This document shows positions 1-64,000 of a stretch of 64,000 nt of DNA, one piece after another; position 1 is the first letter of the stretch; the number at the start of each line of letters is the position of its first letter. Both the position numbers and the translations under genes were made by a program. The notes under the pieces were generated by a model that saw nothing but the letters and a program-made list of their open reading frames with translations, did not search any database and was not told where the DNA came from. The stretch comes from an uncultured Bacteroidales bacterium (GTDB lineage Bacteria; Bacteroidota; Bacteroidia; Bacteroidales; F082), in assembly GCA_900317155.1 (NCBI GenBank), contig ONFO01000009.1, forward strand, positions 62,001 through 126,000, given 5' to 3'.

Positions 1-131
1 TTGAGGTCCTCATCGGTGGCATAGAAGCCCGAGGCGAGAAAGGCCTTGCTGATGGCGACTTTGATTTTTTCAAGAGAGAAGGCTTCCAGCTTGCCATCTC
101 TTTTGGTGATATACAATCCTCCGTTGCTCAT
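1..131 (-). CDS. Ribonucleotide reductase large subunit, N-terminal part (cut by window edge)
   Basis: The first 43 codons read from an ATG at 131 leftward off the window. The peptide has the ATP-cone pattern: a short hydrophobic start, then T-K-R-D-G-K, a Phe, E-K-I and an A-I-x-K-A-F helix. The ATP cone is the allosteric activity domain at the N-terminus of many ribonucleotide reductase catalytic subunits, which make deoxyribonucleotides. The class (I, II or III) cannot be told from this fragment. The gene lies about 110 nt downstream of a cobalamin riboswitch on the same strand. Established knowledge: such riboswitches can repress a B12-independent reductase when a B12-dependent one is also available, which would favour class I or III here. 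NrdR also carries an ATP cone, but after a zinc ribbon that is absent here. Confidence 0.75.
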   Translation of the reverse strand, partial: MSNGGLYITKRDGKLEAFSLEKIKVAISKAFLASGFYATDEDL

Positions 132-239
132 AAGTGCTCGTTTTCTGTTTGTTGCATCAATACTGATGCCTAATATAGTTGCGTTTTCAATTGTTCGGCA
201 CGTTTCCCTTATCCCGAGGGAGGGCATGCTTCCATTTCC

Positions 240-396
240 AAGGCAGGTCTTCTGACTTACTCCCTTCCGAACGGCCTTCCCGTCCTCATGGTCGGACAGT
301 GGCATGGGGTGCTCGGCATGTTTCAGAGCTCACAGCTACGGGTATAGTCCCTGATTTTCACGGGGTTCCCTTTTCATCTTTTCCCAAGAACCTTGT
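240..396 (-). promoter_or_regulatory. Cobalamin (B12) riboswitch
   Basis: Read on the minus strand, this leader has the ordered landmarks of a cobalamin riboswitch: a GGGAACCCCGTGAAAATC block, GGGACTATACCCGTAGCTGTG, a GCCACTGTCC stem, a GGAAGGCC element, and the B12 box AGTCAGAAGACCTGCC near 243-258. It lies between a -7 promoter element and the ribonucleotide reductase start at 131. Cobalamin binding normally lowers expression of the downstream gene. The outer boundaries are approximate. Confidence 0.93.
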
Positions 397-400
397 TTTG

Positions 401-408
401 CAAAGGTA
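401..408 (-). promoter_or_regulatory. Bacteroidota -7 promoter element for the riboswitch leader
   Basis: The minus strand reads TACCTTTG, matching TAnnTTTG, a few bases upstream of the riboswitch. A TTG about 20 bases further upstream could be the -33 element. Confidence 0.6.
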
Positions 409-490
409 TAGTATTTTGGTTTCACCGACCAAATTAATTCTTGAAAATTTTGTCAACAAAATTATCAACATGCTAATTGGGTGATTTATT

Positions 491-498
491 TATCTTTG
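491..498 (+). promoter_or_regulatory. -7 promoter element for rnr
   Basis: TATCTTTG lies 20 bases before the ATG at 519. It rules out the upstream in-frame TTG start at 477, which would lie before the transcription start. Confidence 0.6.
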
Positions 499-518
499 CA
501 AAAAATTTCAGAATCGTT

Positions 519-2723
519 ATGCCAAAAAAGAAAAAAATTGAGAATAAACTGAGCACTTTTACAAGTGTCATCCTCGGCATTTTTGCCGACCAACCCTTTC
601 GCCCGAAGAACTACAAGCAAGTCTGCAAAATCATGGGCATCAAGGACCAAGCAGGGAAGGATGTGGTGTATAATTTGCTTATTGACCTGAAAAATAAAGG
701 GTTGCTAAAGGAAGAACGGCCTTATAGTTATGTCATGAGTCCTGAAGGCATGGCACAGTTCGGGCCTAAGACAAAGTATGTGGAAGGTAAGGTGGAGATG
801 AAATCGACGGGCAAGGCCTACGTGGTGCGCGACGACGGCGAAGGCGAGGATATCTTTATCGCCGCCCAAGACACCTACAAGGCGTTGCATGGCGACCGCG
901 TGCGCGTGGCCATGTTCCCGAAACGAAACAACAGCAAACCCGAAGGCGAGATTGTGGAGGTGCTGGAACGTAAGCATACCGAGTTTGTTGGCGTCCTCAC
1001 CATTTCGCACGGCTATGTCTTCGTTCGTCCCGATGTGGACTGGATGCCGGTCGATATCTTCATCCCGCGAGGCGACCTCCGTGGCGCTAAAGACGGTATG
1101 AAGGTGATCGTCCATCTGGTGGATTGGCCTGATGGCTCGGGCAACCCCTTCGGCGAGATTGTGCGCGTACTCGGCAAACCTGGTGAGAACGACGTGGAGA
1201 TGGAATCCATTCTGGCAGCTCATGACTATCCAATCGAGTTTCCTGAAGAGGTTGAAAAAGAAGCGGATAGAATCCCTGTCACCATCAGCAAGGACGAAAT
1301 CAAGCGCCGCCGCGACTTTCGCAAAACGTTCACCATCACCATCGACCCTGCCGATGCCAAGGACTTCGACGACGCCATCAGCTTGCAGAAAATGGCGAAC
1401 GGACATTGGGAGGTGGGTGTCCACATCGCCGATGTGTCGCATTATGTGCAGAAAGGTTCTGCCATCGACCGCGAGGCGTTGGATAGAGGCACTTCAGTTT
1501 ACCTCGTCGACCGCACCATCCCCATGCTTCCCGAGAAACTCTGCAACAATGTGTGCTCACTCCGCCCCGATGAGGAGAAACTGTCTTTCTCTGTCGTTTT
1601 CGAGATGGACGATGAGGCCAACATCTACGACAAATGGATTGGCAAGACCATCATCAAGTCGTGTCGCCGCTACACCTACGAAGAAGTACAGACCATGATC
1701 GAAGGCGGAGAAGGTGACTATAAAGCCGAAATATTGACTTTCAACAGTTTGGCGACCAAACTTCGCGAGAAGCGAATGGAAGCAGGCAGCATCAACTTCC
1801 ATTCCGAAGAGGTGAAGTTCATCCTTGACGAGAACAAAAAACCCATCGATACCTACGTGCGTGTGCAGAACGAGTCGCATGAATTAATCGAAGACTTCAT
1901 GCTCTTGGCCAACCGCACCGTGGCCGAGACCTTCGGCAAACCGGAAAGCAAATGGAGCAATTACACTTTTGTCTACCGTGTCCACGACGAGCCTAACCCC
2001 GAGAAACTCAACAAATTCATGTTGCTTATCTCGCGCTTGGGCTATTCCATGAACCTCAGCAACCGCACAACCTTGGTGAATTCCTATAATAAACTGTTTG
2101 AGGACGTGGAAGGCAAGGGCGAGAAAAACCTCATCCAGACCGTCGCTCTGCGCACCATGGCCAAGGCCATCTACAGCACCGACAACATTGGTCACTATGG
2201 CTTGGCTTTCGACTACTACACCCATTTCACTTCGCCCATCCGCCGTTACCCCGACCTGATGGTGCACCGATTAATTGAAAGGTATCTCATAGAAGGACAA
2301 GGCTCGGTCAACAAGAAGGAATATGAGGACATGTGTGCGCATTCGAGCGAGATGGAGAAACAAGCCGAGGAAATGGAACGCCAGTCCATCAAATACAAGC
2401 AAGCTGAATACCTGCAAGATAAGATTGGACAGGTGTTTGAGGGCTTGGTCTCAGGCGTGAGCAAATGGGGCCTCTTTGTTGAGCTGAAAGGCAACAAATG
2501 CGAGGGTTTGGTGCGCTACGAAGACCTTCCTGGCGACTACTATTACCTCGACGACGACAACTTCCGCGTCATCGGGCAAGAGACGGGTCGCGTCATCCAA
2601 CTGGGTGATGAGGTGCGCATCCGCGTGAAAGCCGTTGACCTCTTCAAGCATAAGATGGACTTCGAGTTGCTGGCCGACACGCTCCCATCGAAGAAGTCGA
2701 AACAGAAAAAACGCCTGTATTAA
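519..2723 (+). CDS. rnr: Ribonuclease R (3'-5' exoribonuclease, RNase II/R family)
   Basis: Processive 3'-5' exoribonuclease that degrades structured RNA in the cytoplasm. The 734-residue product has the family order: N-terminal helix-turn-helix-like and cold-shock/OB regions (about residues 1-230), the RNB catalytic domain with I-D-P-A-D-A-K-D-F-D-D near residue 275 supplying the metal-binding aspartates, and a C-terminal S1 RNA-binding domain (about 640-720) followed by a Lys-rich tail ending S-K-K-S-K-Q-K-K-R-L-Y. The length fits RNase R rather than RNase II. I chose the ATG at 519 because it gives the basic M-P-K-K-K-K start and follows a -7 element. The gene appears to be monocistronic; the next gene has its own promoter at 2735. 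Confidence 0.95.
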   Translation: MPKKKKIENKLSTFTSVILGIFADQPFRPKNYKQVCKIMGIKDQAGKDVVYNLLIDLKNKGLLKEERPYSYVMSPEGMAQFGPKTKYVEGKVEMKSTGKAYVVRDDGEGEDIFIAAQDTYKALHGDRVRVAMFPKRNNSKPEGEIVEVLERKHTEFVGVLTISHGYVFVRPDVDWMPVDIFIPRGDLRGAKDGMKVIVHLVDWPDGSGNPFGEIVRVLGKPGENDVEMESILAAHDYPIEFPEEVEKEADRIPVTISKDEIKRRRDFRKTFTITIDPADAKDFDDAISLQKMANGHWEVGVHIADVSHYVQKGSAIDREALDRGTSVYLVDRTIPMLPEKLCNNVCSLRPDEEKLSFSVVFEMDDEANIYDKWIGKTIIKSCRRYTYEEVQTMIEGGEGDYKAEILTFNSLATKLREKRMEAGSINFHSEEVKFILDENKKPIDTYVRVQNESHELIEDFMLLANRTVAETFGKPESKWSNYTFVYRVHDEPNPEKLNKFMLLISRLGYSMNLSNRTTLVNSYNKLFEDVEGKGEKNLIQTVALRTMAKAIYSTDNIGHYGLAFDYYTHFTSPIRRYPDLMVHRLIERYLIEGQGSVNKKEYEDMCAHSSEMEKQAEEMERQSIKYKQAEYLQDKIGQVFEGLVSGVSKWGLFVELKGNKCEGLVRYEDLPGDYYYLDDDNFRVIGQETGRVIQLGDEVRIRVKAVDLFKHKMDFELLADTLPSKKSKQKKRLY

Positions 2724-2734
2724 ACAAAAATACG

Positions 2735-2742
2735 TACTTTTG
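2735..2742 (+). promoter_or_regulatory. -7 promoter element for the BACON-like lipoprotein pair
   Basis: TACTTTTG, 24 bases before the ATG at 2767. Confidence 0.55.
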
Positions 2743-2766
2743 CACGCTTAAACAAAGGTAAACGCT

Positions 2767-3585
2767 ATGAAAAAGAGAATCAATTTATTAAAAGTATCAC
2801 TTTTCCTTTTTGCTTTGATGAGCCTTGCAAGCTGCAACAAGAAAGAGGAGATGACTGTTTTGGTGAATAGTCTTTGGTTTCCCGAAGAAGCCTGTGTGCA
2901 AGAACTGGCCATCACTGCCAACTGCAAATGGTCCATCACTATTGACGATGATGCTGATTGGTATACGATAGATCCCATGTCGGGCCGAAACAATAAGGTG
3001 CTATCCATAACCGTAAAAGCATTAGGCGATGCGGAACAAAGAACCTCCTCTTTTACCATCACCTCCGACAAGGGGAATATTCAATTGAAGGTGCGTGTCT
3101 CCCAAAACACGGATGAGCCGGCCGAATTAAGAAGCATTGAGAATATGGTTTTCGGTGTGGCCACTTTCACGCATTGGAATGTCGATTATTTCGGTGAAGT
3201 GATTGAAGAGACTTACAAACGATATGAATTCAATCCGAACGACACGTCGGTGGGCTATCAGATGTTTTTCTTGGAAGATTCCATCGGCATACAGAAAGAC
3301 AACCACTCTGACAGCACGGTGTTCTATCAGTTTAAGTACTTTTACGACCCCGATGCTCGTATCATCCATCTCGATTTTGTTGTAGAAGGCGATACGACTG
3401 AGATATACGACGCTCCCGTACTTGTGGCAACAGAAGAACTGTTCCGTTTCCAACATGAGTACAAGCCCATGCGTTGGGAACTAGCCGACATGCGGAAGAT
3501 AGGAACGATTCTCCCCCAAGAAAAAACCAGAATAGCAAAAGCCACCAAGAAGAGAAAACCAACAGGTGGCGTGTTCCAGTATTGA
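2767..3585 (+). CDS. BACON-like lipoprotein, copy 1
   Basis: Exported lipoprotein of 272 residues. The signal peptide ends at a lipobox L-A-S-C-N near residue 23. Residues about 30-115 look like a BACON domain: a Cys-rich first strand, a W-S-I-T-I-D-D-D-A-D-W-Y core, a G-R-N-N-K loop and a closing T-S-D-K-G...V-S-Q strand. BACON domains are common carbohydrate- or mucin-binding modules of Bacteroidota surface proteins. Residues about 120-272 form a domain I do not recognise, ending in a basic R-K-P-T-G-G-V-F-Q-Y. The following gene is a tandem paralogue that is almost identical in this second domain. Function unknown; a surface-exposed or periplasmic binding role is inference. Confidence 0.8.
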   Translation: MKKRINLLKVSLFLFALMSLASCNKKEEMTVLVNSLWFPEEACVQELAITANCKWSITIDDDADWYTIDPMSGRNNKVLSITVKALGDAEQRTSSFTITSDKGNIQLKVRVSQNTDEPAELRSIENMVFGVATFTHWNVDYFGEVIEETYKRYEFNPNDTSVGYQMFFLEDSIGIQKDNHSDSTVFYQFKYFYDPDARIIHLDFVVEGDTTEIYDAPVLVATEELFRFQHEYKPMRWELADMRKIGTILPQEKTRIAKATKKRKPTGGVFQY

Positions 3586-4524
3586 CGGTTGGAGGGTGTG
3601 GTAGGTCTTTGTGGCTTTAATAAAAAATCCAATATGAAAAAAGAAGTCAGTTTTTCGAAGGTCTTGTTGCTTATCTTTATAGCACTCAGTTTGGTAGGAT
3701 GCAAGAAGGAGAAAATCACCCTTTCCGAATATGAGTTTTGGTTTCCAGGTGAGGCTTGTGTACAAAACATTCAGGTCACAGCCAACTGCGACTGGACTAT
3801 CAGCATCGACGATGGTGCCGACTGGTACTCCATCAAAAAAAGCATCGATACGACCGTGTATTCGGCAGATGGAAGTTCGACATATTTCATTATTAACAAC
3901 ACGGCTCAGACAATATCTTCAGGACAAGGAAGCATGACACTTGCTATTGTTGTGGAACCCATGGAAAACCAACTTGAAAGATCTTCCTCGTTCACCATCA
4001 CCTCCGACAAGGGGAATGTCCAATTGAAGGTGCGTGTCTCCCAAAACACGGATGATTCAGTCGAATTGAGAAGCATTGAAAATATGGTTTTCGGTGTGGC
4101 CACTTTCACGCATTGGAATGTCGATTATTTCGGTGAAGTGATTGAAGAGACTTACAAACGATATGAATTTAATCCGAACGACACGTCAGTGGGCTATCAA
4201 ATGTTTTTCTTGGAAGATTCCATTGGCATACAAAAAGACAACCACGAGGACAGCACGGTGTACTATCAGTTCAAGTACTTTTATGACCCCGATGCTCGTA
4301 TCATCCATCTCGATTTTGTTGTAGAAGGCGATACGGCTGAGATATACGATGCTCCTGTACTTGTGGCCACGGAGGAGCTGTTCCGTTTCCAGCATGAATA
4401 CAAGCCTATGCGTTGGGAACTCGCAGACATGCGGAAGATAGGAACGATTCTTCCCCAGGAAAAAACCAGAATAACAAAAGCCATCAAGAAGAGAAAACCA
4501 ACGGGTGGCGTGTTTCAGTTTTGA
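3043..4524 (+). repeat. Tandem direct duplication of about 540 bp
   Basis: The block 3043-3585 matches 3982-4524 with a constant offset of 939 bases and only scattered substitutions. It covers the last BACON strand and the whole C-terminal domain of two adjacent lipoprotein genes. Confidence 0.9.
3634..4524 (+). CDS. BACON-like lipoprotein, copy 2
   Basis: Tandem paralogue of the preceding gene, 296 residues from the ATG at 3634. An in-frame upstream ATG at 3589 lacks the signal-peptide context. The signal peptide ends at L-V-G-C-K. The BACON-like domain is longer than in copy 1: about 30-40 extra residues rich in Thr, Ser and Asn (I-D-T-T-V-Y-S-A-D-G-S-S-T-Y) lie between the D-W-Y core and the closing strand. 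From the closing strand to the end the two proteins are almost identical, while their N-terminal halves have diverged. That pattern fits gene conversion or a recent partial duplication. The copies are 48 bases apart and probably share the promoter at 2735. Confidence 0.8.
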   Translation: MKKEVSFSKVLLLIFIALSLVGCKKEKITLSEYEFWFPGEACVQNIQVTANCDWTISIDDGADWYSIKKSIDTTVYSADGSSTYFIINNTAQTISSGQGSMTLAIVVEPMENQLERSSSFTITSDKGNVQLKVRVSQNTDDSVELRSIENMVFGVATFTHWNVDYFGEVIEETYKRYEFNPNDTSVGYQMFFLEDSIGIQKDNHEDSTVYYQFKYFYDPDARIIHLDFVVEGDTAEIYDAPVLVATEELFRFQHEYKPMRWELADMRKIGTILPQEKTRITKAIKKRKPTGGVFQF

Positions 4525-4541
4525 GTAAATTACCAGCTTGA

Positions 4542-5948
4542 ATGGGGAAGCATCTCCTAAGATATATTTCAGCGTTCGGCATAGGTGTTTACCTTGTTGC
4601 TCTCATTACCATTAGTTTGGTTTTCAAGGATCATGCCTTGTCCACCAAATGGATGATTTGGGGCATCAGTGAGGTGTTGTTTTTCTTTGTACTTACTTTC
4701 GTTTTCTATCCCCAATGGAAAAACGACGACCCCAAGCAGTTTTGGCGCAAGGTGTTTTGGGTGGCATTTGCATTAAGGGTGGCTTATGTCATATTTTCCT
4801 ATTATTATTATTGTTTCCAAATAGGAAATCCCTTTGAGAAGCCGGGCGACGAGGCTGGCTATTACAACAGGAGTGTGTTTCTTGCGGAATCTGTTCGGGA
4901 AGGGAACCTAAGATTTGTCTTTGACTATCTAAGCCATTATTCGATGGGATTTTCTGATCGGGGTTACTTGATATGGCTGACTTTAATCCATACTCTTTTC
5001 GGTCCCAACCTTTTAATAGACAGATTCCTTAAAGCCTTGATGAGTGCATATCTCTGTATCGTTGTTTACAAGCTGAGTTCCAGAACTTTTGGTGAGCGCA
5101 CTGGCAGGTTGGCTGCTGTAATGTGTGTCTTTATGCCCATCCTGATACAGCTAACGGGGACCCACATCAAGGAACTGGAGTTGATTTTTCTATCCATCCT
5201 CGCCCTTGAACGGATGGATTATCTGATCCGCAGTAAGAAATACACCGTTTGGAACATTCTGTTTCCCATTTTGCTGACAGGACTCACTTTCGGCTTCCGA
5301 ACTGTCGTAGGCATGTGTTTGATTTTTGCTTTTTTGGTCTTTATCATACTGTCGCCCAAGGAATTGGTGAACAAGAGAGGTAAAATCGTCACCTTGTCAG
5401 CTACTGGAGTCATTTTGCTGTTGTTTTTGTTTACGGCCATTGGAAGCGAGATGGAAATCTATTACAGGCTGAATTTCAGTGGCTCCGACTATCTTTCCAA
5501 GAAGTATGGGTCGATGGGAATGGAATACCACGAGTTAGCTCAGAGCAAATACCTGTTTCCGGGAGCTTTTGTCTTGCCTTTACCCCCCATGGTAAAAGAA
5601 GCGCCTGTTCACAATAAAAGATGGAACGGAAGCATCTATGTCAAGAGTTTTCTGGGCTTTTTTGCCATGTTGTCTATTGTGGTAGCCTTCCGACAAAAGA
5701 AATGGCGCGACTTTTCGCTGATTGGTGCCTACGAATTGGCGTATTTAGGTATCGTCATGTCGACCTTCACGGCCAACTCCGAACGTTATCATGAACCTGC
5801 CATTCCGTTGATTTTGGTGATGGCCGCTTATGCGATGACGCATTTGAGGCGAAGGGACATGAAATACTTTTATGCTTACTGCGTTGTGCTATTGGTAGCT
5901 ATTTTTGCATGGAATTGGTTGAAACTGGCTGCACGAGGATTGGTTTGA
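4542..5948 (+). CDS. GT-C-like polytopic membrane protein, copy 1
   Basis: Integral membrane protein of 468 residues with about 11-12 hydrophobic segments. The first long loop, after the second or third segment, holds G-D-E-A-G-Y-Y (about residues 104-110), resembling the acidic catalytic loop of GT-C glycosyltransferases of the GT39/ArnT kind, which move sugars from lipid carriers on the outer face of the inner membrane. The segment F-G-E-R-T-G-R-L-A-A-V-M near 180-195 also fits that fold. No specific donor or acceptor can be named. The start at 4542 lies 17 bases after the lipoprotein stop. The next gene is a full-length tandem paralogue. Confidence 0.6.
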   Translation: MGKHLLRYISAFGIGVYLVALITISLVFKDHALSTKWMIWGISEVLFFFVLTFVFYPQWKNDDPKQFWRKVFWVAFALRVAYVIFSYYYYCFQIGNPFEKPGDEAGYYNRSVFLAESVREGNLRFVFDYLSHYSMGFSDRGYLIWLTLIHTLFGPNLLIDRFLKALMSAYLCIVVYKLSSRTFGERTGRLAAVMCVFMPILIQLTGTHIKELELIFLSILALERMDYLIRSKKYTVWNILFPILLTGLTFGFRTVVGMCLIFAFLVFIILSPKELVNKRGKIVTLSATGVILLLFLFTAIGSEMEIYYRLNFSGSDYLSKKYGSMGMEYHELAQSKYLFPGAFVLPLPPMVKEAPVHNKRWNGSIYVKSFLGFFAMLSIVVAFRQKKWRDFSLIGAYELAYLGIVMSTFTANSERYHEPAIPLILVMAAYAMTHLRRRDMKYFYAYCVVLLVAIFAWNWLKLAARGLV

Positions 5949-5961
5949 AAAGGAGGAAACT

Positions 5962-7371
5962 ATGGGAATAAAACTGCTTCGACATATTTCTATCATAGGC
6001 ATTGGGGTCTATCTTTTGGCCTTGATCACCATCAGTTTGGTTTTCAATGACTATGCCTTGCAGTTGAAATGGGTGCTGTGGGGCATGAGCGAGGTGCTGT
6101 TTTTCTTTGTGTTGACCACCCTGTTTTATCCTCGTTGGAAAAACGACGACCCCAAGCGTTTTCAGCGCAAGGTGTTTTGGACGGCTTTTGGGATCCGTGC
6201 CTTATATGCTTTCTTGATTTGCTATTACTATTATTATCAGACGGGCAAGGCCTTTGAATACAACGTTGCCGATGGTATTTGGTATCACCGCACGGGCGTG
6301 CATTTGTCAAGGGCCGTCAGGCAGGGCTACATCCGCTACGTTTTTCAATATTTGCGGGCCTATACGATGGGCTTTTCCGATCAAGGTTATACGCTTTGGC
6401 TGACATTAATCTATACGATTTTCGGTCCAAGTTTGTTGACGCCAAGGCTCTTCAAGGCTTTGATGAGTGCCTATCTGTGTATCGTGGTTTACAAATTGGG
6501 AACGCGGACTTTTGGGGAGCGTACTGGCAAATTGGCTGCTGTGATGTGTGCCTTCATGCCTATTTTGGTTCAGATTTGCGGCCTCCACACAAAAGAAATG
6601 GAGATGATTTTCCTATCCCTCCTCGCCCTCGAACGCATGGATTATCTGATTCGCAGCAAGAAATACACTGCTTGGAACATCGCTTTCCCAATTTTGCTGA
6701 CAGGCTTGACCTTCGGTTTCCGCACCATCGTTGGCATGTGCCTGATTTTTGCTTTTTTGGTTTTCATCATGCTGTCACCCAATGAATTGGTGGGAAAAAA
6801 AGGTAAAATCATTTCCGTATCAGCGATAGTGCTTGTGTTTTTCGTTTTCCTGTTGACAGGGATTGGTAATGAGATGAGGATTATTTATAGGTTGAGATTC
6901 GTCGATTTGAATGTAAAGACTGAAAAATACGAGGCTTTAGGTTTCAAACATGCCGAGTTGGCGCATAGCAAATACTTGGCTCCCGGGGCTTTTGTGCTTC
7001 CATTGGCGCCTATGGTGGAAGAATCGCCCGAACACAATAAGATGATTCACGGCAGCAGCTATGTGAAGAATTTCCTCGCTTTCTTTGCCATGTTGTCCAT
7101 TGTGGTGGCTTTCAGACAAAAGAAATGGCGCGATTTCTCCCTGATTGGTGCGTATGAACTCTCTTATTTGGCCATTATCATGCTCTCGTTTGCCGCCAAC
7201 ATGGAACGGTATCATCAACCAGCCATACCCTTATTGGTATTAATGGCCGCCTACGCCATGACACATTTGCGCCGTAAGGACTTGATACTCTTCTATGTGT
7301 ATTGCGGTTTGCTTTATGTTGCCTTATTTGTCTGGAATTGGCTTAAACTGTCGGCAAGAGGCTTGGTGTAA
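5962..7371 (+). CDS. GT-C-like polytopic membrane protein, copy 2
   Basis: Paralogue of the preceding gene along its whole length (469 residues), with long identical stretches such as F-K-A-L-M-S-A-Y-L-C-I-V-V-Y-K-L and R-M-D-Y-L-I-R-S-K-K-Y-T. It has a clear Shine-Dalgarno site AGGAGG (5951-5956) five bases before the ATG, unusual for this phylum and absent from copy 1. The acidic loop differs: copy 1 has P-G-D-E-A-G-Y-Y, while here the aligned stretch is N-V-A-D-G-I-W-Y. One acidic residue is lost and the other becomes Asp. If the GT-C assignment is right, donor or acceptor choice may differ, or one copy may be inactive. Confidence 0.6.
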   Translation: MGIKLLRHISIIGIGVYLLALITISLVFNDYALQLKWVLWGMSEVLFFFVLTTLFYPRWKNDDPKRFQRKVFWTAFGIRALYAFLICYYYYYQTGKAFEYNVADGIWYHRTGVHLSRAVRQGYIRYVFQYLRAYTMGFSDQGYTLWLTLIYTIFGPSLLTPRLFKALMSAYLCIVVYKLGTRTFGERTGKLAAVMCAFMPILVQICGLHTKEMEMIFLSLLALERMDYLIRSKKYTAWNIAFPILLTGLTFGFRTIVGMCLIFAFLVFIMLSPNELVGKKGKIISVSAIVLVFFVFLLTGIGNEMRIIYRLRFVDLNVKTEKYEALGFKHAELAHSKYLAPGAFVLPLAPMVEESPEHNKMIHGSSYVKNFLAFFAMLSIVVAFRQKKWRDFSLIGAYELSYLAIIMLSFAANMERYHQPAIPLLVLMAAYAMTHLRRKDLILFYVYCGLLYVALFVWNWLKLSARGLV

Positions 7372-7411
7372 TTTTTTTTGAGGAAAAACCTTGCGTTTCA
7401 ATAAAAAGATG

Positions 7412-7419
7412 TATCTTTG
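7412..7419 (+). promoter_or_regulatory. -7 promoter element for tRNA-Cys
   Basis: TATCTTTG, 32 bases before the tRNA, with TTGC near 7391 as a possible -33 element. Confidence 0.6.
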
Positions 7420-7450
7420 CAGCCGCAAATCGTAAGATTGAAGTTAAAAG

Positions 7451-7521
7451 GGTACCTTGCCCGAGTGGTTAGGGATCGGTCTGCAAAACCGGGGACGGCG
7501 GTTCGAGTCCGCCAGGTACCT
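7451..7521 (+). tRNA. tRNA-Cys (GCA)
   Basis: The acceptor arms GGTACCT (7451-7457) and AGGTACC (7514-7520) pair perfectly. The anticodon loop CTGCAAA carries GCA at 7483-7485, and the T arm is GGCGG-TTCGAGT-CCGCC. The discriminator base is T (U73), as expected of tRNA-Cys. CCA is not encoded. Confidence 0.95.
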
Positions 7522-7525
7522 CATC

Positions 7526-7555
7526 AAGCCTGCTGAAGTTCAGCGGGCTTTTTTA
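7526..7555 (+). terminator. Intrinsic terminator after tRNA-Cys
   Basis: AAGCCTGCTGAA pairs with TTCAGCGGGCTT, and a run of six T follows. Confidence 0.8.
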
Positions 7556-7582
7556 TTGGCTTATCGCAGAATAGACATAAAC

Positions 7583-7613
7583 AAAAAAAGAGTCCCAAAA
7601 CAGGAACTCTTTT
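7583..7613 (-). terminator. Intrinsic terminator after tRNA-Thr
   Basis: On the minus strand AAAAGAGTTCC and GGGACTCTTTT form a stem followed by a T run. It lies just downstream of the minus-strand tRNA-Thr and could stop transcription from either side. Confidence 0.7.
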
Positions 7614-7619
7614 GCCTTG

Positions 7620-7692
<73 letters not shown>

Positions 7693-7708
7693 TTCTCAAA
7701 TGCGGCTG

Positions 7709-7716
7709 CAAAAATA
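7709..7716 (-). promoter_or_regulatory. -7 promoter element for tRNA-Thr
   Basis: TATTTTTG on the minus strand, 16 bases upstream of the tRNA 5' end. Confidence 0.6.
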
Positions 7717-7781
7717 GGAATAATTTTGAAACTAGGGTAAAAAACACGAAAAAACTTTTTTACTCAAAAACACAATATATA

Positions 7782-7797
7782 AACTAATATTTTAGTT
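7782..7797 (+). promoter_or_regulatory. Operator-like palindrome AACTA-N6-TAGTT, site 1
   Basis: A 16-bp palindrome with 5-base arms. It sits 15 bases before TCTGTATATTG, which contains the likely -7 box. The same arms, spacer length and distance occur upstream of the blaI-like gene at 9300-9315, and the flanks are similar over about 75 bp. This suggests that both transcription units answer to one repressor, most likely the BlaI-family protein encoded at 9374. Confidence 0.65.
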
Positions 7798-7843
7798 ATA
7801 TATTCAAAAATATCTGTATATTGTAACGTAAAACCCTACAACA

Positions 7844-9085
7844 ATGAAATCAAGAATCCAATTATTGATTTGCTTAGCAATAAGTTGCGCTTTTTTCTCT
7901 TGCTCAACCCGACCTATCGCAAAACCCTCTTATCTGAGTTATTACACCGAGGAAGAATTTCAGGAAATGTATGAAAAAGCCCGTGCGGAAGAAAGGGCCT
8001 ATCTGCAAAAACTGGAAAACAGCGACCCCGATTCTGTTATATTGCTCAATCTTGATTTCACTTATTTGGATACTGTCCCTGACTTATCCAAATATAATAA
8101 GGTGAGGATCGCCACTTTTTCCGGTATCGAAGCGAATAAGGTGGACAAGTCCTTGTTTTTGTCCGACAGTTTGGAGATTGTCACCCTCAACGGATGCAGT
8201 TTTCGCAACATCGACTTTCCTGAGGACAACCACATCGAACGCCTGAACCTGACGAACTGCCAGTTGACACACATTCCAACGAGCGTCCGTCGTTGCAAAC
8301 ATTTGAAAGATCTCAATCTGGAGGGCAACCAAATTCGTCATATCCCAAGATGGATTATGGAACTCGATAGTTTGGAGGAAATCAGCTTGAATTTCAACCA
8401 GTTGAGACTAAACAAAGCGGATATCCGCCACCTTACCCAAGTTAAACGAATCCTTTTGGGCGGCAACGGCATCGAAAAACTGCCCAAGAACATCGGTCGA
8501 CTGCAATGCGAAAGCATGAATATGGCGAAAAATAAGCTCCATAGCTTGCCCAAGTCGTTTGCCAACCTGAATCAATTGAAAGTTTTGGTGTTCTATGAAA
8601 ATGATTTCGAAGAAATACCAGACGTGTTGGTCGATTTCAAAAATCTGAGGCATTTGGATTTTTATAAAAACCATATCAAGGAAATCCCAGATTTTGTGGG
8701 AAATATGGAGAACATGCAGCAGCTTTTCCTGTCGTTCAACCAAATCGAGGAGATTCCCGACACCTTACGCAACCTGAAACGGCTGAAGTATTTCTATATC
8801 CATCACAACGAACTGCACTTCCTGCCCGAATGGATTACCGAAATGGATTCCATTGAGCGTTTTGGGATAGGTTTCAACCACCTGCTGAATCTTCCCGATG
8901 TGTCGAAGATGAAATCGCTGAAAGACTTCGACTGCGAACATAACCTGCTGGAACGCTTCCCTTGGGAACTCTTGGAAAAACCTGACATGGAGATGATCAA
9001 TGCACGCAACAACGATTTCAACCTGTCCGACGAAGAAAAAATGCGACTCATTAAAGCAAGCAAAACTATCAATCTAGCCTATTGA
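7844..9085 (+). CDS. Leucine-rich-repeat lipoprotein
   Basis: Lipoprotein of 413 residues with a lipobox F-F-S-C-S at residues 17-21. A helical, charged stretch (about 25-60) is followed by some 12 leucine-rich repeats (about 65-390) of the 23-residue kind, with motifs such as L-K-D-L-N-L-E-G-N-Q-I-R-H-I-P and L-R-H-L-D-F-Y-K-N-H-I-K-E-I-P. LRR arrays bind proteins; the anchor and export signal place it in the cell envelope. Partner and role are unknown. Its promoter region closely resembles that of the blaI-blaR1-like pair downstream, so it is probably co-regulated with them. There is no operon link: the gap to the pair holds a palindromic element. Confidence 0.85.
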   Translation: MKSRIQLLICLAISCAFFSCSTRPIAKPSYLSYYTEEEFQEMYEKARAEERAYLQKLENSDPDSVILLNLDFTYLDTVPDLSKYNKVRIATFSGIEANKVDKSLFLSDSLEIVTLNGCSFRNIDFPEDNHIERLNLTNCQLTHIPTSVRRCKHLKDLNLEGNQIRHIPRWIMELDSLEEISLNFNQLRLNKADIRHLTQVKRILLGGNGIEKLPKNIGRLQCESMNMAKNKLHSLPKSFANLNQLKVLVFYENDFEEIPDVLVDFKNLRHLDFYKNHIKEIPDFVGNMENMQQLFLSFNQIEEIPDTLRNLKRLKYFYIHHNELHFLPEWITEMDSIERFGIGFNHLLNLPDVSKMKSLKDFDCEHNLLERFPWELLEKPDMEMINARNNDFNLSDEEKMRLIKASKTINLAY

Positions 9086-9120
9086 AAATCATGATATTAT
9101 CTTACATAATCGACTTATTG

Positions 9121-9250
9121 AGATTCCCTTGCAGGGAATGGAGTTCATTCGTTATTCTACACGCGGCGGCTTGTGGAGTTTACTAACAGTCAACTTGTTC
9201 ATGCCGCCGCATAATAAACAATATCTCAACTCCATTCCCGAAGGGAATCT
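9121..9250. repeat. 130-bp palindromic element, copy 1
   Basis: Outer inverted repeats (AGATTCCC...GGGAATGGAGTT on the left; AACTCCATTCCC...GGGAATCT on the right) and inner inverted repeats GCGGCGG / CCGCCGC. A second copy of almost the same length and layout is at 13608-13736. It has no coding capacity and resembles a MITE or REP-type element. Confidence 0.85.
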
Positions 9251-9299
9251 GATGGAAAAACAACGACTTACATTTTTTTACTCAATAATACAATAAAAT

Positions 9300-9315
9300 A
9301 ACTAAAAAAATAGTT
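9300..9315 (+). promoter_or_regulatory. Operator-like palindrome AACTA-N6-TAGTT, site 2
   Basis: Same arms and six-base spacer as site 1 (7782-7797), and again 15 bases before TCTGTATATT. It lies between the likely -33 and -7 boxes of the blaI-like gene, a place where bound repressor would block transcription. Autoregulation by the BlaI-family protein is inference. Confidence 0.65.
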
Positions 9316-9334
9316 GTACAATCAAAATATTCTG

Positions 9335-9342
9335 TATATTTG
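9335..9342 (+). promoter_or_regulatory. -7 promoter element for the blaI/blaR1-like operon
   Basis: TATATTTG, 32 bases before the ATG at 9374. Confidence 0.6.
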
Positions 9343-9373
9343 CAGCGTTAAACCTATAGAAACGGAGGACAAA

Positions 9374-9790
9374 ATGGCAAGAAAGAAAGAAAATATCGAA
9401 GATAACTCCATTAGAATGAAGGAGTTGACCAAAGCGGAAGAACAAGTGATGCAGGTCATTTGGAACATCGGTCAGGGCTTTGCCAATGAGATTATGGCAG
9501 CTTATCCTGAGCCCAAGCCGGCCTACAACACGGTGCTTTCCATCATCAAGATTTTGGAAAACAAAGGTTTTGTGAAGCATGAGACCTTCTGCCGCGCCCA
9601 TCGCTACAGTGCCGTCATCAGTAAGGAGGAATACTCACATCGTTACTTAGGCAGCGTGGTGGAACGCTACTTCAACAATTCGTATCTCGACCTTGTCTCG
9701 GCCTTTGCCAGAAAGGAGAATTTCAGCGTCGAGGAACTGGAAGAAATGAGAAAAACCATCGACGAGGCCATTGCCTCAGAAAGGAAATAA
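9374..9790 (+). CDS. BlaI/MecI/CopY-family winged-helix repressor
   Basis: DNA-binding repressor of 138 residues with the BlaI/MecI pattern: L-T-K-A-E-E-Q-V-M-Q-V-I-W-N (first helix), P-A-Y-N-T-V-L-S-I-I-K-I-L-E-N-K-G (recognition helix) and a C-terminal dimerisation segment (about 85-138). In the family, a BlaR1-type membrane protease triggers its cleavage and release from DNA. The ATG at 9374 follows an AACGGAGGAC Shine-Dalgarno-like stretch; an upstream in-frame start at 9314 would lie before the promoter. The next gene, three bases on, encodes the BlaR1-like partner. The inducer cannot be deduced; no beta-lactamase is nearby. Confidence 0.9.
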   Translation: MARKKENIEDNSIRMKELTKAEEQVMQVIWNIGQGFANEIMAAYPEPKPAYNTVLSIIKILENKGFVKHETFCRAHRYSAVISKEEYSHRYLGSVVERYFNNSYLDLVSAFARKENFSVEELEEMRKTIDEAIASERK

Positions 9791-9793
9791 GCC

Positions 9794-11740
9794 ATGAATG
9801 CACAAGAATTAATCATCGGTCATCTGCTGCCTATCGCAGCCACCATTGCCGTCCTTTGGTTGGTGTATCGACTGTTGTTCCGCAACAGCAACCGACTGTA
9901 TTTCAACCGTTTCTTCCTGATTACGAGCATGCTGTTGGCTTTGGCCATGCCTATGCTCGGTCTGCTCTCAGGGATGGAAGTGCCGCAGATGGCAATCTTG
10001 AAACAAAACATGTTCAATGGCATGATGTTGAGCGAAGTCATTGTCACGCACGATGGCCAGCCCATGTTGCCTGAAGTGATAGTGACCACCAATACCACGC
10101 CTTCACGTTTCAGCGTGTGGCAGGTTATGGGTGGAATCTATCTAATAGGTGTTGGCGTGATGACACTGTTGTTCCTCATCAAGTTGGGGAGACTCGTGGT
10201 GCTCATCATCCGCTCGCCCAAGCGCAAGATGAGTAGCTGCACGGCAGTGTTTACGGGGCGCGAACAAGGCTCGTTCTCCTTCTTCTGTTATGCTTTCTTC
10301 CCCAACGAAAACGTGGACCCCGACATCATGCGGCACGAGATGAGCCACATTGCCCACCACCATTCGTGGGACATCCTCTTCGCCGAGGTGATGATGATCC
10401 TGCAATGGTTCAATCCATTCATCTATCTGTATAAGAAGGAGTTGCAGAGCCTTCATGAATACCAAGCCGACCGCGACGTGGTGGCCACTGGCGTTGACAA
10501 AAAGAATTATATGATGCTGATCCTGCAGCAGTGCACGGCTGTCGACTTCAGCGGAATGAGTAATAACTTCAGTTTAATCCTTACTAAAAAACGTATCAAG
10601 ATGATTACAAGAAATGAAAAGGCCAAGGGCCTCTGGTGGAGGCTCTTGGCAACATTGCCGGTGCTGGCTATCCTGATGATTGCCAACACGAAAGTGACGG
10701 CACAAGAAAAGAAAGCAGTCGATAAACCCATTACGGTTGAAACGGGTCGGTTCGAAATCTTTGATGATGACGGTGCTCCCATGCAATTGAAAGATACTGT
10801 CTTTTATGCTGTTGACGGTTCCTATGTCAAGTTCGAGACTTCGGATAGTTTCCAACCTGAGTCAGGAGAGCCTTGCAAAAAACTCACCGTCACCTCTTAC
10901 GATGCTGACGGAAACCAGCGAAACAATTTCTTCATCACTGAAACAGAAAGAAGAGGCGATACGTCTACCTACACCATCGAGCCGTTCACCCTCTCTGGAA
11001 ATCTTTTTGAACAACTGTTTGACTTAGCAACAAGTTATGAAGACACTGTTTATCAGATTGTTGAACAAATGCCTCAATATACAGGGGGTGAAGAAGCCAT
11101 GATGAAGTATGTGGCAGAAAACATCAAATATCCCCAAGCAGCAAAGGATAAGAATATCTCAGGCCGCGTGTTTGTAAGTTTTGTTATCGAAAAAGACGGT
11201 AGCGTATCCAATGTGAAAGTTGTGCGCGGCATCGGCGGTGGCTGCGATGAAGAAGCCGCTCGAGTCATCAAAGAGATGCCAAAATGGAAGCCTGGCATGC
11301 AAAAAGGAAAACCTGTTCGCGTCAATTACATGATGCCGATTTTCTTCAAATTGGATGATGGTCAGCCGGCAAAATCCGTAAAAAAGGAGAAAGCAAATAA
11401 TCCTGACATGACACCCGACAAAAACGGTGTCTATCAAATCGTAGAAGAGATGCCTAAATTTCCGGGGGGAGAAGATGCCTTAATGGACTATGTATCCAAA
11501 AATGTCGTTTATCCTAAAGAAGCTCAGGAAAAGGGAATCTCAGGCCGTGTGTTTGTCGGCTTTATTGTCGAGAAAGACGGCAGCGTTTCCGATGTGAAAG
11601 TACTGCGCGGTATCGGAGGTGGTTGCGATGAAGAAGCCGTTCGTGTCATCAGTGGTTTGCCGAAATGGAAACCTGGCAAACAAGAAGGCAAACCTGTAAG
11701 GGTAAGTTATCAAATGCCTATCAATTTCAAACTGCAATAA
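9794..11740 (+). CDS. BlaR1-like M56 membrane metallopeptidase with two TonB C-terminal domains
   Basis: Inner-membrane zinc protease of 648 residues. Transmembrane helices lie near 8-30, 38-55, 105-130 and, after the protease loop, near 275-300. The M56 catalytic motif is H-E-M-S-H at 181-185, with the third ligand probably the Glu of E-Y-Q-A-D near 222. A periplasmic part follows, with a unique segment (about 305-420) and two TonB C-terminal-like repeats (about 424-528 and 550-648). Each repeat carries F/Y-x-G-G-E-x-A-M/L, Y-P-x-x-A, the I-S-G-R-V-F-V core and K-W-K-P-G. The repeats are strikingly similar to each other. Paired with the BlaI-like repressor, it should sense an envelope signal and relay it by proteolysis. 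Confidence 0.88.
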   Translation: MNAQELIIGHLLPIAATIAVLWLVYRLLFRNSNRLYFNRFFLITSMLLALAMPMLGLLSGMEVPQMAILKQNMFNGMMLSEVIVTHDGQPMLPEVIVTTNTTPSRFSVWQVMGGIYLIGVGVMTLLFLIKLGRLVVLIIRSPKRKMSSCTAVFTGREQGSFSFFCYAFFPNENVDPDIMRHEMSHIAHHHSWDILFAEVMMILQWFNPFIYLYKKELQSLHEYQADRDVVATGVDKKNYMMLILQQCTAVDFSGMSNNFSLILTKKRIKMITRNEKAKGLWWRLLATLPVLAILMIANTKVTAQEKKAVDKPITVETGRFEIFDDDGAPMQLKDTVFYAVDGSYVKFETSDSFQPESGEPCKKLTVTSYDADGNQRNNFFITETERRGDTSTYTIEPFTLSGNLFEQLFDLATSYEDTVYQIVEQMPQYTGGEEAMMKYVAENIKYPQAAKDKNISGRVFVSFVIEKDGSVSNVKVVRGIGGGCDEEAARVIKEMPKWKPGMQKGKPVRVNYMMPIFFKLDDGQPAKSVKKEKANNPDMTPDKNGVYQIVEEMPKFPGGEDALMDYVSKNVVYPKEAQEKGISGRVFVGFIVEKDGSVSDVKVLRGIGGGCDEEAVRVISGLPKWKPGKQEGKPVRVSYQMPINFKLQ

Positions 11741-11754
11741 ACATTTTTTGGTTT

Positions 11755-11840
11755 TGTAGGGCTGTCGTACCACGGCAGCCGCGGAGTGGCATTCGGGCCG
11801 AATGCGAGCCAGCGGCAGCCACGATGTGACAGCCCTACAA
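11755..11840. repeat. TGTAGGGCTGTC palindromic repeat, copy 1
   Basis: Left arm TGTAGGGCTGTCGTACCACG and right arm ending GTGTGACAGCCCTACA form a long interrupted palindrome, with a copy-specific central loop that includes ATTCGGGCCGAAT. Another full copy is at 30881-30953, and a half copy lies inside rhaD at 62101-62128. Confidence 0.85.
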
Positions 11841-11917
11841 ACGTTTTTATCAATAATGGCGCGTAGGTACAAAGCGGCGACAAGTTCATAAAGTTCAGCG
11901 GATTCTGCGTGAGGAAA

Positions 11918-12030
11918 TCAATAATTCAGCCCAAAAGCCCAAAGTGGAACCACATTGCCGTAGCCGTATTCGATATCATCCTTCACCACATAGCCTTCCT
12001 TGGCCTCTGCAATCTGTCTTTTGCCTTTGC
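11918..12030 (-). pseudogene. C-terminal remnant of an unidentified protein
   Basis: The minus strand reads an open frame ending D-D-I-E-Y-G-Y-G-N-V-V-P-L-W-A-F-G-L-N-Y-stop. The composition resembles the last strands of an outer-membrane beta-barrel, with a terminal aromatic residue. There is no start codon, and the frame runs into the palindrome array. The family is not recognised. Confidence 0.45.
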
Positions 12031-12036
12031 TTAAAA

Positions 12037-12118
12037 TTGCACTATATGAGTGCAAATTTTTCAAAAAAATGCACTATATGAGTGCAAAAAATCACGAAAA
12101 ATGCACTATTTGAGTGCA
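12037..12118. repeat. Three palindromes TGCACT-N5-AGTGCA at exact 32-bp spacing
   Basis: TGCACTATATGAGTGCA starts at 12038 and 12070, and TGCACTATTTGAGTGCA at 12102. The 15-base spacers are A/T-rich. Three equal steps of 32 bp put the sites on the same face of the helix (about three turns). An operator or protein-binding array is likely; the protein is unknown. Confidence 0.85.
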
Positions 12119-12121
12119 AAT

Positions 12122-12165
12122 TCATTCCAAAATCAACTGTTCCCACTTGATCTTCGGCACTAACA
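12122..12165 (-). pseudogene. Remnant of a second nitroreductase-like gene
   Basis: The minus strand ends L-V-P-K-I-K-W-E-Q-L-I-L-E-stop, against F-V-P-K-I-R-W-E-Q-L-I-L-E-stop for the intact gene at 12311. Upstream of this the match is lost, so only the last dozen or so codons survive. Confidence 0.7.
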
Positions 12166-12310
12166 GCATATTTCGTCGTTGTGTTTATCGGCGAATGAAA
12201 CTAATTAAGCGAATTTCTAGATTGCTTCGCTACGCTCGCAATGATGCGAAGCGTGTCGGCGCAAAGCAGCGACAAATTCATATAGTTCTGCGAGTTCTGC
12301 GTGAGGAAAT

Positions 12311-12952
12311 TCACTCCAAAATCAACTGTTCCCACCGAATCTTCGGCACAAACTGCACGTCGTTTTCGTCACGGTAATAGGCCAGTTTGTCTCCAGCATC
12401 CACAGGCTGCAATTTGATGGTTTCCTTGCCTTTGCCTATGGCCAAAATCAAAAGTGGATCGTATGGTAAATTGAAAGCTTCAGTAACCTTCGCCTTGTTG
12501 AAAGCACCAATCATAATGCCGTTCAAGCCCATTTCGGTGGCTTTTAGTAACATGCTCTGCGCCGCAATGCCCAAGTCGATGTCAACAAACTTGTTTTCAG
12601 GTATCATACTGCAAATGATGATGAATGCCTCAGGCTCAGTGCTAGGGTAGGGGAGATGCAGTTCGGGTAAAAGCCCTCCCAGTTTCATGTTTTGCGTGAT
12701 GTTTTCTGCTCCCGTTTCCTTGGTCACCAGCTTGAAGCGAAGCACCTGTTGGTTTTTCGCTGAGGCGATTTTCGTATTCACCGCCACAATACGTTCCAGC
12801 ATGTCGCGCTTTACCACAAAGCTTTGGTCATAGCCGCGATAACTGCGGTTTTTCTCCATTAAAGATTCCAATGAAGTGTGTTTCACTACGGTCTTCTTGG
12901 CACCCTTGCCAAAGACCTCTTCATAACGTTTTTCTAAGTATCCGTCGGCCAT
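12311..12952 (-). CDS. Nitroreductase family protein (FMN-dependent)
   Basis: Flavin oxidoreductase of 213 residues. R-S-Y-R-G-Y-D (about 36-42) is the usual FMN-phosphate-binding Arg-Ser region near the N-terminus of the fold, and the mid-protein D-I-D-L-G-I-A-A-Q-S-M-L-L-K-A-T-E-M-G-L-N stretch is the signature helix. A-I-G-K-G-K-E near 180 fits the C-terminal FMN loop. The substrate cannot be told; family members reduce nitro compounds, quinones or flavins. It is a single gene preceded by a CAATTC-type simple repeat. A fragment of a second copy lies just downstream. Confidence 0.88.
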   Translation of the reverse strand: MADGYLEKRYEEVFGKGAKKTVVKHTSLESLMEKNRSYRGYDQSFVVKRDMLERIVAVNTKIASAKNQQVLRFKLVTKETGAENITQNMKLGGLLPELHLPYPSTEPEAFIIICSMIPENKFVDIDLGIAAQSMLLKATEMGLNGIMIGAFNKAKVTEAFNLPYDPLLILAIGKGKETIKLQPVDAGDKLAYYRDENDVQFVPKIRWEQLILE

Positions 12953-12953
12953 A

Positions 12954-13003
12954 TTGTTGTTGATTGTTTATCGTTGAATTGTTGAATTGTTGGGTGGATT
13001 TCC
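12954..13003. repeat. GTTGAATTGTTGAATTG simple repeat upstream of the nitroreductase
   Basis: Imperfect direct repeats of TTGAATTG/TTGATTG. Related runs occur inside the rhamnosidase gene (57829-57869) and upstream of the MFS transporter (63690-63740). Confidence 0.6.
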
Positions 13004-13115
13004 TATGGTTGCTTCATAAATAAATTGAATTTCACAAATATGATGAAGCTGCCATTAGCCATAGTCCCCAAACGCGAAATTAGAGAAAAAAACGACACAA
13101 TTGCCCCTTTTTCCC

Positions 13116-13123
13116 TATTTTTG
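13116..13123 (+). promoter_or_regulatory. -7 promoter element for the Cys/His-rich exported protein
   Basis: TATTTTTG, ending only four bases before the ATG at 13128. The transcript would be nearly leaderless. Confidence 0.5.
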
Positions 13124-13127
13124 CGCC

Positions 13128-13598
13128 ATGAAAAAGCGGTTGTTGCAAATCGGCTCCTTTTTGATGGCCCTTGCTGTGCTGTTCGTCTCGATCGGATGGG
13201 AAGTGAAGTTCCATTATTGCACCGAAGACCACCAGCTGACGGGCAGCTTTGGTACGGTGGCAGACCATTGTCTGCATTGCCTCGACCATGAACATGAGCA
13301 CGAAGAAACCGAAGCATACCTTTGGCAATTGGAAGGACTCCAATTCAATGCCAAATGCTGCTGCGACGATTTCGACAGCAAGATCCAATTCACCGACAAC
13401 TTTGTTTTTTCACCCGACAAACACTTGATTGTCAGCCTACAATCTTTTATCTTACCCCGTTTTGACTTGACGGAGATGTGTGCCCGAGTGAGCACAGTCT
13501 TCAATAACCATTCTCCGCGAAAGACGCTCTTGTTTCTTTCTGGGCGAGAACGGATTGTGTATTTTTCTTCGCTGAAGCTTAATCCTTTGGTTTTCTGA
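13128..13598 (+). CDS. Exported Cys/His-rich protein, HYC_CC_PP-like
   Basis: Small exported protein of 156 residues with a hydrophobic signal segment (about 5-22). It has F-H-Y-C-T (about 28-32), H-C-L-H-C-L-D-H-E-H-E-H-E-E (a dense His/Cys/Glu stretch near 48-62), C-C-C-D-D (near 78) and N-H-S-P-R-K near 130. This order matches what I know as the HYC_CC_PP family of Bacteroidota, often found next to TonB-dependent receptors. The ligand set suggests binding of a metal such as copper or zinc, which is inference. The next plus-strand gene is a TonB-dependent receptor, 186 bases away across a palindromic element. Confidence 0.65.
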   Translation: MKKRLLQIGSFLMALAVLFVSIGWEVKFHYCTEDHQLTGSFGTVADHCLHCLDHEHEHEETEAYLWQLEGLQFNAKCCCDDFDSKIQFTDNFVFSPDKHLIVSLQSFILPRFDLTEMCARVSTVFNNHSPRKTLLFLSGRERIVYFSSLKLNPLVF

Positions 13599-13607
13599 GA
13601 TAATAAG

Positions 13608-13736
13608 AGATTCCCCTTTCGGGGAATGGAGTTAAGCATTATTTATCATGCGGCGGTTGATAATGCAACAATTAGGTAACAAGTTCTTTCCGCCGCATTT
13701 AATAAAACGAATAGTTCTCCATTCCCGAAGGAAACT
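13608..13736. repeat. 130-bp palindromic element, copy 2
   Basis: Same layout as 9121-9250: outer arms AGATTCCC...GGGAATGGAGTT and TTCTCCATTCCC...GAAACT, and inner arms GCGGCGG / CCGCCGC. The right outer arm has decayed slightly. Confidence 0.85.
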
Positions 13737-13784
13737 CCACTTCGAACCCAATCTTTGAATTTTGAATCTTAAATCTTAAATCCA

Positions 13785-16022
13785 ATGAAAACCAAACAAC
13801 TCACCCTAATCACTCTATTATTACTCGCCTTCGTCACGGGCGCATTTGCCCAAGGCTTCATCGAAGGCACCGTATATGAAGAAGCCGAAAATGGTCAACG
13901 CACACCGCTGCCTGGCGTGAACGTATATTGGAAAATCGTCAACGAAGGCACCGTGACCGATGCCAACGGACACTACAAAATCCCGCTGCACGAGCGCATC
14001 GGTTGCCTCGTGTTCAGCTGCATCAGCTATGAAAACGACACGGTTCACCACATGGTGGAGCCTGCGCATTACGATCATGTCTTCAAGGCCATCCACATGC
14101 TCAACGAGGTGGAAGTCGCGGCGCGACAGAAAGCCTCATACATCAACCCCATCAAAGCGATGGCTGTACAAGAAATCACCTCCGAAAACCTGAAACGTGC
14201 AGCTTGCTGCACCCTCGCGGGCAGTTTCGAGAACAACGCTTCAGTTGATGTTGCCTATAGCGATGCAGTGACAGGCGCCAAACAAATCCAACTGCTCGGC
14301 TTGAGTGGCATCTACACCCAAATGATGACAGAAATCATTCCCAATTTCCGTGGTCTGGCCTCGACTTTCGGCTTGAACTATGTGCCAGGCACTTGGATGA
14401 ACGGCATTCAAGTCTCCAAAGGAACTTCTTCTGTAAGAAACGGTTATGAGTCCATCACGGGACAAATCAATGTGGACTACAAGGAGCCTCTGCCCTATAA
14501 GAGCGAGAAGGTGTTTTTCAATTTGTACGCCAATTCCATGTTGATGACCGATTTCAATTTCAACGGTCGTGTCAAGGTGGGAAAAAACGACGGCATCATG
14601 CTTTTCGGCCATGTGAGCCATAACCACATGAAAATGGACGACAACAAGGATTCGTTCCTTGACGAACCGATGACCACGCAATACAATGTCTTTTTGCGCT
14701 ATAACCATCCCCATACTGGGCATTTCGGCTGCAAGTTGGGTATCAAGGCTTTGAAAGAAACCCGCCTCGGCGGACAGATGGACTTCGACCCGAAGCATCG
14801 TCTCGATGATGGCTACAACCTATACGGCATCGGCATCAATACCGAACGCTACGAGGCTTTTGCCAAGGGTGGCTACCACTTCGATCGCAAAGACACCAGT
14901 CTCGGAATGCAGCATCAAGTAACCTACCACAAGGTGAACTCCTATTACGGCCTCACCGACTACAACGCCAACCAACTTTCCTATTATGGCAACCTGTTGT
15001 TCGACTCCTATCTCTTCAATGACCATCACACTTATTCTGTAGGTGCCAGCTATACCTATGACAAATACGACGAACATCTGGAAGACAGTACTTTACAACG
15101 CGTGGAACAAGTCCCAGGTGCCTTTGTTGAATATGCTTTCAACGACGACCACCATTGGAATATCATTGCAGGCTTCCGTGCTGACTACAACACCTACTAT
15201 AAAAAGATGCTCTACACGCCCCGCTTACATGTGCGCTTCAAGACCCATGATGACTTTGCACTGCGCCTTTCGGCAGGCAAGGGCTATCGTTCGCCTAATG
15301 TCTTAGCAGAAAATTCCACCATGCTGGCCTCATCGCGAGTCATCCGTTTTCTGAATACACCTAAGATGGAAGACGCTTGGAATTATGGCATTAATTTGAC
15401 CAAAGACTTCCATATTGGCTGGCGCGAACTCATCCTTCAAGCCGACTTCTACCGCACCGATTTCGTCAACCAAATCGTCCTCGACCGCGATGCCGATGCA
15501 CATGAAGTTCGCATCTACAATCTCAACGGCAAGTCTTACTCCAACAGTGCCCAAATTGAGGCCAACTGCGAGATTTTCAAGGACTTCGACCTGACCTTAG
15601 CCTTCCGCTACAACGATGTGAAGATGACCATTAACGATACCTTGCGTGAAAAGCCTTTCGTCAATCGCTATAAGGGTCTGGTGACGATGTCGTATGCACC
15701 CGGCACTTGGCAGTTCGACTTCACGACGCAGTTCAACGGTGACAGCCGCGTCCCCAATCTGAATGGTAATGCCACCGCTGTTACCCATGGTCAAAACATC
15801 GAACGTTCACCGTTCTATGTTATCATGAATGTACAGATCATGAAAAAGCTAGGTGAACATTGGGAGGTTTATATCGGTGGAGAGAACCTGACCAACTACA
15901 AGCAAAAATACCCCATCATCTCGGCTGAAAACCCAATGAGCGAAGACTTTGATGCTTCGATGGTTTGGGGACCGCTGTCAGGTGTTCGCGCTTATGTAGG
16001 TGTGAGATTCCAGATCAAGTGA
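13785..16022 (+). CDS. TonB-dependent outer-membrane receptor
   Basis: Outer-membrane active transporter of 745 residues. It has a signal peptide (ends near A-F-A-Q, residue 23) and a CarboxypepD_reg-like domain (about 25-105, with G-T-V-T-D-A-N-G-H-Y-K-I). A plug domain (about 115-230) carries R-G-L-A and G-I-Q-V-S-K-G-T-S-S-V-R-N-G-Y-E-S-I-T-G-Q-I-N-V. A 22-strand-type barrel ends in V-G-V-R-F-Q-I-K. Plug Cys pair R-A-A-C-C-T is unusual. The Cys/His-rich exported protein upstream suggests a metal or metal-chelate substrate, but this is inference. An AT-rich leader with AATCTTTGAATTTTGAATC directly precedes the start. Confidence 0.9.
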   Translation: MKTKQLTLITLLLLAFVTGAFAQGFIEGTVYEEAENGQRTPLPGVNVYWKIVNEGTVTDANGHYKIPLHERIGCLVFSCISYENDTVHHMVEPAHYDHVFKAIHMLNEVEVAARQKASYINPIKAMAVQEITSENLKRAACCTLAGSFENNASVDVAYSDAVTGAKQIQLLGLSGIYTQMMTEIIPNFRGLASTFGLNYVPGTWMNGIQVSKGTSSVRNGYESITGQINVDYKEPLPYKSEKVFFNLYANSMLMTDFNFNGRVKVGKNDGIMLFGHVSHNHMKMDDNKDSFLDEPMTTQYNVFLRYNHPHTGHFGCKLGIKALKETRLGGQMDFDPKHRLDDGYNLYGIGINTERYEAFAKGGYHFDRKDTSLGMQHQVTYHKVNSYYGLTDYNANQLSYYGNLLFDSYLFNDHHTYSVGASYTYDKYDEHLEDSTLQRVEQVPGAFVEYAFNDDHHWNIIAGFRADYNTYYKKMLYTPRLHVRFKTHDDFALRLSAGKGYRSPNVLAENSTMLASSRVIRFLNTPKMEDAWNYGINLTKDFHIGWRELILQADFYRTDFVNQIVLDRDADAHEVRIYNLNGKSYSNSAQIEANCEIFKDFDLTLAFRYNDVKMTINDTLREKPFVNRYKGLVTMSYAPGTWQFDFTTQFNGDSRVPNLNGNATAVTHGQNIERSPFYVIMNVQIMKKLGEHWEVYIGGENLTNYKQKYPIISAENPMSEDFDASMVWGPLSGVRAYVGVRFQIK

Positions 16023-16037
16023 TTGAGAAAAATTTTC

Positions 16038-16045
16038 TACTTTTG
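16038..16045 (+). promoter_or_regulatory. -7 promoter element for the Sel1-repeat lipoprotein
   Basis: TACTTTTG, 23 bases before the ATG at 16068. Confidence 0.55.
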
Positions 16046-16067
16046 CAACCCGAAACTATTTTTCAAA

Positions 16068-16982
16068 ATGAGAAAATCCCTTTTGATATTTGCCGCCTCG
16101 CTCATGCTGGCTTCATGTGGTCAGAACGACAACAAGGAACTAGGACAAACGCAGCCTGAGCAGGAGAAAAAAAACATCCCCATGGGTGTGCCCGTCGCCC
16201 CCACGCCTCAGATTCCACCCTCCAATCCCGGCCTGACCTTTGAAACCAATCCCAGCGAATCCAATGGACCTGTCCTTCAGCTGGAAGAAGGCAAGCCCCT
16301 CGATTTCAGTCAACTCTCGGGTGCGGGTGTGCACAAGTCGATAGGCGACCAAGTGGCTGCACAGATAGATTCCATCCGTTACAAAGCCGAACATGGCGAT
16401 GCCAAGTTCCAGTATGCCTATGGCGTTTGCTACGAAAAAGGTTGGGGTGTGGAACAGGATGAAAAGGAGGCTTTGGCTTGGTTCAGGAAAGCTGCGGCAC
16501 AGGAAAACGGTCCCGCCTACAACTCTATCGGCAACTACTACCGCATGGGTACCGTGGTGACCGCTGATGCCAAGCAAGCTTTTGAGTGGTACCAAAAAGG
16601 AGCGCAAGCCAAAGATGCCCAAGCCATGCTCAACCTCGGCAACTGTTATTTTTACGGCATGGGCACAGCCAAAAATGAGAAGACGGCTGTCAAGTGGTGG
16701 AAAGACGCTGCTGATGCCGGAAATTTGTACGCCATCTCGCAAATGGGTGATTGTTATTATTACGGCATAGGTACAGAGAAAGACTTGACTAAGGCTGTGG
16801 AATACCTTACCCAAGCTGCTGACCATAACATCGCCAACGCCCAATACCGTCTCGGCATCCTGTATTATACAGGCAACGGGGTGAAGCAAGACCAGGCCTA
16901 CACCAAGCTTCTCATGCAAAAAGCCCGCGACGGCGGCATGAAAGAAGCGCAGGATTTCTTGGAGAAGAACTTCGGGAAATAA
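16068..16982 (+). CDS. Sel1-repeat lipoprotein
   Basis: Lipoprotein of 304 residues with lipobox L-A-S-C-G (about 14-18). A Pro-rich linker (about 35-65) precedes five Sel1-like TPR repeats (about 120-300), each with the Y/L-G...Y-x-x-G-x-G...D...A-x-x-W-x-x-K-A-A pattern. Sel1 repeats are helical scaffolds for protein-protein contacts. The ATG at 16068 gives the signal peptide and follows a -7 element; an upstream TTG at 16023 overlaps the promoter. The partner is unknown. A strong terminator follows. Confidence 0.85.
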   Translation: MRKSLLIFAASLMLASCGQNDNKELGQTQPEQEKKNIPMGVPVAPTPQIPPSNPGLTFETNPSESNGPVLQLEEGKPLDFSQLSGAGVHKSIGDQVAAQIDSIRYKAEHGDAKFQYAYGVCYEKGWGVEQDEKEALAWFRKAAAQENGPAYNSIGNYYRMGTVVTADAKQAFEWYQKGAQAKDAQAMLNLGNCYFYGMGTAKNEKTAVKWWKDAADAGNLYAISQMGDCYYYGIGTEKDLTKAVEYLTQAADHNIANAQYRLGILYYTGNGVKQDQAYTKLLMQKARDGGMKEAQDFLEKNFGK

Positions 16983-16984
16983 AC

Positions 16985-17015
16985 GAAAATGCCGCCAAAA
17001 AGCGGCATTTTTTCG
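16985..17015 (+). terminator. Intrinsic terminator, probably bidirectional
   Basis: AAAATGCCGC pairs with GCGGCATTTT around a CAAAAA loop, followed by T residues. It sits between the convergent Sel1 and ROK genes. Confidence 0.85.
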
Positions 17016-17072
17016 TTTAAAACATAGTCGTAATTATTACGCTAGATTTATGTAAGATTTGCTTCCTTTACA

Positions 17073-18020
17073 TTACGCCTTCACCAAAGCCGCAGCGCCA
17101 AGGATGGCCGCGTCGTTGTCGGGCAACTCGGAAACGCGAACGTCAACGCTGCCGTCGTAAACGAAGCACAAATGTTTCTTGAACGACTCACGAGCGGGTT
17201 TCAGCAACACTTCGCCGGCCTTCACCGGACCGCCCATCAGGAAGATGGCTTCGGGACCGCTGAAGGCCACGGCATTGGCCATGGCGATGCCCAGCCAATA
17301 TCCCGTCTTTTCAAAGACCTTGATGGCCAAAGGGTCGCCATATTTGGCAGCATCACCCACCATCTTGCTCGTCAGCTCCTCGGGTGGCACTTGTGATAGT
17401 GCGCCGACATAATCGGGGGTGCCTTGTATCATCTCGAGTGCGGTGCGGCGGATGCCCGTAGCGGAGGTATAGGTCTCCAGACAGCCTTTGCGTCCGCAGC
17501 CACAAGGACGGCCTTCGGGGATGAGGATGGCGTGGCCGAGTTCACCAGCGCCGCCCGTCTTGCCATGTACCAGCTTGCCGTCAACGACAATGCCGCTACC
17601 CACACCCGTGCCGAGGGTGAACATCACGAAATGCTTCATACCTTTGGCACCGCCGTAGACGAGTTCGCCGTAAGCTGCGGCGTTGGCGTCGTTGGAGACG
17701 ACGACAGGCACGTCGATATGCGAGTGGAATGCCGAGCCAAGATTGACGATACCCTTGAAGTTGAGGTTGGTGGCGTTCTCGATGCAGCCCGTATAGTAGT
17801 TGCCTGCCGGTGCCGCAATGCCGATGCCTTCGATGGTGTCAACATGGTTTTCAGCCATTAAGTATTTGATTTGTTCGCAGATGTCCGCCACATAAAGGGA
17901 GGCATCGAAATATTTGTTGGTGGGAAGATTTTTCTTGGTCATGCAGCGGCCGTCGTCGCGCACCAGTCCAATGTCAGTGTTGGTGCCGCCTATGTCGATT
18001 CCTATGGAATAAGTGTTCAT
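17073..18020 (-). CDS. ROK-family sugar kinase, probably glucokinase
   Basis: Cytoplasmic ATP-dependent kinase of 315 residues that phosphorylates glucose or a related hexose. It has D-I-G-G-T-N-T-D-I-G-L-V (phosphate-binding loop, about 9-20), N-D-A-N-A-A-A-Y-G-E (catalytic Asp region, about 108-117), and T-L-G-T-G-V-G-S-G-I-V (about 134-144). The ROK zinc site is G-E-L-G-H plus C-G-C-G-R-K-G-C-L-E (about 158-182). There is no N-terminal HTH, so it is an enzyme and not a ROK repressor. It converges with the Sel1 gene and diverges from the T9SS gene pair. Confidence 0.9.
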   Translation of the reverse strand: MNTYSIGIDIGGTNTDIGLVRDDGRCMTKKNLPTNKYFDASLYVADICEQIKYLMAENHVDTIEGIGIAAPAGNYYTGCIENATNLNFKGIVNLGSAFHSHIDVPVVVSNDANAAAYGELVYGGAKGMKHFVMFTLGTGVGSGIVVDGKLVHGKTGGAGELGHAILIPEGRPCGCGRKGCLETYTSATGIRRTALEMIQGTPDYVGALSQVPPEELTSKMVGDAAKYGDPLAIKVFEKTGYWLGIAMANAVAFSGPEAIFLMGGPVKAGEVLLKPARESFKKHLCFVYDGSVDVRVSELPDNDAAILGAAALVKA

Positions 18021-18084
18021 TTTTGTAAGTGTTTTTTGATGGTGCTAAAATACAGTATTTCGTGTTATGGGAAAGAAAAAAAAC

Positions 18085-18092
18085 TATCTTTG
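18085..18092 (+). promoter_or_regulatory. -7 promoter element for the T9SS cargo pair
   Basis: TATCTTTG, about 88 bases before the ATG at 18180, giving an AT-rich leader. Confidence 0.55.
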
Positions 18093-18179
18093 CAAAAAAA
18101 TAATCTGTACGCTTTGTCATTTTGGCAAGGTAGAAACACTTTAAATAACGCATTATTAACAAATTAAATCCTAAATCAC

Positions 18180-18980
18180 ATGAAAAAGTTCTTTACAATT
18201 CTAGCGTTAATGCTATTCATGGCATCATTCAATGTAAACGCCCAGGAAAGGGATGAGTTTTGGTTGGAATACGATAACGGCGAATTTTTGACGGATATCG
18301 GACTTCTGAGCGGCGAACCCATCTACTGGGGCAACATGTTCACACCAAGTCAACTAGCCAGTTTTAATGGCTATCAGTTGACTCAAGTCAAGATATGGGA
18401 CCACACCCCATATAATGGTTATCTGATTATCTATCAAGATAATAGCACGACAGGTCCTCTTGACATGGTTTACACGCAACAATACAGTGTTGCAGGAACA
18501 AACGATTGGACGGAAATCAAACTCGATACGCCTGTCGTTTTGGATGTGACGAAGAACCTATGGATTACCTTTAACAACACGGACGGCCAATTCACCATCC
18601 CAGCTGCCGACGATTGTGGCGATGCCAACAGCCGTTGGATTTCGGAAGATGGCCGCGAATGGTCCGATGCTTCTACCGTTGGCATGCCTCCTTTCACTTG
18701 GTTGATTCGTGGTTTGATTTCAAACGACGGTGTCTCGGTGGTTGAACTTGGTGCAGAAAACGCTCAGATTCATCCGAATCCTGCAACAAGCGTTCTGAAT
18801 GTCTCGGCAAATAATATTCTGAATGTCAGTATCTTCGATTTGACTGGCAGAGAAGTTGGCCGTCATGAAGCCATGGGCAATGAGGTGGCTATTGATGTTG
18901 CCGGATATCAGTCGGGTCTGTATCTGGTTCGCATCGAAACCGAAGCAGGCATCATCGTGAAGAAAGTCGCAATTCAATAA
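18180..18980 (+). CDS. Secreted protein with T9SS type-A sorting domain
   Basis: Exported protein of 266 residues. The signal peptide ends near V-N-A-Q-E. The middle (about 25-185) is a beta-rich domain rich in Trp, Tyr and Gly that I do not recognise by name. Residues about 195-266 are a type-A C-terminal sorting domain: I-H-P-N-P-A...V-S-I-F-D-L-T-G-R-E-V...G-L-Y-L-V-R-I-E-T...K-K-V. T9SS removes this domain when the protein reaches the cell surface. The next gene, eight bases on, also carries such a domain, so the two probably form an operon of surface proteins. Confidence 0.85.
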   Translation: MKKFFTILALMLFMASFNVNAQERDEFWLEYDNGEFLTDIGLLSGEPIYWGNMFTPSQLASFNGYQLTQVKIWDHTPYNGYLIIYQDNSTTGPLDMVYTQQYSVAGTNDWTEIKLDTPVVLDVTKNLWITFNNTDGQFTIPAADDCGDANSRWISEDGREWSDASTVGMPPFTWLIRGLISNDGVSVVELGAENAQIHPNPATSVLNVSANNILNVSIFDLTGREVGRHEAMGNEVAIDVAGYQSGLYLVRIETEAGIIVKKVAIQ

Positions 18981-18988
18981 GTAACAAG

Positions 18989-21010
18989 ATGAAAAAGCTT
19001 TTTTTACTTGTCTTACCCTTGTTTTTCTCCATGGTTTTGCAAGGCCAAAACAGGGCTTTGTTGCTTAGCGAATCATTTGACGGCAGCAGCATCCCTTCAG
19101 GATGGTCCATTGCTGACATGGGACAAAACAACTGGTCGATCAGCGAGACGCGTAATGCCGGTGGCGAGAAGAACGAGTTGATGCTTCAACACAACCCGAC
19201 TTTTATCGGGACAAGTCGTTTTGTCTCACCCGCCATCGACTTGACTGGGAAAAGCAATGTTGTTGTTTCTTTCAAGCATTATCTCGACAACTATTCTGGT
19301 TCGCATACCCTAGGCATCGCCACGACTTCCGATGGAGGCGCTACTTGGAACGACGCATGGTCGGAGACCTATAATGCCGATGGCAAGTATGAAGTCCGCC
19401 AACTTGTCGAGACTTCCGACATTGGACAAGCCAGTGTGCAGTTTTGCATCTATTACAGCGGCAACTGCTTGAACATCGATTATTGGTATTTTGATGATAT
19501 TGTCATTTACAATCTCGAAGACACCGATGGCGATTTGGATGCGATAGAAGTGCCCGATTTGGTGACAGTCGGATACAACTCTGTATCTTTTAGGCTCATC
19601 AACAAGGGAAGCAATGTCATCACCTCTCTTGAGGCATCATATCAGTTTGAGGGACACGAATGGGTTACCGAGACTTTCGAGACCAACATGGAACCCCTTG
19701 CTGCCGAAACCTTCTCTTTCGCCACCCCGACTTTCCTTGAAGCTGACAATTATCTGTTGACTGTCAATTTGTTGAAAGTCAACGGAGCGACTGATGACGA
19801 CCCCGAAAACAACGACCTTTCGAAGACCGTTTCGGTGAACATCGGCCTGACGGAGCGCATCCCCATGATTGAGCATTTCTCGGCTTCAACATGCGGTCCG
19901 TGTGTCAATGTCAACAACCTGATGCTTCAGTTCACGCAAAATAACCCCGGCAAGTTCACCTATACGAAATATCCAGAGAATTTTCCTGGTAACGGCGACC
20001 CATATTATTATCCGGAGGTGGGCGTGAGAGACAATTATTACAACGTGCCTTGGGTACCCTATGTCCTGCTTGACGGTGTGCCTCAAGACGGAGCCTTGAC
20101 ACAAGAGGCTTTTGATGCTGAACTCGAAAAGCAGGCACTGGCCGAAATCAGAGGCGCTTTCGATGTCGAAGGCAATCACATCATTGTCACGGCCGACCTG
20201 ATGGCCTACGCCAAGCTTGAAAACGTCGTTGCCTATGTGACGGTGAACGAAAAGACCACTATGGGAAATGTTGGCACCAACGGCGAGACCTCATTCCATC
20301 ACATTCTCATGAAGATGTTGCCCAACGCCAGTGGAAACACACTCACCATCAATGCGGGCGAATATGAGCGCTTGGAATTCGATGTTGACCTGTCTTCAAC
20401 CTATGTCGAAGAGATGAACGACCTCGAAGTAGCGGTGTGGCTGCAACAATACAACACGAAAGATGTGTATAACAGCCATTTCCTGTATGAGTACACGACC
20501 CATCCTTATCCCGTTGAGAATTTGCTGCTTTCAGCAAATGGAAACACGGTAACCGCCACATGGGAAGCTCCCGTTGCAGGCAGTCCAACGGGCTATAATG
20601 TGATGGTCAATGGCGAATTGGTCGTCGAAAACCAACCAGCCTTGACCTATACCTTCATTCCGATTGAAAACGACTACAATATCGTTGAAGTTTGTGCCGT
20701 CTATGAAGGTGAGAAGACCTCGGTGAAAGCTGTCTCGGGTCTGTTAATTTCTCAGTCGGTCAACGAACATGTCATCCAAGCTGTCAGATTGTATCCCAAC
20801 CCGTCAGATGGTATCGTGTTTGTCGCATCTGATGCCGATTTGCAAGCCATCAAGCTTTACGACATCGCAGGCCGTTTGGTTCGTCACATGACGCTCTGTG
20901 GTACTACTACAGAATTGGATGTCAAAGATTTAGACGGTGGAATCTATTTCTTACAAGCAATTTGTTCAGACGGAAACACCACGACCCAAAAATTAGTCGT
21001 GACGCATTGA
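18989..21010 (+). CDS. Large T9SS-secreted protein with adhesin-like, thioredoxin-like (Omp28-type) and Fn3-like regions
   Basis: Surface protein of 673 residues. The signal peptide (about 1-20) is followed by a cleaved-adhesin/MAM-like jelly-roll (about 22-175, with W-Y-F-D-D-I-V-I-Y near the end) and a CARDB-like region (about 185-285). A thioredoxin-like domain (about 290-400) carries C-G-P-C in S-T-C-G-P-C-V-N. A C-terminal half of Omp28 type, an Fn3-like segment and the sorting domain follow (L-Y-P-N-P-S-D-G...G-R-L-V...G-I-Y-F-L-Q). The C-x-x-C motif could be redox-active, or only structural, at the cell surface. Confidence 0.8.
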   Translation: MKKLFLLVLPLFFSMVLQGQNRALLLSESFDGSSIPSGWSIADMGQNNWSISETRNAGGEKNELMLQHNPTFIGTSRFVSPAIDLTGKSNVVVSFKHYLDNYSGSHTLGIATTSDGGATWNDAWSETYNADGKYEVRQLVETSDIGQASVQFCIYYSGNCLNIDYWYFDDIVIYNLEDTDGDLDAIEVPDLVTVGYNSVSFRLINKGSNVITSLEASYQFEGHEWVTETFETNMEPLAAETFSFATPTFLEADNYLLTVNLLKVNGATDDDPENNDLSKTVSVNIGLTERIPMIEHFSASTCGPCVNVNNLMLQFTQNNPGKFTYTKYPENFPGNGDPYYYPEVGVRDNYYNVPWVPYVLLDGVPQDGALTQEAFDAELEKQALAEIRGAFDVEGNHIIVTADLMAYAKLENVVAYVTVNEKTTMGNVGTNGETSFHHILMKMLPNASGNTLTINAGEYERLEFDVDLSSTYVEEMNDLEVAVWLQQYNTKDVYNSHFLYEYTTHPYPVENLLLSANGNTVTATWEAPVAGSPTGYNVMVNGELVVENQPALTYTFIPIENDYNIVEVCAVYEGEKTSVKAVSGLLISQSVNEHVIQAVRLYPNPSDGIVFVASDADLQAIKLYDIAGRLVRHMTLCGTTTELDVKDLDGGIYFLQAICSDGNTTTQKLVVTH

Positions 21011-21033
21011 CGAAGGATAATTGTTCATAATAA

Positions 21034-21067
21034 TAAGCGTGCGATAATCTTATCGTACGCTTTTTTT
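21034..21067 (+). terminator. Intrinsic terminator after the T9SS pair
   Basis: AAGCGTGCGATAA and TTATCGTACGCTT form a long stem followed by a run of T. Confidence 0.85.
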
Positions 21068-21088
21068 GTCCCTGAAGAGAAAAAGTTT

Positions 21089-21096
21089 TACTTTTG
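21089..21096 (+). promoter_or_regulatory. -7 promoter element for the M14 peptidase
   Basis: TACTTTTG, 19 bases before the ATG at 21115. Confidence 0.55.
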
Positions 21097-21114
21097 TACC
21101 TCAATTCTTGTATC

Positions 21115-22863
21115 ATGAAGAAATCAGCTTTTTTATCCATCTTATGCTTATCCCTATTGGTCGCTTGCAGCAAGTCAGACCGTGATCTCACTACCACTTT
21201 CGAGAAGTCAAACTATTTGGAGACAGATAGTTATGATGGGACTATAGCCTATGCTAAACTACTTGACAAGCAGTTCAAGGAAGTGCATTACCAAAGCATC
21301 GGGCAGACTGCACAAGGCCGCGATGTACCCTTGCTCATCGTTGACGAGAACGGCTACACCAGCCCGAAGAAGATTCGTCGGAGCGGAAAAAACATCATCT
21401 TGGTCGAGTCGTGCATCCATCCTGGCGAGCCCAACGGCAAGGACGCTATGTTTATGCTCATCCGTAACATGTTGACGGGAAGGGAATTCAAAAACTATTT
21501 GGACGAGTTCTCTTTCCTTTTCATTCCTGTGCTGAGCCCTGACGGGCTGGCCAACTTCTCGCCTTACAACCGCATCAACCAAAACGGTCCGAAACAGATG
21601 GGCTGGCGCGTGAATGCCCAAGGCCTGAACCTCAACCGCGACTTCACCAAACTTGATTCGCCCGAACTGCGGGCCTTCACCACCTTGTTTAACCAGTGGC
21701 AACCCGACCTGTTTTTCGATACCCATGCCACCGATGGTGCCGATTACCAATATGTAACCACCTATTCCGTGGAGAATTTCGGCAATTACGACCCTTCGAT
21801 TACCGCTTGGTTGAGCAACGAATGGGAGCCAAAAATCGGCCCGGCCATGATGAGCCACAACATGCCTGTCACACGCTACATCGAGTTCCATCCTTGGGGC
21901 GACCCGACGGCATCGCTTTATGACGAGAGTTTCTCCGCCATGTTTTCGGAAGCCTACACTACTGCCCGCAACTGTCCCGGCATCTTGCTTGAGACCCACA
22001 TGCTGAAACCTTACAAGGACCGCGTGTTTTCCACCTATTACATGATTGCAGAAACACTGAAAATCATCAGCGAAAACAAAGACAGTTTCCAAAATGCCCT
22101 CACTCAAGCCAAGAAAAACGACTTGACCCTCAAGGAGATTCCCATCAATATGCAGCCGCAGTTGAACGACACGATTTGGGAAAACTTCTTGGGCTACCAT
22201 TTCGACACGGTGCAGAGCGACATCACGGGCAGTTGGTATTATGCCTATGATGCAACGCGCCCCGAAACACGTAAAACCCGCAGAATTCTTTCCTCCCGCC
22301 CCGAGAAGTTTTTGTCGGTGCCCAAGGAATACATTATTCCAGCACAATATGGCGAAGTCATCGACATCGTCAAAGCGCATGGCTTCGAGATGAATCTCCT
22401 GAAGAGCGAGAAGACGTTGACCGTCAACACTTACCGTTTCAGTAATGTGTCGTTTGTGCCCACGCCTTCCGAAGGACGTTGTCGTGTGGCCCATGCCGAT
22501 GCTGAGGAAATCACCAAGGATGTCACCTTCCCGAAAGGCTCAGCCGTCATAAAGACCTCGCAAAACGGGGTGCGACTGCTGATGAACCTGTTGGAACCTG
22601 AAATGCAAGGCTCGTTGTTTGAATGGGGTTTCTTCAACCATGTGTTGCAGCGTGTCGAGTATTTCGAAGTCTACAAGATGGAGCCGATGGCCAAGGCCAT
22701 GCTCGCCGCCGATCCTTTCCTTAAAGAACAGTTCGACGCTTGGAGAGCCTCCTTCCCGAAGGACAAACAACCCTCGCAATATGCCATACTGAACTGGTTC
22801 TATGAACGTTCACCCTATTGCGACAAGAACTATTTAGTGTATCCTGTGGGGATGGTGAGATAA
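21115..22863 (+). CDS. M14-family zinc carboxypeptidase lipoprotein
   Basis: Envelope metallopeptidase of 582 residues with lipobox L-V-A-C-S (about 15-19). The zinc ligands are H102 and E105 in S-C-I-H-P-G-E-P-N-G-K and H204 in F-D-T-H-A-T-D-G; N-L-N-R-D-F near 175 is the usual substrate-carboxylate loop. A later Glu in the L-L-E-T-H-M stretch (about 295) may be the catalytic base. The C-terminal third (about 400-582) is an extension seen in large Bacteroidota M14 proteins. It probably trims peptides in the periplasm or at the surface. The start at 21115 gives the signal peptide. Confidence 0.88.
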   Translation: MKKSAFLSILCLSLLVACSKSDRDLTTTFEKSNYLETDSYDGTIAYAKLLDKQFKEVHYQSIGQTAQGRDVPLLIVDENGYTSPKKIRRSGKNIILVESCIHPGEPNGKDAMFMLIRNMLTGREFKNYLDEFSFLFIPVLSPDGLANFSPYNRINQNGPKQMGWRVNAQGLNLNRDFTKLDSPELRAFTTLFNQWQPDLFFDTHATDGADYQYVTTYSVENFGNYDPSITAWLSNEWEPKIGPAMMSHNMPVTRYIEFHPWGDPTASLYDESFSAMFSEAYTTARNCPGILLETHMLKPYKDRVFSTYYMIAETLKIISENKDSFQNALTQAKKNDLTLKEIPINMQPQLNDTIWENFLGYHFDTVQSDITGSWYYAYDATRPETRKTRRILSSRPEKFLSVPKEYIIPAQYGEVIDIVKAHGFEMNLLKSEKTLTVNTYRFSNVSFVPTPSEGRCRVAHADAEEITKDVTFPKGSAVIKTSQNGVRLLMNLLEPEMQGSLFEWGFFNHVLQRVEYFEVYKMEPMAKAMLAADPFLKEQFDAWRASFPKDKQPSQYAILNWFYERSPYCDKNYLVYPVGMVR

Positions 22864-22902
22864 TAACCCATAAAACACTGTTTTACATCAAATTACACAT
22901 TA

Positions 22903-23472
22903 ATGAGAACCTTACGAACCTTCCTTGCCATTTCCATCCCTTGCGGAACCGAGTTTCCAGCCATGGTGGAAAGACTGAAGAAAAACCTCCAGCATGAGAA
23001 GTATATCAACTATGTGAAGACCAACCAGATCCATCTGACTTTGAAGTTTTTGGGCAGTACCCCTGAAGAAGACATTCCCGCTATTGTTGAGAGCTGTCAA
23101 AAGGTGGCCAAAAAGCATCAACCTTTCACCATGGACTTCGACCGCACGGGGCTCTTCGGCAGCAACCGTGTGCCACGTGTGCTTTGGCTCGGCATGAACG
23201 ATCAGCCCAAGGCCCTGTTCGACCTTGAGGCCGACCTTCTCGATGCTTTTGATGACTTGGGCTATCTCCGCGACCGTCAGAACTTTGTGCCGCATCTTAC
23301 CGTATGCCGCATAAAGCAACTGGTTGACAAGCAGTTTTTTATGCAGATTTATGACAGCATTGAGCAGAAGCCCTATCTTCATGCCGATGTGAAGGAACTG
23401 GTTTACTTCCAGAGTTTCCTTCAGCCTTCGGGACCTTTTTATAAGGTTCTCAAGAAAATACCCTTGGGTTGA
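22903..23472 (+). CDS. thpR: RNA 2',3'-cyclic phosphodiesterase (2H family)
   Basis: Cytoplasmic enzyme of 189 residues of the LigT/2H phosphoesterase family, opening 2',3'-cyclic phosphates on RNA ends. The two catalytic H-x-T-x motifs are H-L-T-L at 44-47 and H-L-T-V at 131-134. The start M-R-T-L-R-T-F-L-A-I and the G-L-F-G-S...R-V-L-W-L-G stretch are typical. It lies 39 bases after the M14 peptidase gene and may be co-transcribed with it. Confidence 0.92.
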   Translation: MRTLRTFLAISIPCGTEFPAMVERLKKNLQHEKYINYVKTNQIHLTLKFLGSTPEEDIPAIVESCQKVAKKHQPFTMDFDRTGLFGSNRVPRVLWLGMNDQPKALFDLEADLLDAFDDLGYLRDRQNFVPHLTVCRIKQLVDKQFFMQIYDSIEQKPYLHADVKELVYFQSFLQPSGPFYKVLKKIPLG

Positions 23473-23522
23473 TTTGGCGCTAAAATTGTCTTAAAAACGC
23501 CCCATGCAATTAAAAAAAGCAC

Positions 23523-23530
23523 TACTTTTG
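23523..23530 (+). promoter_or_regulatory. -7 promoter element for the four-gene exported operon
   Basis: TACTTTTG, 80 bases before the ATG at 23610. The leader holds AATCTTTGAATTTTGAATC-type repeats also seen before the TonB receptor and ptb. Confidence 0.5.
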
Positions 23531-23609
23531 CAATTTATTAGACAGTTGCGAGTTATTTACAAAAACGAATCTTTGAATTTTGAATCTTTGAATTTTTAAA
23601 TCTCTAAAT

Positions 23610-24233
23610 ATGAAATCGAAAATCACAACCGTCATGATGGTTCTTCTGGCCGTTTTCATCACGCTGGGAGGCACCACCAGTTGCAAGAGCAAGAAACGCC
23701 TCGCCCGCGAAGCTGCCGAGGCTGAGTACAAATCAAAAGTTGAACAAGCCGTGAAGGACCTGAACGCCATCCTCGACGATGAGACCCTCTGGAGCCTCGA
23801 AGAGAAGGAAGCCCGCGTGCAGACCATCAAGGACTGGAACCTGCAAAACGCCGAAGTCGACGACCTGCTCTTCCAAGTGGAGAAAAAACTCGCCCGCGAG
23901 CGTGCCCAAAAAGAAGAAGAGGAGCGTAACAAGCAGGAGGTGCAAGCCGCCAATGTCACCCTTGAACAGAATTTCAATAGCATCGCCCGTGCTGGCAGCG
24001 TCATGCAGGCCAACCGTATCATCGACGAAACCCTGAGCGCTTTTGAGTCGCCCAATGTGCCTGTGCTCATCATCATCAAGCAGAATGCTGGTTTCAACGA
24101 CTATGACCGTCCGACGACCATTGAAAAATACCTCAATTACGTGAAGGACCAGAAGAAGGCCACTGAAAAGGTGCACGACGTCAAATACAACGCCAACGGA
24201 AAAATTAACGAACTTGAACTGATTAAGAAATGA
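23610..24233 (+). CDS. Coiled-coil lipoprotein, first gene of the exported operon
   Basis: Lipoprotein of 207 residues with lipobox T-T-S-C-K (about 24-28). A long charged helix (about 30-125, with R-A-Q-K-E-E-E-E-R-N-K-Q) suggests a coiled coil. The C-terminal part (about 130-207) is alpha/beta, with V-P-V-L-I-I-I-K and a final G-K-I-N-E-L-E-L-I-K-K. I do not recognise the family. Its stop overlaps the next start by four bases (ATGA), so the two are translationally coupled. Confidence 0.75.
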   Translation: MKSKITTVMMVLLAVFITLGGTTSCKSKKRLAREAAEAEYKSKVEQAVKDLNAILDDETLWSLEEKEARVQTIKDWNLQNAEVDDLLFQVEKKLARERAQKEEEERNKQEVQAANVTLEQNFNSIARAGSVMQANRIIDETLSAFESPNVPVLIIIKQNAGFNDYDRPTTIEKYLNYVKDQKKATEKVHDVKYNANGKINELELIKK

Positions 24234-24805
24234 AAAAGATCATTGCCACATTAGTGATTGCCTTGTGCGTTGTGGGTAGCGCCATGGCACAGGACGAACT
24301 GAGTTTCGAACGCAAGCAAGCCATCGACAGCCTTGCCTTGGAGAAGGTGAGAGACCTGAGCAAATACATCAAAATCGTCGGCACGAAAGACACGCCTTTC
24401 AGCGAGGCCAACCGCGTCATCGACCGTGCAGAGGAGCTTTTCATGAGCGATGCCGAAATTGGTGTCTCCTCACTGGGTTCCAATCAAATCACCTACTATC
24501 GCGTCCGCAAGTATATGGAGCACCTGATGCGCCTCAACTACGACCGCGTCGAAATCGAATGGTACAACATCGAGTATGTCAGCGACTTGCAGCGTCAACC
24601 CGATGGCACATACGTGGGTGTCATCACTATCTTCCAGTCTTTCCGTGGCTATGACAAAGAAGGCAACCTGGCCTATAAGGACACGACCAAGAAAGACATC
24701 ACGGTCTATGTGAAACGTAAGGAAACACAAATCGGCGGCCGCACCATCGGTTTCTGGGATGTGCTGCTTGGCGACATGCGCGTCAAAGAAACGACGAATA
24801 GATAA
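24230..24805 (+). CDS. Exported protein, second gene of the exported operon
   Basis: Periplasmic or surface protein of 191 residues with a signal peptide ending S-A-M-A-Q (about 17-21). The mature part has a helical N-terminal half and a strand-rich C-terminal half (V-G-V-I-T-I-F-Q-S-F-R-G-Y; D-I-T-V-Y-V-K-R-K) that resembles small ligand-binding cystatin- or NTF2-like folds. I do not recognise the family. It is coupled to the preceding lipoprotein by an ATGA overlap. A long hairpin lies between it and the third gene. Confidence 0.75.
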   Translation: MKKIIATLVIALCVVGSAMAQDELSFERKQAIDSLALEKVRDLSKYIKIVGTKDTPFSEANRVIDRAEELFMSDAEIGVSSLGSNQITYYRVRKYMEHLMRLNYDRVEIEWYNIEYVSDLQRQPDGTYVGVITIFQSFRGYDKEGNLAYKDTTKKDITVYVKRKETQIGGRTIGFWDVLLGDMRVKETTNR

Positions 24806-24809
24806 TTTG

Positions 24810-24882
24810 ACTATGACTGATGACCATGACCATGACCACTTTTACTGTGGTACTGGTCATGGTCATTGTCGGTAGTCATAGT
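24810..24882 (+). repeat. Long imperfect hairpin with GACCAT repeats inside the operon
   Basis: ACTATGACTGATGACCATGA... pairs with ...GGTCATTGTCGGTAGTCATAGT over roughly 30 bases per arm. The arm includes three GACCAT-type repeats. It ends just before the ATG at 24888 and has no T run, so it is more likely an mRNA processing or stability element, or a small repeat insertion, than a terminator. Confidence 0.75.
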
Positions 24883-24887
24883 GAATA

Positions 24888-25724
24888 ATGAGAACAACAA
24901 TCCAAAATATCACGCTTCTTGCCGTTTTGCTTCTGCTGACAGGCAACGCATTCGCCCAAACCATAGGCGATTTTAAGATGGACGAAACCGAACTCTACGC
25001 CATGACCAAACAGATGGGTCAGTTCATGCGCAGGTTCAATTACGAGGAAGACCAGTTCGGTTTCAAGCTCAATCCCAAAGACCCCAATTACCGAAGCAAT
25101 GAGATGCGCCGAAAATCCTTACCTGTCCTCTTCGACCAAGAGAAATATGGCAAGGAGACCGACTTGCAACGCTATTTCATCGAGGATGTCACAAAAGGCG
25201 ATTCAACCTATATGACATTTCTTGGAGGAAATTGGTTCTCAGAGGTTTCATGCACTTTCAAATACAACGGCAAGCTGGTCAATGTGATGCTTTTCCTGGC
25301 CGTTGAGAAGGAGGGCTTGGGTTCAAAATGGGTGCTTACCAATGTCTATTTCTCCGAATTTAACAAACTGTTTCCTAACGGCGAGTTGGCTGAAAAGGAA
25401 AAACATTTTTTGCATCCCATGAGTCACGAGCTCGATTTCATGAACATCTATAAGGCTTTTCAACATCCAGAAGTCATTGAATATTACGCTTCCAAGGAGT
25501 ATTATCCCGATTATCTGACGCTGTTTTTCTACGAAATCAAGAACGGCAGGCTTGTGTTTCAGCAAGTCGATTCAGTCAAATTCCATGTCCTGCAAATCAA
25601 GGACTGGTATTTTGAAGTATCGTGGTTCAACCGCTCGGGGATGAACTCGGGCTGGCTTATGTCGAACGTCGTTTATATGCCGGAAAAGGAAAAAACCAAT
25701 CTCATCAAATTCTATCAACCATGA
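24888..25724 (+). CDS. Exported protein, third gene of the exported operon
   Basis: Exported protein of 278 residues, signal peptide ending N-A-F-A-Q (about 20-24). The mature protein is rich in aromatic residues, with F-M-R-R-F-N-Y-E-E-D-Q-F-G-F near 45, a strand region around 110-150, H-P-M-S-H-E-L-D-F-M near 180 and W-F-N-R-S-G-M-N-S-G-W-L near 250. The family is not recognised. Its stop overlaps the start of the LRR gene by four bases, so the products are probably made in fixed ratio. Confidence 0.75.
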   Translation: MRTTIQNITLLAVLLLLTGNAFAQTIGDFKMDETELYAMTKQMGQFMRRFNYEEDQFGFKLNPKDPNYRSNEMRRKSLPVLFDQEKYGKETDLQRYFIEDVTKGDSTYMTFLGGNWFSEVSCTFKYNGKLVNVMLFLAVEKEGLGSKWVLTNVYFSEFNKLFPNGELAEKEKHFLHPMSHELDFMNIYKAFQHPEVIEYYASKEYYPDYLTLFFYEIKNGRLVFQQVDSVKFHVLQIKDWYFEVSWFNRSGMNSGWLMSNVVYMPEKEKTNLIKFYQP

Positions 25725-28273
25725 AAAAGATAGCTATTCTCTCCATATTATTGCTCGGTCTTGCCTTTAGTGGTCAGGCGCAGAAACTGTCGAAAGACGA
25801 AATCGCCAAATATGAAAACGAAATCAAGACCATGGTTTCGTATCTGGAAGAAACGATGAACTTCTTGGGTGACAGCACCTCCACCGCGTTGGAAAAGGAG
25901 ATTGTCTTCACCGAGAGTTGGAGCAAAATCTTTATTGACGACAAAGTCCAGATCGAAGACGACCTTGACGTAAACCGCAAATCCCCCATCAATAAGGATG
26001 TGCAGGCCTATCTGAAAGACATCGACTTTTTCTTCAAATGGGCCAATTTCAAGTTCGATTTGCAAAGCATCGCTAACGGCACAAGAGATGACGGCAGTAT
26101 CTTTTTCAAGGCCACCTTGTCGCGGCAGCTGACCGCCAAGACCATCAACGACGAATCGGTTGACAACGTCAAGACCCGCTTTGTTGAAATCAACCTCGAC
26201 CGCCAAAAAAGCAGCCTCAAGATTGCCAGCATCTATACCGCGAAAATCAATGAAAAAGAGGCGCTTCGTAACTGGTGGAACAGCCTGTCGCAAAACTGGA
26301 AAACACGTCTCGGTAGCGATATCAAGCTCTACGACAGCATCCCTATGGAAACCGTTGGCATGATCACTTCGGCCGATTTTATGGGTTCCTATCCCGTTGT
26401 CGATACCATTACGGGTAACATCGACTTGCGCGACAAGGTTTTCAAAGACGACATGAAGGAACTTGATGCCAAGCTGAAGCAGGTCACGCAAAGACAGCGT
26501 GTCGACATTTCGGGCATCCGCGAAATCATCAACTTGGATCCGCTCAGCGAATTGTCGGACCTCACTTGGCTCGACATTTCAGGCACTTCCATTGAGGATC
26601 TTTCTCCCATACGCAACCTGAACAAATTGGAGGTGTTGCGAGTCAATTCCACTTTGATAAACGACCTTTCGGCACTGAAATACAATACCACACTGAAAGA
26701 ACTTGAAGCGGCCAACACCACCATCGACGACCTTTCGGTACTGACCACCCTGAGAAACCTCGAAAAACTGAACCTCGCCAATACCCAAGTCAATCGACTT
26801 ACTCAGTTGAAGAGTTGTCCGAATCTCATCTCGCTGAATTTGAGCGGCACCAATATCTCCAATGTCGGCATTTTGCACGATTTGGCCAAATTGAAGTCCT
26901 TGGATATCAGCAACACTTCGGTCCGCGACTTGGCGCCCATTGCCGGTTTGAAGGACTTGCAAAGCCTCAACATCTCAGGCTCTGCCATTACCCACCTCCA
27001 AGCTCTCAGCGAGACGGAGAATCTGCGCGAGTTGTATTGCAGCAACACGTCAATCAGCGACTTGACGCCTTTGGGTAAAAACCGTCGTTTGAGCAAGATT
27101 TACTGCGACCATTCCGGTATCCATGATGCCGAGGCCATAGCCTTCTCAAAGACCAATCCTTTTGCTTTGGTCATCTACGACACCGAAGCATTGAAGACAT
27201 GGTGGCGCGAGCTTCCTATCTTCTGGAAGGCTGTATTTTCAAAACAGATACAACTTGATTCGGAACCCACCACCGAGCAACTGCATCAAATCATCAACAT
27301 GCAGGAACTCGACCTCTCGGGGAATACCTTCATGCAAAACCTGTTACCTGTCAGCCGTTTGACCAATCTGCGTTCGCTTAACATCGCCAATACCGAAATC
27401 AATTTCCTGCATCCTATCCAGGGACTGACCAACTTGGAGTCGCTCACCATCGAACACACTTACATCAGTGACCTCAAGCCATTGCAGGACATGACGAGTC
27501 TGCGGTTCCTCAACATCATGAACACACCCGTCGCCGACCTTACGGCCTTGGTTAACGATAATAACATCGAAGTGATTCTGGCCGACAGCACCATCATCGG
27601 CCACAGTCAAGTGGTCGCCTTGAAACAAAGCCAGAGACAGGTTACCGTAGTGTATCAAACCGAGCAACTGCAAGCGTGGTGGGAAAGCATTGACGAAAAC
27701 TGGCAAGCCATATTGTTAGAGCATGTGGGCTGCCAAAACGGAACCCCAACCCCCATTGAGCTTCAAAAAATAATTGATTTGAGGGAAATAGAGATTACGT
27801 CAGAGACTCCCATTACCTCCATTGACCCACTTACGGATTTCATGTGGCTTGAAAGGCTGACCATCAACAACCAAAACGTAAGCGACTTAATGCCATTGGC
27901 CAATAAAGCGTATCTGTTGGAGCTCAATGTGCAGAACAACCCTGTAAGTAGCTTGTCGCCCATCGAAAGCAGTGTTTTGCTTGAACTCCTCAACATTGAG
28001 AATACCCAAATCAAAGACCTTGGGCCCTTGTCGAAGATGAACAATTTGGTGACATTGAACGCCAGCGGCACACCTATAAAGTCACTCAAACCCCTTTCGG
28101 GCTTGCAAAAGTTGGAGAATCTGTTTGTCAACAACACCAATGTGCGCAGCATCTCACCCGTTGAAAACATGCCGTCGTTGAAGCAGTTGAAGGTTTACAA
28201 CACCAAGGTGAAGAAACACGCCGTTGAACAGTTGCAGGAAAAACGGCTGGATTTGAACATTATTTATTATTGA
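25721..28273 (+). CDS. Large exported leucine-rich-repeat protein with three WW-headed modules
   Basis: Exported protein of 850 residues; I chose the ATG at 25721 (M-K-K-I-A-I-L, signal peptide ending S-G-Q-A-Q) over an in-frame start at 25622 inside the previous gene. The first 170 mature residues are a non-LRR domain. Three modules follow, each opened by a related motif: N-W-W-N-S-L-S-Q-N-W (about 185), T-W-W-R-E-L-P-I-F-W (about 490) and A-W-W-E-S-I-D-E-N-W (about 650). Each motif is followed by LRRs of 22-23 residues (L-x-x-L-x-L-x-x-T-x-I-x-D-L-x-P-L, internalin-like). There is no T9SS sorting domain. Fixed coupling to three small exported proteins suggests a complex in the envelope. Confidence 0.82.
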   Translation: MKKIAILSILLLGLAFSGQAQKLSKDEIAKYENEIKTMVSYLEETMNFLGDSTSTALEKEIVFTESWSKIFIDDKVQIEDDLDVNRKSPINKDVQAYLKDIDFFFKWANFKFDLQSIANGTRDDGSIFFKATLSRQLTAKTINDESVDNVKTRFVEINLDRQKSSLKIASIYTAKINEKEALRNWWNSLSQNWKTRLGSDIKLYDSIPMETVGMITSADFMGSYPVVDTITGNIDLRDKVFKDDMKELDAKLKQVTQRQRVDISGIREIINLDPLSELSDLTWLDISGTSIEDLSPIRNLNKLEVLRVNSTLINDLSALKYNTTLKELEAANTTIDDLSVLTTLRNLEKLNLANTQVNRLTQLKSCPNLISLNLSGTNISNVGILHDLAKLKSLDISNTSVRDLAPIAGLKDLQSLNISGSAITHLQALSETENLRELYCSNTSISDLTPLGKNRRLSKIYCDHSGIHDAEAIAFSKTNPFALVIYDTEALKTWWRELPIFWKAVFSKQIQLDSEPTTEQLHQIINMQELDLSGNTFMQNLLPVSRLTNLRSLNIANTEINFLHPIQGLTNLESLTIEHTYISDLKPLQDMTSLRFLNIMNTPVADLTALVNDNNIEVILADSTIIGHSQVVALKQSQRQVTVVYQTEQLQAWWESIDENWQAILLEHVGCQNGTPTPIELQKIIDLREIEITSETPITSIDPLTDFMWLERLTINNQNVSDLMPLANKAYLLELNVQNNPVSSLSPIESSVLLELLNIENTQIKDLGPLSKMNNLVTLNASGTPIKSLKPLSGLQKLENLFVNNTNVRSISPVENMPSLKQLKVYNTKVKKHAVEQLQEKRLDLNIIYY

Positions 28274-28287
28274 TAGAAAGTTTTTTT

Positions 28288-28295
28288 TATCTTTG
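28288..28295 (+). promoter_or_regulatory. -7 promoter element for the DUF4160/DUF2442 pair
   Basis: TATCTTTG, 20 bases before the ATG at 28316. Confidence 0.6.
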
Positions 28296-28315
28296 CTCCG
28301 TCAAATAATAAAAGA

Positions 28316-28570
28316 ATGCCTGAAATTAGCAGATTTCTTGGAATCATCATAACGATGAACTTTTCGGATCACAATCCACCTCATTTTCATGTGAGATACA
28401 ATGAGTATGAGGCTTCTATAAGGATTAAGGACTTCGGTTTGATGATTGGTGATTTGCCGCCTAAAACATTCGGTCTTGTTGCTGAATGGGCTAAACTACA
28501 CCAAGAGGAATTAATGCAATGTTGGGAAGAAGCTAAAAAAGGCAATCTTATCAAAGTCAAGCCACTGTAA
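28316..28570 (+). CDS. DUF4160 protein
   Basis: Small cytoplasmic protein of 84 residues with the DUF4160 pattern: M-P-E-I-S-R-F-L-G-I-I-I at the start, D-H-N-P-P-H-F-H-V-R-Y (about 23-33) and E-W-A-K-L-H-Q-E-E-L (about 58-67). DUF4160 genes usually stand next to DUF2442 genes, as here (one base apart). The pair is often discussed as a possible toxin-antitoxin or mobile-region module, but no activity is established that I know of. Confidence 0.85.
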   Translation: MPEISRFLGIIITMNFSDHNPPHFHVRYNEYEASIRIKDFGLMIGDLPPKTFGLVAEWAKLHQEELMQCWEEAKKGNLIKVKPL

Positions 28571-28571
28571 T

Positions 28572-28847
28572 ATGAATTATGATTTAAAGGACATCGAATA
28601 TCAGCATGATTACGTCTATAAAGTAACTTTTGAAGACGGAACATCGGGGCTTGTTGACTTTGCTGATGTAATCAATTCCACAAAACCATACAGTGTTTTG
28701 ATGAACTTGAATTTGTTCAAAAAAGCATACATACATCCCGAATTAAAAACGCTCACTTGGGCCGATGATTTGGATTATGACCCAATTATACTTTATTACA
28801 AAGCGAATAACATCCCATTCCCTACATCATGGGGCGAAGTCAGCTAA
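28572..28847 (+). CDS. DUF2442 protein
   Basis: Small protein of 91 residues with the DUF2442 pattern: Y-K-V-T-F-E-D-G-T-S-G-L-V-D-F (about 17-31), then F-K-K-A-Y-I-H-P-E-L-K-T-L-T-W (about 50-64) and a closing Y-D-P-I-I-L-Y. The partner of the DUF4160 gene immediately upstream. The AT-rich repeat leader of ptb follows. Confidence 0.85.
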   Translation: MNYDLKDIEYQHDYVYKVTFEDGTSGLVDFADVINSTKPYSVLMNLNLFKKAYIHPELKTLTWADDLDYDPIILYYKANNIPFPTSWGEVS

Positions 28848-28892
28848 ATTTTAAATTTTAAATTTTGAATTTTAAATCTTAAATACAATATT

Positions 28893-29795
28893 ATGGAAAT
28901 CAGAAAATTAGAACAAATGTTCGAGGTTTTGCGCAGCAAACCCAAAAAACGCCTTGTGGCTGCTTATGCCAATGATGATCACACAATTTGTGCAGTGAAC
29001 GCTGCCGTTATGGAAGGTCTCATCGAAGCTACCCTTCTTGGTGATGAAAACATCATCAAAGAAGTGTGCAAATCCGAGAACATCGACCCCAACAACTTCA
29101 AAATCATCCATGAACCCGTTGATACAAAAGCCGCTGCCATGGCTTGCGACCTTATCAATGCTGGTGAAGCCGACATCCTGATGAAGGGTTTGCTCCCCAC
29201 CGATAAGTACATGCGTGCCATCCTCAACAAGGAACGTGGCCTTTGCCCGCCCAACGTGACCTTGGCTCACGTCGCCGTCATCGAGAACCCCAACTACCAC
29301 AAGTTGATGGTGGCTTCCGACTGCGCTATCATCCCGCTGCCCGACCTCAAACAGAAGCAACAGCTGCTTAAATATGTGACCTCCGTTGCCAGCAAGTTGG
29401 GCGTCAGCTGCCCGAAAGTCGCCATGGTGACCGCTACCGAGCAGATGAGTGCCGGCATCCCCGCCTGCGTCGATGCCGCCATCATCGCCAAGATGGCTGA
29501 ACGTGGCCAGATCAAAGGCTGCATGGTGGAAGGTCCCATCAGCCTCGACCTCGCCTTGGATGCCGAGACCGCTGCCATCAAGGGCATGAAGAACCCCGTG
29601 GCCGGCGATGCCGACTGCCTCGTGTTCCCCAACCTCGAAGCCTCCAACGTGTTCTACAAGTGCTGCACCAAGTTCGACAAGAGCGAAGTGGGTGCCATGC
29701 TCATGGGTGCCAAGGTGCCTTGCGTGCTCAGCTCACGCGGCGACACCTCGAAGACGAAGCTCTATTCCATCGCTTTGGCCGCTATGATGGCATAA
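28893..29795 (+). CDS. ptb: Phosphate butyryltransferase
   Basis: Cytoplasmic enzyme of 300 residues converting butyryl-CoA (or a branched acyl-CoA) and phosphate into the acyl phosphate. The Ptb/Pta fold is shown by A-D-I-L-M-K-G-L-L-P-T (about 89-99), T-A-T-E-Q-M-S-A-G-I-P-A (about 184-195) and V-E-G-P-I-S-L-D-L-A-L (about 210-220). The last is the Ptb form of the acyl-phosphotransferase signature. The next gene, 22 bases on, is butyrate kinase. Together they make ATP and release butyrate or related acids. No butyryl-CoA biosynthesis genes are in the window. Confidence 0.92.
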   Translation: MEIRKLEQMFEVLRSKPKKRLVAAYANDDHTICAVNAAVMEGLIEATLLGDENIIKEVCKSENIDPNNFKIIHEPVDTKAAAMACDLINAGEADILMKGLLPTDKYMRAILNKERGLCPPNVTLAHVAVIENPNYHKLMVASDCAIIPLPDLKQKQQLLKYVTSVASKLGVSCPKVAMVTATEQMSAGIPACVDAAIIAKMAERGQIKGCMVEGPISLDLALDAETAAIKGMKNPVAGDADCLVFPNLEASNVFYKCCTKFDKSEVGAMLMGAKVPCVLSSRGDTSKTKLYSIALAAMMA

Positions 29796-29817
29796 ACAAT
29801 TCAAAAAACATAATATT

Positions 29818-30864
29818 ATGGCATACAAAATCTTAACGATAAATCCAGGTTCCACCTCGACCAAGATCGCCGTGTTCGAAGGTGAGGAACAAGTCTTCAA
29901 GAAGAACCTCAAGCACAGCGCTGAGGAAGTCGCGAAATACGAACACATCTCCGACCAGAAGCCCTTCCGCACCGAAGCCATCAAGCGCGAGCTGAAAGAA
30001 GCTGGTATCGACTTGAGCGAAATGGCTTGCGTCGTGGGTCGTGGTGGTTTGCTCCGTCCGCTCGTCTCGGGTGTCTACGAAGTGAACGATCTCATGATTA
30101 AGGACTCCAACCTTGGTGGCTTGATTGCTAACGATATCGCCAAGGAAATTGGCGTGAAGGCTTACATCGCTGACCCTGTCGTGGTTGACGAGATGGACGA
30201 GGTGGCTCGTTATTCAGGTCACCCGCTGTTCCCACGCATCTCCATCTTCCATGCCTTGAACCAAAAGATCATTGCTCGCCAATTGGCCAAGGATCTCGGT
30301 CGCAAGTATGAGGACATGAACATCATCGCCATCCACCTCGGTGGTGGCATTTCGGTCAGTGCCCACAAGAAAGGTCGCGTCGTGGATACCAACAACGCCT
30401 TGAACGGCGACGGTCCCTTCACGCCCGAACGTGCTGGCTCGTTGCCTGCCGGCTTCCTTGTCGATGCCTGCTTCAGTGGCAAATATACCAAGAAGGAAAT
30501 CGGTCAGATGCTGAAGGGCAAAGGCGGCTTTGTCGCTTACCTCGGCACCAACGATGCACTCGAAGTGGAGAACGCCGTGAAGGCTGGCAACAAGGAATGG
30601 GAGAAGGTCTACAAAGCCATGGCTTATCAAGTGGCCAAGGAAGTCGGTGGTCTCGCAGCCTCGGCTTTCAGCATGGATGTTGACGCCATCTTCCTCACGG
30701 GAGGCATGGCCTACGACAAGGGCTTCTGCGCTTTGGTGAAATCCCATGTTGAGAAAATCGCTCCCGTGTATGTCTATCCTGGCGAGGACGAGATGAAGGC
30801 CTTGGCTCTCAATGGCCTGATGGTCCTCAACGGCGAGACGGATGTGAAAACCTATAAAGAATAA
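29818..30864 (+). CDS. buk: Butyrate kinase
   Basis: Acetokinase-family enzyme of 348 residues that transfers phosphate from butyryl phosphate to ADP. N-terminal N-P-G-S-T-S-T-K-I-A-V (about 8-18), the central H-L-G-G-G-I-S-V-S-A-H (about 178-188), N-N-A-L-N-G-D-G-P-F-T-P-E-R-A-G (about 197-212) and L-T-G-G-M-A (about 300-305) are the ASKHA signatures of Buk. Codon use is strongly biased, as in ptb, which suggests high expression. A TGTAGGGCTGTC palindrome follows 16 bases after the stop. Confidence 0.93.
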   Translation: MAYKILTINPGSTSTKIAVFEGEEQVFKKNLKHSAEEVAKYEHISDQKPFRTEAIKRELKEAGIDLSEMACVVGRGGLLRPLVSGVYEVNDLMIKDSNLGGLIANDIAKEIGVKAYIADPVVVDEMDEVARYSGHPLFPRISIFHALNQKIIARQLAKDLGRKYEDMNIIAIHLGGGISVSAHKKGRVVDTNNALNGDGPFTPERAGSLPAGFLVDACFSGKYTKKEIGQMLKGKGGFVAYLGTNDALEVENAVKAGNKEWEKVYKAMAYQVAKEVGGLAASAFSMDVDAIFLTGGMAYDKGFCALVKSHVEKIAPVYVYPGEDEMKALALNGLMVLNGETDVKTYKE

Positions 30865-30880
30865 TTAATAATTATAGTAA

Positions 30881-30953
30881 TTGTAGGGCTGTCGTACCAC
30901 GGCAGCCGCAGGATGAATTTATCTGCGGCTGCCACGGTGTGACAGCCCTACAA
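30881..30953. repeat. TGTAGGGCTGTC palindromic repeat, copy 2
   Basis: The arms TGTAGGGCTGTCGTACCACG and CCACGGTGTGACAGCCCTAC match copy 1 at 11755. The central loop here is a different, smaller hairpin. Confidence 0.88.
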
Positions 30954-30973
30954 GCATTAATTCTCCCCCAGCT

Positions 30974-31118
30974 CTGGCGGATTTGCAATCCGCCAGCATC
31001 GAATATCAGCATTTGTAATGCGAGACGCTTGTACAGCAACAAATTTTCCATTATCTTTGCTCCAAAAATCAGCATGTTATGGGAAGACGTGATACATATT
31101 TCGGGGATTGCAAATCCG
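30974..31118. repeat. GGATTTGCAATCC repeat cluster A
   Basis: CTGGCGGATTTGCAATCCGCC (30974-30994) is a near-perfect palindrome, then ATATCAGCATTTGTAATGCGA (to 31024) is a diverged second unit. GGGATTGCAAATCCGCTGGG (31104-31118 core) is an inverted unit. The same modules occur at 43171, 48977, 53515 and 60378. Confidence 0.75.
31052..31059 (+). promoter_or_regulatory. -7 promoter element of a possible short transcript
   Basis: TATCTTTG, with no convincing gene behind it. A strong terminator starts about 72 bases downstream. Confidence 0.45.
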
Positions 31119-31172
31119 CTGGGACGGGGTAAAAAAGAGACGGTCACCATGTTGTGGCCGTCTCTTTTTTTT
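31066..31172 (+). ncRNA. Candidate small RNA or leader remnant
   Basis: Between the -7 element at 31052 and the terminator at 31131-31172 lies a transcript of about 105 nt. It holds ATGs at 31074 and 31079; the second opens 17 codons starting M-G-R-R-D-T-Y that run through a GGATTGCAAATCC repeat unit to a stop. It could be a small RNA, or a small gene broken by the repeat. No family is recognised. Confidence 0.3.
31131..31172. terminator. Bidirectional intrinsic terminator
   Basis: AAAAAAGAGACGG pairs with CCGTCTCTTTTTT, with an inner GGTCAC/GTGGCC stem. T runs exist on both strands. It ends the candidate short transcript on plus and the lipoprotein gene at 31189 on minus. Confidence 0.85.
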
Positions 31173-31188
31173 GGAAACTCAACAATGT

Positions 31189-32016
31189 TTAATCCTCTTT
31201 TTCCAATGTTATAAAACCTGCCAAAGTAAATATCTCAGTTATCTCAGCCATGGTGTTATTATATTTTTCAAAACGTTCTTTCAAATCCTTCGGCAAGACA
31301 TCTTTCAATTCGTCAGAAGACCTGTCAAAACTTTTTAGAACCGAAATTTCATTTCCATAAATGCTATCTAAATGTTGTTCTATTGCTTTTTTCCCGTCTT
31401 CTTCAGATTTATACGAGTCGATACCAAAATTAGTTCTTATCCAATCTTCTAAGGCTTTATTCTTCTCTTCATCAGAAGCATCTGAAGTGATGCCAAGAGT
31501 GGTGTTTTTCCAATTTTCCTTTTTTTCCATTGCTTTTTGTAGCTCCTCGTCAGAAGCATCTGAGGCAACACCAAGGATATTGCGTATTTTTTCTTCTATC
31601 ACATTTTCTTCAACACTTTCCACATGGTTGTTCATCAAATATGACGAAAAATATAACAAACTAAAGTCAGTAAATGTTTTAGCAAATTGTTCCCCTTTTA
31701 CTAAAACAGTCGAAAATAATTCGCCAGCTTTTTGTGATTCCATTTGGTCAAAGGCTTCCTTCTTTTCGGAAAGAAAATCTTGGGTTTCTTGTGATAGTTT
31801 CAAGTTGGAATAGCCTGCCTTAAAATCGTCGAACTTCTGTTTGAAGCTCTGGAAAAAGGTAACGAAACCATCCCAGTTGTCAATAGCGTTTAATTCCGTT
31901 TCGGCTTGGGCGTATAATTCATTGGCCTTGTTCATCATATCTTTTTCCTTATTGCCACAGGAAGCCATGATGAAACCTATGATTACAACCGAAACAATCA
32001 TTGTCAATTTTTTCAT
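31189..32016 (-). CDS. Lipoprotein with repeated SDASDEE segments
   Basis: Lipoprotein of 275 residues with lipobox M-A-S-C-G (about 16-20). The mature part is highly charged and mostly helical. Two adjacent segments (about 147-165 and 171-190) repeat L-G-V/I-x-S-D-A-S-D-E-E-x-x-K-A, and a weaker third with F-G-I-D-S-Y-K-S-E-E-D-G-K-K-A-I-E follows. I do not recognise the family. It has its own promoter at 32064 and ends at the bidirectional terminator. It is AT-richer than the neighbouring comF. Confidence 0.72.
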   Translation of the reverse strand: MKKLTMIVSVVIIGFIMASCGNKEKDMMNKANELYAQAETELNAIDNWDGFVTFFQSFKQKFDDFKAGYSNLKLSQETQDFLSEKKEAFDQMESQKAGELFSTVLVKGEQFAKTFTDFSLLYFSSYLMNNHVESVEENVIEEKIRNILGVASDASDEELQKAMEKKENWKNTTLGITSDASDEEKNKALEDWIRTNFGIDSYKSEEDGKKAIEQHLDSIYGNEISVLKSFDRSSDELKDVLPKDLKERFEKYNNTMAEITEIFTLAGFITLEKED

Positions 32017-32063
32017 GATACTTTGTTTTTAGTGATATTAATAATAAAGTTGTTTAATGGCTG

Positions 32064-32071
32064 CAAAAATA
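32064..32071 (-). promoter_or_regulatory. -7 promoter element for the charged lipoprotein gene
   Basis: TATTTTTG on the minus strand, 47 bases before the start at 32016, within the comF terminus region. Confidence 0.55.
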
Positions 32072-32103
32072 GAAATAATAATAAAATATCAAATACAACA
32101 GCA

Positions 32104-32802
32104 TCAATTCCCTGCACAAGCCGCCGTGGCCGCGCTAATCACAATCCCAGAAACATTTTCCAATTGGTGGGCACACGATTCCAAAGTGGCGCCTGTAGTG
32201 AGCACGTCGTCGACGAGGAGGACGTGCTTTCCAATTAATTCGTCCGCAAACCGCACCTCAAAGATGTCTTTCACGTTCTTGAAACGTTCCTCGGCTGTTT
32301 TGTGGGTCTGCGTCTCGGTATAGATGCCTCTTACGAGGTATTTGTCGCCGATAGGGATGCCTGTCACTTCATGGATGCCTTGGGCAATCATCAGGCTCTG
32401 ATTGTAGCCGCGTTGCTTCTCGCGCTTGGGATGCAATGGTACAGGAATCAAATAGTCAATGCCTTGAAACAAAGGTGCGTCTTTGATGGTTTCACCTAAT
32501 TGTTGGCCAAGAAAAATACCTGCTTCCTTGTTGCCTTTGTATTTCAGCTCGTGGATGAGGTGTTGCACCTTGCCCGACTTGGCGAAAAAGAAACAAGATG
32601 TCACAGCATGAAACTTGACCCTTCCATAGAAACTTTGAGCCAATGGGTTCTCGGGGTTCAATTCATAGCCTGTCTTTGGCAATAAGTAGCGGCATTTCAG
32701 ACATACAGTCTCCTCATCCTTGAGCAATGGTTCGCCGCAGGCCGCACATACACGCGGATAGAATAGGTTGATAATGCTATCGAGCCAGTCACGGAAGGTC
32801 AT
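32104..32802 (-). CDS. comF: ComF-family phosphoribosyltransferase-like protein
   Basis: Cytoplasmic protein of 232 residues of the ComF/GntX family. An N-terminal zinc ribbon C-A-A-C...C-L-K-C (about 18-37) is followed by L-K-Y-K-G (about 86-90), P-V-P-L-H-P-K-R-E-K-Q-R-G-Y-N-Q (about 118-133) and the PRPP-binding loop V-L-L-V-D-D-V-L-T-T-G-A-T (about 190-202). In competent bacteria ComF supports handling of incoming single-stranded DNA; in Bacteroidota its exact role is not settled. It lies 11 bases downstream of the carboxypeptidase-regulatory-like gene, same strand. Confidence 0.9.
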   Translation of the reverse strand: MTFRDWLDSIINLFYPRVCAACGEPLLKDEETVCLKCRYLLPKTGYELNPENPLAQSFYGRVKFHAVTSCFFFAKSGKVQHLIHELKYKGNKEAGIFLGQQLGETIKDAPLFQGIDYLIPVPLHPKREKQRGYNQSLMIAQGIHEVTGIPIGDKYLVRGIYTETQTHKTAEERFKNVKDIFEVRFADELIGKHVLLVDDVLTTGATLESCAHQLENVSGIVISAATAACAGN

Positions 32803-32813
32803 GATGGAATGTT

Positions 32814-33593
32814 TTATTGTCCAAAACGGATGTATTTTTTCCTTGGAACCATTGGCTTGATTTTACCTACTCTGTTTACTGTGTCAAGTTCATTTTTGTT
32901 TCTGGTGGTTTCGGCAGCTTCATCGAGTTCATACAATTTATAATCGATGGCGAAGTCCAAGGAGTCGGGAAGGAGTTCGTCGGTGCGACCTTGTTCGCGC
33001 AACACTTCATTATACATGCGCCTGTTGCTGAGTAGTTTAGCTTGTCGGCGGGCTGAAGCGTTGTATTTATCGTACAGGTATTGTATCGGGCTTGCAGTGA
33101 CAGTGACCATGCCTTTGCCAGCTGGGGTACGGCTCAGCCAGAGTTCGTCAAGGTCTTCATAAAGTCGTGCAATCTCGCCAGGCATCTTGACGCTTGGCAT
33201 AGTAATCAGTATTTCCTTGAAAGTCTCATAGTTGCTGAATGGCAGTACGGTGACCTCTCTCAAAGTGATGACCTCTGGAAGAAGACGGATAACGAGCGTG
33301 TCGGAGCTAGTGAGGGTTGAATCGATGGCAATCAACCGCCTTGAATAGCCCACACAACTCACCCAAAGCGTGTCGGTTTGCCTTGCTTGGATGTGAAACT
33401 TGCCCTGTTGGTTAGTGATTGTGCCGCAATGTGCCATCTTGCTGATAACATGAGTGTTGCGTATAGGACGCAAGCTGTCGGCAGTGACTACATAACCATA
33501 GAAATCTATGCGCTTGTGTTCCTTTTCATCAGTTTGGGCATAGGTGACACAATAAAAAAAAAGTATTGCCAATATGAGAAGTTGACGTTTCAC
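32814..33593 (-). CDS. Exported CarboxypepD_reg-like domain protein
   Basis: Exported protein of 259 residues with a signal peptide ending V-T-Y-A-Q (about 16-20). Residues about 30-105 form a carboxypeptidase-regulatory-like beta-sandwich (G-Y-V-V-T-A-D-S-L-R-P-I-R-N-T...G-T-I-T-N-Q-Q-G-K-F-H-I), ending in a plug-like V-I-T-L-R-E-V-T-V-L-P. The rest is helical and lacks a barrel, so this is not a TonB receptor. Such proteins are common in the Bacteroidota envelope and mostly uncharacterised. Probably co-transcribed with comF. Confidence 0.82.
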   Translation of the reverse strand: MKRQLLILAILFFYCVTYAQTDEKEHKRIDFYGYVVTADSLRPIRNTHVISKMAHCGTITNQQGKFHIQARQTDTLWVSCVGYSRRLIAIDSTLTSSDTLVIRLLPEVITLREVTVLPFSNYETFKEILITMPSVKMPGEIARLYEDLDELWLSRTPAGKGMVTVTASPIQYLYDKYNASARRQAKLLSNRRMYNEVLREQGRTDELLPDSLDFAIDYKLYELDEAAETTRNKNELDTVNRVGKIKPMVPRKKYIRFGQ

Positions 33594-33664
33594 TCAAATA
33601 AAAACAGGTTATTATGGTATAATTAACGTTGGGTTGGTAGTTTTATTTTTGAAATACACAAGTA

Positions 33665-34714
33665 TTACTCTCCTAATACTCTTTCAATTTCTTTCAGAAG
33701 CGCTTCGCCTTCAAGGTTACGGGCGACAATCATACCGTCCTTGATAAGGGCATTCTGAGGGATGAAAGCGATGGCATAAAGAGCGCCTGCGGCATTGCCC
33801 CAACCTTGAAGATCGGATACGTGAGTCCACGTAAGACCGTCTTTTTCGATGGCGGCAAGCCAGGCTTCCTTGTTGGTGTCGAATGACACGCCAAGGATGT
33901 CAAAACCTTGGTCATGATATTTCTGATATGCAGCCACCACATTGGGGTTTTCCTTACGGCAGTCGGGGCACCACGAAGCCCAGAAGTCGATGAGCAAGAG
34001 TTTGCCTTGGGCAAGTTGGCTGAGCGTTATGGGGTTACCTTCTGCATCGTTTTGCGTGAAGTCAATCATCGGTTGACCAGCTTGTACACGTTCCTGTTTC
34101 TCTACATATTCCTCAGCCAGTTTAAGGTTGGCGTTATTGAGCGTGCTGTCAGCATGGTGGATGTTGTCAATCATCGTGCGCAATTCGCAGGAACCAAAAG
34201 CCCATTTGTAGCGGTACATCACATAATGGGCCACAGGGTCGGTGGGGTTTTCCCAAACGTAGTCGAAGCAATGCATCTTCAATATCTCGTCCTTATCGGC
34301 TTGACTCATGGTGGTGTCAGCCTCCAGCTTGGCCTCAAGGTCGTTGTAGCTATTTGTGAAAGCATCAAGTCGGGCTTGCGATTCAGAGCCTTTCACCAAG
34401 ATGGCATTGGGATTCTGAGCATCTCCTTCTAATGTGACGTCCACATTATCGGTAAAGAAAGAGAAAGGCCGGCGCCAGCCTTGTAGCATGATGCCATACA
34501 TCTCGTTGTCGTCGCAGACAGGTGTGTTGAACACGGCGTCCCAGTTCTCAATGACGGCTGAATCAAGTACTTGTCCGTCTTTTTGCAGGTAGATAGTCTT
34601 GCCATTGGCATTAGCGAGGTTCACATTGACCTTAAAGGTCTTGGTCTCTGGCTTTGGTGTGCAAGCGAAAAGCCCAAGAGCAAGTGCAGCTAATAGTATG
34701 AGTTTTGTTTTCAT
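33665..34714 (-). CDS. TlpA-like thioredoxin-fold lipoprotein, copy 1 (CPDC active site)
   Basis: Lipoprotein of 349 residues with lipobox L-F-A-C-T (about 15-19). Residues about 25-120 are a DUF4369-like beta domain (F-K-V-N-V-N-L-A-N-A-N-G-K-T-I-Y-L-Q-K). A helical linker leads to an AhpC/TSA-type thioredoxin domain (about 215-349) with F-W-A-S-W-C-P-D-C-R-K-E-N-P. The family acts as a periplasmic thiol oxidoreductase. The active site is C-P-D-C, where its neighbour has C-G-P-C, so redox potential or partner may differ. It is the second gene of a tandem paralogous pair. Confidence 0.88.
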   Translation of the reverse strand: MKTKLILLAALALGLFACTPKPETKTFKVNVNLANANGKTIYLQKDGQVLDSAVIENWDAVFNTPVCDDNEMYGIMLQGWRRPFSFFTDNVDVTLEGDAQNPNAILVKGSESQARLDAFTNSYNDLEAKLEADTTMSQADKDEILKMHCFDYVWENPTDPVAHYVMYRYKWAFGSCELRTMIDNIHHADSTLNNANLKLAEEYVEKQERVQAGQPMIDFTQNDAEGNPITLSQLAQGKLLLIDFWASWCPDCRKENPNVVAAYQKYHDQGFDILGVSFDTNKEAWLAAIEKDGLTWTHVSDLQGWGNAAGALYAIAFIPQNALIKDGMIVARNLEGEALLKEIERVLGE

Positions 34715-34726
34715 AGTGTAAGTATT

Positions 34727-34811
34727 TAATTCAGAATTCAGAATGTAGAATTATCATTATTTCGATATTCATCATTCTGCATTCTTAATTCTACATTCTT
34801 AATTCACCATT
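34727..34811. repeat. Imperfect inverted repeat of GAATGTAGAATT units
   Basis: The left arm AATTCAGAATGTAGAATTAT and the right arm ...TTAATTCTACATTCTTAATT are complementary. It separates the two TlpA-like genes. A related structure separates mreC and mreB at 37268-37365. Confidence 0.65.
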
Positions 34812-34816
34812 CATCA

Positions 34817-35905
34817 TTACTTTAGGATTTCAGCCAATTTTGCCTCCAAGTCTTCGCCTCTCAACCCTTTAGCCACCATGGTGCCGTTCTGGTCGAAGAG
34901 GAAGTTGGACGGAATATAATAAATCATGTAAAGTTCGCTGGCTTTGTTCTCGCTGTCGCGCACCTGCGTCCAAGGCAGTTGGTCTTCTTCAACAGCTTTC
35001 AACCAGTCTTCTTCGTCTTGGTCGACACTGACACCGATGACGTCAAAGCCGAGTTCGTGGAACTGCTCGTAGGCTGCTTTTACGACAGGGTTCTCGTGAC
35101 GGCAGGGACCGCACCACGAAGCCCAGAAATCGACCAAAGTGAGCTTGTTTTGACTAATCTTCTCCGAGAGGGTGACATTTTCACCGTCTTTGGTTTGCAG
35201 GGTGAAGTCGATGAAAGGCTGTCCCACTTCGAGGCGTTCCTGCTTGGCGATGTAGTCGTTGAGGTGGTCGCGGTAGATGGATTCGGTAGTGAAACCAGCC
35301 ATCAGTTCTTTCAATTGATCAATGGGATATTCTTGCTTCACACCATCAAGGATGTAATGGGTGACGAAGCTCTCCGGATGAGACTTGATGTATTCGTCGC
35401 GGAAGTTGTCTTGTTGCTCCATTAAAGCGGTGCCTACTTTATTGAGCGAATCCATCATGATGGAGTCGTTGTTGGAGAAGGCTTGTTGCATGACGGCATA
35501 GAGCTCTTTAATTTGAACCTCGAAAGCATCTAATTGATCGTTGTAGGCATCCAATTCAGCTTGCGTCTCTGAAGCCATTATTTCCACGGCTTGAGGGTTG
35601 TTCATGTCGCCCACGAAGGTGACATCCTTGTTGTCGGCAAAGAAAGGCATTGAGCCTCGTTTTCCTTTGATTTTCAACGCATAAAGCACTTGAGGATTGT
35701 CGATGGGAGCAGTCAGTACAGCTTGGTCGTTGGCAATGACGGCCGAGTCGATAATGACAGGGACGTTTTCGACATACTTTTGAAGATAAACGGTTTTTTC
35801 GTTACCATTGGTCAAGCTGACATTGACCTTGAAGTCTTTCGCTTTGTTGTTGCAGGCGCACAAACCGAGTGCAAATGCTAATAGAAATAGTACATTTTTT
35901 TTCAT
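34817..35905 (-). CDS. TlpA-like thioredoxin-fold lipoprotein, copy 2 (CGPC active site)
   Basis: Lipoprotein of 362 residues with lipobox L-C-A-C-N (about 15-19), a DUF4369-like domain (about 24-125), a helical linker with many Asp/Glu (about 130-220) and a thioredoxin domain (about 225-362) with F-W-A-S-W-C-G-P-C-R-H-E-N-P. It is similar throughout to the gene at 33665. Likely role: thiol-disulfide exchange in the periplasm. It follows mreD on the same strand after 25 bases, which is where the penicillin-binding protein gene stands in many relatives. Confidence 0.88.
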   Translation of the reverse strand: MKKNVLFLLAFALGLCACNNKAKDFKVNVSLTNGNEKTVYLQKYVENVPVIIDSAVIANDQAVLTAPIDNPQVLYALKIKGKRGSMPFFADNKDVTFVGDMNNPQAVEIMASETQAELDAYNDQLDAFEVQIKELYAVMQQAFSNNDSIMMDSLNKVGTALMEQQDNFRDEYIKSHPESFVTHYILDGVKQEYPIDQLKELMAGFTTESIYRDHLNDYIAKQERLEVGQPFIDFTLQTKDGENVTLSEKISQNKLTLVDFWASWCGPCRHENPVVKAAYEQFHELGFDVIGVSVDQDEEDWLKAVEEDQLPWTQVRDSENKASELYMIYYIPSNFLFDQNGTMVAKGLRGEDLEAKLAEILK

Positions 35906-35930
35906 TGTTAATCAGGTGTTTATATAATTA

Positions 35931-36446
35931 TCATTCTCTTCTTTTTTCGGTTTTAAAGATGAATAGGATCATCATGATGAGGAAAATGGAAACGGGAACA
36001 CTCAGCAGGATGCGCAACATGACTTGACCAAGGAGCCGGAAACTGAATGACTCAAGAAAAAACAGTGCTAAATGATGGATAAATACCATACAGAGTGCAT
36101 AACGGAAAAACCAAATGCCACCTAATTGGCCAAGGTTGGGCTCTGTGATGTTCTCGAATTTTTGGTTGCCCGAAACAAGCTTGATGATGGACGGTCGGCA
36201 GAATGCCATCAACGTGGTGGCTCCGGCATGAAGTCCAAGTGTGCCCGTGAACAAATCGACAGTCAGGCCTAAGGCAAAACCTAAAACCAAGAGTTGCCAT
36301 TTTGGCGTGCTGAAGGGTAGCAACATAATGAAAATCATGTAGATATAAGGATGTACATAGCCACCTAGACGAATGTGGTTGATGACCAGTACCTGAAGGA
36401 GTACGAGCACAACGAAACGAATGATTTGGAGCGCTGTTTTATTCAT
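35931..36446 (-). CDS. mreD: Rod shape-determining protein MreD
   Basis: Inner-membrane protein of 171 residues with five to six hydrophobic helices, including Y-M-I-F-I-M-L-L-P-F-S-T-P and a last V-S-I-F-L-I-M-M-I-L-F-I-F followed by a basic tail. It is weakly conserved, and the assignment rests on size, topology and position: its start overlaps the mreC stop by eight bases. It belongs to the elongasome with MreB and MreC. Confidence 0.88.
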   Translation of the reverse strand: MNKTALQIIRFVVLVLLQVLVINHIRLGGYVHPYIYMIFIMLLPFSTPKWQLLVLGFALGLTVDLFTGTLGLHAGATTLMAFCRPSIIKLVSGNQKFENITEPNLGQLGGIWFFRYALCMVFIHHLALFFLESFSFRLLGQVMLRILLSVPVSIFLIMMILFIFKTEKRRE

Positions 36447-37263
36447 TTTGTTTGAATTTGGCTTTGAGCGAGTCGAGCTCGGGTTTGTGCAGGTTTTTGA
36501 TTACATAGACGTGTCTTAAAGTGGCGAAGTCGGTGGCAAACCGAATCTTGGCTTTGTTCAATGCATCAACGGCAGTAGGGTAAAATTCTTCAATTGTACC
36601 CACCATGAGGTCTTCCGGGAAGATATAGGAATGAGAACTGGTGAGAATGGTGTCGCCTGTGTTCAAGACGATGTGAGTGGGGATGTCTTCCACCATACCA
36701 TAACGGTAGTTGTTGGTTCCCCATTTCAAACTGGCAAGTTCTTGGCTCTCTTTGATGCGCACACCGACCAACGATTTGCTGTGCAACAGGCTCATAATGG
36801 AGGCATAATGTCGACTCACATCGGTCACAACACCCACGATGCCCTCGGAAGAAATCACGCTCATATCACGTTCAATGCCATCTACCGCACCTTTATTAAT
36901 AATGATATAGTTGTTGGCTTGGTTGATGCTATTGTTGACAACTTGTGCAGGGATGTATTTGTACAACGTATCTCCTTCGCTGATGTTGTAAGTGCAGGTA
37001 GAAGTGTCATACATGATCGACAACTTTTGTCTTAGCATGGCGTTTTCTTCGGCCAATTGTTCGTTGGTGCTGTTGAGGCTGAAATAATAGCCTATTTCAC
37101 TGTTCCATTCGTAAATTTTGCCTACGACATCATTCGTGGTGTTCACCATGCGGTTGCGATGAAAACGCTGGCTGTTGGCAAGCAATAGGATAGAAATCAC
37201 CTCGAGCAGGATGAACAAGATGACGAAGTGATGCTTGATGATAAAACGCCGCAGGTTGTACAT
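36439..37263 (-). CDS. mreC: Rod shape-determining protein MreC
   Basis: Bitopic inner-membrane protein of 274 residues: a short cytoplasmic basic N-terminus (M-Y-N-L-R-R-F-I-I-K-H-H), one transmembrane helix (about 13-33), a coiled-coil (about 40-85) and a periplasmic double beta-barrel with I-N-K-G-A-V-D-G-I...V-I-S-S-E-G-I-V-G-V-V (about 125-150). I chose the ATG at 37263; an upstream in-frame start at 37347 would include repeat sequence. It links MreB filaments to wall-synthesis enzymes. Confidence 0.92.
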   Translation of the reverse strand: MYNLRRFIIKHHFVILFILLEVISILLLANSQRFHRNRMVNTTNDVVGKIYEWNSEIGYYFSLNSTNEQLAEENAMLRQKLSIMYDTSTCTYNISEGDTLYKYIPAQVVNNSINQANNYIIINKGAVDGIERDMSVISSEGIVGVVTDVSRHYASIMSLLHSKSLVGVRIKESQELASLKWGTNNYRYGMVEDIPTHIVLNTGDTILTSSHSYIFPEDLMVGTIEEFYPTAVDALNKAKIRFATDFATLRHVYVIKNLHKPELDSLKAKFKQNE

Positions 37264-37267
37264 AGAT

Positions 37268-37365
37268 GTTTTAATGCTGAGTGCAGAATGTTGAATGCAG
37301 AATGAAGAGAAACTAGTCGTTGCATTGCAACATTCTTCATCCTGCATTCATAATTCAGCATTTAT
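37268..37365. repeat. Imperfect inverted repeat between mreC and mreB
   Basis: The left arm AATGCTGAGTGCAGAATG... and the right arm ...CTGCATTCATAATTCAGCATT are complementary. GAATGCAGAATG-type units are shared with 34727-34811. Confidence 0.65.
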
Positions 37366-38384
37366 TTGATCAGGAATGTAAAGCGGTCGAAGTTCTTCAA
37401 GGCGATGCCTGTACCACGGGCCACGGCACGGAGCGGGTCTTCAGCCACATGGATGGGCAGCTTGGTCTTGGCATTGAGACGTCTGTCCAAACCACGCAGC
37501 AAGGCACCACCTCCAGTGAGGTAGATACCCGTGCGGTAGATATCAGCCGACAATTCGGGCGGAGTTTGCTCCAAAGCATTCAACACAGCCGTTTCAATCT
37601 TCATGATGCTCTTGTCCAAGCAGTGGGCGATTTCAGCGTAGTTCACTTTGATCTCTTTTGGGATACCCGTCAGCATGTCGCGGCCTTGAACGGCGTAGTC
37701 ATCGGGCGGGTTGTCAAGCTGCGGGATGGCGGCACCGACTTCAATCTTGATGCGCTCGGCGGTGCGCTCACCCACAATGATGTTATGTTGCTTACGCATG
37801 TATTCTTCAATGTCGGCGGTAAAGTCGTCGCCCGCGATGCGGATGGACTTGTTGTTGACGATGCCACCCAAAGCGATGACTGCGATTTCGGAGGTACCGC
37901 CACCGATGTCGATAATCATGTTACCTGTTGGCTCAAGCACGTCGATACCGATACCGATTGCAGCAGCCATAGGCTCGTGAATCAGACGGACTTCCTTTGC
38001 TCCGGCCTGTTCAGCCGAGTCCTTTACGGCGCGTTCCTCCACCTCGGTGATGCCCGAAGGGATGCAGATGACCATCTTCAGGCTGGGTGGGAACAAGGTG
38101 TTCTTGAAATTGATCATCTTAATCATCTCGCGCATCATGTATTCGGCCGCTTGGAAGTCAGCGATGACACCATCGCGCAACGGGCGGATGGTCTTGATGT
38201 TCTCGTGTGTCTTACCATGCATCATCATGGCGCGTTTGCCGACGGCGATGATTTTCTTCGTGTCACGCTGCAAGGCCACGATGGAGGGCTCGTCAACGAC
38301 TACTTTGTCGTTGTATATGATAATCGTATTGGCCGTACCGAGGTCAATGGCGATTTCTTTGTTTAGGAATGAAAATGCTCCCAT
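37362..38384 (-). CDS. mreB: Rod shape-determining protein MreB
   Basis: Actin homologue of 340 residues that guides lateral wall synthesis at the inner membrane. Phosphate loops D-L-G-T-A-N-T (about 14-20) and D-I-G-G-G-T-S-E-I (about 160-168), the P-S-I-V-A-L motif and H-E-P-M-A-A-A-I-G are clearly visible. The N-terminus M-G-A-F-S-F-L-N-K-E can form the amphipathic membrane anchor. It lies between purH and mreC, the usual Bacteroidales order. Confidence 0.97.
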   Translation of the reverse strand: MGAFSFLNKEIAIDLGTANTIIIYNDKVVVDEPSIVALQRDTKKIIAVGKRAMMMHGKTHENIKTIRPLRDGVIADFQAAEYMMREMIKMINFKNTLFPPSLKMVICIPSGITEVEERAVKDSAEQAGAKEVRLIHEPMAAAIGIGIDVLEPTGNMIIDIGGGTSEIAVIALGGIVNNKSIRIAGDDFTADIEEYMRKQHNIIVGERTAERIKIEVGAAIPQLDNPPDDYAVQGRDMLTGIPKEIKVNYAEIAHCLDKSIMKIETAVLNALEQTPPELSADIYRTGIYLTGGGALLRGLDRRLNAKTKLPIHVAEDPLRAVARGTGIALKNFDRFTFLIK

Positions 38385-38438
38385 AATCTTCAGTTGTTAG
38401 TTGTCAGTTGTTGTCTATTTATCTTCAGTTAATTAATG

Positions 38439-39956
38439 TCAATGTCTAAAATGTCTATATCCGGTAAACACCATGCTGATGCCGTTTTCGTTGCAGCAGT
38501 CGATGGATTCTTGGTCGCGAACCGAACCTCCAGGTTGCACAATGGCAGTGATACCCGCTTCGTGGGCCAGCTCGACGCAATCTTTGAAGGGGAAGAAAGC
38601 ATCGGAGGCTAACACGGCACCCTTCAGGTCAAAGTCGAATGAACGGGCCTTCTCGATGGCTTGGCGCAAGGCATCCACACGTGAGGTCTGCCCAATGCCT
38701 GAAGCAAAGAGTTGCTTGCCTTTGGCAAGGACGATGGCATTACTACGGCTGTGCTTCACAATCTTGTTGGCGAAAATCATGTCTTCCACCTCGTCGGCCA
38801 TAGGTGCCTTGGTGGTGATGACCTTGAAGTCGTCAGCGGTCTCGGTATGAAGGTCGCGGTCTTGAACGAGGTAGCCATTCAAGGCAGTTTTCACCGTTTG
38901 AGGCTTATATTGGTCAGCTTTCAGGCGCAACACCACGCGGTTCTTTTTTGAGAAGAGTAGGTCAAGGACACCGTTTTCGTAATCAGGAGCCACGATGACT
39001 TCGATAAAGAGCTTGTTGATCTCCTCAGCGGCTTCAAGGTCGATGGGGCGATTGCAGACCAGCACGCCACCAAAGGCCGAAACGGGGTCACCAGCCAAAG
39101 CAGCGAGATAAGCCTCTTTCACAGTTTTGCGGCATGCGATGCCACAAGGGTTGTTGTGCTTGAGGATGGCGAAGGTAGGCTCGTCGAACTCGCGGATGAG
39201 GTTCAACCCTGCATCCAGGTCGAGCAAGTTGTTGTACGACAGCTCTTTGCCGTGCAGTTTCTCAAACATTGCATCCAAGTCGCCGTAGAAGGTGCCTTTC
39301 TGGTGTGGATTCTCACCGTAACGCAAAGTAGTGCCTTCTTCTTCAGTAACGCGCAGAGGCTTGTTGTCGTCGTCTTTCACAAACCAGTTCATGATGGTGC
39401 TGTCATAATGTGAGCTTACGCCAAAAGCGTAGGCGGCAAAACGGCGGCGGTCTTCAATGGAGGTTTCACCCTGCTGGTCTTTCAGCAGTTGGATGAGTTC
39501 TCCATAATATTTCTGCGAGGGTACGATGAGCACCTCGTTGAAGTTCTTGGCTCCGGCACGGATGAGTGAGATGCCCCCGATGTCGATTTTCTCTATAATG
39601 GCAGACGGGTCTTCGGTCTTGGCCACGGTTTCCTCAAAGGGATAGAGGTCGACGATGACAAGGTCAAAAGGCGGGATGTCGTATTCCTGCATTTCCTTTA
39701 AATCCGACTCAAGTTGGGTGCGACCCAAGATGCCGCCAAACACTTTGGGATGCAAAGTCTTCACGCGACCGCCTAAGATGGACGGATAACCTGTGAGTGA
39801 TTCGACGGTCTTCACCGTGGGGTCGAGCGGCTTGATGAAGTCATAGGTGCCTCCAGTGGAGTAGATTTGTACGCCATTTTGCTTCAACAAGTCGACGATG
39901 GTATCAATGCCAGTTTTATAAAATACTGATATTAAAGCAGTTCTAATCTTTTTCAA
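38439..39956 (-). CDS. purH: Bifunctional AICAR formyltransferase / IMP cyclohydrolase
   Basis: Cytoplasmic enzyme of 505 residues that catalyses the last two steps of IMP synthesis. The N-terminal IMP cyclohydrolase domain (about 1-195) has S-V-F-Y-K-T-G and S-T-G-G-T; the S-V-x-D-K-T motif usual here is changed to S-V-F-Y-K-T. G-R-V-K-T-L-H-P-K near 63-71 is intact. The C-terminal transformylase domain (about 200-505) has K-H-N-N-P-C-G (about 266-272, catalytic Lys-His), and F-F-P-F-K-D. First gene of the purH-mreBCD run. Confidence 0.96.
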   Translation of the reverse strand: MKKIRTALISVFYKTGIDTIVDLLKQNGVQIYSTGGTYDFIKPLDPTVKTVESLTGYPSILGGRVKTLHPKVFGGILGRTQLESDLKEMQEYDIPPFDLVIVDLYPFEETVAKTEDPSAIIEKIDIGGISLIRAGAKNFNEVLIVPSQKYYGELIQLLKDQQGETSIEDRRRFAAYAFGVSSHYDSTIMNWFVKDDDNKPLRVTEEEGTTLRYGENPHQKGTFYGDLDAMFEKLHGKELSYNNLLDLDAGLNLIREFDEPTFAILKHNNPCGIACRKTVKEAYLAALAGDPVSAFGGVLVCNRPIDLEAAEEINKLFIEVIVAPDYENGVLDLLFSKKNRVVLRLKADQYKPQTVKTALNGYLVQDRDLHTETADDFKVITTKAPMADEVEDMIFANKIVKHSRSNAIVLAKGKQLFASGIGQTSRVDALRQAIEKARSFDFDLKGAVLASDAFFPFKDCVELAHEAGITAIVQPGGSVRDQESIDCCNENGISMVFTGYRHFRH

Positions 39957-39985
39957 GGGTGTAAAATTTTGCTGATTTTAAACTG

Positions 39986-39993
39986 CAAGATTA
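39986..39993 (-). promoter_or_regulatory. Possible -7 promoter element for purH
   Basis: TAATCTTG on the minus strand, 30 bases before the start at 39956. It is one base off TAnnTTTG. Confidence 0.4.
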
Positions 39994-40148
39994 CGAAAAA
40001 ACTGAAAGCAGCGCAACAGTTGAAAAGCATTTTTTTAGGATATTTATCAACAGGTTTCAAGATGCCGTTATCGCTTCGAAAAGGTTGATTAAAAAAATGA
40101 AATTTTCAAAATAAAACAGAAATTATTTGCTTGAAATGTTTTTATTTG

Positions 40149-40156
40149 TAATTTTG
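40149..40156 (+). promoter_or_regulatory. -7 promoter element for the lipoprotein at 40186
   Basis: TAATTTTG, 29 bases before the ATG. The preceding 130 bases are AT-rich and hold no gene. Confidence 0.55.
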
Positions 40157-40185
40157 CTGCGTCATGTATCATATAGTTTACAAAG

Positions 40186-41217
40186 ATGAAAAGTAGATTT
40201 CTTTTGTTTTGCTTGCTTCTTGCTGGGTTTTTCTCTTCCTGCTCGACCGACATCGACCTTTATGCCGAATATAAACAGATGCCAGTCATTTATGGACTGC
40301 TTGATGCCAATGCCGACACCAATTTCATCAAAATCACCCGTGCTTTCTATGTTCAGGGCGATGCGTATCAGGTGGCACTCAACCCCGATTCGAGCAACTA
40401 TCCTGGCAAATTGGACGTACGTCTCATCGAATTTTGCAACGGGGATTCTATTCGCGAAATCATCCTCGACACCATCACCGTCCACAATAAGAAACAAGGT
40501 GTTTTTTATGCGCCTTCTCAGAAGTTGTATTACACCACCGAGCCTTTGTGCATGAACAGTATTAAAGACAAATATAGGTATCGCCTTCGTGTTGTTTTGC
40601 CCGATCGGGTGTTGGTCGCCAATGCCGATATGGTGGGTAATACCGGCTTCGACATCCAGAGTCTGGCCGTGAATTTCTCGAAAGAGTATTTCGATGCGAT
40701 CCCAAGGCATTTTCTGTTCCATCCTGCTATCAATGGGGCTTTTTACGATGTTGTCCTCACTTTCACGTTCAAAGAGCAACGTACGCCCGACGGCGACTCC
40801 GTACCACGCACCATGCGCTGGCCTGTCGCCACTTACACAGAAAGCGAATTGCTGAACAATATGGACGGTGATGCTGTTATGTTTTTTTACAGGCCGGAGA
40901 CTTTTTATGCAAAACTCTCTGAATTCATCGGAGGCGATACCGCAGTTGTCGGCTTGAAGCGTTTCATCAGCGACTATCCTGTTGAGGTAATCATATATGC
41001 TGGAGGTGATAATCTGCGTCAATATGTTTACAACAACAACGATGCTAATGGCTTTACTGCAGGCGACAACGAGTTTTCACTTATCGATGGCGGTTATGGA
41101 GTGTTTTCTTCGCGTATGACGTTAAGACGTGCCGTAAAGTTAGGTGGAGAAACGGTACCTGAGCTGGTGGAAATGTCAAATTGGGGTTTCAAGTTTATTG
41201 GAGGAGGGGAAGAATGA
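40186..41217 (+). CDS. Lipoprotein, DUF4249-like
   Basis: Lipoprotein of 343 residues with lipobox F-S-S-C-S (about 16-20). After it comes I-D-L-Y-A-E-Y-K-Q-M-P-V-I-Y-G-L-L-D, then a beta-rich body with strand patterns such as I-K-I-T-R-A-F and V-R-L-I-E-F. This start resembles DUF4249-type Bacteroidota lipoproteins, which often accompany TonB receptors, but none is adjacent here. The assignment is uncertain. It ends 142 bases before recJ. Confidence 0.6.
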   Translation: MKSRFLLFCLLLAGFFSSCSTDIDLYAEYKQMPVIYGLLDANADTNFIKITRAFYVQGDAYQVALNPDSSNYPGKLDVRLIEFCNGDSIREIILDTITVHNKKQGVFYAPSQKLYYTTEPLCMNSIKDKYRYRLRVVLPDRVLVANADMVGNTGFDIQSLAVNFSKEYFDAIPRHFLFHPAINGAFYDVVLTFTFKEQRTPDGDSVPRTMRWPVATYTESELLNNMDGDAVMFFYRPETFYAKLSEFIGGDTAVVGLKRFISDYPVEVIIYAGGDNLRQYVYNNNDANGFTAGDNEFSLIDGGYGVFSSRMTLRRAVKLGGETVPELVEMSNWGFKFIGGGEE

Positions 41218-41359
41218 GCGAATTGTCACATTTTGGCGGTTGATGTCGTAAAATAATGCGCTGAATTTGAGCGAAATATAATTATACTGATTTTTATTTT
41301 CATTTTTCATCCGAAGGAATCGGAAAATATCTTATCTTTACCGATTCAAAATTACGTGG

Positions 41360-43138
41360 ATGGAAACGAAGTGGATTTTAAACCAACAAGTTGACAAACA
41401 ACAAGTTGCTGAGATTGTCAAGGTGCTCAATATTGATGAGAACCTTGCCACTTTGCTTGTCCAACGCGGAATTACCAACTATGAAGAGGCCAAAACTTTC
41501 TTCCGCCCTTCTCTTTCGCAACTTCACGATCCTTTCCTCATGAAGGACATGGATAAGGCTGTCGACCGCGTGTTGCAAGCCATCAACAATAATGAGAAAT
41601 TATTGGTTTATGGTGATTACGACGTGGATGGAACGACGGCTGTGGCAGTGGTGTATACCTATCTCAAGCCTTTCTTCAAGAAAAAGAAAATCGAGTTCTA
41701 CATCCCTGACCGCTACGAAGAGGGTTATGGCATTTCTTTCAAAGGCATTGATTATGCAGCTGAAAACGGCTTCAAGTTGGTCATTGCCTTAGACTGCGGT
41801 ATCAAGGCCAATGAACGTATCGACTATGCTAACGAACGTGGCGTCGACTTCATCATTTGCGACCATCACCGTGCCAGCGATGTCATCCCGAATGCCGTGG
41901 CCGTGCTTGACGCCAAACGCCCCGATTGTACCTATCCTTACGATGAATTGTCAGGCTGCGGCGTGGGTTTCAAATTGATTACAGCCCTTTCCATGAAGGG
42001 TTTGGGTACCATTGAACAGGTTTACCAACTCATCGACCTTTTGGCGGTGAGCATTGCTGCCGACATCGTGCCTATCACGGGCGAAAATCGTGTATTGGCT
42101 TATTTTGGCCTGAAGCAGCTCAATAAGAATCCCCGTCCGGGTATAGAAGCCATTCTGCAACATGCCAATATCTATCGTCGCGATGAAGACCAGATTGACG
42201 ATGAAGAGAATGTGTTGACCAGAGAGCTGACCATTAGTGACTTGGTTTTCCTTATCGGACCTCGCATCAACGCTGCAGGGCGTATCGCCAAGGCTTCTGA
42301 TTCAGTACGTCTGCTTATCGCCGATAAGAAGGAACATGCCGAGAAATTGGCTGCTTCCATCAACGACCTGAACGACGAGCGTCGTGAGTTCGACAACCGC
42401 ATCACAGAAGAAGCTTTAGGAATGATAGCCGATGATGCAGAACTCCGTGATGCCAAGAGCACCGTAATATTCAACGCAAAATGGCATCGTGGTGTTATCG
42501 GTATCGTGGCTTCCCGTCTCACGGATTATTATTATCGTCCCACTATCGTTTTGACTCGTGCCAACGGTCTCGTTACCGGATCGGCGCGTTCCATCAGGAG
42601 CTTCGATATCTATGACGCCATCGACCATTGTTCCGATTTGTTGGAGCATTTTGGGGGTCATAAATATGCGGCGGGTCTGTCGATGAAGCCAGAGAACCTT
42701 CCCGAGTTTCGTCGTCGATTTGAGGCATACGTCAGCGAACATCTTATAGATGAGGATTTTGTACCTGAGCTTGAGGTGGATTTGAAAATCAACTTCAGCG
42801 ACATCACAGCTAAGTTCATGCGCATTCTTAACCAGTTTGCACCTTTTGGTCCGGGCAATATGGCTCCCGTGTTTTGGACAGACAACGTCATCGATGCGGG
42901 CGGGTCGCGACCTGTGGGTGGCCATCGTCATCTGAAACTCACCGTATCGCAGGTGGGGGATGCCGAATTGGGCGTGGCACCTTTCTCGGGCATCGCTTTC
43001 CAGAAAGGCGACCTCTTCGACCGTATCCACGACGGCGAGCCTTTCAGCATTTGCTACCACTTGGAATACAACACCTGGCAAGGCAAAACCAACTTGCAGC
43101 TTAATGTGAAAGACATTAAGTTTGCTGAGGAGTTGTAA
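41360..43138 (+). CDS. recJ: Single-stranded-DNA-specific exonuclease RecJ
   Basis: 5'-3' single-strand exonuclease of DNA repair and recombination, 592 residues. The DHH-superfamily motifs are present in order: D-Y-D-V-D-G-T-T-A (about 83-91), A-L-D-C-G (about 145-149), C-D-H-H-R-A-S-D (about 167-174) and R-I-N-A-A-G-R-I (about 305-312). The DHHA1 motif G-G-H-K-Y-A-A-G (about 432-439) and the C-terminal OB domain follow. A TATCTTTA box lies close upstream. The 3' flank holds the first of two 53-bp repeats that bracket the following cassette. Confidence 0.96.
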   Translation: METKWILNQQVDKQQVAEIVKVLNIDENLATLLVQRGITNYEEAKTFFRPSLSQLHDPFLMKDMDKAVDRVLQAINNNEKLLVYGDYDVDGTTAVAVVYTYLKPFFKKKKIEFYIPDRYEEGYGISFKGIDYAAENGFKLVIALDCGIKANERIDYANERGVDFIICDHHRASDVIPNAVAVLDAKRPDCTYPYDELSGCGVGFKLITALSMKGLGTIEQVYQLIDLLAVSIAADIVPITGENRVLAYFGLKQLNKNPRPGIEAILQHANIYRRDEDQIDDEENVLTRELTISDLVFLIGPRINAAGRIAKASDSVRLLIADKKEHAEKLAASINDLNDERREFDNRITEEALGMIADDAELRDAKSTVIFNAKWHRGVIGIVASRLTDYYYRPTIVLTRANGLVTGSARSIRSFDIYDAIDHCSDLLEHFGGHKYAAGLSMKPENLPEFRRRFEAYVSEHLIDEDFVPELEVDLKINFSDITAKFMRILNQFAPFGPGNMAPVFWTDNVIDAGGSRPVGGHRHLKLTVSQVGDAELGVAPFSGIAFQKGDLFDRIHDGEPFSICYHLEYNTWQGKTNLQLNVKDIKFAEEL

Positions 43139-43170
43139 TTTAAAAATCAAAGTTTTACGGTTCTTCCAAT

Positions 43171-43223
43171 GTTCCAGCGGATTTGCAATCCGCTGGCTGT
43201 GAGTATAAGGATTTGCAATCCGA
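43171..43223 (+). repeat. Left flanking 53-bp repeat of the 43-49 kb cassette
   Basis: GTTCCAGCGGATTTGCAATC... through ...AAGGATTTGCAATCCGA. It matches 48977-49029 at 51 of 53 positions by eye, in the same orientation. A further inverted unit GGATTGCAAATCC lies at 43269-43282. Confidence 0.9.
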
Positions 43224-43375
43224 TAACTTTAAGTTTATTAAATATTTACATTGTAGTTTATAATTGTACGGATTGCAAATCCAACTAAACTAAGAATCAT
43301 CACAACAGACAGATTTTACCTATGCAGAAAACCTGCAAGGTTAGACCGTTATTTTGTAGAAAAATTTCAACCACC

Positions 43376-43471
43376 ATGAAAATTCTGTTTATTATCGGCG
43401 TGTTATTTTATGTATTATCCGAGTGTGGAAATTCTCTCTTTGGCAAGGGAGGCAAAAGTGGCAAATTCTAA
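43376..43471 (+). CDS. Possible small membrane peptide
   Basis: An open frame of 31 codons: M-K-I-L-F-I-I-G-V-L-F-Y-V-L-S-E-C, then a Gly/Lys-rich tail (G-K-G-G-K-S-G-K-F). A hydrophobic helix with a basic tail is a plausible small membrane peptide, and the frame can be extended upstream to 43322. It lies inside the putative cassette, 60 bases before the WYL gene. No family recognised; it could be chance. Confidence 0.35.
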   Translation: MKILFIIGVLFYVLSECGNSLFGKGGKSGKF

Positions 43472-43501
43472 TCAATGTAGTGTTAAAAGACAAAATATCC
43501 G

Positions 43502-43509
43502 TATTTTTG
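43502..43509 (+). promoter_or_regulatory. -7 promoter element for the WYL-led cassette
   Basis: TATTTTTG, 22 bases before the ATG at 43532. It is the only clear promoter in the cassette. Confidence 0.6.
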
Positions 43510-43531
43510 TCACCAACAAAGACACATTGAA

Positions 43532-44554
43532 ATGCCAGTAGATCGACAAGTCTTGATTCGTTATAGAGTGTTGAACCGCTGTTTCAGGAACGTGCATCGT
43601 GAGTATGATATTGCGGCGTTGCTTGATGCGGTTAACCGCGAATTGGAAAAGCATGATTGCCAGCCCATAAGCGAAAGAACGCTTCGGGCCGACATTCAAC
43701 GCTTGCAAGAGCCACCTTATAATATTGAACTTGACGAGTCCTTGAAAAGCGGCAAACGCCGACTCTACAGGTATTCCGACATTTCGTTTTCTTTGCCGAT
43801 GGTGACGCTTGACAATGAGGAAAAAGAAATGCTAAAGAAAACAATCGGAATGTTGTCACAGTACGACGACATTCCACAATATCAATGGATGCTGACTCTT
43901 CTCTCACAAATTGAGAACGGTAATGGCTGGGATGGCGACAAACGATTTGTCGAGTTTCAAAACAATGCTGACTTGGTGGGTATCGGGCATTTTCAAGCCT
44001 TATTGGGTGCCATCATCAATAAGCAGCCACTGAGCATTTCGTACAAGCCATTCGGCAAGCCCGAACGGAGCATGAACATACATCCATATTACCTTAAGCA
44101 ATACAACGACAGGTGGTTTCTCGTGGCACAAACGGAAGGTTTCGACGACCTTTCAGTATTGGCCATTGACAGGATTGATTCCATAAAAACGCTGCACATT
44201 CCATTCATTGAATCCAATGTGGATATGGAAGACTATTTCGTGGATTCGGTTGGTGTAACCGTGTTTCTCGACCGTCACATTGAGGAAGTCAGGCTGCGTG
44301 TTAATGCAAAACGGTATCCTTACTTGGCCACAAAGCCCATTCATTGGTCGCAGACCGAACTGAAAGATGAGACAACCGAGGAATACAAGGTGGTAAGGTT
44401 AAAAGTACGAATTAACAATGAATTGGAAAGTGCAATTCTCAGTTTCGGCGACGATGTTGAAGTGCTTGCACCTGAAAGCCTTCGGCTAAAAATTGGCGAG
44501 AAAATTGAAAGATTAGTGAGAAAATACAAGTATGAAGAAAAGTTGCAGAGTTAG
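43532..44554 (+). CDS. WYL-domain transcriptional regulator
   Basis: Cytoplasmic regulator of 340 residues. The N-terminal HTH region (about 5-75) has Y-D-I-A-A-L-L-D-A-V-N...I-S-E-R-T-L-R-A-D-I-Q-R-L. A WYL domain (about 145-225) carries P-L-S-I-S-Y-K-P-F-G, H-P-Y-Y-L-K-Q-Y-N-D-R-W-F-L and L-A-I-D-R-I-D-S-I. A WCX C-terminal region (about 235-335) follows. WYL domains bind nucleic acids or nucleotides, and WYL regulators often control defence loci. It is first in a co-directional run with the kinase gene (59 bases on) and probably controls it. Confidence 0.92.
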   Translation: MPVDRQVLIRYRVLNRCFRNVHREYDIAALLDAVNRELEKHDCQPISERTLRADIQRLQEPPYNIELDESLKSGKRRLYRYSDISFSLPMVTLDNEEKEMLKKTIGMLSQYDDIPQYQWMLTLLSQIENGNGWDGDKRFVEFQNNADLVGIGHFQALLGAIINKQPLSISYKPFGKPERSMNIHPYYLKQYNDRWFLVAQTEGFDDLSVLAIDRIDSIKTLHIPFIESNVDMEDYFVDSVGVTVFLDRHIEEVRLRVNAKRYPYLATKPIHWSQTELKDETTEEYKVVRLKVRINNELESAILSFGDDVEVLAPESLRLKIGEKIERLVRKYKYEEKLQS

Positions 44555-44613
44555 GCGATAGTTTTGCGGCATAAAAATAAGCATTCAGTACTAACCTAAA
44601 AAATCGTTTCGTT

Positions 44614-46959
44614 ATGGCAGAGAACAGTTTGCAGAACCAGAAGAATGAAGTTTCGTTTGTTTTGAGCGAGAAGGCCAAGGCTATCATTGAGAAATTTGAA
44701 AAACAGATAGAGAACCGTTCTGAAAACGATAAAAATGAGTTGAGGATTGATTTGCTGATGCTGTTGCTGAGGCGGCTTCATCCAGAAGTGCTTTCCGCTG
44801 ATGCCAAAGGGCTTTTTGCTGAGATCTATTGCCTAAACAATAAAACTACAGATAAGAATACTGGTTTTTTGATGCATTGTTTTTCGGAGAATGAATTGAA
44901 TAATCTTAGCAATGATTTCAATTCCATTTGGAGCTATTATTGTTCAATGTTTTCTATTGAAGGAATACCCACTATCGATGATTATCAAGAATTATTATTA
45001 TGTGAAAGTTTAATGCCTGATGGAAAACGGAGACTCGTTGTAACTTTTTCTTTCTTTACCTTAATTAAAAAATTAAAAGAATTAGATATTGATTTAGAGG
45101 TGCTTAAGAGTCAAATAAAGGAAAACCAAATTCAATTCAAAGCACTTGAAACTGTGTTGGCTGAATTGGAAATACGCTTGAACACTTTATCTTTAGGGCT
45201 ATTGTTTGATAGAATCGTTATTCCTCGTCTCCAAACGATTTCTAATTCAGACTTTAATTCTTTTGTGGAATTCATTGAAGATTTTGTTAAGGATGAGGGG
45301 AGTATGTTCTTTTTAGGTAGTCCAACCGAAATAAACAAGTTAGATTACCAGCAATTCCATAAGTGGGCAGTTGACAACAAGTTCCTTCATGGTGTGATAG
45401 AAATGGATGATTTACCTTCTTATGATGCTAACAGACAGATTCTGGTGTTAAGTAAACAACCAACAGATTCGATTTTCTTTGCCTGGATCGATGGTCCGAT
45501 GGATGGAGAAGGGCCAAGCATAGAAGAAATTGCAAGAGTCTTATCAGAAAAAAATCCTGACTATTACAAGGAAGTTTCGTTGGAAGATTTTAAAGCCCAC
45601 AACGGCAACTATTATACATTTGCCAAACGCCAATTTGTGCCTTCAATAATTGCAAATGAAGGCGAAACCGTTGTGAGATTGGGTGATTTGGTAGACTTGT
45701 ATGAATCGGAAGTAGAGGAAGATATTTCTTGTTACTTTTTGAACAGACCTTATTATTTCATAAATGATTATTATGGTAACATAGAGGCTGTAGAAATGCC
45801 TCAGGCTCGAAGGGTTCCAAATGACAAATTCTTTTTGTTTAGGTGGGATGAGTTCGCTTATGAGTTTTCCTGTGCATATCAAAGTGTAGATTATGATGGT
45901 CTGCTCATTGATGGTGATTCTTCTACTGGCGTTGGGTATCCTTATGATAATTATACTCATGACCCGATTATTTGCACTTACCCCAATTCAATTGTTTTTA
46001 AATTAAAGGAAGCCCCTGTTGAACCAATTGACCCGTATTATTTGGCGAAGTTGTTGTATTCATCAAGAGAAGTCTATGCCCAACTGGAATGCTATAAACT
46101 TCCATTTAGTGACTGCATTTTGGAAAAAGACGATTTTTTGTCTATTTTGGTTGCAATACCGACAATGGAAGAGCAACAGCGCATTCTCAATATGGACAGA
46201 CAAAAAGCCCTTGCCGACTCAAAAGAAGAAATCAAGAAGAATTTCGAATCATACAGGCATGATATTCGAATGAAGAAACACGCTTTGGCGCAAAGGCTTA
46301 CCGTAATGAATAATTGGTGGAAAACCTTACTTATGGCACGGAAAGATGGTAATGGCATAATTGATGATGAAGCGGTAGTCGGACGGTTGCATCCTGTCGC
46401 AGTTAAGAATATCTATACACAAATCGGCCACGAAATGAACATGTTGTTCAAACAAGTGAACTCGTTTAACATGGACGATACGATGAAGGTGGATGTTTTT
46501 GATGCCAAGGATTTCATTCAGCAGTATGTGAACCATCACGACCCAATGTTTGAGTACCAATGTGAATTGCCCGAAAAAGCGGCCAATATTCGTTTTCCCA
46601 AAGAAGCATTTCGAATCATTTTGGATAATATTTCTTCCAATGCTTGTTCTCATGGTTTCAAGGGGAGAGAGAAGGAGAAAAACATTATTCGGATATTAGC
46701 GGAAATAAAAGGCCAGGATTTAATCATTCGTATAGACAATAACGGCAGACCTATGCCCGTTGGAATGACAGCCGAAAAAGTTTTCACTTACGGTGATACT
46801 ACAGAGGAAGGGTCTGACGAGCATGGCGGTTTGGGAGGCTACCTGATTAAAGACATGATGACAAAATTTGGTGGTGAGGTAGAATTGGAATTGAACGCAG
46901 AAGCCGATTTCCCCGTGGCTTATAAATTGGTTTTCAGAGATGTGAACATTTACAAATGA
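44614..46959 (+). CDS. Hybrid protein: degenerate type I methylase/specificity-like region fused to a histidine kinase
   Basis: Protein of 781 residues with no signal peptide or membrane helix, hence a soluble kinase. Residues about 1-200 are helical and resemble no family I know. Residues about 233-340 resemble the end of an HsdM-type N6-adenine methylase (S-P-T-E-I-N-K-L-D...K-W-A-V-D-N-K-F-L-H-G-V-I-E-M; I-L-V-L-S-K), but the N-P-P-F/Y catalytic motif is missing. Residues about 350-530 look like a specificity half: V-R-L-G-D-L-V-D-L-Y and a closing L-V-A-I-P-T-M-E-E-Q-Q-R-I-L. The kinase part has a likely phospho-His H549 (Y-R-H-D-I-R-M-K-K-H), N-box N672/N676, D708 in I-D-N-N-G-R, and G-G-L-G-G at 738. 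The N-terminal half is visibly AT-rich. Confidence 0.75.
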   Translation: MAENSLQNQKNEVSFVLSEKAKAIIEKFEKQIENRSENDKNELRIDLLMLLLRRLHPEVLSADAKGLFAEIYCLNNKTTDKNTGFLMHCFSENELNNLSNDFNSIWSYYCSMFSIEGIPTIDDYQELLLCESLMPDGKRRLVVTFSFFTLIKKLKELDIDLEVLKSQIKENQIQFKALETVLAELEIRLNTLSLGLLFDRIVIPRLQTISNSDFNSFVEFIEDFVKDEGSMFFLGSPTEINKLDYQQFHKWAVDNKFLHGVIEMDDLPSYDANRQILVLSKQPTDSIFFAWIDGPMDGEGPSIEEIARVLSEKNPDYYKEVSLEDFKAHNGNYYTFAKRQFVPSIIANEGETVVRLGDLVDLYESEVEEDISCYFLNRPYYFINDYYGNIEAVEMPQARRVPNDKFFLFRWDEFAYEFSCAYQSVDYDGLLIDGDSSTGVGYPYDNYTHDPIICTYPNSIVFKLKEAPVEPIDPYYLAKLLYSSREVYAQLECYKLPFSDCILEKDDFLSILVAIPTMEEQQRILNMDRQKALADSKEEIKKNFESYRHDIRMKKHALAQRLTVMNNWWKTLLMARKDGNGIIDDEAVVGRLHPVAVKNIYTQIGHEMNMLFKQVNSFNMDDTMKVDVFDAKDFIQQYVNHHDPMFEYQCELPEKAANIRFPKEAFRIILDNISSNACSHGFKGREKEKNIIRILAEIKGQDLIIRIDNNGRPMPVGMTAEKVFTYGDTTEEGSDEHGGLGGYLIKDMMTKFGGEVELELNAEADFPVAYKLVFRDVNIYK

Positions 46960-46966
46960 CAAAAAC

Positions 46967-48271
46967 ATGAGCGAGAAGGTATTTTACAAAGTCCTTTTGG
47001 TTGACGACAATAAGACTTTGGGAACATCACTTCAGCCTTTAGCTGAGCAGTATTGTTTGGACTTGCAACAATGCGAATGTTGGGAAGATGCCAAGCAGGT
47101 ACTCTCCAACAAGAACGATTTTCTTGAATGGGATGCCATTATACTTGATGCAAGATGTGTGGACAGAAAAGGAAGTCCAGCAGACTTGCATTTTCTCCAA
47201 ATTGCGCTTACTGATTTTAATGGGCTTTGTGAACGCTTTAACTCAGAGATTCCTTGGTATGTTTTAACCGCTGGAGGCAAAGAGGACTTTAATTTCGTTA
47301 TGGAAGGTATAAAACGCATTCCACGAGACGAAAAGGGTTTGGGCAAGATGCTCTATTTCAAAGACAAGCCTCGTGATGAAAATGGCAAAGACGATGTTGA
47401 TTATTTATTTGAAAACATACAGAGAGCAGCACCACTTAGAACAAGAAATAAAATCAAGCATCAATATTCCACTTTGTTTGAGGTAATGAAATCCTGTCAA
47501 TTTGAGTCTGAAAGCGAGGATATTATGATAAGTGTTCTTTCCGCCCTGCATTTCCCTGAAGAAAACAAAGGCTTTGACCCTGTTCTGTATTATAACAGAC
47601 TCAGGCAAATGGTAGAATATCTTTTCAGGGCAGCGAATAAAATTGGGTTGCTTCCAGATTATTTCATTGAAGGAGGAAAGGTTAACCTTCAAGGTTCAAG
47701 TCTATATTTGGCCGGTGAAGCTTTCACTCCAAGCAAAGATTCAACAATACTTACAATCCGTTACGGTGAAAAAGGCGAGAGCGTTTTCCATAAAAACATA
47801 GCAAGTATTGTCAAAAACGTTCTAAGCGTTACTAGTCATCATTCTCACACGATAGAAATTGACAAAGAAGATGAAGAAGAATTATCGGCTTATTACTTAG
47901 AAACTTGCTCTCCTTACCTGTTGTTTGGCTATGCTCTCCAACTATGCGAGGTCATTATTTGGTTCGGCAATTATGCCAAGAGCCATAATGACAGGGAAGC
48001 CAATTTGGCGAAATGCAAAGTGGTGAAAAAAGAAACTGAATCCATATTGGAACAAAAGCCAGTAATTGAAAAATATGAGGGCAAGACTTTCCTGTTGGAA
48101 CAAGACGAAAAAGGAAATCTTCATTGTGGATATTGTTTGGTGTCATATAAACAAAACCAAGACAAAATTGGCAACATGGTCTTGTTGAAGGAAGTAGAAG
48201 AGAATAAGAACAGCGGTGAATTGAAAAAAAAGTATCCTTATTTTGCCTCAAAAGTTGAACAGGTTGAATAA
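46967..48271 (+). CDS. Response-regulator-like protein with unrecognised C-terminal domain
   Basis: Protein of 434 residues, seven bases after the kinase gene. Residues about 5-145 are a receiver domain: V-L-L-V-D-D-N (acidic pair D13-D14), probable phospho-acceptor D61 in A-I-I-L-D-A-R, T101 in V-L-T-A-G-G, and K134-P135 in F-K-D-K-P. The domain is larger than usual, with an insertion after D61. Residues about 150-434 have no HTH or known output motif. They are mostly helical, with a long middle segment and a C-terminal strand region (about 365-410, with H-C-G-Y-C-L-V-S-Y). Cognate partner of the upstream kinase. The output is not DNA binding of a familiar type. Confidence 0.8.
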   Translation: MSEKVFYKVLLVDDNKTLGTSLQPLAEQYCLDLQQCECWEDAKQVLSNKNDFLEWDAIILDARCVDRKGSPADLHFLQIALTDFNGLCERFNSEIPWYVLTAGGKEDFNFVMEGIKRIPRDEKGLGKMLYFKDKPRDENGKDDVDYLFENIQRAAPLRTRNKIKHQYSTLFEVMKSCQFESESEDIMISVLSALHFPEENKGFDPVLYYNRLRQMVEYLFRAANKIGLLPDYFIEGGKVNLQGSSLYLAGEAFTPSKDSTILTIRYGEKGESVFHKNIASIVKNVLSVTSHHSHTIEIDKEDEEELSAYYLETCSPYLLFGYALQLCEVIIWFGNYAKSHNDREANLAKCKVVKKETESILEQKPVIEKYEGKTFLLEQDEKGNLHCGYCLVSYKQNQDKIGNMVLLKEVEENKNSGELKKKYPYFASKVEQVE

Positions 48272-48309
48272 GTATGGTTTTGTTTTGTATGTTTTAAACA
48301 TTCATCACC

Positions 48310-48951
48310 ATGAACAAGTTAGAAGAACTCTACAGCGCCTTGAACTCTTTGAAGAAGTTCAATTTACCCATTGAAGACAAGTTATTGAAAGCCGTTGATG
48401 AATTAGAGGAAGAGATTATCAAAACAGAAGTTTTGCCTTCTATCACCAAAGACATAGAGCCTCGTTTAAGACAAATCAAAAGAAAGTTGGTGTTAGTGGT
48501 TGATTACGACCCAGATGATGTTTTGAGCGTAAAGCTGTCCCGTAAAGTCAATATTTCCAAACTCATTGAAGGCAAGAACATTAATGAGAACTCTATTGAA
48601 GTTTCCTCTCAAAAAGAGATTCACCGAAATCTTTCCGACAGATCCGAGTCCAAAGGTTTAGTTGTTACATATCAAGACGGAACCAAGGTCTGTGAACGGA
48701 CGGCAATTGACACTTTTATTAAAGTACTCAGACATATTGGATTAAGCCAGATTAAAAATATCGGCATTATGCATAGTGGGTATAATTTGGTGGATACAAG
48801 AAAACATCCAGAAACAACAAAAGCAAAATGGCAGCATAAAGTGGATGGTTATTATGTCTTTTGTGTTCTTTCTAATAGGCAAAAAGTGGCCGACCTAAGA
48901 AAGATTTCCGACTATTTCAATCTTGGAATGGATGTAAGGTTTGTCGAATAA
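48310..48951 (+). CDS. Small protein closing the cassette, with a conserved C-terminal domain
   Basis: Protein of 213 residues, 38 bases after the receiver gene. The N-terminal 60 residues are a helical, Leu/Glu-rich coiled-coil candidate. The middle (about 60-110) has K-L-V-L-V-V-D-Y-D-P-D-D. The C-terminal part (about 115-213) has L-V-V-T-Y-Q-D-G-T-K-V-C-E, T-A-I-D-T-F-I-K-V-L-R-H-I-G-L, G-I-M-H-S-G and G-Y-Y-V-F-C-V-L-S-N. From memory this last pattern recurs beside restriction genes in Bacteroidota, but I cannot name it. Probably a fourth component of the system. Confidence 0.7.
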   Translation: MNKLEELYSALNSLKKFNLPIEDKLLKAVDELEEEIIKTEVLPSITKDIEPRLRQIKRKLVLVVDYDPDDVLSVKLSRKVNISKLIEGKNINENSIEVSSQKEIHRNLSDRSESKGLVVTYQDGTKVCERTAIDTFIKVLRHIGLSQIKNIGIMHSGYNLVDTRKHPETTKAKWQHKVDGYYVFCVLSNRQKVADLRKISDYFNLGMDVRFVE

Positions 48952-48976
48952 GTTTTACTTGGTTTTTAATTCTTCG

Positions 48977-49029
48977 GTTCCAGCGGATTTGCAATCCGCT
49001 GGTTGTGAGTATAAGGATTTCCAATCCGA
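48977..49029 (+). repeat. Right flanking 53-bp repeat of the 43-49 kb cassette
   Basis: Same sequence and orientation as 43171-43223, with two substitutions by eye (a C/T and a G/C). It starts 26 bases after the stop of the last cassette gene. Confidence 0.9.
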
Positions 49030-49055
49030 AAAAAAGCTCTTAACTAATACAAAAA

Positions 49056-49149
49056 TCCCAGCATCCAAAGAGGCAGTTTTGCACCAACGGGCGATTCAAT
49101 GTCGTCGGCAAAGATGTAGGAATTAGGCAAATCCGCATATATGTTGGTT
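49056..49149 (+). pseudogene. Possible C-terminal gene remnant
   Basis: A frame ends G-R-F-N-V-V-G-K-D-V-G-I-R-Q-I-R-I-Y-V-G-stop and has no start or promoter. It could be the tail of a gene truncated when the cassette or repeat arrived. Family unknown; weak. Confidence 0.3.
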
Positions 49150-49164
49150 AAAGGCAACAATATA

Positions 49165-51207
49165 TTACTGTTTTACCACTTTCCTATAGGCTGATTTTCC
49201 ATCGGCCATTAGTAGTTTAATCAAATACATCCCCGAAGGCAAATCGCTCATATCCAACTCAAAGTTAGGACTTGAAGGCGAAGTTTCCTGCATAACATTG
49301 CCCGTCAAACCAATGACTTGGCAGTGAATGGCGTATTCCGACAAGGCAATGTGAATCTTGCCCGAAGTAGGGTTGGGATAAAGGGCAATGTTTTGGTTTT
49401 CAAAGAATTTGTCAATCTTCGTCAAATCATCGCCAATGCCCCAGTTTTCAGGTAGGCTGTTGTCGGAATCAAGGTCTTTCAGTTCGAGATAAGGCCCGTC
49501 GCCGTCGGCTTCCATGGGCCAAGGCAGGCTGTCGGAGTAATGCACTTGGTCAATAATGTTGCCCCAAGCATCGGATAAGACGAGTTTTTCCGATTTGTTG
49601 GAAAGTTTGCGAGTGTATTGCCCGAAAGGTGTTGTGTTGTAATACTCCGTGAACATCAATGAATCAGAGCAAAGCACAATAGCCTGTCGGCCAGCGAGAT
49701 GCGTTCCTACAGGGAACTGATAAGAAATGCCCAGTTCGCGGAAATAAATGCCCGTCAAATCTACTTCCTCGTCGCCGTTATTGGTGATTTCGATGAACTC
49801 AAGCAGATTGCCGTCGATATTCCACCAGTCCATAGGGTGGTAGTGGATTTTGGAGATGACCAAAGGCGGAAGGTCGATGTCGGAACAGCCATCGTAGAAG
49901 CCTATGTTTTGGTTCAACCAGTCGGTGCGCAGTTGGAGCCAGTTTTTCATATTATTGACAAACTGCGCGTGTTGGTTCATTTGGTTCCAGCGTTGGTTAT
50001 CGCGGGGGATGGCTTCAGTAATCAATGCGTCGATTTCGTCAATGCGAGCACATACGAAATCGTAATTCAAGGGTTGTCCTGGCTCGGTCAGCTCAAACCA
50101 GCGCTTGGCAAAATAGCAACGGAAGAGGTTGGTATCGAATAAGTCTTTCCAAAACTTCGGGCCGGTATTGTCCTCGTTATTGAACTGCCACACATTGTAC
50201 TTGCTGCGGTTGCCAAACGCATCGTAACCGAAAGCGAGGTTGTAGTCCCAAACGGGACCCGCACGCAGTTTGCCCATTCTGTCTTTATGGAAGAAAGTGC
50301 TGAGCGAATAGACGTCCACGTTAGAGGTAAATTCCGCAATCATCATGAAATCGACAAAAGACGGAATGTCGATGACCGAAGGGATGCCCGATGCAGTAGA
50401 AGTATCATATTGGTTGGCCACTGAGGCAAGGTTAGTAAACACGCTTTGGATGTAGTTGTTCTGCGCATTGGTGATGTCAGAGGGCTTGGGATAATGGTGG
50501 ATAAAGTCGGTGTTGTTGCCCCATCCCCACCAACCACCACCATAGCCTTGCATCGTCCATGCCACAGGGTCGCCGCCAGTGGTTTTGTCAGCCTTGGTGA
50601 TGTAGCCTCCCGTCACTTCAGGATAGTTGTTGCAAGTCTCGTCCATCGTTTCGATGTTGACGCGGTTTTTGTCGGGTTTGATTTTCTCCATGAAGGCATA
50701 AAGTCCTTTGTAGTCGCCGTTGATTATCACCTCACAATATACGCTTCTTGAGGCATATTGCCCGAGAAGGTTCGAAAGTTCGTAGGCCAACACATCGCGC
50801 ATACCTGTTTGGTCGAAAGCCAAGGAGTTGAGCACCCAGTCGTTCTCGGCAGGCATTCCCAAGATACTGACGTTTCTGTTGTTGATGCCATCGTCCTCAC
50901 GAGTTTCTACGGCGTAAGGCTTCTTGTTGAGCATGGTCTGTGATGAGCTACCGCGCATTTCGATGCCAATGCGCCCGTCGTAGTTGAGGAATTCAGGGTT
51001 GTTGATGTCGGTCATATAATTGCGCGAGCCGTCTTGATGCCAGATGATTTTCATCGTGCCCAATACTTTTGGTTCATCAGGGATATTGACGCCACCATCC
51101 GTCTCGATGACCACGATGGGCAGGTTGCTGTCGGTGAAGTTTTGTGCCATGACCGCCCATGAAAACAAAACCAATAATAATGCTATGATGCTCTTCTTTA
51201 AAGTCAT
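49165..51207 (-). CDS. CotH-family kinase-like protein with T9SS sorting domain
   Basis: Secreted protein of 680 residues; I chose the ATG at 51207 (M-T-L-K-K-S-I-I, signal peptide ending V-M-A-Q), two bases after the preceding gene. A CotH domain (about 60-420) shows Y-C-E-V-I-I-N-G-D-Y-K-G-L-Y and G-P-V-W-D-Y-N-L-A-F-G. CotH of Bacillus spores is a protein kinase, and the D-Y-N motif fits that fold. A lamin-tail-like domain (about 455-575) and a type-A sorting domain (about 600-680: L-Y-P-N-P-T-S-G...G-M-Y-L-I-K-L...K-V-V) follow. A surface protein with a possible kinase role, which is inference. Confidence 0.85.
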   Translation of the reverse strand: MTLKKSIIALLLVLFSWAVMAQNFTDSNLPIVVIETDGGVNIPDEPKVLGTMKIIWHQDGSRNYMTDINNPEFLNYDGRIGIEMRGSSSQTMLNKKPYAVETREDDGINNRNVSILGMPAENDWVLNSLAFDQTGMRDVLAYELSNLLGQYASRSVYCEVIINGDYKGLYAFMEKIKPDKNRVNIETMDETCNNYPEVTGGYITKADKTTGGDPVAWTMQGYGGGWWGWGNNTDFIHHYPKPSDITNAQNNYIQSVFTNLASVANQYDTSTASGIPSVIDIPSFVDFMMIAEFTSNVDVYSLSTFFHKDRMGKLRAGPVWDYNLAFGYDAFGNRSKYNVWQFNNEDNTGPKFWKDLFDTNLFRCYFAKRWFELTEPGQPLNYDFVCARIDEIDALITEAIPRDNQRWNQMNQHAQFVNNMKNWLQLRTDWLNQNIGFYDGCSDIDLPPLVISKIHYHPMDWWNIDGNLLEFIEITNNGDEEVDLTGIYFRELGISYQFPVGTHLAGRQAIVLCSDSLMFTEYYNTTPFGQYTRKLSNKSEKLVLSDAWGNIIDQVHYSDSLPWPMEADGDGPYLELKDLDSDNSLPENWGIGDDLTKIDKFFENQNIALYPNPTSGKIHIALSEYAIHCQVIGLTGNVMQETSPSSPNFELDMSDLPSGMYLIKLLMADGKSAYRKVVKQ

Positions 51208-51209
51208 AC

Positions 51210-51935
51210 CTATTTCCAGAATTGCCACCATTTCTTTTGTCGGCCTTCCACCACACGGGCATAGCGGTTGCTCGATCTTCTCATTTTCGAGAAGCTGGTC
51301 ACCGTACCTGCCGAAGGGCCTCTCAAGGTGGTGACGGACGACCTAGAAGCAATAAAGCCATTTTCGTCGGTGTCGTCCATGCCTCCATATTTGTTCTTTT
51401 TCGAGGCATAGATAATGACATTGTCGATATACCAGCTCGTGATGCATGCTCCACGTCCAGTGAAATAAAGGCAAAATTGAGGTTCTTTGCTAGGCCATTC
51501 CTCCATGTCGAAGGTAAGTAGATATTGGCTCTGCACAATGCTGCCCACCAAAGTGTCTTCCCAAATGCTTTCCCAGTCTTCGCCGTTTTGCGAGATGCCG
51601 ATCCCGATTTGCGCGTTAATTTCACCTTGGGTGGCTTCGAGGGCGTGGTTGAACTGGAAATTGATGAAATCGTATTTCCCTAGCTCGACGATAGGGGTAA
51701 CCAGTCGGGTGGTGCCTTCAAAATTGATGTCGGGATACATCTGCATTTCATTCGGTTTGCATCCCGCAAAAGTGGTATTGGAGATGTACCAAACCACCCA
51801 GTCGTCACCTTTCGCATCCCAGCCTTCTTCAAGCCAAGGGTTGAAAAAACCCTCGCACAGCACTACGTCACCCTGCTGTGCAAAGAGGGGAAAGGTGAGC
51901 AATACGACGAGGAATGTGAGTAAACGATGCTTCAT
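51210..51935 (-). CDS. Exported adhesin-like jelly-roll protein
   Basis: Exported protein of 241 residues; the ATG at 51935 gives a signal peptide ending L-F-A-Q. Residues about 22-185 are a cleaved-adhesin/MAM-like beta-sandwich (C-E-G-F-F-N-P-W-L-E-E-G-W at the start; S-W-Y-I-D-N-V-I-I-Y at the end), like the first domain of the T9SS protein at 18989. A low-complexity Ser/Arg-rich tail ends K-K-W-W-Q-F-W-K, and no sorting domain follows. It is first in an operon with the CotH-family gene. Confidence 0.8.
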   Translation of the reverse strand: MKHRLLTFLVVLLTFPLFAQQGDVVLCEGFFNPWLEEGWDAKGDDWVVWYISNTTFAGCKPNEMQMYPDINFEGTTRLVTPIVELGKYDFINFQFNHALEATQGEINAQIGIGISQNGEDWESIWEDTLVGSIVQSQYLLTFDMEEWPSKEPQFCLYFTGRGACITSWYIDNVIIYASKKNKYGGMDDTDENGFIASRSSVTTLRGPSAGTVTSFSKMRRSSNRYARVVEGRQKKWWQFWK

Positions 51936-51953
51936 CAATAGTGTATTTGGCCA

Positions 51954-51961
51954 CAAAAGTA
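51954..51961 (-). promoter_or_regulatory. -7 promoter element for the adhesin-like/CotH operon
   Basis: TACTTTTG on the minus strand, 18 bases before the start at 51935. Confidence 0.6.
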
Positions 51962-51993
51962 TTAAAATTTCGGAAGTTATGCACTTTTTGTCG

Positions 51994-52001
51994 TATTTTT
52001 G
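51994..52001 (+). promoter_or_regulatory. -7 promoter element for radA
   Basis: TATTTTTG, 92 bases before the ATG at 52094. It diverges from the promoter at 51954. Confidence 0.55.
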
Positions 52002-52039
52002 CCCTTTGGAAATTTATAAGTCGGCATTTTGGCAGGCTC

Positions 52040-52074
52040 AATGACCTCAGGTCCCTGAGCTTGTCGAAGGGTCC
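52040..52074. repeat. GTCCCTGAGCTTGTCGAAGG repeat in the radA leader
   Basis: The leader holds CTCAGGTCCCTGAG, a short palindrome, continuing into CTTGTCGAAGGGTCC. The CCTGAGC-TTGTCGAAGG module is known as a dispersed repeat in many bacterial groups. Here a single copy lies inside the 5' untranslated region. Confidence 0.6.
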
Positions 52075-52093
52075 GCTGTAAAAAGTAAACACT

Positions 52094-53470
52094 ATGCCAG
52101 CAAAAGAAAAAACTGCCTTTTTCTGTAAGGAATGTGGAAATGAATCACCGAAATGGTTTGGAAAATGCCCCGCTTGCGGCGCGTGGAACACTTGTGTGGA
52201 AGAGACCATCGTCACGGGAAAAGAATCGAAATCGGTGAAGAAAAGCGTCGGTCTGGAGATGGACAAAAGCCTGCCAATGCCTATTAATGAAATCGGCAAC
52301 GCCAAGGAACAACGTATCATTTTGCCCTACGAGGAACTCAATCGTGTGCTCGGTGGAGGTTTGGTACTTGGCTCCTTGACCCTCGTAGGCGGCGAACCTG
52401 GCATCGGCAAGTCGACCTTGCTCTTGCAGACAGCCTTGCAACTCGCTGGGAGAAAGATACTTTACATCTCCGGCGAGGAGAGCCAGACCCAAATCAAGAT
52501 GCGGGCCGAGCGTATCGGCATCCACAACACCGACTGCCTCATCCTCACCGAAACCAATACGCAAGAGATCTTGAAGCACTTCAAGAATGTGCAGCCCGAC
52601 ATCGTGATTGTCGACTCCATCCAGACGCTCGAATCGCCATACGTGGACGCCACGGCGGGCAGTCTTTCGCAGATCCGTGAGACGGCCGCCGAAATGAACA
52701 AAATCGCCAAGGCTTATCAGGTGCCAGTGTTCCTCATCGGCCATATCACCAAGGATGGCAGCATCGCCGGACCGAAAATCTTGGAGCATATCGTTGACAC
52801 CGTCTTGCAGTTTGAGGGCGACCGTCACTATGGTTTCCGCATCCTACGCACCATCAAGAACCGCTTTGGCTCGGCCTCTGAGTTGGGCATTTTCGAAATG
52901 AACGCCACGGGCCTCCGCGAAGTGACCAACCCCAGCGAAATCCTGCTCTCGCAACGCGACGAGGAAGTGAGCGGCATCGCCATCGCCGCCACGATGGAAG
53001 GGCAAAGACCTATGCTCATCGAAACGCAGGCCTTGGTGAGCAGTGCAGCCTACGGCACTCCACAACGCTCCGCCACGGGTTTCGACATCCGCAGGATGAA
53101 TATGCTCCTGGCTGTGTTGGAGAAACGCGCAGGTTTCCGCCTTTCAATAAAAGATGTATTCTTAAACATCGCGGGCGGTCTTCATGTAGATGACCCTGCC
53201 ATTGATTTGGCTGTCATCGCCGCGATATTGTCCTCTAATGCCGATATTCCTATTCCCTCGCGTTATGCCTTTGCCGCCGAGGTAGGCCTTTCGGGCGAAA
53301 TCCGCGCCGTCACCCGCATCGAAGCCCGCATTGCTGAAGCCGATAAGTTGGGCTTTGAGAAGATTTTTGTCTCAAAATACAACGCCAAAGGCCTGGATAC
53401 CAAGCGGTTTAAGATACAGATTGTGCCTGTAGCTTCGGTGTATGAGTTGGGGAGTGAGTTGTTTGGGTAG
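52094..53470 (+). CDS. radA: DNA repair protein RadA (Sms)
   Basis: RecA-like branch-migration ATPase of 458 residues. A C4 zinc ribbon (C-K-E-C-G...C-P-A-C-G, about 14-34), Walker A G-E-P-G-I-G-K-S-T-L (about 98-107), Walker B I-V-I-V-D-S-I-Q-T (about 173-181), the RadA-specific K-N-R-F-G-S (about 255-260) and a Lon-like C-terminal domain (about 285-458) are all visible. It aids processing of recombination intermediates. The gene is monocistronic; a repeat cluster follows. Confidence 0.97.
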   Translation: MPAKEKTAFFCKECGNESPKWFGKCPACGAWNTCVEETIVTGKESKSVKKSVGLEMDKSLPMPINEIGNAKEQRIILPYEELNRVLGGGLVLGSLTLVGGEPGIGKSTLLLQTALQLAGRKILYISGEESQTQIKMRAERIGIHNTDCLILTETNTQEILKHFKNVQPDIVIVDSIQTLESPYVDATAGSLSQIRETAAEMNKIAKAYQVPVFLIGHITKDGSIAGPKILEHIVDTVLQFEGDRHYGFRILRTIKNRFGSASELGIFEMNATGLREVTNPSEILLSQRDEEVSGIAIAATMEGQRPMLIETQALVSSAAYGTPQRSATGFDIRRMNMLLAVLEKRAGFRLSIKDVFLNIAGGLHVDDPAIDLAVIAAILSSNADIPIPSRYAFAAEVGLSGEIRAVTRIEARIAEADKLGFEKIFVSKYNAKGLDTKRFKIQIVPVASVYELGSELFG

Positions 53471-53514
53471 GGTAAGGGAAACAAATCTTACATAAATCAT
53501 TCGTAAATCTTGGG

Positions 53515-53631
53515 TTCTAGCGGATTTGCAATCCGCTGGACTTGAATATAAGGATTTGTAATCCGAAAACTATGAAGTGAAACTGTGCGGATTACAAATC
53601 TGCAAGTTCATTACAGTCGGATTGTAAATCC
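53515..53631. repeat. GGATTTGCAATCC repeat cluster D
   Basis: TAGCGGATTTGCAATCCGCT, then GAATATAAGGATTTGTAATCC, GCGGATTACAAATCTGC and CGGATTGTAAATCCG follow each other between the convergent radA and TonB-C genes. The first two units match the flanking repeats of the 43-49 kb cassette, but less closely than those match each other. Confidence 0.8.
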
Positions 53632-53649
53632 GACCGAATGGGTAAACTT

Positions 53650-54387
53650 TCATTCTTCTAGATTTGCATCAAACCGAACAGGGACTATGTATTCGGCGTC
53701 CTTTTCCATGCGACCACCTTTCCAATATTCCAGATTCCAAAGCGCCATGACCGCTTCATCATCAAGAGATTTAAATCCAGAGCTTTTTTCCAATTTCACT
53801 TTGGCGATTTTGCCGTTTCGGCTCTTCACCTTGAAACGCACATAAGGTGTCTTGCATTCAAAGTCGATTGGGTTTGTATGGTTTCCGATTAAAACAGCCT
53901 CTTCTTCAAGCAACTTTTCAAGACTGAAATTCTGTGCTATTGTGATGGGCCAAGCTGGTTCATATGTACAAGAGACTCTCATCATATACAATATATCCAC
54001 CTTTTCTCCTTGATACTCTGCTGCCTCGGATGGATTGCTAATCAAATGGGCATATTCGAGAACTTTTTCATCCAACCCATAACCCAATCCTTTGTATATT
54101 TTATAATCAGTTAATTTGCAATCTTTTGTTATACGGAAAGTGAGGAGTACATTTCCTTGAATATGGTTCTTTTTTGCTTCTTTAGGATAATCTAAAACTG
54201 GACTAATACGCGTGTAATAAAATAGGGATGCGTAATCCAATTGAAAATCCTTGGGCATCACATCAGGCCGAACGAAGTTGCAACTATCCAAGTTTTCGGC
54301 AAAGACAATCATATCTTCCATTTCTTGCGCTTTGACCGCAAAACTAATGATAAAACCGAAAAGCAATGTAAATAATATCTTTTTCAT
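53650..54387 (-). CDS. Exported protein with two TonB C-terminal-like domains
   Basis: Exported protein of 245 residues, signal peptide ending A-V-K-A-Q. Two TonB-C-like repeats, about 65-135 (Y-P-K-E-A-K-K-N-H-I-Q-G-N-V-L-L-T-F-R-I) and about 165-240 (V-R-F-K-V-K-S-R-N-G-K-I-A-K-V, then A-L-W-N-L-E-Y-W-K-G-G). The N-terminal transmembrane anchor and Pro-rich span of a true TonB are missing, so it is unlikely to energise a receptor itself. It may bind receptor TonB boxes or act as an envelope adaptor. Confidence 0.75.
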   Translation of the reverse strand: MKKILFTLLFGFIISFAVKAQEMEDMIVFAENLDSCNFVRPDVMPKDFQLDYASLFYYTRISPVLDYPKEAKKNHIQGNVLLTFRITKDCKLTDYKIYKGLGYGLDEKVLEYAHLISNPSEAAEYQGEKVDILYMMRVSCTYEPAWPITIAQNFSLEKLLEEEAVLIGNHTNPIDFECKTPYVRFKVKSRNGKIAKVKLEKSSGFKSLDDEAVMALWNLEYWKGGRMEKDAEYIVPVRFDANLEE

Positions 54388-54408
54388 AAAGTAAAGTGTT
54401 ATTAATTA

Positions 54409-54768
54409 TTACAGCACCGCCGCCGCATTCCGAATCTTCGCCATCCATCGGATGACATCCTTGTCTTTTCGAGCCATCTGAAGATTGTATTTGGTCTGGA
54501 TGCGCATCAGCAACTCGGCGGGCAGGCCGAGAGCCGCCTCAAAGAGCAAGGCCGTATTGGTGGTAAGAGGACGGTGGGCATTGAGCAGTTCGTTGAGCAC
54601 GGAATAAGACATTCCCACATTTTGGGCAAACTCGCGCTGCGAAATGCCACGGTCTTCCAACTCGTCTTTGATAATCTCCCCAGGGTGTGTAAATCTGAAA
54701 GGAGTCAGATTATTGGCAATCATTTCGTCTTTAATTCCGTCAATGTGTATCATAGTTTTTTCAATCAT
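54409..54768 (-). CDS. higA: HigA-family antitoxin (XRE HTH)
   Basis: DNA-binding antitoxin of 119 residues from the ATG at 54768, which overlaps the toxin stop by eight bases. It has the HigA start H-P-G-E-I-I-K-D-E-L-E-D-R-G-I-S-Q-R-E-F-A-Q-N-V-G and the XRE helix pair ending S-V-L-N-E-L-L-N-A-H-R-P. It neutralises the HigB toxin encoded upstream and normally represses its own promoter with it. The toxin gene precedes the antitoxin gene, the reverse-order arrangement typical of higBA. Confidence 0.9.
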   Translation of the reverse strand: MIEKTMIHIDGIKDEMIANNLTPFRFTHPGEIIKDELEDRGISQREFAQNVGMSYSVLNELLNAHRPLTTNTALLFEAALGLPAELLMRIQTKYNLQMARKDKDVIRWMAKIRNAAAVL

Positions 54769-55078
54769 AATGGTTTGACAACTCAATAATATTGCAGATG
54801 GTGGCTACAGTTTCATTTCCTTCCGTTTGTTCCGTAAACTCAACGCGGTATTTCTTGTTCACTCTAACAGAGGACAGTCCATCTTTATCTCCCGACAAGT
54901 GCTCATAATGAAGTCCGTCAATCAAAGCAAGCACATTGACATTCTCCGCTTCCACCATAATATCTATCACCTTGACATATCTCCTTATCACATCGGGTTG
55001 AAAACGGTGCTTTTTGTCAGGCGACGTACCCGTGGTGTACAGCTCTTTTAAGTATTCCTTGTCGAAAGTTACTTTCAT
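54761..55078 (-). CDS. higB: HigB/RelE-type toxin
   Basis: mRNA-cleaving toxin of the RelE/HigB superfamily, 105 residues: F-D-K-E-Y-L-K-E-L-Y at the start, K-H-R-F-Q-P-D-V-I-R-R-Y-V-K, then H-Y-E-H-L-S-G-D...S-V-R-V-N-K-K-Y-R-V-E-F and a final E-L-S-N-H-Y. The Arg/Tyr/Lys cluster in the central strands fits the catalytic surface. First gene of the higBA operon, promoter at 55087. Confidence 0.9.
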   Translation of the reverse strand: MKVTFDKEYLKELYTTGTSPDKKHRFQPDVIRRYVKVIDIMVEAENVNVLALIDGLHYEHLSGDKDGLSSVRVNKKYRVEFTEQTEGNETVATICNIIELSNHYD

Positions 55079-55086
55079 ATCGTCTG

Positions 55087-55094
55087 CAAAGGTA
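55087..55094 (-). promoter_or_regulatory. -7 promoter element for higBA
   Basis: TACCTTTG on the minus strand, eight bases before the higB start at 55078. Confidence 0.6.
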
Positions 55095-55199
55095 AACCAA
55101 ATCTTTGAATATTCGCAAAATAAGTGATATTTTTATATAAAATTCTGATTAATAACTAAAAAAATCAGATTAACACATACAAACAAACAGAAGAATTGT

Positions 55200-55207
55200 T
55201 ACTTTTG
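55200..55207 (+). promoter_or_regulatory. -7 promoter element for ruvC
   Basis: TACTTTTG, 15 bases before the ATG at 55223. Confidence 0.6.
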
Positions 55208-55222
55208 CGGCAAAGAAATTAA

Positions 55223-55807
55223 ATGGACCAAGAAAAAATCATATTAGGTATAGACCCGGGCACAATGGTCATGGGCTACGGCGTTATCCGTGAGCAGGGC
55301 AAGCAGTTGGAACTGCTCACGATGGGGGTCATTAACTTGAAGAAACTGGAAAACCAGGCACTCAAGCTGAAGAAGATCTTCGAACGTGTGCTGGAAATCA
55401 TCAATGAGTACCATCCTGACGAGTTGGCCATTGAGGCACCGTTTTTTGGGAAGAATGTGCAGTCGATGCTGAAATTAGGGCGTGCTCAAGGCGTGGCCAT
55501 GGCTGCTGCGCTCTACCGCGACATTCCCATTTTTGAGTACTCGCCCAAGACCATTAAACAGACTATCACGGGCAACGGTAACGCCTCGAAGGAACAGGTG
55601 GCCAAAATGGTGCATTTCATCTTGAAGACCGACGAAGACCCAAAGTTTTTCGATGCCACCGATGCCGTAGCCGCTGCTGTGTGCCATTCCATCTCGAAAG
55701 GTAAGGATGTGAACTACACCAAGCACACCACCGAGAAAGCCAAAGCACATCGTCGGCCCGATTGGAGCCAGTTCATCGCCGAGAATCCAGACCGTGTGAA
55801 ATTATGA
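55223..55807 (+). CDS. ruvC: Crossover junction endodeoxyribonuclease RuvC
   Basis: Holliday-junction resolvase of 194 residues. RNase-H-fold acidic residues lie in G-I-D-P-G-T-M-V-M-G-Y-G (about 9-20), A-I-E-A-P-F-F-G-K-N (about 71-80) and D-A-T-D-A-V-A-A-A (about 145-153). Its C-terminus is basic. Not next to ruvA or ruvB here. A membrane protein gene follows after 63 bases. Confidence 0.95.
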   Translation: MDQEKIILGIDPGTMVMGYGVIREQGKQLELLTMGVINLKKLENQALKLKKIFERVLEIINEYHPDELAIEAPFFGKNVQSMLKLGRAQGVAMAAALYRDIPIFEYSPKTIKQTITGNGNASKEQVAKMVHFILKTDEDPKFFDATDAVAAAVCHSISKGKDVNYTKHTTEKAKAHRRPDWSQFIAENPDRVKL

Positions 55808-55870
55808 CATACTGAAAAATGGAATAATATTTGTAATACAACGGAATAATAACCTAAAAAACGATTTGAT

Positions 55871-56320
55871 ATGATTATCACCATCATCTGCATCACTATT
55901 TTAGCATACGCCATTGCAGGCAAAGACATCAATAAGCAATTGGATAAACTGAAAAACGTTGATTGGAAAGCCAAATCGGCAGACGTGTTCGGAAAAATCA
56001 GCGTGTATGCCAAAAAGGCAGGTCGTGTCGCAACCAAGCCACTGCTACAACTTTACTATGTGTTGACCATGGGCGAGACCACAACACTCGAGAAGGCTCT
56101 TATCGTAGGTGCCATCTTGTATACTATCATGCCATTCAGCTTGATTTCTTTCAAGGCGCACAAGATCCTTGGCATGCTCGACGAAGGTCTAGCCGTGCTT
56201 TATGTGGTGAAGAAAGTGCAACATAAGATTACGCCCGAAATCAACGCTAAAGTGGATGAGACTTTGAATGCTTGGTTTGGTGCAGAAAGAACTGCACAAA
56301 CTGCTGAGTCAGCTGAGTAA
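55871..56320 (+). CDS. YkvA/DUF1232-like membrane protein
   Basis: Membrane protein of 149 residues. The N-terminal helix (about 1-16) is followed by an amphipathic Lys-rich stretch. A DUF1232 pattern lies at about 75-118: A-L-I-V-G-A-I-L-Y-T-I-M-P-F-S-L-I-S, then L-G-M-L-D-E-G-L-A-V-L-Y-V. The N-P-I-D-L-I-P core usual in the family is M-P-F-S-L-I-S here. Function unknown. It may share the ruvC transcript, and ends at a large hairpin. Confidence 0.75.
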   Translation: MIITIICITILAYAIAGKDINKQLDKLKNVDWKAKSADVFGKISVYAKKAGRVATKPLLQLYYVLTMGETTTLEKALIVGAILYTIMPFSLISFKAHKILGMLDEGLAVLYVVKKVQHKITPEINAKVDETLNAWFGAERTAQTAESAE

Positions 56321-56333
56321 TTTGTAAACTCAT

Positions 56334-56404
56334 AAAATCGCCCATCTATGTCATTCCAGCGCCGGAAAGTGCGGTGGGATGGAATCTATAGATGGGCGAT
56401 TTTG
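56334..56404. terminator. Large hairpin between convergent genes
   Basis: AAAATCGCCCATCTAT and ATAGATGGGCGATTTT pair perfectly; the loop contains a second stem TTCCA/TGGAA. T runs lie on both sides, so it can end transcription from both directions. Confidence 0.8.
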
Positions 56405-56415
56405 TTGTGACCTAA

Positions 56416-59139
56416 TTATAGTTCCGAAGACAGATGGTATTTCCCGCTGCCATAGGTCTTCACCTCATAGCCATCGGCAGTAGGTAGACAAATCTCAGCC
56501 GTGGTATTGGCAGGAATGACAATGTCCCATTCAAATCGGTTGCCTTCGCGTTTCCAATTGCTTTCGATGCGACCTGAGACGGAGTTGTAGGCGCAATTCA
56601 CAAAGTCCAGTCCTTCAATGGGATAAGGCTTGAGTTGTATCTTGCTGTAGCCTGGCTCAAGGGCACGGATGCCACCGAGGTATTCGTATTCCCAGAGGAT
56701 GAGGTCGCCGAGTAACATCACGTGGTTGCCCGAATTCATGGCGGGGTCGGCGGTGTTGCCGTTCCAGAGTTCCCAGATGGTGGTGGCACCGTTGCGAATC
56801 ATGTAGCCCCAACTCGGATAGGTGTCGTTGGAGGCAATCTTGAGGGCGAGGTCGCCACGGCCGTATTCCGTCAGGCAGCGCATCAGCTGCTGGATGCCGA
56901 TGACACCCGTCGACACATGACCGCCACATTCGTTCATTGTCTTGTAGACGATGCTTTCCAAAACCTTGTTTTCCAATCCTTTGGGTACCATGCCGAACCA
57001 CAAAGGCAGGATATTAGCCGTGACTGTGTTGTTGGCGTAAACGCCCGTCACGCGGTTGAAATACTTGTCGTTGAAGGCGATGGTGGTGGTGGTGATTTCT
57101 TGGTTGAAGAAGTCTACATCCTCAGTGAAGCCCAAAAACTCGGCAAACTTGGCCATCTTGCCGCAGAGGTAGCAATAGAATGGTGTTGAAAGCACCGTCG
57201 CATCGGTGATGCGGGTTGCATCATTGGAGTGAATGAGTTCGAGCGACTCGGGGGGCATGCACCAATCACCGTAGGTATCGCGAGGCATAAGGCCAGCACG
57301 CATGTAGTCGTTCTTCATGTGGAGCATCCATTTCTTCCATGCCGCATAATGTCGGCGGATGGGTTCAGTGTCACCGAAGCGGGTATAAAGCATATCTGTC
57401 ACGGTGACCATGGCACCGGGCCAGGTCATATTGTCGGTGTAGCCGCGCCAGTAGGGCGGGACGATGTTAGGCAACGAGCCGTTGTCCCATTGGCAGTCGT
57501 CGCCATCGGAGAGCCACTTGGCGTAGAGCTGGTGGTTGTCGAAGATGTACGACTCGCCGAAGTTGCCCGTGGTGCGGTCGCCCGTCCAGCCCAAACGCTC
57601 GTCGCGTTGCGGGCAGTCGGTGGGCATGGAGCGGTAGTTGCCACGGATGCCCCAGTAGGCGTTGTGGTACACCGCGTTGATGATTTCGTTGGAGGTCTCA
57701 AACGAGCCTGTTACTGGCATCTCGTCGTAGATGACCCAGCCCTCGAAGTCGTCCAAATTGGGCGTCTCACGCAGGCCGGAGATTTCAACGTATCGGAAGC
57801 CGTGGTAGACGAACATCGGGTGCCAGAGTATTGTTGATTGTTGATTGTTGAATTGTTGAATTGTTGAACTGGCTACGATGTATTTGTCGGTGTTTTCCGA
57901 GCTGCGGAGGTTGGCGGTATAAAGTAAGCTATCGGGAGTCAAAAGTTCGGCGAAGCGTAGGGTGATGATGTCGCCAGGTTGTTGTCCGCGCGCTTTCATG
58001 TCGATAAAGCCGACCATGTTTTGGCCCATGTCGAGGTACCATTTGTCGCCTTTCTGGAATAGACTGACAGGTTTCAGCTTTTCCATCACGGTGATGTTTG
58101 GGTTAGGCTGGGCGGAAAGTTGACCTTCGGGGGCTTCTACGAGTTCGGCTTGAAGCCAAGAGGAGGCATCGTAGCCAGCGGTGTTCCAATCGCCGAGGTC
58201 AAAGTTTTCGTCGTAGGTCTCGCCGTCCCATTCATTGGCGGTACGGATAGGGCCACGGTTGGTGATTTTCCAGGTTTCATCGCTGACGATGGTCTCTTTT
58301 TGGCCGCCTTTGTAGGTCACTTCGAGTTGCAGCAGCAGGCGCGGTGTGCCGAAGCCAAACACATGGTTTGTGCCATCCCAGTTAGGGTTGGCTTCGTTGT
58401 AGCGGATGCTCGTGTAGCGACCGCCTTCGAGGATGACGCCGATGGCGTTGTCGCCGCTGTTGAGCATCTCTGTGACATCGTAGGTGTTGAAATACACGCG
58501 CTTCGAGTACCAGGAAAGCGTAGGCTTCAGCAGTTCATCGGGCGCTATTTCGCTGCCGTTGAGGTAAGCGCTGTAGACACCCATTCCGCTGACATAAAGC
58601 CGAGCTTCTTTAATGTCGCTGTTAAGGGCAAATTCCTTTCGGAGATAACGGGCTGCCAAGCGAGTTTTACCCACCAGCACATCGTCTTCAAACTCATGAC
58701 CAATCCATTTCGCTTGCCAGTCTTCTTGGTTCAACAGGCTGATTTCAAATGATTTGACTTCGCTTTCCACTTTGGCTTTTTTACCTTTTGCGGCAATGGT
58801 CGTAATGACTTTCCAATAGGCTTTGTCGCGGCTTTTCAGTTCCTTGCCTGCGTAAGGGATGTAAAGCATTTGATTTGAAGGAATTACGCCTGAATCCCAT
58901 AGGTCGCCGACACTGTTTTGGGCATTTTCCGCAGTAGTGGCCACAATGATTCGGTAGTTTTGTTGGACTACCTCGTTTTCAGTGGTTTCGTAGTTCCAGC
59001 TAAAGCGGGGCTGTGCTGTAGCCAAGGCCTGTTCGTGGAATTGTTGCTCCACGTTGGGATTGATGATGGTGATGTTCAGTCGATCACTGCAAGCAACGAG
59101 AAAGATGAGTGCTAAAAGGAATATGGTAATGCGTTTCAT
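56416..59139 (-). CDS. Alpha-L-rhamnosidase, GH78 lipoprotein
   Basis: Glycoside hydrolase of 907 residues releasing L-rhamnose; lipobox L-V-A-C-S (about 13-17) puts it in the envelope. Bac_rhamnosid N-terminal domains (about 25-330), an (alpha/alpha)6 catalytic domain with D-C-P-Q-R-D-E-R-L-G-W-T-G-D (about 510-523, conserved catalytic Glu), and a C-terminal beta domain are present. A Gln/Asn/Ser/Thr-rich insert S-S-T-I-Q-Q-F-N-N-Q-Q-S-T-I (about 425-438) is encoded by an intergenic-type CAACAATTCAAC repeat. Upstream of rhaA/rhaD-type genes on the same strand, it feeds the pathway. Confidence 0.9.
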   Translation of the reverse strand: MKRITIFLLALIFLVACSDRLNITIINPNVEQQFHEQALATAQPRFSWNYETTENEVVQQNYRIIVATTAENAQNSVGDLWDSGVIPSNQMLYIPYAGKELKSRDKAYWKVITTIAAKGKKAKVESEVKSFEISLLNQEDWQAKWIGHEFEDDVLVGKTRLAARYLRKEFALNSDIKEARLYVSGMGVYSAYLNGSEIAPDELLKPTLSWYSKRVYFNTYDVTEMLNSGDNAIGVILEGGRYTSIRYNEANPNWDGTNHVFGFGTPRLLLQLEVTYKGGQKETIVSDETWKITNRGPIRTANEWDGETYDENFDLGDWNTAGYDASSWLQAELVEAPEGQLSAQPNPNITVMEKLKPVSLFQKGDKWYLDMGQNMVGFIDMKARGQQPGDIITLRFAELLTPDSLLYTANLRSSENTDKYIVASSTIQQFNNQQSTILWHPMFVYHGFRYVEISGLRETPNLDDFEGWVIYDEMPVTGSFETSNEIINAVYHNAYWGIRGNYRSMPTDCPQRDERLGWTGDRTTGNFGESYIFDNHQLYAKWLSDGDDCQWDNGSLPNIVPPYWRGYTDNMTWPGAMVTVTDMLYTRFGDTEPIRRHYAAWKKWMLHMKNDYMRAGLMPRDTYGDWCMPPESLELIHSNDATRITDATVLSTPFYCYLCGKMAKFAEFLGFTEDVDFFNQEITTTTIAFNDKYFNRVTGVYANNTVTANILPLWFGMVPKGLENKVLESIVYKTMNECGGHVSTGVIGIQQLMRCLTEYGRGDLALKIASNDTYPSWGYMIRNGATTIWELWNGNTADPAMNSGNHVMLLGDLILWEYEYLGGIRALEPGYSKIQLKPYPIEGLDFVNCAYNSVSGRIESNWKREGNRFEWDIVIPANTTAEICLPTADGYEVKTYGSGKYHLSSEL
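57829..57869. repeat. CAACAATTCAAC simple repeat inside the rhamnosidase gene
   Basis: ATTGTTGATTGTTGATTGTTGAATTGTTG... on the plus strand, in frame in the gene. The same repeat type is intergenic at 12954-13003 and 63690-63740. Confidence 0.75.
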
Positions 59140-59145
59140 ATAGTA

Positions 59146-60264
59146 TTATATTTTCTGTAGCCAAAGTCCCATAATCGGGTCTGCTAATTTTACTAGTTTG
59201 TTTTCGATGATAATCAAGTCTTTTTCCAACAAGGCTTTTTTGATAACGGCAACATTGGCCGAAGAACCAAGTTTGTAGTCTTGGATTACGTTGGCTGCCG
59301 AAAAACCGCTTTGTATACCATCAGAAACGGCTTTGAGGAAATTAATTTGGTAAGCAGTCAGATTTTCGGTTTTGGCTTCAAATAGTTCGCTGCATTGGTC
59401 AATTAATTCTTGCAGGGCTTCTGATAGAATTTTGTCTGTAACTTTGGTTTGTGTGCGTTGGAAGACATACCACGAAAGTTGTTGAACATAAGAGGAATTG
59501 CTGTCAACATGTTCCACAATCCATATTGCCTGCTTTTTTGTAATTGATTTTTCAGCTTGATGGAATTTTCCTGTAATGTATTTAATCCAATATTCCGTGG
59601 GAATACGTTGCAGATAGATAAGATCACCAAATTTGTAAAAAGGTTTGGTACTATCATCAAAAAGAGCCTCCATCATGTGCTTGCGGCTACCAAATAAGCA
59701 ATAAGAAGTGAGTTCGTGGTGTTGCCAAACGGAGCGCAATTCTGTCTGAAACTGAGCGGAGTTGGGATAATTACCAATTTGTTGGAATTCATCAATGCAT
59801 ACCACTATATGGATTCCTTTTCGGGTAGCGATTTTTTCGGGCAATTGTAGCAGGTCTTCCGTAGGGCGTTCTTTTGAGGAGAGTTGTATCTTGATGGACA
59901 TTTCACTATTTGGGTCGGGCGAGGTGTTTACTCCGAAACTGAATCGACTAAGGAATGATTTGGCATTTTCGAGCCACTCATCCATTTTATTGGCCGTTTG
60001 GGTCAGCACAGCAGAAGCATAACGTTCGCAAAATTCTTCCTCACTTCGGCATTGCTGAACATCAACATAAACTATCTTTAGTTTGTCATTCTCTGCCAAT
60101 GATTTGGCTTTCTTTACAAGCGAAGTCTTTCCCCACCTCCGTGGCGAAACAATGAATGTGTTTACGCCATATTGAAAATTGGATACGAGTTTGGTCGTCT
60201 CGTTTTCTCTGTCAGTGAAAGCGTCTCCACTCACTGTTTTTCCGAATGTGAATAGTGCGTTCAT
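59146..60264 (-). CDS. AAA-type ATPase of the archaeal-ATPase (ATPase_2) group
   Basis: Cytoplasmic ATPase of 372 residues. Walker A is S-P-R-R-W-G-K-T-S-L-V (about 39-49), Walker B V-V-C-I-D-E-F-Q-Q-I (about 152-161), sensor-like Y-C-L-F-G-S-R-K-H (about 182-190), then a winged-helix-like C-terminus (about 300-372). Such ATPases are common and highly paralogous in Bacteroidota, with unknown function; some are linked to toxin or mobile regions. It is AT-richer than the rhamnose genes on either side, so it may be an insertion into the locus. A 15-bp palindrome lies just upstream. Confidence 0.82.
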   Translation of the reverse strand: MNALFTFGKTVSGDAFTDRENETTKLVSNFQYGVNTFIVSPRRWGKTSLVKKAKSLAENDKLKIVYVDVQQCRSEEEFCERYASAVLTQTANKMDEWLENAKSFLSRFSFGVNTSPDPNSEMSIKIQLSSKERPTEDLLQLPEKIATRKGIHIVVCIDEFQQIGNYPNSAQFQTELRSVWQHHELTSYCLFGSRKHMMEALFDDSTKPFYKFGDLIYLQRIPTEYWIKYITGKFHQAEKSITKKQAIWIVEHVDSNSSYVQQLSWYVFQRTQTKVTDKILSEALQELIDQCSELFEAKTENLTAYQINFLKAVSDGIQSGFSAANVIQDYKLGSSANVAVIKKALLEKDLIIIENKLVKLADPIMGLWLQKI

Positions 60265-60280
60265 AGAGATTTGTAATTGT

Positions 60281-60295
60281 TTACTTACTAAGTAA
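60281..60295. promoter_or_regulatory. Palindrome TTACTTACTAAGTAA upstream of the ATPase gene
   Basis: A 15-bp inverted repeat 17 bases before the start at 60264, possibly an operator. Confidence 0.4.
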
Positions 60296-60402
60296 CTTCT
60301 TACTAATAGATTTATTGTATTGTATGATTGTTTTTTCTCGGTTCAAGTTCAATGTCTATCGTGGCTGTGTCCCAGTTCCACAAGATTTGCAATCCGTTAT
60401 AG

Positions 60403-60828
60403 CTATTCTTTATTTGGCTTCCAAACAAACAACCCTACTGTCCTAGCAAGTGTCCGAATTAGTTCCAGCAGGTCTTCGGAAGGCGCGTAAACGGTCATAC
60501 ACATGTCATCGCGACTCAAAGTAATGAGGGCTTCTGATGTACCGATGAGGATGCATAAATGGTCTTGGTTGCCTTTGACAAGGTCGGCAAGCATCTCTGG
60601 CTCAGGATTGAAAATGCCTTTGGTGTCGTCGCCAATGAACAAACGCAAATCGTAGTAACAGTACAACTTTAGTAGGATGTTGGAAAAATGCTCACGCAAA
60701 ACGGCATAGCGTGATGGTTCTAAGTAATACTGCTCCACGGAGAAGAACCTTCCGCCGCCATTCTCCGGCACTTGTTTTGGGAGGAAATCTACCACCCAAT
60801 AAGGCTTTTCCAGATAGCTCTCTAACAT
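60403..60828 (-). CDS. Small cytoplasmic protein, unknown
   Basis: Protein of 141 residues from the ATG at 60828 (M-L-E-S-Y-L-E-K-P-Y-W-V-V-D-F-L-P), seven bases after the preceding gene; a longer in-frame start at 60876 would overlap that gene. Pattern: Y-Y-L-E...L-L-K-L-Y-C-Y-Y-D-L, then D-H-L-C-I-L-I-G-T-S-E-A-L-I-T-L-S-R-D-D-M-C-M-T-V-Y. No signal peptide. The family is not recognised, but it looks like a small conserved Bacteroidales protein. Confidence 0.7.
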   Translation of the reverse strand: MLESYLEKPYWVVDFLPKQVPENGGGRFFSVEQYYLEPSRYAVLREHFSNILLKLYCYYDLRLFIGDDTKGIFNPEPEMLADLVKGNQDHLCILIGTSEALITLSRDDMCMTVYAPSEDLLELIRTLARTVGLFVWKPNKE

Positions 60829-60835
60829 CGGATTA

Positions 60836-61411
60836 TCACTCCGGAATGACGAAAATCTCTGCAGGGACCTCCACATTTTCCTGGAAATCAGTCACCTCAT
60901 AATAGGTCTCCTGACGTCCGTTTTTCATAATGCTTTTCAACACGATGCCTTGATACACCCAAACGGTGTTGTTGATGACTTTGTTTCTCTTGCCCATCAA
61001 GGTCTCATAAGTGAACTTGCGACATGTCCGACCCAAAATCACTTCATCTTCGCCGGTGTCAACGAGTTTGTACTTTTCGATGACGTCTTGGGAAGGATTG
61101 ATGAAAGTCAGGTCGGGGAGGGGGTTGTCGAAACTCTTGGGTTTGCCAGCCTCGTTATACATCCATGCTTTTTCCTTCTTGGTAACCGTGGTGTTTTCAT
61201 AAGAACCTAAGGCTCCCATATCGATGGTTTGTACAATGGCTTCGCTATCGCCGTAGTCATCGAAATAGCGTACATCGGGAGTGATGTGTTCATTCAATTT
61301 GGAATACTCATGGATGATGCCTGACTTGATTCCATAACGATGGTTGTTGTCTTGGGCGTTGAGGGTCAAAGCGACAACAAGCAAGATTGCAGATAAGATA
61401 TACCTTTTCAT
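60836..61411 (-). CDS. Exported protein, DUF4412/LolA-like
   Basis: Exported protein of 191 residues; signal peptide ends T-L-N-A-Q. The mature part is beta-rich with Y-G-I-K-S-G-I-I-H-Y-type strands and ends T-W/V-Y-Q-G-I-V-L-K-S-I-M-K-N-G-R...A-E-I-F-V-I-P-E. This closing pattern is typical of DUF4412 and related LolA-fold proteins that bind lipids or hydrophobic ligands. Family assignment is tentative. It forms an operon with the small protein at 60403. Confidence 0.65.
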   Translation of the reverse strand: MKRYILSAILLVVALTLNAQDNNHRYGIKSGIIHEYSKLNEHITPDVRYFDDYGDSEAIVQTIDMGALGSYENTTVTKKEKAWMYNEAGKPKSFDNPLPDLTFINPSQDVIEKYKLVDTGEDEVILGRTCRKFTYETLMGKRNKVINNTVWVYQGIVLKSIMKNGRQETYYEVTDFQENVEVPAEIFVIPE

Positions 61412-61439
61412 AATGTGTGTTTTTATTTTTAATCCGTTG

Positions 61440-61447
61440 CAAAAATA
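61440..61447 (-). promoter_or_regulatory. -7 promoter element for the 61411-60403 gene pair
   Basis: TATTTTTG on the minus strand, 28 bases before the start at 61411. It separates this pair from rhaD transcription. Confidence 0.55.
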
Positions 61448-61455
61448 ATCTTTTT

Positions 61456-62286
61456 TTAATTTTTCGCCAATCCAAACACATCAGCCAACTCCTTCATCTG
61501 CGCTTCGCTCATGCCTTCCGGCTCGAAGCCCATGCTGCGGGCACTCATGTAGATTTGAGCGGCCTTGTTGAGCACATCCACTTGGTCGAAGGCGGACATG
61601 ATTTCGGTGTCGACGGCAAACACGCCGTGCTTCTCCCACATCACCACGTCGTAGCCTTCGTCAAGGGTATTGAGAGTAGCTTCGCCGAGCGTTACACTCG
61701 AAGGCAACAGGTAAGGCACAATGCCCAAGCCTTTTGGACAGAACGCCCGTGTCTCTGGTATCATCGACCAAAGGATTTGAGTCAGCACGTCCTTTTCTAG
61801 GAACGGTCGATGATGCGTCATAGCCACTAACTCGATAGGATGGGTGTGGAGCGAGGCTTTGTAGGGTGAGCCTTTGCCAATCAGGTAATTGTGAACGCTG
61901 AGATGCGAGGGTAACTCTGAGGTGGGCATCACGAGTTTGTCGGCAACGATTTCGTAATGGGCGCAGTCGTCGAGGATGCGGATGATGGAGCCGTTTTCCA
62001 TGGGCCAGCGGGCGAGGTCGCGCATACGGCGGTTAGTGCCTTTGCAGAAGAAGTAGCAGCCTTTTAAATTAGGCAATGTCGTACCAATGGCAATTGGGGG
62101 TGTAGGACTGTCACACTGTGGCAGCCGTACAAGTTGAGAGTTAAGTTGGTCCGTGACATTAATGACGATATTGCCGCCGTTGCGCTCGGCCCAGCCTTTT
62201 TGCCAGAGGTAGCTGGCCACTTCGGCCACTTGCTCAATTTGGTGTTTCAGTTCGGGGTTGTTGTCTATGATGCTTTCCATATTCAT
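61456..62286 (-). CDS. rhaD: Rhamnulose-1-phosphate aldolase
   Basis: Class II aldolase of 276 residues, splitting rhamnulose-1-phosphate into DHAP and lactaldehyde. It has G-W-A-E-R-N-G-G-N (about 34-42), P-T-S-E-L-P-S-H (about 121-128), zinc ligands in H-T-H-P (about 147-150) and a third His in W-E-K-H-G-V-F (about 218). A stretch L-V-R-L-P-Q-C-D-S-P-T-P (about 53-64) is encoded by a half copy of the TGTAGGGCTGTC palindrome. The start at 62286 directly follows the transporter stop (TGAATG); an internal Met two codons on is also possible. Confidence 0.94.
   Translation of the reverse strand: MNMESIIDNNPELKHQIEQVAEVASYLWQKGWAERNGGNIVINVTDQLNSQLVRLPQCDSPTPPIAIGTTLPNLKGCYFFCKGTNRRMRDLARWPMENGSIIRILDDCAHYEIVADKLVMPTSELPSHLSVHNYLIGKGSPYKASLHTHPIELVAMTHHRPFLEKDVLTQILWSMIPETRAFCPKGLGIVPYLLPSSVTLGEATLNTLDEGYDVVMWEKHGVFAVDTEIMSAFDQVDVLNKAAQIYMSARSMGFEPEGMSEAQMKELADVFGLAKN
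62101..62128 (-). repeat. Half copy of the TGTAGGGCTGTC palindrome inside rhaD
   Basis: The minus strand reads ACGGCTGCCACAGTGTGACA and then GTCCTACA, matching the right arm of the repeats at 11755 and 30881 with two or three changes. It is in frame. Confidence 0.8.
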
Positions 62287-63630
62287 TCAATAATTATCGC
62301 CATAACGTTCCTTAGTAATTTGTATAAGCGACTTGCCTCGGGTGTTGGGGCAACCGATGATGCCTACAACCAATGAAATCAACAGTAGGCCAATCATGCA
62401 GTAAGCTGCCACGGTGAAGCCTTCGCCGTTTTCGCCATAGATGAAAGCGAACACCAGTCCCCATACAGCCGACAGCCCTCTGACGACAAAAAACATCAGT
62501 CCTTGTGCGCCAGCGCGGAACTTGGCGGGAAACAGCTCCGAACCCCATAAGGCGTAGAAGATCTGCACCGACATACCGCCTTCGATGCCCCAGAGGATGG
62601 TGAACAGCCATAGTCCCGCTGTGCCATTCACGCCGACGGCCACAATGATAACCCAGGCACTGATGGCAAAGAGCAGACCTAAGATATAGATTAGTTTATG
62701 ACTTGTCCTGTCGATGACCTTGGAGAGCAGGAAGGTGACGAACACGATGATGGCCCATTGGATGCAGTTCATCCAGTTGGCTTGTTCGTTGCTGATGCCA
62801 CCTGCCGTCTCATAGATATGCGGTTGGAAGAAGCCCAAGACCGAGGCGACGAGGTTCCAGGTGAGGTAGATGACAGCAAGGAAGCAGGCGGTCTTGATAG
62901 CGGTTTTGTTGGAGAACAACAATTTGAAAGCGTGCCAAAGACCAGTATCTTCTCCTTTGGCCTTAGCTACCTCTTGGCTGGCTTTCCACTCGGTGCTTTC
63001 CTCTAGTTTGCGCTGCAAGTTCCATGCGATGAAGGCCACTAGCAGTAATGAGAAGAAGACGATGCGCGAGCTGAACACGTTGACGGCTTCAATGGGCAGG
63101 TCGGCTCCGCCAAAGGTGTGCGCGATGCTTTCCACCCAACCGAACAGATAACCGTCGGGGGCGAAGAACATGCCCAACAGCAGGATGATCATCGGGCCGA
63201 AGCCCCACGACATTTGGGAGATACAGATATTACGACCTCGTTTGTCGTTTTCGGAACTTTCGGAGATGTAGGTCCACGAGGCCGGTACACCGATGCCTAC
63301 TGAGATGCCCGTCACTAAGAATCCCGCCAACAGCATCGGGAAGCTGACGGAGAGCATGATGAGCAGCACGCCCACCATATACACAAGCAGGTTGTAGGTG
63401 TAGATGAACTTGCGCCCGTATTTGTCGGCCAAGAAACCGCCGATGATGGCACCGAGAGCGGCACCTAAGCAATTGGCGCTGATGAAGTTGAGCCAGCCGA
63501 GATGCACTTCAGTGAGCCCCAGGTATTTCTGCCACAACGTCAGGCCACTGGCTCCGGCGACGATGGCTCCGGCATCCAAGTAGTTGGTCAGCGAGACGGC
63601 GATGGTGCTTTTTAGGCTTCCTTTATTCAT
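62287..63630 (-). CDS. MFS sugar transporter (probable rhamnose permease)
   Basis: Inner-membrane symporter of 447 residues with about 12 transmembrane helices. Major-facilitator sugar-porter motifs G-G-F-L-A-D-K-Y-G-R-K (about 64-74) and S-W-T-Y-I-S-E (about 122-128) are visible, and the loop after helix 6 is charged (E-E-S-T-E-W-K-A). It is directly upstream of rhaD without a gap and close to rhaA, so L-rhamnose (or a related sugar) is the likely cargo. It is not of the RhaT DMT type. There is a simple repeat in the leader. Confidence 0.88.
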   Translation of the reverse strand: MNKGSLKSTIAVSLTNYLDAGAIVAGASGLTLWQKYLGLTEVHLGWLNFISANCLGAALGAIIGGFLADKYGRKFIYTYNLLVYMVGVLLIMLSVSFPMLLAGFLVTGISVGIGVPASWTYISESSENDKRGRNICISQMSWGFGPMIILLLGMFFAPDGYLFGWVESIAHTFGGADLPIEAVNVFSSRIVFFSLLLVAFIAWNLQRKLEESTEWKASQEVAKAKGEDTGLWHAFKLLFSNKTAIKTACFLAVIYLTWNLVASVLGFFQPHIYETAGGISNEQANWMNCIQWAIIVFVTFLLSKVIDRTSHKLIYILGLLFAISAWVIIVAVGVNGTAGLWLFTILWGIEGGMSVQIFYALWGSELFPAKFRAGAQGLMFFVVRGLSAVWGLVFAFIYGENGEGFTVAAYCMIGLLLISLVVGIIGCPNTRGKSLIQITKERYGDNY

Positions 63631-63689
63631 TGATTAATTGTTTGGTGTTGAATTAACTACGTTGAATCTTCGATTTGTTTAATTGTTGT

Positions 63690-63740
63690 TTGAGGCGGGT
63701 CAAACGCTTCAACAATTAAACAATCAACAATTCAACATCT
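63690..63740. repeat. CAACAATTCAAC simple repeat between rhaA and the transporter
   Basis: CTTCAACAATTAAACAATCA followed by ACAATTCAAC. Related to 12954 and 57829. Confidence 0.6.
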
Positions 63741-64000
63741 TTTCATTGTCACTTCTTTTTCATATTGCTGTATTTTGGCGATAAACTCCTCACCGACAGG
63801 CACATCATTCTTCAAATTGAAGTAGTCATAGACGGCACCAAAAGGCAGGGATTTCATCTCTTCAAGCAAGGCTAATTTCTCAAAGCCCTGTCCTTTGTCC
63901 TCATATTGGCGCAGCAAATCAAGCGGCTCCAACAGGGCTTGCAGCAGGCATTTCTGTGTGGCGCGGGTACCGATAAGGTAGGCACCTATTCTATTAATAG
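63732..64000 (-). CDS. rhaA: L-rhamnose isomerase, C-terminal part (cut by window end)
   Basis: The last 88 codons of a minus-strand gene open at the window end: R-I-G-A-Y-L-I-G-T-R-A-T-Q-K-C-L-L, L-E-P-L-D-L-L-R-Q-Y-E, L-A-L-L-E-E-M-K-S-L-P-F-G-A-V-Y-D-Y-F and a final V-P-V-G-E-E-F-I-A-K-I. This matches the C-terminus of RhaA, which converts L-rhamnose to L-rhamnulose. First known gene of the rhaA-transporter-rhaD run in this window. RhaB, the kinase, is not seen. Confidence 0.88.
   Translation of the reverse strand, partial: INRIGAYLIGTRATQKCLLQALLEPLDLLRQYEDKGQGFEKLALLEEMKSLPFGAVYDYFNLKNDVPVGEEFIAKIQQYEKEVTMKRC

Follow-up and report, generated by a model that had tools for sequence, protein, structure and literature searches.

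A WYL regulator and a two-component pair with a restriction-methylase-like sensor: a candidate defence-associated module from an uncultured Bacteroidales bacterium

Four real and intact genes lie in a row in the window, that is, in the whole stretch of 64,000 nucleotides of Bacteroidales DNA analysed here: a WYL regulator, a histidine kinase (HK) of 781 aa, a response regulator (RR) of 434 aa and a protein of 213 aa. The first three form, with a probability that we put at about 0.6, a mobile, defence-associated two-component module, in which a sensor derived from type I methylase and specificity parts (M-S) would signal to an RR that tunes either the WYL regulator or the immune operon that follows. 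A defence-associated two-component set had been proposed in an earlier note on this DNA, and relatives of WYL-HK-RR indeed recur in other genomes, in association with R-M and further defence genes. The computed results comprise the domains and conserved residues, the lost methylase motif, the operon context and the independence from HsdS specificity, and the features of the locus are given in Table 1.

The locus and its signalling parts

Table 1. Features of the locus, in positions of the window.
Feature	Position	Strand	Basis
Dispersed ~57-bp repeat, copy 1, palindromic core	43171..43226	+	repeat search
WYL-family transcription regulator (WYL + WCX)	43532..44554	+	Pfam WYL 2.2e-12, WCX 4.9e-12
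HK, soluble, 781 aa, type I methyltransferase/specificity-derived sensor	44614..46959	+	profile, alignment and model evidence
HK residues 1-213, place of the SAM-binding HsdM half, eroded beyond recognition in the window copy	44614..45252	+	family HMM, clade alignment
HK residues 214-345, second half of HsdM-like domain, without NPPF/Y	45253..45648	+	family HMM
HK residues 346-470, HsdS-like TRD	45649..46023	+	identity windows vs L053; no Pfam match alone
HK residues 471-545, HsdS-type conserved region that continues into long helix 518-578	46024..46248	+	hhalign of clade; secondary structure
Codon of phospho-acceptor histidine H556, invariant	46279..46281	+	38/38 kinases
HK catalytic ATPase domain, residues 623-781 (N676, N709, G711, G739, G741)	46480..46956	+	Pfam, conserved residues, comparison
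RR, 434 aa	46967..48271	+	conserved residues, secondary structure, fold search
RR receiver domain (D13/D14, D61, T101, K132)	46967..47431	+	
RR helical output domain (R213, E217, H294, W332), possibly HEPN/DUF4145-like	47453..48010	+	tentative
RR C-terminal domain, small, beta-rich	48011..48268	+	secondary structure; S1/CSD-type OB-fold matches in few relatives
213-aa protein gene	48310..48951	+	homologue comparison
Dispersed repeat, copy 2; synteny with L054 resumes at this copy	48974..49036	+	repeat search, L054 comparison

The HK has the DHp histidine and the ATP-binding boxes of a two-component kinase, H556, N676, N709, G711, G739 and G741 being conserved in all 38 family kinases retained after those shorter than 650 aa had been left out. 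Its partner receiver has the acidic pocket, phospho-Asp, Ser/Thr and Lys, with D61 and K132 conserved in 44 of 45 RRs. Several of the residues named in the earlier note are incorrect; the invariant histidine is H556 and not H549.

When the complete RR model was used for a fold search, only its receiver part was tested, and the output domain found nothing better than E 0.48 among PDB sequences. H294 is present in 43/43 RRs having a residue at this position. Pfam DUF4145 was detected in 2 of 40 output domains (best 0.0032; 40 of the 43 cut domains were used), and hhalign against nine HsdR N-terminal domains gave E 8e-4 with a Prob of 24%, compared with at most 1.4% for six control domains and, for 30 column shuffles, at most 16.0 vs 26.3. 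These nine come from 11 HsdR of that type, of which L127 is a fragment and L167 lacks the domain; DUF4145 is above cut-off in the 3/3 scanned. The helical output domain is possibly related, as far as sequence tells, to the N-terminal DUF4145 domain that some HsdR proteins carry. Pfam S1CSD-TOTE-2 matches 3/45 RRs (best 2.1e-6), and DNA-binding Pfam matches are single and weak (Myb 0.0025 and RHH_9 0.012, one member each of 45). PorX-type RRs of Bacteroidota (PDB 7pvk, 8tff) similarly join a receiver to an output without a recognised domain for DNA binding, whereas the output here is a helical domain with an OB-like tail and not the PglZ-type phosphodiesterase reported for PorX (PMC12839542).

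Ancestry of the kinase sensor

Most family kinases have an N-terminal part arranged as in type I HsdM-HsdS and in M-S fusions (7eew), with HsdM followed by one HsdS half. N6_Mtase was found in 29 of the 38 kinases, and a profile of 20 of these 38 N-terminal parts, window included, matches HsdM structures (3lkd, 9.1e-63), HsdS structures and, across positions 21-569, the fusion 7eew. The five-member clade of the window reached 98.2% in hhalign with HsdM (E 3.3e-14), in an alignment that covers part of HK residues 1-213, and 93.8% with HsdS (E 1.7e-7), 20 column shuffles each giving at most 1.2%. Residues 214-544 of the window copy match a family HMM built without the window and L053 sequences (E 2.7e-19, 62.9 bits; best of 200 shuffles 5.2), and residues 1-200 gave a non-significant 4.1 bits. 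Taken alone, the window and its nearest relative, L053, reached 56% with HsdS and 31.4 with HsdM, the latter not above column shuffles (29.3), so that the HsdM claim for the window is drawn from the clade and the family. The TRD segment of the window has no Pfam match by itself, and the HK model, of modest quality (mean pLDDT 71), retrieved 7eew in Foldseek at rank 48, with E 8.9e-9 and low TM-scores (0.22/0.27). The origin in a type I methylase and specificity protein suggested earlier is therefore borne out by HsdM and HsdS homology in clade and family, and by the HsdS part in the window alone, rather than undone by the lack of any methylase or TRD-like fold.

Motif IV N-P-P-F/Y is absent from the window kinase, as had already been remarked. 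It aligns in 26 of the 38 kinases examined, where the Asn is replaced by S, T, V, I, K, H or D in 19 and kept in only seven, five of them as NPP[FY]; the HK is for this reason not classed as a methyltransferase. It differs from type I HsdM-HsdS by this loss, by its fusion to a histidine kinase core and by an intact HsdM being encoded separately where an R-M system follows, all 15 HsdM genes after an RR having NPP[FYW]. The HsdM cluster holds 25 ORFs, 21 with NPP[FYW]; the other four are fragments, including three pieces of the broken kinase of L161, a locus left out of the R-M count. Judging from its sequence, the window-type HK is a retired type I DNA methyltransferase, made of a non-catalytic HsdM-like domain and a half-HsdS. 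An HK that is still a methyltransferase, its kinase region regulating a slow or partner-assisted modification enzyme, seems to us quite unlikely: the seven kept Asn, the DPPY of the L077 kinase (a form known from other DNA methyltransferases) and the NPPL of the Myroides kinase would suit such an enzyme, but the 19 replacements, the SAM half unrecognisable in the window copy and the separate HsdM with its motif kept argue against it.

The M-S sensor is not universal, since the L064 and L065 kinases have no M-S part and another N-terminal module of ~200 aa instead. The kinases of L084, L028, L064 and L065 share this module with those of L080/L081, in which it is a swapped N-terminal stretch of ~230 aa, and in L064/L065 it stands where the M-S sensor would be; the L080/L081 kinases are 16-54% identical in the alignment windows covering the swap. 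This module was considered as a second HsdS half and discarded, with no Methylase_S match, 0.7% in hhalign to HsdS and nothing below E 0.29 in the PDB.

The kinase does not follow the site of its partner R-M system. HsdS identity is 43% for L080/L081 and 40% for L156/L157, with swapped TRDs, while the central TRD of the kinases stays 88% and 96% identical; the simple form, in which the HK reads the partner site, was hence rejected, being contradicted where testable. Only in L111 does a kinase have its cognate HsdS as top match, there through the methylase part. A hypervariable central TRD was likewise rejected, 14 close pairs being 29-96% identical, mostly with values near those of the methylase part and lower than those of the kinase core, with no clear swap. 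Between the window and L053, the lowest HK identity (30%) falls at residues 401-450, a local dip in the TRD.

Distribution, neighbouring genes and exchange

The kinase family was reached through the RR and then through the WYL gene, direct HK searches finding almost nothing. The N-terminal 539 aa of the HK matched only itself among 395 phylum genomes, and no plasmid or viral contig; nor did viral contigs yield any match to the RR, to the 213-aa protein or to the RR of L080. Full-length window HK had matches in 24/295 genomes of the order, most of them due to the ATPase domain. The RR profile matched 25 of 395 class genomes, 13 strongly (own included, E <= 1.1e-22) and the other 12 at E >= 6.7e-7; one of these weaker genomes (G258, locus L168) has no RR at the 1e-15 cut-off, and the other weaker ones were dropped. 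At least 525 WYL relatives were confirmed in a scan of genome contigs, 80 of which were kept.

Among 45 non-duplicate RR loci (L096 and L163 were removed as duplicates of L043 and L072), a family kinase adjoins the RR in 42 and WYL lies upstream in 35, the latter count being biased because 25 of the 45 were found through the WYL gene; the 19 loci found by RR alone have WYL in 12 and HsdM within two genes in 5. Homologues are thus not the single housekeeping regulators without these neighbours that the earlier note had set against its own proposal. The recurring unit is nevertheless WYL-HK-RR and not the four-gene set then put forward, the small fourth gene occurring only in the window and L053 among the loci examined. 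Two other loci carry homologues of the 213-aa protein within restriction/defence clusters.

In 15/45 loci HsdM is one of the two genes that follow the RR, and in 30/45 it is not; in the 13 loci where it is adjacent, the gap is 3-80 bp, which suggests co-expression. Other defence genes downstream are GmrSD, Cas6 with RT-Cas1, PDC-S57-type GIY-YIG and SLFN_AlbA_2, and ten downstream proteins were scanned, those of L112 and L158 having no Pfam family and those of L083 and L119 being helicase/AAA types. The next gene lies on the other strand in 8/45 loci, and in L043 and L045, for example, no gene follows the RR on its own strand. Such loci, as well as H294 and the weak DUF4145 matches, would agree with an RR that is itself the effector, an HEPN-like RNase-type toxin switched by phosphorylation, WYL-HK-RR being then a self-contained abortive infection system and R-M genes only neighbours. 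We find this unlikely given the spacing to HsdM, the hhalign Prob of only 24% and the HEPN catalytic motif R-x4-6-H, for which an Arg at the right spacing before H294 is found in 1/40 RRs.

The module also occurs on a named, mobilizable Myroides plasmid and in a record from faeces that is classed as phage. The RR is absent from the four other searched genomes of the genus and occurs in 9/393 genomes of the order, own included; in L054, another gene replaces the module at the same site. An inverted-repeat search 5' of WYL returned the palindromes of the dispersed repeat and one weaker pair. A two-component regulator of the ordinary housekeeping type, only with an unusual sensor, would fit an intact window module under purifying selection, with no R-M genes, HsdR or other known effector adjoining it and only the 213-aa gene beside it; however, the sporadic distribution, the plasmid, the replacement in L054 and the defence genes downstream in many loci make this reading highly improbable.

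Several comparisons speak for modularity. L157 and L160 are 91% identical in M and 91% in R but only 38% in HK and RR, and L095 and L099 are 58% identical in HK and 71% in RR but only 28% in M; the RR tree shows 13 changes of the R-M label. Between the window and L053, dS is 1.64 for recJ, 1.36 for HK, 1.77 for RR and only 0.26 for WYL, so that the WYL gene, and not the HK-RR cassette, looks recently exchanged. The reverse, a cassette recently replaced behind an old WYL, was rejected, HK and RR dS being near that of recJ and that of WYL far lower.

Possible mode of action and related systems

For the ligand, the phosphotransfer, the direction of regulation and what the RR touches, we infer the following scheme. 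The probable ligand of the HK sensor is DNA, or a protein that mimics DNA, recognised with the sensor's own specificity, and kinase dimerisation would build a small M2S2-like complex. The half-HsdS conserved region runs into the kinase dimerisation helix and binding would shift this long helix; H556 would be phosphorylated and the phosphate would then pass to D61 of the RR, which may act through its helical output domain and OB-like tail on the WYL regulator or on the immune operon downstream. With a sensor resembling a worn-out, DNA-modifying restriction enzyme fused to a kinase near defence genes, a retired enzyme may have found a new role in bacteria as an infection alarm.

A guard or decoy appears doubtful to us, though less so than the other alternatives: the pseudo-methyltransferase would be a bait for phage anti-restriction DNA mimics (Ocr-/ArdA-like), and the mimic, not DNA, would fire the kinase and turn a back-up defence on. 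The M-S chassis kept after loss of catalysis, the independence from HsdS specificity, which fits a ligand ignoring sequence, the other defence genes downstream in some loci and the presence of Ocr in 7eew, a solved M-S fusion that the fold search retrieved, are consistent with this, but a sequence-blind bait would need neither the kept TRD-like part nor its 30% identity dip between the window and L053.

Beyond the two-component module preferred here, we suggest tentatively a phosphorelay arm of restriction immunity, in which catalytically retired type I methyltransferases would be intracellular receptors of DNA or anti-restriction proteins, signalling through histidine kinase chemistry to an RR whose output is related to HsdR DUF4145/HEPN; the alarm as a whole would be exchanged between operons of several kinds (type I R-M, GmrSD, CRISPR, nuclease). 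If true, this would be a two-component system built from restriction-enzyme parts on both sides. The regulation of restriction systems and the intracellular sensing of foreign DNA before or beside cutting are an open problem; a dead HsdM-HsdS kinase sensor would be an intracellular receptor with a measurable output (phospho-RR), and the sensing of incoming DNA or anti-restriction proteins would become directly testable.

BrxR/CapW regulators combine WYL with a C-terminal WCX domain and have an N-terminal wHTH that represses the operon behind it; the window WYL regulator has WYL and WCX, with no HTH model at E <= 1 (Pfam). Like WYL here, CapW/BrxR regulators precede defence operons of various kinds (CBASS and BREX among them; PMC9122588, PMC9122601), whereas here a two-component pair follows WYL; the term histidine kinase is absent from the available parts of PMC9122601 and PMC4012209 (Makarova 2014). 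CapK-CapS (EMBO J 2026, PMC13373217), as far as its partial text goes, likewise pairs a GHKL-type kinase with the substrate of that kinase, the two being encoded next to the promoter in a variety of immune operons. CapK, however, is HTH-STAS-GHKL and acts on a serine of a STAS-wHTH repressor (same partial source), unlike the DHp-histidine kinase with its M-S sensor and receiver-domain partner described here, and no STAS match was found in the window HK or RR at E <= 1 (Pfam). In one further known system a histidine-kinase-type domain is fused to a defence domain, as here, with another fusion partner and, in the accessible part of its description, no mention of a receiver.

In PADLOC 2.0.0, the RR and the 213-aa protein had no match, the HK only weak type I specificity matches (best 0.0014), and the window WYL gene matched listed WYL models (3.6e-28). 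The HK-RR pair has no PADLOC model and no description of it was found in open-licence PMC literature, in line with the earlier remark that no named system has this gene set. R-M annotation may overcount methylases, since a Bacteroidota gene labelled 'N-6 DNA methylase' beside WYL can in fact encode a kinase, like the one of the Myroides plasmid.

Architecture of the locus and origin of the kinase sensor

The four genes are intact open reading frames (ORFs) in one direction, within the 261-kb contig G000:C49, of which the window covers 62001-126000, and among the matches listed for relatives of the WYL gene the nearest named genomes are Bacteroidales assemblies. G+C content is lower in the kinase (HK), response regulator (RR) and 213-aa genes (37-38%) than in the window (46%) or in recJ (49%), and dN/dS against the comparison locus L053 is 0.06-0.20 across the four genes. 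The regulator carries WYL and WCX domains. HK and RR form a two-component core: the ATPase domain of the kinase is recognisable, and fold searches with models recover a kinase core and a receiver. The earlier note's kinase and receiver residues stood only in part in alignments of 38 kinases and 45 RRs, which place the constant histidine at H556 (not H549), the G1 box at N709-x-G711 (not D708), the G2 glycines at G739 and G741 (not G738) and the receiver lysine at K132 (not K134).

The sensor of the kinase derives from the modification (HsdM) and specificity (HsdS) subunits of type I restriction-modification (R-M) systems. In relatives reached through the RR, the matching kinase region scores as N-6 DNA methylase plus type I specificity domain, and Pfam (E <= 0.01) finds HATPase_c in 36, N6_Mtase in 29, Methylase_S in 18, HARE-HTH in 6 and HNH in 1 of 38 kinases. 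A profile of 20 sensor parts, the window's included, matches solved HsdM structures (3lkd, 9.1e-63; EcoR124II M, 7.5e-60), solved HsdS and half-S proteins and, nearly over its full length, the M-S fusion 7eew. Both parts are clear in a five-member clade of the RR tree (window, L053, L042, L059, L178). The window and L053 alone still recover the HsdS part (56%, score 41.7 vs 26.1 in shuffles), but their HsdM part does not exceed shuffles. Residues 214-544 of the window kinase match an HMM built without these two at 2.7e-19. In Foldseek, 7eew ranks 48th (E 8.9e-9, 655 columns) with low TM-scores, so the model captures the overall fold poorly. The methylase/specificity-like region proposed from the sequence is thus borne out by the family profile and by the window's own clade. 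Its lack of N-P-P-F/Y also holds: the window kinase does not have the catalytic motif, and of 26 kinases in which this motif is alignable 19 have it changed; it is kept in all 15 HsdM genes that come after an RR.

The M-S sensor is not universal. A module of about 200 aa takes its place at the N-terminus in L064 and L065 (and, in pieces, L028) and precedes the M-S part in L080, L081 and L084; in the L080 and L081 kinases it is strongly diverged (residues 1-230), the remainder being about 95% identical. That this module is an HsdS half is not supported, as comparisons with HsdS, Pfam and PDB gave no match. Other N-terminal additions are HARE-HTH in L046 and L047 and, weakly matched, HNH in L049.

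Defence context and independence from the partner system

We collected 45 non-duplicate RR loci: the window, 19 from RR searches and 25 from a WYL scan in which 80 of at least 525 WYL relatives were kept. All that bear names are Bacteroidota. A family kinase adjoins the RR in 42; L061 has none, and L122 and L166 have pieces lacking the ATPase part. A WYL gene lies within 6.5 kb upstream in 35 of 45. For the 19 loci from RR searches the figure is 12, and three of the seven without it reach a contig end inside 3 kb. In 15 loci (5 of these 19) one of the first two genes after the RR on its strand is HsdM; in 13 of the 15 HsdM comes immediately (gap 3-80 bp), usually with HsdS and often HsdR behind it. 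L094 and L167 have R-M genes, and L162 an HsdR gene, ahead of HK-RR in the same orientation; the next gene after the RR is on the opposite strand in eight loci (L043, L045-L048, L064, L071, L162). Other defence genes are found at this position: GmrSD in L061, where the RR directly follows the WYL gene; a Cas6 gene overlapped by 17 bp and then RT-Cas1 in L166, whose contig begins just ahead of the RR, within the presumed kinase gene; a PDC-S57-type GIY-YIG protein in L167; and an SLFN_AlbA_2 protein in L065. The search proposed in the earlier note, for the gene set in other genomes and for defence neighbours, had a positive outcome for WYL-HK-RR as the recurring unit, not for all four genes.

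Two more records, beyond the 45, carry the module ahead of R-M genes. The mobilizable plasmid pFM-G13 of Myroides odoratimimus has WYL-kinase-RR-HsdM-HsdS; in the public record the kinase (7.8e-167 to the kinase HMM) is labelled "N-6 DNA methylase", and the RR (5.7e-77 as RR) goes under "hypothetical protein". A faecal record filed as phage carries WYL-HK-RR-HsdM-HsdS-HsdR, and its RR falls in the window's clade. The window's genome, 3.8 Mb, has eight places scoring over 50 bits as N6_Mtase; by a rough estimate, HsdM would thus adjoin a randomly chosen gene at a per-mille rate. The combination of WYL and R-M is also common in the absence of the kinase: among the 54 retained WYL loci that lack an RR, 14 have HsdM and HsdS downstream on the same strand. 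A DUF7255 protein occurs within or beside three WYL-HK-RR operons (by Pfam in L044 and L046, by a look at the sequence in L077).

One possibility is that the kinase follows the DNA specificity of its partner. This is contradicted by two pairs of loci in which HsdS alone has swapped its recognition domains (TRDs): HsdS is 43% identical between L080 and L081 (other genes 81-95%) and 40% between L156 and L157 (89-98%), whereas the central TRD of the kinase stays 88% and 96% identical, respectively. Nor is the module tied to a single R-M lineage: M and R are 91% alike between L157 and L160 while HK and RR have much diverged (38%), and the reverse holds for L095/L099 (HK and RR kept, M diverged). 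R-M labels change 13 times on the RR tree, hardly below chance (shuffle mean 15.4; 64-65 of 500 shuffles as low). Taken together, these observations indicate an independent plug-in.

Output domain and functional reading

The RR output is the weakest point of the functional reading. Beyond the receiver, secondary structure gives a helical output domain followed by a small tail rich in beta strands; in three of the 45 RRs the tail scores as an S1/CSD-type OB domain. DNA-binding domains appear as single weak matches only. Conserved output positions (R213, 45/45; E217, 41/45; H294, 43/43 with a residue there; W332, 40/45) align in hhalign with nine HsdR N-terminal domains from the same loci (E 8e-4; probability 24% vs at most 1.4% for six control domains; score 26.3 vs at most 16.0 in 30 column shuffles). 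All three HsdR scanned pass the Pfam cut-off for DUF4145 in this domain; among 40 RR output domains, DUF4145 is weak in two and the catalytic HEPN arginine present in one. Kinship of the two domains is only tentatively suggested by these alignments.

We put the probability that WYL-HK-RR is, as a whole, a defence regulator at roughly 0.6. The sensor would bind its own DNA site, a DNA state or an anti-restriction mimic, phosphate would pass to the RR, and the RR would tune the downstream immune operon. The principle is already known from two-component systems and from the promoter-proximal immune regulators CapW and CapK-CapS; the sensor and the setting are not. As the earlier note had supposed, the gene set appears unnamed: PADLOC holds no system model for the HK-RR pair, and the open-access literature yielded no description of it.

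Site of the locus and probable exchange

Features of the window and of comparison loci
Feature	Position	Remark
~57-bp dispersed repeat, palindromic core	43171-43226; 48974-49036; 53513-53570	window
Possible 49-codon ORF	43322-43471	5' of WYL gene
WYL regulator	43532-44554 (+)	window
HK	44614-46959 (+)	781 aa
RR	46967-48271 (+)	434 aa
213-aa gene	48310-48951 (+)	window
Flanks of the four-gene run		recJ (named from sequence) on one side, opposite-strand gene on the other
L044	4028-4408	DUF7255
L046	11861-12508	DUF7255
L077	6106-6726	DUF7255
L061	9911-11870	WYL-RR-GmrSD
L166	421-4543	RR-Cas6-RT-Cas1
L177	3537-5993	pFM-G13
L050	G000:C49:246000-261008	second cluster, window's genome
L187	4061-9128	cluster ending in a homologue of the 213-aa protein

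L054 retains recJ, the WYL gene (91% identical) and the genes downstream; where the window has HK, RR and the 213-aa gene, it carries a 591-aa ATPase gene, and homology with the window ends at 44539 and starts again at 48974. In PADLOC this ATPase resembles those of LmuB, AbiLi and, weakly, Septu/Gabija type (best 2.6e-13). At a different site, L051 has a related ATPase and a GIY-YIG-like protein (by sequence reading) after a WYL gene of 89% identity. Between the window and L053, dS is anomalously low in the WYL gene (0.26 vs 1.64 in recJ; recJ, HK and RR all 1.4-1.8), and the regulator therefore seems to have been exchanged or converted apart from its operon. The genome contains eight matches to the dispersed repeat; the three best, at 88-100% identity, all lie around this locus, and the locus ends first proposed (43171 and 49029) fall inside copies of it.

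The stretch with the 49-codon ORF is conserved in L051-L054; judged by eye, the ORF could encode a leader or a small membrane peptide. Elsewhere in the window's genome, a second defence cluster (L050) holds a paralogue of the 213-aa protein, an HKD-Snf2-type helicase, a type IIG-like methylase and a PDC-M33A-like protein, and in L187 a homologue closes a cluster in which a helicase and a methylase stand with a protein that is SIR2-like by eye.
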